This document shows, one piece after another, positions 1-10,636 of a DNA stretch of 10,636 nucleotides (position 1 is the stretch's first letter; each line of letters opens with the position of its first letter). Made by a program: the position numbers and the translations under genes. This stretch comes from Planctomycetota bacterium (lineage in GTDB: Bacteria; Planctomycetota; UBA1135; GCA-002686595), in assembly GCA_027623615.1 (NCBI GenBank), contig JAQBVH010000048.1, positions 1 through 10,636 of the forward strand, in the 5' to 3' direction. The notes under the pieces are model-generated. The model had not been told where the DNA came from and searched no databases. It saw only the letters and a list, made by a program, of their open reading frames with translations.

Positions 1-122
1 TGCTGTTCCCTCCCACCTGCAGCAGCGCCCGGAACCCCGAAGACCTGACCCTGGACTGCCCCCCGCCCCTTTCCCCAGGGCGAGGCTTGTGGTCTCGTTA
101 GCGCCCTCCCCAAGGAAACTCC

Positions 123-914
123 ATGTCCCTCGACATCTTCGGCGCCGTCACCGGCCTCTTCGTCATCGTCTACGATGGGCAGCATGCCCTGCGTTTCACC
201 CTGGGTCGTGCGCGCTCGGTCGTCGGGCCTGGCATCCACTTCAAGGTGCCCCTCCTGCAGACCTTCAAGGTAGAGGAGACCAAGCACACAACCCTCGACC
301 TCGAGCCACAGGTCATCCAGCTCAGCGACAACCTGGTCTACGAGGTGGACTGCAAGGTCGTCTACCAGATCGTCAACCTGCGCAAGGCGCTGATCGAGGT
401 CGACGACCTCGTCACGGGCCTCCAGAACCGGGTGGTGATCGCCGTGCAGCAGATCGTGTCCCGCAAGGACCGGAAGACCGTCACGGACGTCGAGGCGATG
501 TGCGCCGAGATCCGCGAAGAGCTGCGCTCTGTCGAGGACCAGTGGGGCGTGCGCATCCTGCAGTTCGGATTCTCGAACATCGCACCCTCCCCCACCACCC
601 TCGAGATCACCCAGCTCGAGCTGCTCGCGCACGAGAAGCAGTCGCTCTTCGACGAGCTGCGCGAGGGCGGCATGAGCGAGGAGGCGGCCGTAGCGCTCGT
701 GTCCGGCGCGGTGGTCGCCGTGCATCCCGACGAGCCCATGCGGAGCGCGCGCCGCGCGAAGGTCGAGGACGCCGCGGTGATGGGCATCCTGTCCGAGGAG
801 CTCGAGGAGCAACACACCGCCCACGGAATCGAGAAGCAGAAGAAGGAGGAGGACGAGCCCGCCGACAACTTCGATGAGGACGACCCCCAGGCCGGAGGCG
901 ATCCGCGGCTGTGA
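123..914 (+). CDS. SPFH/band-7 domain protein, upstream member of a tandem pair
   Basis: A 263-residue protein of the SPFH (stomatin/prohibitin/flotillin/HflK-C) superfamily, membrane-bound proteins that form ring or microdomain scaffolds. A short hydrophobic segment (about residues 5-17) leads into the typical pattern: a strand ending in FTLGRARSVVGPGIHFKVPL (25-44), then TTLDLEPQVIQL, then the alternating-strand block around 71-95, and finally GFSNIAPSPTTLEITQLE (149-166). After about residue 235 the tail is low-complexity and mostly acidic (EKQKKEEDEPADNFDEDD). The ATG at 123 is supported by AAGGA at 112-116, six bases upstream. The stop overlaps the GTG of the next gene by four bases, so the pair is probably translationally coupled and the products may assemble together, as HflK and HflC do. 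Domain assignment is firm; the substrate or client is unknown. Bases 1-122 show no recognisable gene. Confidence 0.88.
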   Translation: MSLDIFGAVTGLFVIVYDGQHALRFTLGRARSVVGPGIHFKVPLLQTFKVEETKHTTLDLEPQVIQLSDNLVYEVDCKVVYQIVNLRKALIEVDDLVTGLQNRVVIAVQQIVSRKDRKTVTDVEAMCAEIREELRSVEDQWGVRILQFGFSNIAPSPTTLEITQLELLAHEKQSLFDELREGGMSEEAAVALVSGAVVAVHPDEPMRSARRAKVEDAAVMGILSEELEEQHTAHGIEKQKKEEDEPADNFDEDDPQAGGDPRL

Positions 915-1795
915 GACGCCGCCAGGACGAAGAGCCCACACCGGAGGAGAAGGAGCCGAAGCCAGGTTGGCGCCGGGTGCTCCAGCAGCTCCTGTTTCAG
1001 TTCCGCGACGAGCTCGTCCTGCTCGCCTTCGGCACGGCCTATGCGATCGCCCAGGCGATGGTGTTCCAGGTCAAGTCCGGCGAGACGGGGCTACGCTTCG
1101 ACTTCGGACGCGCCAAGAAGGAGCTGGCGCCGGGAACCCACCCGATGATGCCCTTCGTGCAGCGCGCGCGAAAGATGCCGACGCGCTCGCGCACCCTCGA
1201 CCTGCCGTTCCAACGGGTCGTCAACCTCGAGGGGCTCGTGATGCACGTGGACGCCAACGTGGTCTACCGCATCACCGACGTGCGCAAGGCGATGATCGAG
1301 ATCGACCAGCTCGAGAAGGGCATGCTGCAAATGCTCGGGCTCGGGGTGCAGGAGGTCCTGCGCGCGACGCCGTACGAGGAGATCCAGCGCGCCACCGACC
1401 TCGATCGGCGCTTGGCGACGAACCTCGCCTTGCGCCTGGCGCCCTGGGGAGTCGAGATCGAACGCGCGGGCTTCCCCAGCATCAGCCCCTCGCCCCAGAG
1501 CCTGCGCATCACCCAGCTGCGCCACCGGGTGGAGGAGCGCTGCGGCGTCTGCGACAACCTGGTCAAGGCCGGCGTGCACGGCCGCCGCGCCCTGCCGCTG
1601 GTGGGGACGCGACAAGTGCCGCGGCGCAAGTTCTATCAGCTTCGGCTCCTCGATCAGCGTCGCCGCCGTGAACGCCATCTGGTCGCCCTGGCCAAGCGCG
1701 GTGGCTGGACCGGAGTCGAGATCAAACGGGCCAGCCTGTCGCTCCGAGCGCGCATGTCCGTGCGCGGCCGTTCCCGGGCGCGCAACCGGTTCTAG
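911..1795 (+). CDS. SPFH/band-7 domain protein, downstream member with basic tail
   Basis: A 294-residue paralogue of the preceding SPFH protein. The start is GTG at 911, inside the GTGA overlap with the upstream stop. Residues 1-32 are charged and cytoplasm-like, and about 35-53 form the membrane segment. The SPFH core follows: GETGLRFDFGRAKKELAPGT (57-76), TLDLPFQRVVNLEGLVMHVD (95-114), VYRITDVRKAMIEIDQL (118-134) and GFPSISPSPQSLRITQL (187-203), all matching the same blocks in the upstream protein. This points to an old tandem duplication. The C-terminus differs: a CGVC pair (211-214) and then about 55 residues very rich in Arg (about 238-294), opposite in charge to the partner's acidic tail. 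The TAG stop lies within the first unit of the 14-bp tandem array. Function beyond membrane scaffolding is not shown. Confidence 0.85.
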   Translation: MRRRQDEEPTPEEKEPKPGWRRVLQQLLFQFRDELVLLAFGTAYAIAQAMVFQVKSGETGLRFDFGRAKKELAPGTHPMMPFVQRARKMPTRSRTLDLPFQRVVNLEGLVMHVDANVVYRITDVRKAMIEIDQLEKGMLQMLGLGVQEVLRATPYEEIQRATDLDRRLATNLALRLAPWGVEIERAGFPSISPSPQSLRITQLRHRVEERCGVCDNLVKAGVHGRRALPLVGTRQVPRRKFYQLRLLDQRRRRERHLVALAKRGGWTGVEIKRASLSLRARMSVRGRSRARNRF

Positions 1796-1865
1796 CCAAC
1801 CGGTTCTGGCCAACCGGTTCTGGCCAACCGGTTCTGGCCAGCCGGTTCTGGCCAGCCGGTTCTGG
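1782..1865. repeat. 14-bp tandem repeat array with palindromic core
   Basis: Six head-to-tail copies of a 14-bp unit, consensus CCAACCGGTTCTGG. The first copy (1782-1795) diverges and contains the TAG stop of the upstream gene. Copies 2-4 are identical; copies 5 and 6 read CCAGCCGGTTCTGG. A partial copy follows a CTCTAG interruption (about 1866-1879). Units 1-4 carry the palindrome AACCGGTT, and unit junctions give TGGCCA or CTGGCCAG, so the array can form many alternative hairpins on either strand. It fills most of the gap between two convergent genes, which suggests bidirectional termination, a protein-binding array or slippage-prone filler. There is no T-run on either side for a classical intrinsic terminator. 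Confidence 0.93.
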
Positions 1866-1881
1866 CTCTAGCCAGCCGGGA

Positions 1882-3402
1882 TCAGGTGTTGTCTTCGGAG
1901 GTCCCGCGGTCCGCGGTCGCGTCGCCGGCCGAGTCCGCAGAGGCGCACGCGCCGGAGCCGTGCTTGCCCTTGCCGCCCGCGCCGCCTTCCTTGGGGCCGC
2001 CCTCGCGACGGGCGATATCGCCCTCGGTCGAGCGCACACCGGCACCACCGCCGTGGCCGCCGGTCGTGGTCGGGCCCGAGTGACCGCCGGGCCCGCCGCC
2101 GGAGATGCCCTGACCGCCGAATGAACCGTTCTCCGCCTCGCAGTCGGTCCAGCCGTTGCCACCCTGACCACCGGTCTCGCCACCTACGCCGCCGAGGGCG
2201 ATGCCCGTGCCGTTGCCGTCCATCTCAGTGGCCGCCCGGCCGCCATAGCCCTTCTCGGAGCCGGTGCCGCCGACGGACACCGCAATACAACCGTCGCCGC
2301 CGTGGGCTTCGGAGGTCGCGCCGTCCCTACCCGACGCCCCATCACCGCCGAGGGCGACGACCAGGGTGTTCACCATGGACTGGGTGCCGGCGAAGGTCGG
2401 CTGCGCCCACGTGCTGCTGTTGCCGCCGATCACGAGGGCCACCTCGAAGGTGATGCCGTCGCACTCGACCGAGTCGACGAAGCAGTCCTCCTGTCCTTGC
2501 TCCGCGGCGGTCTGGCAGGCCCGAATGGCCGCCTTGAGCGCGTCGGTCGCTGCGCGGATCTGATCCTTGTCGGTCACGCCCACCGAGAGCGGGCCGCCCG
2601 CCGTACGGGTGATGCCCAGGTCCTGGATGAAGCCGCAGACCGCGTCGCCTGCGCAGGGGATCTCGCCAATACCGGTCCCGAAGGACCAGGACGAGCTCGA
2701 GCCGAAGAGACCTTCGCCCGGCACGAACGCCGTCATCTCGAACTCGAGCACGGTCGAGGCGTCGATCGGCCCGAGGGTGGAGGTCGTGATCACGACCTCG
2801 CTCTTCCAGTCGACCAGGCCCGATTCGAGCGGAACCTCCCCGATGAGCTTCTCGAGGAAGACGGCAGACGGGGTCACGTCCGTGCCGTCCTTGATGATCT
2901 TGACCGTGCGCACGACGCCTATTGCGGGGACGCCATAGGACGACAGGAACACATGCAGTTCGCTCGGGAGCGACGTGACCGGCAGGCGCCGGGGCGCGAG
3001 CCCCACCTGCGCATGCCCCAGCACTCGGATCCCCGAGCGCGACTCGATCGTGCCGCCGGCGGCCACGCCCGATTCGGCGTTGACCTCGAGGACCTGGTCA
3101 TTGGTCAGGGTCAGGTTGCTGAGGTCGAGCTGCGCCGTCGCGCCGAAGCTCTCCAACCACCCGTCGTTGTTGATGTCCACGCGGGTCTCGTCCACCCAGG
3201 TCCAGCCCACCGTCGAAGTCACATTGACCCCTCCCTGGTAGATCGTGAGCTCGGGATAGTCGTTCTCGATGTTCCGGCCGCCGATGTAGAAGTCGGCCTG
3301 CCCGTCCGAGACATAAGCAAAATCGGGAGGAAGGACTGTCAGGGACGGTTGCTGAGCAAGACCTGCTCCAGCGAGGAGCACCAAACAAAGAGGTCGGATC
3401 AT
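1882..3402 (-). CDS. Secreted hypothetical protein with Gly-rich C-terminal third
   Basis: A 506-residue protein not assigned to a named family. Residues 1-16 (MIRPLCLVLLAGAGLA) form a signal peptide with likely cleavage at LAQ-Q. Residues 20-245 look like beta-rich, Ig-type extracellular modules, including a DINNDG loop at 76-81 resembling a calcium-binding turn. Residues 250-320 carry five cysteines (250, 256, 296, 307, 314), probably disulfide-bonded outside the cell. From about residue 351 to 485 the protein is dominated by GG-containing runs (GGDGASG, GGVGGETGGQGGNG, GGGPGGHSG, GGHGGGAG), ending in an Ala/Ser/Asp-rich tail. The ATG at 3402 is the natural start because it heads the signal peptide; no strong Shine-Dalgarno site precedes it. 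It lies downstream of the methyltransferase gene on the same strand, 122 bases away, and probably has its own promoter. A cell-surface or matrix role is inference from composition. Confidence 0.82.
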   Translation of the reverse strand: MIRPLCLVLLAGAGLAQQPSLTVLPPDFAYVSDGQADFYIGGRNIENDYPELTIYQGGVNVTSTVGWTWVDETRVDINNDGWLESFGATAQLDLSNLTLTNDQVLEVNAESGVAAGGTIESRSGIRVLGHAQVGLAPRRLPVTSLPSELHVFLSSYGVPAIGVVRTVKIIKDGTDVTPSAVFLEKLIGEVPLESGLVDWKSEVVITTSTLGPIDASTVLEFEMTAFVPGEGLFGSSSSWSFGTGIGEIPCAGDAVCGFIQDLGITRTAGGPLSVGVTDKDQIRAATDALKAAIRACQTAAEQGQEDCFVDSVECDGITFEVALVIGGNSSTWAQPTFAGTQSMVNTLVVALGGDGASGRDGATSEAHGGDGCIAVSVGGTGSEKGYGGRAATEMDGNGTGIALGGVGGETGGQGGNGWTDCEAENGSFGGQGISGGGPGGHSGPTTTGGHGGGAGVRSTEGDIARREGGPKEGGAGGKGKHGSGACASADSAGDATADRGTSEDNT

Positions 3403-3413
3403 GATGACGAATT

Positions 3414-3468
3414 GGCCATCGGTGGACTCCGTTCGGGACTCGAGCGGGCCGCCGATTTCGGGATGGCC
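3414..3468 (-). promoter_or_regulatory. Inverted repeat in the leader of the Gly-rich protein gene
   Basis: GGCCATC (3414-3420) and GATGGCC (3462-3468) form a perfect 7-bp inverted repeat around a 41-base spacer. A shorter nested pair, ATCGG (3418-3422) with CCGAT (3452-3456), competes for part of it. It lies 12-66 bases upstream of the start at 3402, so it could fold in the mRNA leader. The long spacer makes chance pairing plausible in such GC-rich sequence. Confidence 0.25.
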
Positions 3469-3473
3469 GGACT

Positions 3474-3496
3474 ACGACTTATTAAACGCGAATTCT
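3474..3496 (-). promoter_or_regulatory. AT-rich patch, possible promoter of the Gly-rich protein gene
   Basis: Read on the minus strand, this stretch is GAATTCGCGTTTAATAAGTC, the most AT-rich run in the neighbourhood, in the gap between the methyltransferase stop (3525) and the secreted gene start (3402). TTTAAT or TAATAA could serve as a -10 element about 75-85 bases before the ATG. No convincing -35 box is visible, so this rests on composition and position. Confidence 0.3.
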
Positions 3497-3524
3497 CCCT
3501 GCGCGCGCGTAGCGATCCCGGGGA

Positions 3525-4376
3525 TCAGGTGTCGAGCGGGCGAACCCGGGGCATCCACGGGCTGAGCCGCGCCCGCATGACCTCGATCGCCTCGGGGTTC
3601 GAGTCGACGAGCACCGCGTGGCGCCCCGCGCGCGCGGCTGCCTCACCGGTCGTGCCGCTCCCCGCGAACACGTCGAGCACACGTTCGCCGGGGTTCGAGT
3701 GCACGCCCACGAGCCTGGACAGGATCGCGAGCGGCTTCTGGGTCGGGTAGCCGGTCCGCTCCTTGCTGGCAGGCGGCACGATCGTCTGCCACCACACATC
3801 GGTCGGGGTCTTGCCACGCTCTGCCTTCTCCAGGCCGACGAGCTTGGGCGCCATGTACGGGATGCGGTCGATGTCGTCGTAGCGGAACGTGTAGTCCTTG
3901 GGGTGTTTGGAGTACCAAAGGAGCACGTCGTGCTTGCGTGACCAGCGGCTCCGCGAGCGTGCGCCGTAGTCGTAGGACCAGACGATTTCATTTTGAAAAC
4001 AGTCCCGTCCGAACAGGTGGTCGAGGAAGACCTTGGCGTAGTGCGACTCCCGCGGATCCAGGTGCAACACCAGGCTGCCGGTCGGGGTCAACACCCGGTG
4101 CAGCTCTTCGAGCCGGGGACCGAGGAACCCAAGGTAGTCGTCGAACGCGTCGGCGTAGGTGCGCAGCGGCCCCTCGACGCTCGTCCGGTAGGAGTGACCC
4201 CCAAAACCCTGCCGGTGCCCGTCGCTGTCCCGCACGGTGCGCAGGGTCTGATGCCGCTGGGTCTTCCCCGTGTTGAAGGGCGGGTCGAGGTAGGCAAACT
4301 CGAAGGAGGCGTCGGGTTGGGCCTCGAGGAATTCGAGGTTGTCCCCCGCATGAATCGTGACCGAGACGTCACCCAT
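3525..4376 (-). CDS. Orphan DNA methyltransferase, beta class (N6-adenine or N4-cytosine)
   Basis: A 283-residue SAM-dependent DNA methyltransferase that would transfer a methyl group to an exocyclic amine in a specific DNA sequence. The catalytic motif IV is DPPF (31-34, followed by NTGK). The SAM-binding motif I, LDVFAGSGTTG, lies near the C-terminus (FAGSG at 237-241), preceded by the usual TQKP segment. Motif IV before motif I defines the beta arrangement shared by CcrM/HinfI-type enzymes. The middle (about 60-190) is the likely target-recognition region, including LVLHLDPRESHYAKVFLDHL (motif-V-like) at about 102-121. No restriction endonuclease is encoded nearby, so this is a solitary methylase, perhaps regulatory or protective. 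Its ATG at 4376 lies inside the end of the MORN lipoprotein gene (8-base overlap), indicating cotranscription. A 13-bp palindrome (3514-3526) overlaps its stop. The target sequence cannot be read from the protein. Confidence 0.9.
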   Translation of the reverse strand: MGDVSVTIHAGDNLEFLEAQPDASFEFAYLDPPFNTGKTQRHQTLRTVRDSDGHRQGFGGHSYRTSVEGPLRTYADAFDDYLGFLGPRLEELHRVLTPTGSLVLHLDPRESHYAKVFLDHLFGRDCFQNEIVWSYDYGARSRSRWSRKHDVLLWYSKHPKDYTFRYDDIDRIPYMAPKLVGLEKAERGKTPTDVWWQTIVPPASKERTGYPTQKPLAILSRLVGVHSNPGERVLDVFAGSGTTGEAAARAGRHAVLVDSNPEAIEVMRARLSPWMPRVRPLDT

Positions 4377-5088
4377 CGCCGCCCTCCCGCATCCGGCCCG
4401 CGAGCTCCGGGGGCTGCCAGTCGCTCTCGGTCACGGGCGGGATCGCGTCCCAGTGCTTCCACTCCCCTACCCGCTCGTCGTCCAGGAAGTGGCCGCGGGA
4501 GCGCAGGGCCCCGCCCTCGTGGCGGAGGGTCCAGACGCCCTCGCGCTTGCCTTCGACGTAGGCCCCCTGCTGCCGCAGCGCACCATCGGGGAACCAGAAG
4601 GTCCAAGGCCCCTGGCGCACCCCGTTTCGGGCCATCCCCAGGGCACTCAGGCGACCCGAGGGGTGGAAGAACTTCATCGCGCTGGGCGTCCCCGTGAAGG
4701 TGTACTCCGAGCGCAGGGCGCCGTCGGGGTACCAGGTGGTCCATTCGCCCTCCGGTTCGCCCAGGCGGAAGTCGCGCCGGGAACGCGGCGCACCGTCGGG
4801 ATAGAAGCGGCGTTCCTGACCGTCCTTGATCACGCGTCCGTCCGGGTAGCGGAGCACGGCCCACGTGGCGACGACCTCACCGGTCTGCGGGTCGGTCGAA
4901 CGACGCAGGGCATGCACGGGATCCTCCTCGGGGTCGATGTCGGGCGTCGGGAGGTAGAAGTCGTCGGAGTCGAGGTGCCCTGCGCAGCCGACCAGCCCCA
5001 GCAGCGCCGTCGCCATGACGGGAATCCACGCCACGCACGGAGCCCGGTCGTGGGACCGGGAGGGTGCGCTCGCTAGCTTCGGGGTCAT
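4369..5088 (-). CDS. MORN-repeat (YwqK-like) lipoprotein
   Basis: An exported lipoprotein of up to 239 residues. A basic N-terminus and hydrophobic stretch run into the lipobox LVGC (Cys35 counted from the ATG at 5088), so the mature protein should be lipid-anchored. From about residue 81 onward, six units of roughly 15-24 residues start with an aromatic/His-P-D-G type motif: YPDG (81, 96, 120), HPSG (142), FPDG (166) and HEGG (190). Each later unit ends in G-x-W-x-x-W-like sequence (GEWTTW, GPWTFW, GEWKHW). This is the MORN_2 repeat pattern of YwqK-family proteins. Role unknown; surface or envelope interaction is inferred. The start is uncertain: GTG at 5034 or ATG at 5016 would leave room for a divergent promoter but give a signal peptide without positive charges. 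The upstream extension of this frame beyond 5088 has no coding character. It overlaps the methyltransferase gene by 8 bases. Confidence 0.8.
   Translation of the reverse strand: MTPKLASAPSRSHDRAPCVAWIPVMATALLGLVGCAGHLDSDDFYLPTPDIDPEEDPVHALRRSTDPQTGEVVATWAVLRYPDGRVIKDGQERRFYPDGAPRSRRDFRLGEPEGEWTTWYPDGALRSEYTFTGTPSAMKFFHPSGRLSALGMARNGVRQGPWTFWFPDGALRQQGAYVEGKREGVWTLRHEGGALRSRGHFLDDERVGEWKHWDAIPPVTESDWQPPELAGRMREGGDG
5043..5060. promoter_or_regulatory. Perfect inverted repeat near the divergent starts
   Basis: CCCGGTC (5043-5049), a GTGG spacer and GACCGGG (5054-5060) form a perfect 7-bp inverted repeat. It sits 26-43 bases upstream of the DUF218 gene start. If the lipoprotein starts at 5034 or 5016, it also lies just upstream of that gene, making it a candidate operator or leader hairpin. 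If the lipoprotein starts at 5088, it is coding. Confidence 0.4.
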
Positions 5089-6085
5089 GGGACGCTTCGC
5101 TTGGGTTCTCGACACGGTCGCGCGGGTCGCTGCAGGTTGCCTCGGACTGTTCACCGCTCTCAACATCCTCGGCGCGATTCGGTTCGGGGTCGACGCGAAT
5201 CTTTGGTGGGTCGACCTGCGCTGGCTTCCGAGCAGGTTGCGCTTGGCCCTGTTCGCGGGGCTGGCCTTGGCGCTGGTGCAGCTTGCCCTCAGACCACCGA
5301 GCGCTGGGCTACGACGACGCGCGACGGGCCTGCTCGTCGCCGGGTTCGGGGCCGCCTGCCTCCTGGACGCCGCCACCCTGCTCCTGCTGCGCGCGCAGGG
5401 ACGCGTCGCCGGGCCATGGTTTCCGCTCTCCTTCGCGACCGCGGCGATCCTCGCCCTGATCCTGGCTGGACTCCTTCGTTCCAAGACGCCCGTCCGGGCT
5501 CCACGCTGGGGTCGACCCCTCGCCGCGGGAGCAACCCTCGCCCTGCTGACCGTGGCGTTCCCACTCGGACAGATGACCCTCTTTGGCCGCTCGGACTACC
5601 GCCGGCCGGCCGATGCCGTCGTCGTCTTCGGTTCGAGGGTCTACTCCGACGGCCGCCCCTCCGATGCCCTGGCGGACCGCATGCGCACCGCGGTCGAGCT
5701 GGTCCAGGGGGGCTGGGCCCCGATCCTGATCGTCTCGGGCGGCCCCGGGGACGGCCCGTTCCACGAGACCGAGGCCATGCGTGCCTTCGCCGAGGCCTCC
5801 GGCGTCCCCCCCGGGGCGATTCGCGAGGATCGCAGTGGCTGGAGCACCCAGGACGCGGTAGAGGCCACGGTGGCCCTGATGCGGGAGGAGGGCCTGGAGC
5901 GCCTCCTGGCGGTCAGCCACGCCTACCACCTGCCCCGAGTCGAGCTCTGCTACCACTGGGCTGGGGTGGACGCGGCCACGGTCCCAGCCCGGGAGTCCTA
6001 CAGGCTGACGGCGATGCCCAGGTACATGGCCCGGGAGGTGGCCGCGTTCTGGGTCTACTGGGGCAGGGGGGTCCTTGGCGTTTGA
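5087..6085 (+). CDS. Membrane-anchored DUF218 (SanA/YdcF-like) protein
   Basis: A 332-residue integral membrane protein. Five hydrophobic segments are visible at about 10-30, 52-69, 80-101, 114-130 and 145-163. The DUF218 domain (about 175-305) follows: ADAVVVFGSRVYSDGRPS (175-192), ALADRMRTAVEL (194-205), ILIVSGGPGDG (213-223), HETEAMRAFAEASGVPP (226-242), STQDAVEAT (253-261) and LLAVSHAYHLPRVELCY (273-289). These correspond to the conserved blocks of SanA, YdcF and ElyC proteins, which act on the cell envelope; ElyC and SanA affect peptidoglycan metabolism and vancomycin sensitivity. The exact reaction is not established. The start at 5087 was preferred over ATG 5015 because it begins just before the first membrane helix and reduces overlap with the divergent gene. 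Its ATG shares CATG with a possible lipoprotein ATG on the other strand. Domain call is firm. Confidence 0.87.
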   Translation: MGRFAWVLDTVARVAAGCLGLFTALNILGAIRFGVDANLWWVDLRWLPSRLRLALFAGLALALVQLALRPPSAGLRRRATGLLVAGFGAACLLDAATLLLLRAQGRVAGPWFPLSFATAAILALILAGLLRSKTPVRAPRWGRPLAAGATLALLTVAFPLGQMTLFGRSDYRRPADAVVVFGSRVYSDGRPSDALADRMRTAVELVQGGWAPILIVSGGPGDGPFHETEAMRAFAEASGVPPGAIREDRSGWSTQDAVEATVALMREEGLERLLAVSHAYHLPRVELCYHWAGVDAATVPARESYRLTAMPRYMAREVAAFWVYWGRGVLGV

Positions 6086-6114
6086 ACTCCGCATATCCGC
6101 CCGGGAATGGACAT

Positions 6115-6161
6115 CCTTGCAAGGCAAGCAGCCGAAGATGACGTCAGACTAGGTCGGCTGC
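6115..6161. promoter_or_regulatory. Nested palindromes upstream of the selenoprotein candidate
   Basis: Three symmetric elements lie in the 115-base gap before 6201. CCTTGCAAGG (6115-6124) is a perfect 10-bp palindrome. GCAGCCGA (6128-6135) and TCGGCTGC (6154-6161) are perfect 8-bp inverted arms. Between them lies TGACGTCA (6139-6146), a perfect 8-bp palindrome. The outer arms could form an RNA hairpin terminating the DUF218 transcript (no T-run follows), or a leader structure or operator for the downstream gene, whose start is 40 bases after the last arm. Confidence 0.45.
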
Positions 6162-6200
6162 GCACTTCCCCGCGCGCCTCATCCTCATCCCGAATACGCC

Positions 6201-6818
6201 ATGAGCACAAAACTCCACCTCGCCCTCGGGGTCCTGGCCTTTGGCCTGGCCGCCCCGGCCGTGGGCTCCCAACTCGACGACGCGCCCGCGATCGTCGACG
6301 ACGTCCCCGTCAAGAAGGTCAAGAAGGAAACGGACAAGAAGCAGAGCACCGTGACCGTCTGGGTCATGGAAGCCAAGGCCGCAGGCTGAAGCTCGGGTCC
6401 CGCGGCCCGTGCGGCCATGGATACGATCGAGAACGTCGACAAGCTGTTCCAGAGCGGCACCCGCTTCACGTTCACCATGTTGGACGACGAGAAGCCGGAC
6501 GAGGATGACATCAAGGCGGCGCTGAAGAGCAAGAAGGTGGCGTTCGTCTCCCTCACCAAGGAGACCCGCACCCGCGCGACCGTGGCGTACTCGATCGAGT
6601 GCCCCGGCTTCACATGAGCCACCACGTGCAACAAGGCCCGTGAGGCCTTGATGGAACTCGACGGCGTGGCTGACGCGTTCCCCGGCACGAGGACCATCGT
6701 GCACATGAAAGCCGACGCCGAGCTCGACGAGGAGGCCTTCCTGGCCGCTCTCAGGAAAGCCGGCGGCAAGAAGCTGAAGCTCAAGGGCAAGGTCGCCAAG
6801 AGCGACGCGCTGCTCTAG
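6201..6818 (+). CDS. Candidate exported selenoprotein: two HMA-like domains, two in-frame TGA (Sec63, Sec139)
   Basis: One frame from ATG 6201 to TAG 6818 gives 205 residues if TGA at 6387-6389 and 6615-6617 are read as selenocysteine. Residues 1-23 form a signal peptide (hydrophobic 5-21), followed by a Lys/Asp-rich linker and two similar modules of about 75 residues. Module 1 runs from VTVWVMEAKAAG through Sec63 to ALKSKKVAFVSL. Module 2 runs from ATVAYSIECPGFT through Sec139 to ALRKAGGKKLKL. Module 2 follows the HMA pattern: a beta strand, a metal-site loop, then AREALMELDGV and a late LxxALxxAG helix. Counting back from LDGV puts Sec139 exactly at the first Cys of the usual CxxC; Cys143 lies one position past the second. 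SECIS-like hairpins follow both TGAs. HMA domains bind soft metals (copper, mercury), so a periplasmic metal or redox role is inferred. The alternative is a decayed gene, but both stops are TGA at Cys-equivalent sites. No clear Shine-Dalgarno site. Confidence 0.75.
6396..6416 (+). promoter_or_regulatory. SECIS-like hairpin after the first in-frame TGA
   Basis: The stem pairs 6400-6403 (CCGC) with 6411-6414 (GCGG). It is extended across a two-base TC bulge by 6396-6397 (GG) with 6415-6416 (CC). The apical loop is GGCCCGT (6404-6410), whose first G is the 15th base after the TGA. A bulge containing U a few pairs below a G-starting loop, about 15-20 bases after UGA, is the layout of the E. coli fdhF SECIS. 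Other GC pairings are possible here, so the fold is a prediction. Confidence 0.55.
6632..6650 (+). promoter_or_regulatory. SECIS-like hairpin after the second in-frame TGA
   Basis: CAAGGCC (6632-6638) pairs perfectly with GGCCTTG (6644-6650) around a five-base loop CGTGA (6639-6643) with G in second position. The loop begins at the 22nd base after the TGA, within the window used by bacterial selenocysteine insertion. This is the cleanest hairpin inside the reading frame and differs in sequence from the first, as bacterial SECIS elements usually do. Confidence 0.65.
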
Positions 6819-6836
6819 CGGTCTGACGGCTCGCTT

Positions 6837-6876
6837 CGAGGAGCCTCCTCTGCATTCGTGCTGAGGAGGCTCCTCG
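6837..6876. terminator. Very stable hairpin after the selenoprotein candidate
   Basis: CGAGGAGCCTCCTC (6837-6850) and GAGGAGGCTCCTCG (6863-6876) form a perfect 14-bp stem. Past a T-T mismatch, GCA/TGC extend it to a TTCG tetraloop (6855-6858). It begins 19 bases after the TAG at 6818 and 84 bases before the sigma factor start. No T-run follows, so it may act as a terminator with weak tract, a 3' RNA stabiliser, or both. Its presence right after TAG 6818 supports that stop as the true gene end. Confidence 0.7.
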
Positions 6877-6959
6877 CGTTCCAACGATCCTCTCTCGGAT
6901 TCGTAGACGATTCCATGCAAGGCCGACCCGAGCCGGGGACATCGGAGGGGCACGCCCCC

Positions 6960-7475
6960 GTGACCGCACCCCACGCGAGCCCACGACTCACTCACGACGC
7001 TTTCGCGGAACGCTTCGAAGGCGCCGCGCGCGTGCTGTGGACTATCGCTGCCGCAGTTCTCGGTCATCGGGCCCAGGTGGAGGACGTGATCCAAGAAGCG
7101 GCCATCGTCGGCCTCGAGAAGCTCGACCAGTTCGACCCCAACACGCACTTCGAGGCATGGATGGGGCGCATCGTGCGCTTCGTCGCCCTGAACCACCTGC
7201 GGCGCGAAGCGCGGCGCAGGACGAGCCAGCCCGAGCTGCTCGAGAGCGTGCCCGCGGTCGAGCCCCTCGACCATGACCTCGACGACACCCTGCAGGCCGC
7301 CCTCCCCGGGCTACGTCCGGTCGTCCGCGCGTGCCTCCTGCTCAAGGTCGTCGAGGAGCTCGAGTACCGGGAGATCGCGCAGGTGCTCGAGATCCCCGAG
7401 GGCACCGCGATGAGCCATGTGCACCGCGCCCGCCACGCCCTGCAGAGTCAACTGTCCCAGGAGGTGATGGGATGA
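6960..7475 (+). CDS. ECF-type RNA polymerase sigma factor
   Basis: A 171-residue sigma-70 family factor of extracytoplasmic-function size, with regions 2 and 4 only. Region 2 spans about residues 16-86, with the core-binding segment EDVIQEAAIVGLEKLDQFDP (41-60) and WMGRIVRFVALNHLRREARR (67-86). Region 4 spans about 112-165, with the helix-turn-helix EYREIAQVLEIPEGTAMSHV (135-154) followed by HRARHAL. GTG 6960 was chosen because GGAGGGG (6944-6950) lies nine bases upstream. An in-frame ATG at 6915 lacks a ribosome-binding site, and the GTG at 6858 lies inside the terminator hairpin. The stop overlaps the next gene's ATG as ATGA, the usual arrangement for a sigma factor and its anti-sigma factor. 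Family assignment is firm; the signal and regulon are unknown. Confidence 0.9.
   Translation: MTAPHASPRLTHDAFAERFEGAARVLWTIAAAVLGHRAQVEDVIQEAAIVGLEKLDQFDPNTHFEAWMGRIVRFVALNHLRREARRRTSQPELLESVPAVEPLDHDLDDTLQAALPGLRPVVRACLLLKVVEELEYREIAQVLEIPEGTAMSHVHRARHALQSQLSQEVMG
7459..7468 (+). promoter_or_regulatory. Consensus ribosome-binding site for the anti-sigma candidate
   Basis: AGGAGGTGAT at 7459-7468, within the last codons of the sigma gene, is a near-perfect anti-Shine-Dalgarno complement spaced correctly for ATG 7472. It fixes that start and shows that this organism uses strong Shine-Dalgarno sites. Confidence 0.8.
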
Positions 7476-8200
7476 CCGCCTACGATTCGAACCAGGACCT
7501 GGACGCGCGGTTGCGCGAGGCCTTCCTGCCGCCGGACGATGTGGCCGCGGTCGCCCGTGACGCCGCCGCGCGCGCAATCGCGCATCGCGAGGTGCGCCCG
7601 CGCGGGTTCGCCGCCATGCCGCCGTGGGCCCGCGGAATCCTCGCGACGGCCGCGCTGTTCCTCATGGGCTTCTCGCCCCTGTGGGCCCCCGAAGGAGAGC
7701 CCTTGCCCCTCTGGACCGACGACACCGACGACCAGGTCGCCTCCGTCGACGACCCGTACCGCTGGGAGCGCTGCTCCGACTCACGCCTCGACGCGATCGC
7801 CCGCGAGCTGTTCCCGATCGACCTCGTTGGCTGCTCCGACCTCGGGCCGCTGCCCTTCGAGCAGCTCCGGCCCGCCCAACCGATGGTGTGCCAGGTCGCG
7901 TCGGAGGACGCGACCTGGCGTCCGCTGCCCGGGATCGACGGCCTCGCCTGGCTGAGCGAACCGCTGCTGCGCCTCGGCACCCCCAGGCCCACCGACGACG
8001 GCGGCTACCAACTCATGGCCGAACACGGCGGTCAGCGCGCCGTGCTCCTGATCCACCCGCGGGCAGCGGCTCCCAGCTTCGGCGCTGGCGCCGATGGGCG
8101 CCTGCGCATCCACCGCAAGGAGGTCGCGGGCTACGTGGTGCATGAGCTTGGTGCTTCCACCGAGCCGTTCTTTCTCGCGCGCATCGACCAGGAGCAGTAG
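7472..8200 (+). CDS. Single-pass membrane protein, probable anti-sigma factor
   Basis: A 242-residue protein coupled to the ECF sigma gene by an ATGA overlap. An N-terminal region of about 52 residues (predicted cytoplasmic) contains DARLREAFLPP and an Ala/Arg-rich helix. One membrane helix follows at about 54-71 (ARGILATAALFLMGFSPL), then about 170 residues outside. The outer part carries three cysteines (101, 121, 140) and a C-terminal beta-rich segment (YQLMAEHGGQRAVLLIHP, then GRLRIHRKEVAGYVVHEL). The family is not recognised. The call rests on topology and position next to the sigma gene. It lacks the HxxxCxxC zinc motif of ZAS-type anti-sigma factors, so a different class or a more divergent regulator is likely. 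The outer cysteines might sense redox state or metals, which is speculation. Confidence 0.7.
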   Translation: MTAYDSNQDLDARLREAFLPPDDVAAVARDAAARAIAHREVRPRGFAAMPPWARGILATAALFLMGFSPLWAPEGEPLPLWTDDTDDQVASVDDPYRWERCSDSRLDAIARELFPIDLVGCSDLGPLPFEQLRPAQPMVCQVASEDATWRPLPGIDGLAWLSEPLLRLGTPRPTDDGGYQLMAEHGGQRAVLLIHPRAAAPSFGAGADGRLRIHRKEVAGYVVHELGASTEPFFLARIDQEQ

Positions 8201-8207
8201 CAGACCT

Positions 8208-8233
8208 GGCAGGCCCCGAACGGGTAACCTGCC
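8208..8233 (+). terminator. Weak hairpin after the anti-sigma gene
   Basis: GGCAGG (8208-8213) can pair with CCTGCC (8228-8233), with an inner CCC/GGG pairing around GAAC and an asymmetric internal loop. It starts eight bases after the TAG at 8200 and ends 15 bases before the next ATG. No T-run follows, so evidence for termination is modest. Confidence 0.3.
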
Positions 8234-8247
8234 TGGCCTCGCCTGCC

Positions 8248-9747
8248 ATGGAAGCCCCGGAACGAGACGACGCGCCGCCCCGGCCCCCTCCCCAGAAGGC
8301 CGGCATCCCGGATGCCCCCGAGGGTTCGCCGCCCATGCGCGACGAGGCCGAGGATGCCGGCGTCCCGCCCCTCGGCGCGGCGCTGCCGGAAGCGGACTTC
8401 TGGTCGGCCCTCTACACGCGCCGCTCGATCCGCAAGTTCAAGCCCGACCCGGTCCCGCGCGAGCTGATCGACCAGGTCATGCACGCGGGCATCTGGGCCC
8501 CTAGCTCCTGCAACTACCAGATGTGGGACCTGGTCGCGGTCGACGACCCCGAGCTCAACGCGCAGCTCGCGCAGCTGTCGCTGCAGATGGCCAACGCGCC
8601 GGTGAACCTGATCGTCAGCTACGGCCGCGACTTCAGCGAGGAGAACTACGCCAACATCCAGTCCGCCAGCGCGCTGATCCAGAACATGAGCCTCGCCGCG
8701 CAGGTGCTCGGCCTCGGCACGTTCTGGATCACCCAGACCGGAGACTCCGAGAAGGTGCGCGAGCTGGTCGGCCTGCCCCGCGACCGGATGGTGATCGCCG
8801 TGCTCGCCCTCGGCTGGCCGAAGGTCATGCCCAAGCAGGGGCCCAAGCGCCGACCCCTGTCCCAGGTCACCCACTACAACTACTACGCGGGCAAGCCGAT
8901 CCCCTCCTCGGTCGACCCCGAGGACTGGGACCCGGAGCTGCTCGCGACCTACCAGCGCGCGCGCGTGCTCAACGGGCTGCGCCACAACAAGCCGCGCGCC
9001 TGGGAGGTGCGTGCCCTGGTGACGGCCCTCGATGCCCTCGTGCCGGACGGCAAGCAGAGGCCCGAGGACCCGGCCAGCGCACCGCGCTGGCTCGACGTCT
9101 TGCCGTGCACGGGGATCGTCACCGACAAGCTCTCGATCGAGCGCCGCGGCTTCGCCTTCGACGTCGTCGAGCGCAGCTCGGAGGTCGCCCAGTGGGTGTC
9201 CACGCGTACACGCCCGAAGGCGGGAGTGCGGGGCTGGCCCACGAGCAGCGGACTGCCGGCGCCGGACGAGGGCGTCTATGACGTGGTCTCGTGCATCTTC
9301 CGGCTCGAAGACCTGCGCGCCGCCGAGCGCGTCGAGTTGATGGCCGCCATGACCCGCTGGGTGAAGCCGGGCGGCCGGGTCCTGATCGGCTTCGTCAGTG
9401 CCAGCTCGTTCCACGACCGGACCGAGAAGCTGCGCGCGCGTCGGGGCGGACCGAAGGGTGTGGAGTACGTGCTCTCGCCCGACCCGAACATCGGTCCGTT
9501 CCAGGCGCTCCGCTCCGCCGAGGTCGTGGGCCTCGCGCAGGCCGCCGGGCTCACCCTCGAGAACGGTCTGGGTCTCCAGGCCGCGCCGCAGCCCGAGGAG
9601 ATCGACTTCCGCACGCGCAACTTCTCCGCGCGCACGAAGAAGATCGTGAATGGCGTCAGCAAGCTCCTCGGAGCGATTGAGCGCTTGCCGGGCGCGCAGA
9701 ATCGCCGCGGGCGGTTCCAGTTCCGCGTGTTCCGACGCCCGGGCTGA
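8248..9747 (+). CDS. Nitroreductase fused to a degenerate methyltransferase-like domain
   Basis: A 499-residue two-domain protein. Residues 1-47 are Pro/Asp-rich and probably disordered; an ATG at residue 30 is an alternative start. Residues about 50-215 are a nitroreductase-family flavoprotein: YTRRSIRKFKPDPVP (56-70) and WAPSSCNYQMWDLVAVDD (83-100) are the FMN-contacting blocks, and LGLGTFWITQTGD (154-166) and ALGWPK (187-192) are the later ones. Such enzymes use FMN and NAD(P)H for two-electron reductions. Residues about 235-499 resemble a class I SAM methyltransferase: WLDVLPCTGIVT (281-292) matches motif I but lacks the usual glycine between Cys and Thr. FDVVERS (304-310) follows, then YDVVSCIFRLED (344-355) and WVKPGGRVLIGF (371-382). 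The fusion may channel a substrate or use the second domain as a binding module. Its end faces the TPMT gene with three bases between the stops. Substrates unknown. Confidence 0.82.
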   Translation: MEAPERDDAPPRPPPQKAGIPDAPEGSPPMRDEAEDAGVPPLGAALPEADFWSALYTRRSIRKFKPDPVPRELIDQVMHAGIWAPSSCNYQMWDLVAVDDPELNAQLAQLSLQMANAPVNLIVSYGRDFSEENYANIQSASALIQNMSLAAQVLGLGTFWITQTGDSEKVRELVGLPRDRMVIAVLALGWPKVMPKQGPKRRPLSQVTHYNYYAGKPIPSSVDPEDWDPELLATYQRARVLNGLRHNKPRAWEVRALVTALDALVPDGKQRPEDPASAPRWLDVLPCTGIVTDKLSIERRGFAFDVVERSSEVAQWVSTRTRPKAGVRGWPTSSGLPAPDEGVYDVVSCIFRLEDLRAAERVELMAAMTRWVKPGGRVLIGFVSASSFHDRTEKLRARRGGPKGVEYVLSPDPNIGPFQALRSAEVVGLAQAAGLTLENGLGLQAAPQPEEIDFRTRNFSARTKKIVNGVSKLLGAIERLPGAQNRRGRFQFRVFRRPG

Positions 9748-9750
9748 CCG

Positions 9751-10347
9751 TCACCTGCGTGCGAAGAGCGCGTGCTCCTCGCGCCAGCTGCGTGCCGGGA
9801 TCGATCGCGTCGCTGCCCCGTGCGTCACGAGGGTGAACGCGTCGCCCAGGGCGCTCTCGAACTCGCTCCGTCCGTAGCCGAACGGCGGACCGCCGGTCGG
9901 TTCGGGCTTGCCTACGGGGAAGATCAACGCCGCGAGCTTCCCGTTCGGCGCGACCACCCTCCGCGCGAGCTCACCGTAGCGAGGGCGCAGGCTCGGGTCG
10001 ATCGCGCAGAAGAACGTGTGCTCCCAGAGGAGGTCGTAGGGGCGCGCGGGCGTGTGGGACAGGGCGTCCTCCGCGAGGTAGCGACTCCCCGTCGCCTCGA
10101 GCTCGGCGGCCAGGCCCGCGACCTCGGGGACGAAGTCGATCGCGGTGACCCTCCAGCCAGCGCGGGCCAGGGCCAGGGCGTCGTGCCCGCGCCCACAACC
10201 GGGAACGAGTGCGGCTGCGCTCGGGGAGGGTGGCGCCAGCGCACCCTCCTCGATCAAGCGCATGAGCTCAGGGTGAGGCGCGCCGTGGTCCCAGGGGGTG
10301 TTCCCGGCCTGATAGCGGGCCGACCAGTCCGCGGGCTCGAGAGTCAT
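9751..10347 (-). CDS. TPMT / halide-thiol methyltransferase family enzyme
   Basis: A 198-residue class I SAM-dependent methyltransferase of the thiopurine S-methyltransferase superfamily, which also includes plant HOL-type halide/thiocyanate methyltransferases. Features in order: WSARYQAGNTPWDHG (8-22), SAM motif I LVPGCGRGHD (47-56), the acidic strand TAIDF (68-72), WEHTFFCAIDPSLRPRY (108-124), and FPVGKPEPTGGPPF (143-156). The GGHD-like motif I, HTFFCAI and GGPPF blocks identify the family; length matches bacterial members. It would methylate a small thiol, halide or related nucleophile in the cytoplasm; the true acceptor cannot be told. ATG 10347 is chosen because it starts just before the conserved WxxRY block; the frame upstream has no coding character. 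It diverges from the FG-GAP gene across 75 bases. Confidence 0.87.
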   Translation of the reverse strand: MTLEPADWSARYQAGNTPWDHGAPHPELMRLIEEGALAPPSPSAAALVPGCGRGHDALALARAGWRVTAIDFVPEVAGLAAELEATGSRYLAEDALSHTPARPYDLLWEHTFFCAIDPSLRPRYGELARRVVAPNGKLAALIFPVGKPEPTGGPPFGYGRSEFESALGDAFTLVTHGAATRSIPARSWREEHALFARR

Positions 10348-10366
10348 CGCGGGAGTGTAGGGTTTG

Positions 10367-10379
10367 GCACGGCCCGTGC
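10367..10379. promoter_or_regulatory. 13-bp palindrome between divergent genes
   Basis: GCACGG, a central C, and CCGTGC form a perfect 6+1+6 inverted repeat. It lies 20 bases from the methyltransferase ATG (10347) and 44 bases from the FG-GAP gene ATG (10423), in the only promoter-bearing space for both genes. It is a candidate operator; no clear -10/-35 pair could be placed beside it. Confidence 0.35.
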
Positions 10380-10422
10380 ATGGAGCGGTGACACCCCGCC
10401 CACGACCGCCCGAAAGTCTCCG

Positions 10423-10636
10423 ATGAGAACGCTCGCCCTCCTGCCGCTCGTCTGCCTCCCCGCTCTCAGCCAGGAGGTGCTGTACAAGCGCAAGGGCTCG
10501 ACGCCCTTCGGCTACTTCGGCATGACCGTCGTCACGCTTGGGGACGTGGATCAGGACGGCAGCGAGGACTGGGCGGCCGGCGACGGAGGACGGGAGCCCT
10601 TCTGGTTCCAGGACGGCAGGGTCCACGTCTACTCGG
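10423..10636 (+). CDS. Secreted FG-GAP/VCBS repeat protein, 5' part (cut by window edge)
   Basis: The first 71 codons of a gene that continues past the right edge. Residues 1-17 (MRTLALLPLVCLPALSQ) form a signal peptide. The mature part starts with FGYFGMTVVTLGDVDQDGSE (about 29-48), an FG-GAP repeat with the DxDxDGxxD calcium-binding loop, then GRVHVYS, the strand that closes such a repeat. These repeats build integrin-alpha-like beta-propellers in extracellular proteins and are abundant in Planctomycetota. Only one repeat is visible, so size and anchoring are unknown. The start is the only one that yields the signal peptide. Confidence 0.85.
   Translation, partial: MRTLALLPLVCLPALSQEVLYKRKGSTPFGYFGMTVVTLGDVDQDGSEDWAAGDGGREPFWFQDGRVHVYS

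Follow-up and report, generated by a model that had tools for sequence, protein, structure and literature searches.

A probable exported selenoprotein with two HMA-like modules and two selenocysteine codons in Planctomycetota

A gene in a planctomycete genome encodes, with a probability of about 0.93, an exported selenoprotein built from two HMA-like modules, in which selenocysteine (Sec) is inserted at both in-frame UGA codons through a separate SECIS hairpin for each. The window, which is the whole stretch of DNA analysed (10,636 nucleotides, contig JAQBVH010000048.1 of assembly GCA_027623615.1), derives from a metagenome-assembled genome (MAG) of 4.45 Mb in 847 contigs that is 72% complete. 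Two selenocysteines at homologous positions in a tandem HMA-like exported protein had been proposed in a first-pass annotation made from the sequence alone. The proposal is now supported by TGA pairs conserved across genomes, covarying hairpins, the presence of selA, selB and selD with a SelD of the Sec type, and an HMA-like fold. These features were established computationally; export, the actual incorporation of Sec and the role of the protein are what we infer.

In the proposed mechanism, each in-frame UGA would be decoded as selenocysteine by the SelB/tRNA-Sec pathway, served by its own SECIS hairpin immediately downstream. The CGU of the usual CGUG apical loop would double as the codon of a conserved arginine, and each Sec would lie in the metal-binding beta1-alpha1 loop, where it would replace the leading Cys of CxxC.

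Translation bears out the single frame proposed earlier, with the two TGAs as its sole interruptions (Table 1), and the split ORFs at 6201–6389 and 6417–6617 are present as first described. The gene lies between a DUF218-domain gene (5015–6085) and an inverted repeat, after which a sigma-70-type gene follows. The inverted repeat is a possible transcription end, although it carries no clear U-tract and was not called as a terminator by the terminator scan. A sigma-70 promoter scan found no promoter. Two antisense GC-rich frames on the minus strand (6185–6799 and 6144–7274) are also open; the synonymous pattern described below favours the plus frame. Export of the two-Sec protein is suggested by signal-like N-termini: relatives start with similar signal or lipoprotein sequences, and a lipobox-like motif occurs in 26 of the 68 U-carrying members. 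Elsewhere in the window, 123–914 and 911–1795 form an adjacent Band_7/SPFH gene pair, and 8248–9747 joins a nitroreductase domain and a methyltransferase-like domain in a single frame.

Table 1. Features of the gene and its immediate surroundings (positions in the window)
Feature	Position	Strand	Remarks
Whole gene	6201..6818	+	205 codons; ATG 6201, TAG 6816-6818; two in-frame TGA
Signal-peptide-like N-terminus	6201..6266	+	By-eye call: hydrophobic core, AVGS-type end
Module 1, HMA-like, beta-alpha-beta-beta-alpha-beta	6348..6572	+	Residues 50-124
TGA codon 63, Sec reading; beta1-alpha1 (metal) loop of module 1	6387..6389	+	From alignment and predicted structure
SECIS-type hairpin 1, GGCC-CGUGC-GGCC	6404..6416	+	Loop start 21 nt past T of TGA
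Module 2, HMA-like	6579..6803	+	Residues 127-201
TGA codon 139, Sec reading; UATTC context (Cys143)	6615..6617	+	Aligned with first Cys of HMA CxxC
SECIS-type hairpin 2, CAAGGCC-CGUGA-GGCCUUG	6632..6650	+	Loop start 24 nt past T of TGA
Inverted repeat, 18 nt, 94% complementary, 4-nt spacer	6837..6876	+	Directly 3' of stop

Two word-seeded searches of predicted proteins yielded no full-length relative among the candidates scored. Phmmer with the read-through protein (2303 candidates) gave no full-length relative, and hmmsearch with alignment A1 gave none among the best 8000 candidates scored. This is probably because the gene calls are truncated, as was seen in one related clade. A1 comprises 17 of the 21 family rows, the near-duplicate L004 being excluded together with L011, L013 and L014. 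A related-locus search with the window protein as query found no locus; with a six-row alignment of a related clade as query it found 12, some of which are apparently the same contigs as sampled genomes and hence not independent. A query taken from a relative in another clade, namely its sequence beyond the second TGA, recovered 221 predicted proteins. The 120 of these C-terminal pieces that were listed are 59–66 aa long and hypothetical where named.

Six-frame searches did reveal relatives with two TGAs. The single protein as query gave matches in 26 of the 392 phylum genomes (E <= 0.01), though a number of these were ordinary or spurious. A1 matched 59 of the 154 class genomes (E <= 1e-3), and 49 of the 154 carried two TGAs spanning both modules; at E <= 1e-6, 38 of the 392 phylum genomes matched, 24 of them with two TGAs. 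The class and phylum samples overlap, and TGA-free matches in large open frames were assumed in both searches to be ordinary HMA ATPases. In one of the 24 phylum genomes, G020, the two TGAs are adjacent and both lie in module 1, leaving module 2 without any. The locus concerned (L014, 1435–2238, minus strand) reads GRUUGKNP and may represent a double Sec or decay. G428, a genome of the same genus that is 86% complete, gave no match in the six-frame search of the class. Loci L022–L028 were removed as non-family before sites were counted, as were same-place loci.

Codons 63 and 139 had been singled out as the positions to check in homologues, and in other genomes a TGA indeed occupies each of these two alignment columns. 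Since homologous frames share both columns, the pair is, on comparative grounds, more than chance. The rows of A1 are 22–41% identical to the window protein, and their only invariant columns are U63, U139 and R147. Codon differences 3′ of the first TGA are mostly synonymous (L003 against L004, 5 synonymous and no non-synonymous; L003 against L005, 18 and 2), so that the frame is under protein-level selection after both TGAs. For the L003–L004 pair, the signal and linker region ahead of the first TGA has 1 synonymous change and 5 non-synonymous ones.

Departures from the two-TGA arrangement are few. Sec has been lost at one or both places in L014, L088, L089 and L192: in L088, module 1 lacks Sec and module 2 carries Cys, and L089 and L192 have three modules with Sec in the first alone. 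Single-module forms with one TGA occur at L013, L091, L092 and L193. A Cys homologue at a Sec position was found in one genome (L088) and in none of the best 8000 predicted-protein candidates scored. With so few Cys homologues, the classical Sec/Cys test has almost no content for this family.

Standard gene calling splits the frame, and the predicted-protein sets of a related clade contain the C-terminal pieces described above. Both observations are what would be expected if the two TGAs were true stops that delimit three short genes or a decaying pseudogene. This reading is considered highly improbable. The TGA pair recurs at matching positions across dozens of genomes, even though the A1 rows share only 22–41% identity with the window protein, there is purifying selection 3′ of both TGAs, and the hairpins that follow them covary. 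Moreover, according to the predicted structure, a halt at codon 63 would cut module 1 after its first strand. Reassignment of TGA, to Trp for instance, or its readthrough as some other amino acid would also leave the frame open across both TGAs. However, TGA serves as an ordinary stop codon elsewhere in the window, as had been stated of the neighbouring genes and as is confirmed by the DUF218 gene, which terminates with it. Homologous genes, L003 among them, also appear to terminate at a TGA. The genome holds Sec machinery and a Sec-type SelD, and the position in question is that of a metal-ligand Cys, with Cys itself there in L088. Reassignment thus carries an equally slight probability, and decoding of both codons as Sec is the preferred reading.

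Each TGA has a hairpin at a fixed distance on its 3′ side, with a loop of 5 nt that in most cases reads CGUG followed by A or C. The loop starts 24 nt past the T of the TGA in module 2 and 21 or 30 nt past it in module 1. A CGTG loop with at least 3 pairs and a start at +21 to +30 follows the second TGA in 59 of 62 cases and the first in 57 of 68, totals that take in single-TGA and contig-edge members. For the covariation analysis, rows were placed at a fixed codon register, and pairing was not a criterion for their selection. The second-site set, D2, holds 60 of the 62 sites (L014 and L086 left out) in 49 distinct rows. The first-site set, D1, holds 61 of the 68, all distinct (L014, L086, L087, L013, L091, L092 and L090 left out), and its register of 21 or 30 was set per locus after viewing the hairpin loop-position scan.

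In D2, 96.8% of cells are paired, with 64 double-change cells against 17.8 in shuffles and a covariation score of 0.638 against at most 0.124 with slid partners. The corresponding values for D1 are 88.1% of cells paired, 72 double-change cells against 27.0, and a score of 0.497 against at most 0.156. Paired fraction, double-change cells and covariation score were reached by 0 of 500 shuffles in either set; 6 pairs show a double change in each set, a number that 66 and 62 of the 500 shuffles reached. The shuffle test can be inflated by relatedness, which the slid control preserves. The loop codon is CGT (Arg) at 58 of 60 module-2 sites and 53 of 61 module-1 sites, compared with 14 of 178 Arg codons in seven other frames of the window.

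Of the 198 TGA triplets in the window, 2 are followed at these distances by a CGTG hairpin with a stem of 4 bp or more, and they are exactly the two sites discussed here. A SECIS-like hairpin of some kind follows 45 of the 198, making a generic SECIS test weak. The bacterial SECIS model summarised in PMC13188914 requires a spacing of 16–37 nt, a G within the first two loop positions, a stem of 4–16 bp and a minimum free energy of at most −7.5 kcal/mol. Hairpin 2 agrees with this model throughout (−10.4, 7 bp, spacing 21). Hairpin 1 agrees in loop, spacing (18) and stem (4 bp), while its perfect stem alone misses −7.5 kcal/mol. Single-sequence folding energy is unremarkable for both (z 0.43 for hairpin 1 and −1.35 for hairpin 2) and lends no support. 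A covariance model of hairpin 2 (R1), run on the genome of origin, recovered the window site at 40.8 bits and 19 weaker rows. Among the first 10 of these (best 23.7 bits, E 0.002), 8 have no TGA in the range inspected and 2 have one. A further candidate in the same genome (contig C405, near 2789–2824; L128) is a CxxCH-containing frame that has a TGA within it and no Pfam match; its hairpin is weak, at 17.0 bits.

The machinery for Sec insertion is largely present in the genome of origin. An earlier suggestion that selA, selB, selC and selD be sought there is answered in part: three of the genes were found, while selC (tRNA-Sec) was not detected in this incomplete MAG. SelB scores 328.9 bits (cut-off 242.25) in an open frame of 664 aa. 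SelA scores 318.3 bits against a cut-off of 267.9 and is partial at a contig end, and the adjoining selD scores 322.8 bits against 125. The selD gene (contig C484, 990–1853; L183) has one in-frame TGA in the context ASCAGUAAK. Sec-type SelD is described by the motif UxxK in PMC13188914, and the sequence ASCAGUAAK fits it. The candidates for tRNA-Sec in the same genome were assigned to tRNA-Ser/Leu by ARAGORN.

Among relatives, 22 of 24 genomes have a tRNA-Sec above the cut-off, including G428, and ARAGORN called tRNA-SeC (tca) at 12 of 12 loci drawn from the best of the tRNA-Sec-positive relatives. Of 14 control genomes, 2 passed the cut-off for selB, 1 for selA, 2 for selD and 5 for tRNA-Sec; the last figure indicates that the tRNA-Sec cut-off alone is perhaps not fully specific. 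Two carriers lack a component above the cut-off, namely G154 (no selB) and G173 (neither selA nor tRNA-Sec), both being 76–77% complete. As selB passes in 43 of 46 genomes with or without the family, it does not discriminate carriers.

Sec insertion generally competes with termination. The product may therefore be conditional, with both Sec inserted when selenium is available and a stop at codon 63 when it is not, forming a selenium-controlled switch. Two serial UGAs would sharpen the competition between the two outcomes. Such a switch, in which the truncated peptides would have to be functional, is compatible with the main reading; it is regarded as improbable, although less so than true stops or reassignment.

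In the predicted structure (mean pLDDT 71, pTM 0.54), both modules adopt a beta-alpha-beta-beta-alpha-beta, ferredoxin-like fold that is HMA-like on structural alignment to the families compared. Both TGAs fall in the beta1-alpha1 loop, in keeping with the earlier placement of each in a metal-site loop. The family profile matches the tandem HMA of CopA at 1.9e-8, and the profile alignment to CopA HMA domains confirms the assignment of the second TGA to the first Cys of CxxC. Pfam HMA is matched at E <= 1 by 9 of 17 members (best 4.7e-7), and L020 scores 28.5 bits against PF00403, where the gathering score is 24.8. The Pfam scan of the window protein itself gave no HMA match; its sole match, OB_DEPS (E 0.084), was set aside as weak and irrelevant. 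The protein is probably HMA-like in its working and descended from an HMA protein.

The CxxC motif of PF00403 is absent, with Sec at the first Cys and Cys at U+3 in 0 of 122 sites (61 members). In most members U+3 is Thr, Ser, Gly or Ala, and module 2 reads U-x-x-T at 53 of 61 sites. Module 2 of the window protein has a Cys one residue beyond U+3 (Cys143, U+4), a position that is Cys at 6 of 61 module-2 sites. No Cys at all lies between 12 residues before U1 and the match end in 29 of 62 two-U members. Tandem HMA-like proteins at L184, L199, L200 and L086 have Sec and a nearby Cys in each module (UxxxC, and once UxxC, in one module of the distant relative L200); they are intermediate between ordinary HMA proteins and the window family. 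At L196 (652–1356, genome G104, family f27), a tandem HMA frame holds four in-frame TGAs in two UxxxU loops and matches Pfam HMA at 3.1e-22. Four TGAs occur in 1 of the 16 genomes of f27, and single-module relatives with two TGAs occur in others.

One metal-loop Sec per module, usually without a second thiol, suggests either a two-module metal site or selenol chemistry. The most likely role, at about even odds, is that the selenolates bind a soft metal ion in the cell envelope, with Hg(II), Cu(I) and Ag(I) as examples. Both Sec residues of one molecule might bind the metal jointly, as a two-coordinate selenolate site. The lack of Cys at U+3 counts against a metal role, as does the neighbourhood, in which no conserved metal-related gene was found and no gene at all is conserved across families. 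Shared synteny was seen within the f2 clade (L109, L112, L113, L115, L117, L118, L151, L154 and L156), with an ATP-type PEP carboxykinase nearby that was identified by Pfam in L113 only; L113 and L154 are apparently the same contig.

The less favoured, though still credible, alternative is an envelope redox selenoprotein that acts on peroxides, disulfides or selenium compounds, with the HMA-like fold serving as a scaffold and no metal bound. Neither module has the second metal Cys. The U-x-x-T of module 2 is a motif given in PMC13188914 for GPX-like, Grx-like and OsmC-like selenoproteins, and the same source considers most uncharacterised selenoproteins to be redox-active. In the window protein, Cys134 and Cys143 could allow an Se-S bond to form. 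Peroxide or disulfide reduction would then draw on an external reductant or, in window-type members, on a nearby thiol. Against this, nearly half of the two-U members have no Cys in the stretch examined, the HMA-like modules carry Sec at their metal-loop position, and the tandem relatives with UxxxC or UxxxU retain strong HMA scores. Soft-metal binding is preferred.

The catalogue of PMC13188914 (2026) lists 119 families or subfamilies, a small subset of families having 2–3 Sec. Its HMA- or mercury-type entries, in the portion of the paper covered, are NF041115 with UxxU, a cation ATPase with UxxC and a putative mercuric transport protein, and a two-module architecture with one Sec in each is absent from that portion. 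Nor was the family found described in the covered parts of PMC13188914, PMC12013277, PMC4807772, PMC2398784 and PMC9402790; the 2016 planctomycete paper (PMC4807772) discusses other selenoproteins. No NCBIfam model exceeded its own cut-off for the nine members scanned.

The nearest known system is NF041115 (UxxU_metal_bind), entered as a "putative mercuric reductase" with UxxU and 2 Sec in PMC13188914. Common to both is a metal-binding module of the HMA type whose metal loop contains Sec, but NF041115 consists of one module of 74 positions and has its two Sec in the same loop, whereas the window protein has one Sec in each of two modules. The window protein scores 16.9 bits against its cut-off of 95; the best of the nine members, L020, scores 39.7, and L199 reaches 70.3. 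HMA proteins of PF00403 (MerP, CopZ and the N-terminal tandem of CopA) share the fold, the CopA-like tandem and the first-Cys position now held by Sec. The window protein differs from them in having Sec for Cys and no second Cys, in being an exported stand-alone protein, and in falling below Pfam detection. MbdU (NF045648, metal-binding double selenoprotein) also has two Sec per protein, but its motif is listed as CU in PMC13188914, unlike the window family. NF045648 was not among the matches at E <= 1 for the nine members, nor among those of a second set of ten proteins. HMA- or mercury-type proteins with Sec also include the GOS "Mercuric transport protein MerP" (PMC2398784) and the putative mercuric transport protein and UxxC cation ATPase already mentioned, of which the latter two differ in having one Sec each according to the catalogue. 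Because two defining features of PF00403 are missing from the window protein, it is filed as a new selenoprotein family within the known HMA-like selenoproteins.

The finding adds a widespread two-Sec family to the bacterial selenoproteins, at a point where the literature found on those of Planctomycetota is sparse. Standard annotation loses the family: in one clade, protein sets retain stretches of about 64 residues that correspond to what follows the second UGA. The authors of deep-Sep state (PMC12013277) the requirement for Cys/TGA pairs as a limit of their method. As Cys homologues are nearly lacking here, methods of this type could miss the family, and similar families may be hidden elsewhere. 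More tentatively, and on balance doubtfully, Planctomycetota may harbour an unrecognised radiation of exported HMA-like selenoproteins with one to four Sec. The window branch would be the form with one selenolate per module, its two modules clamping one soft metal ion (or forming a diselenide), and Sec would be so favoured that Cys forms are almost absent, leaving the group invisible to gene callers and Sec/Cys-pair methods. An HMA-like pair with one selenolate per module offers a natural test of selenium versus sulfur in a metal-handling fold, and the conserved CGUG-loop hairpins provide a specific probe for SelB recognition in Planctomycetota.
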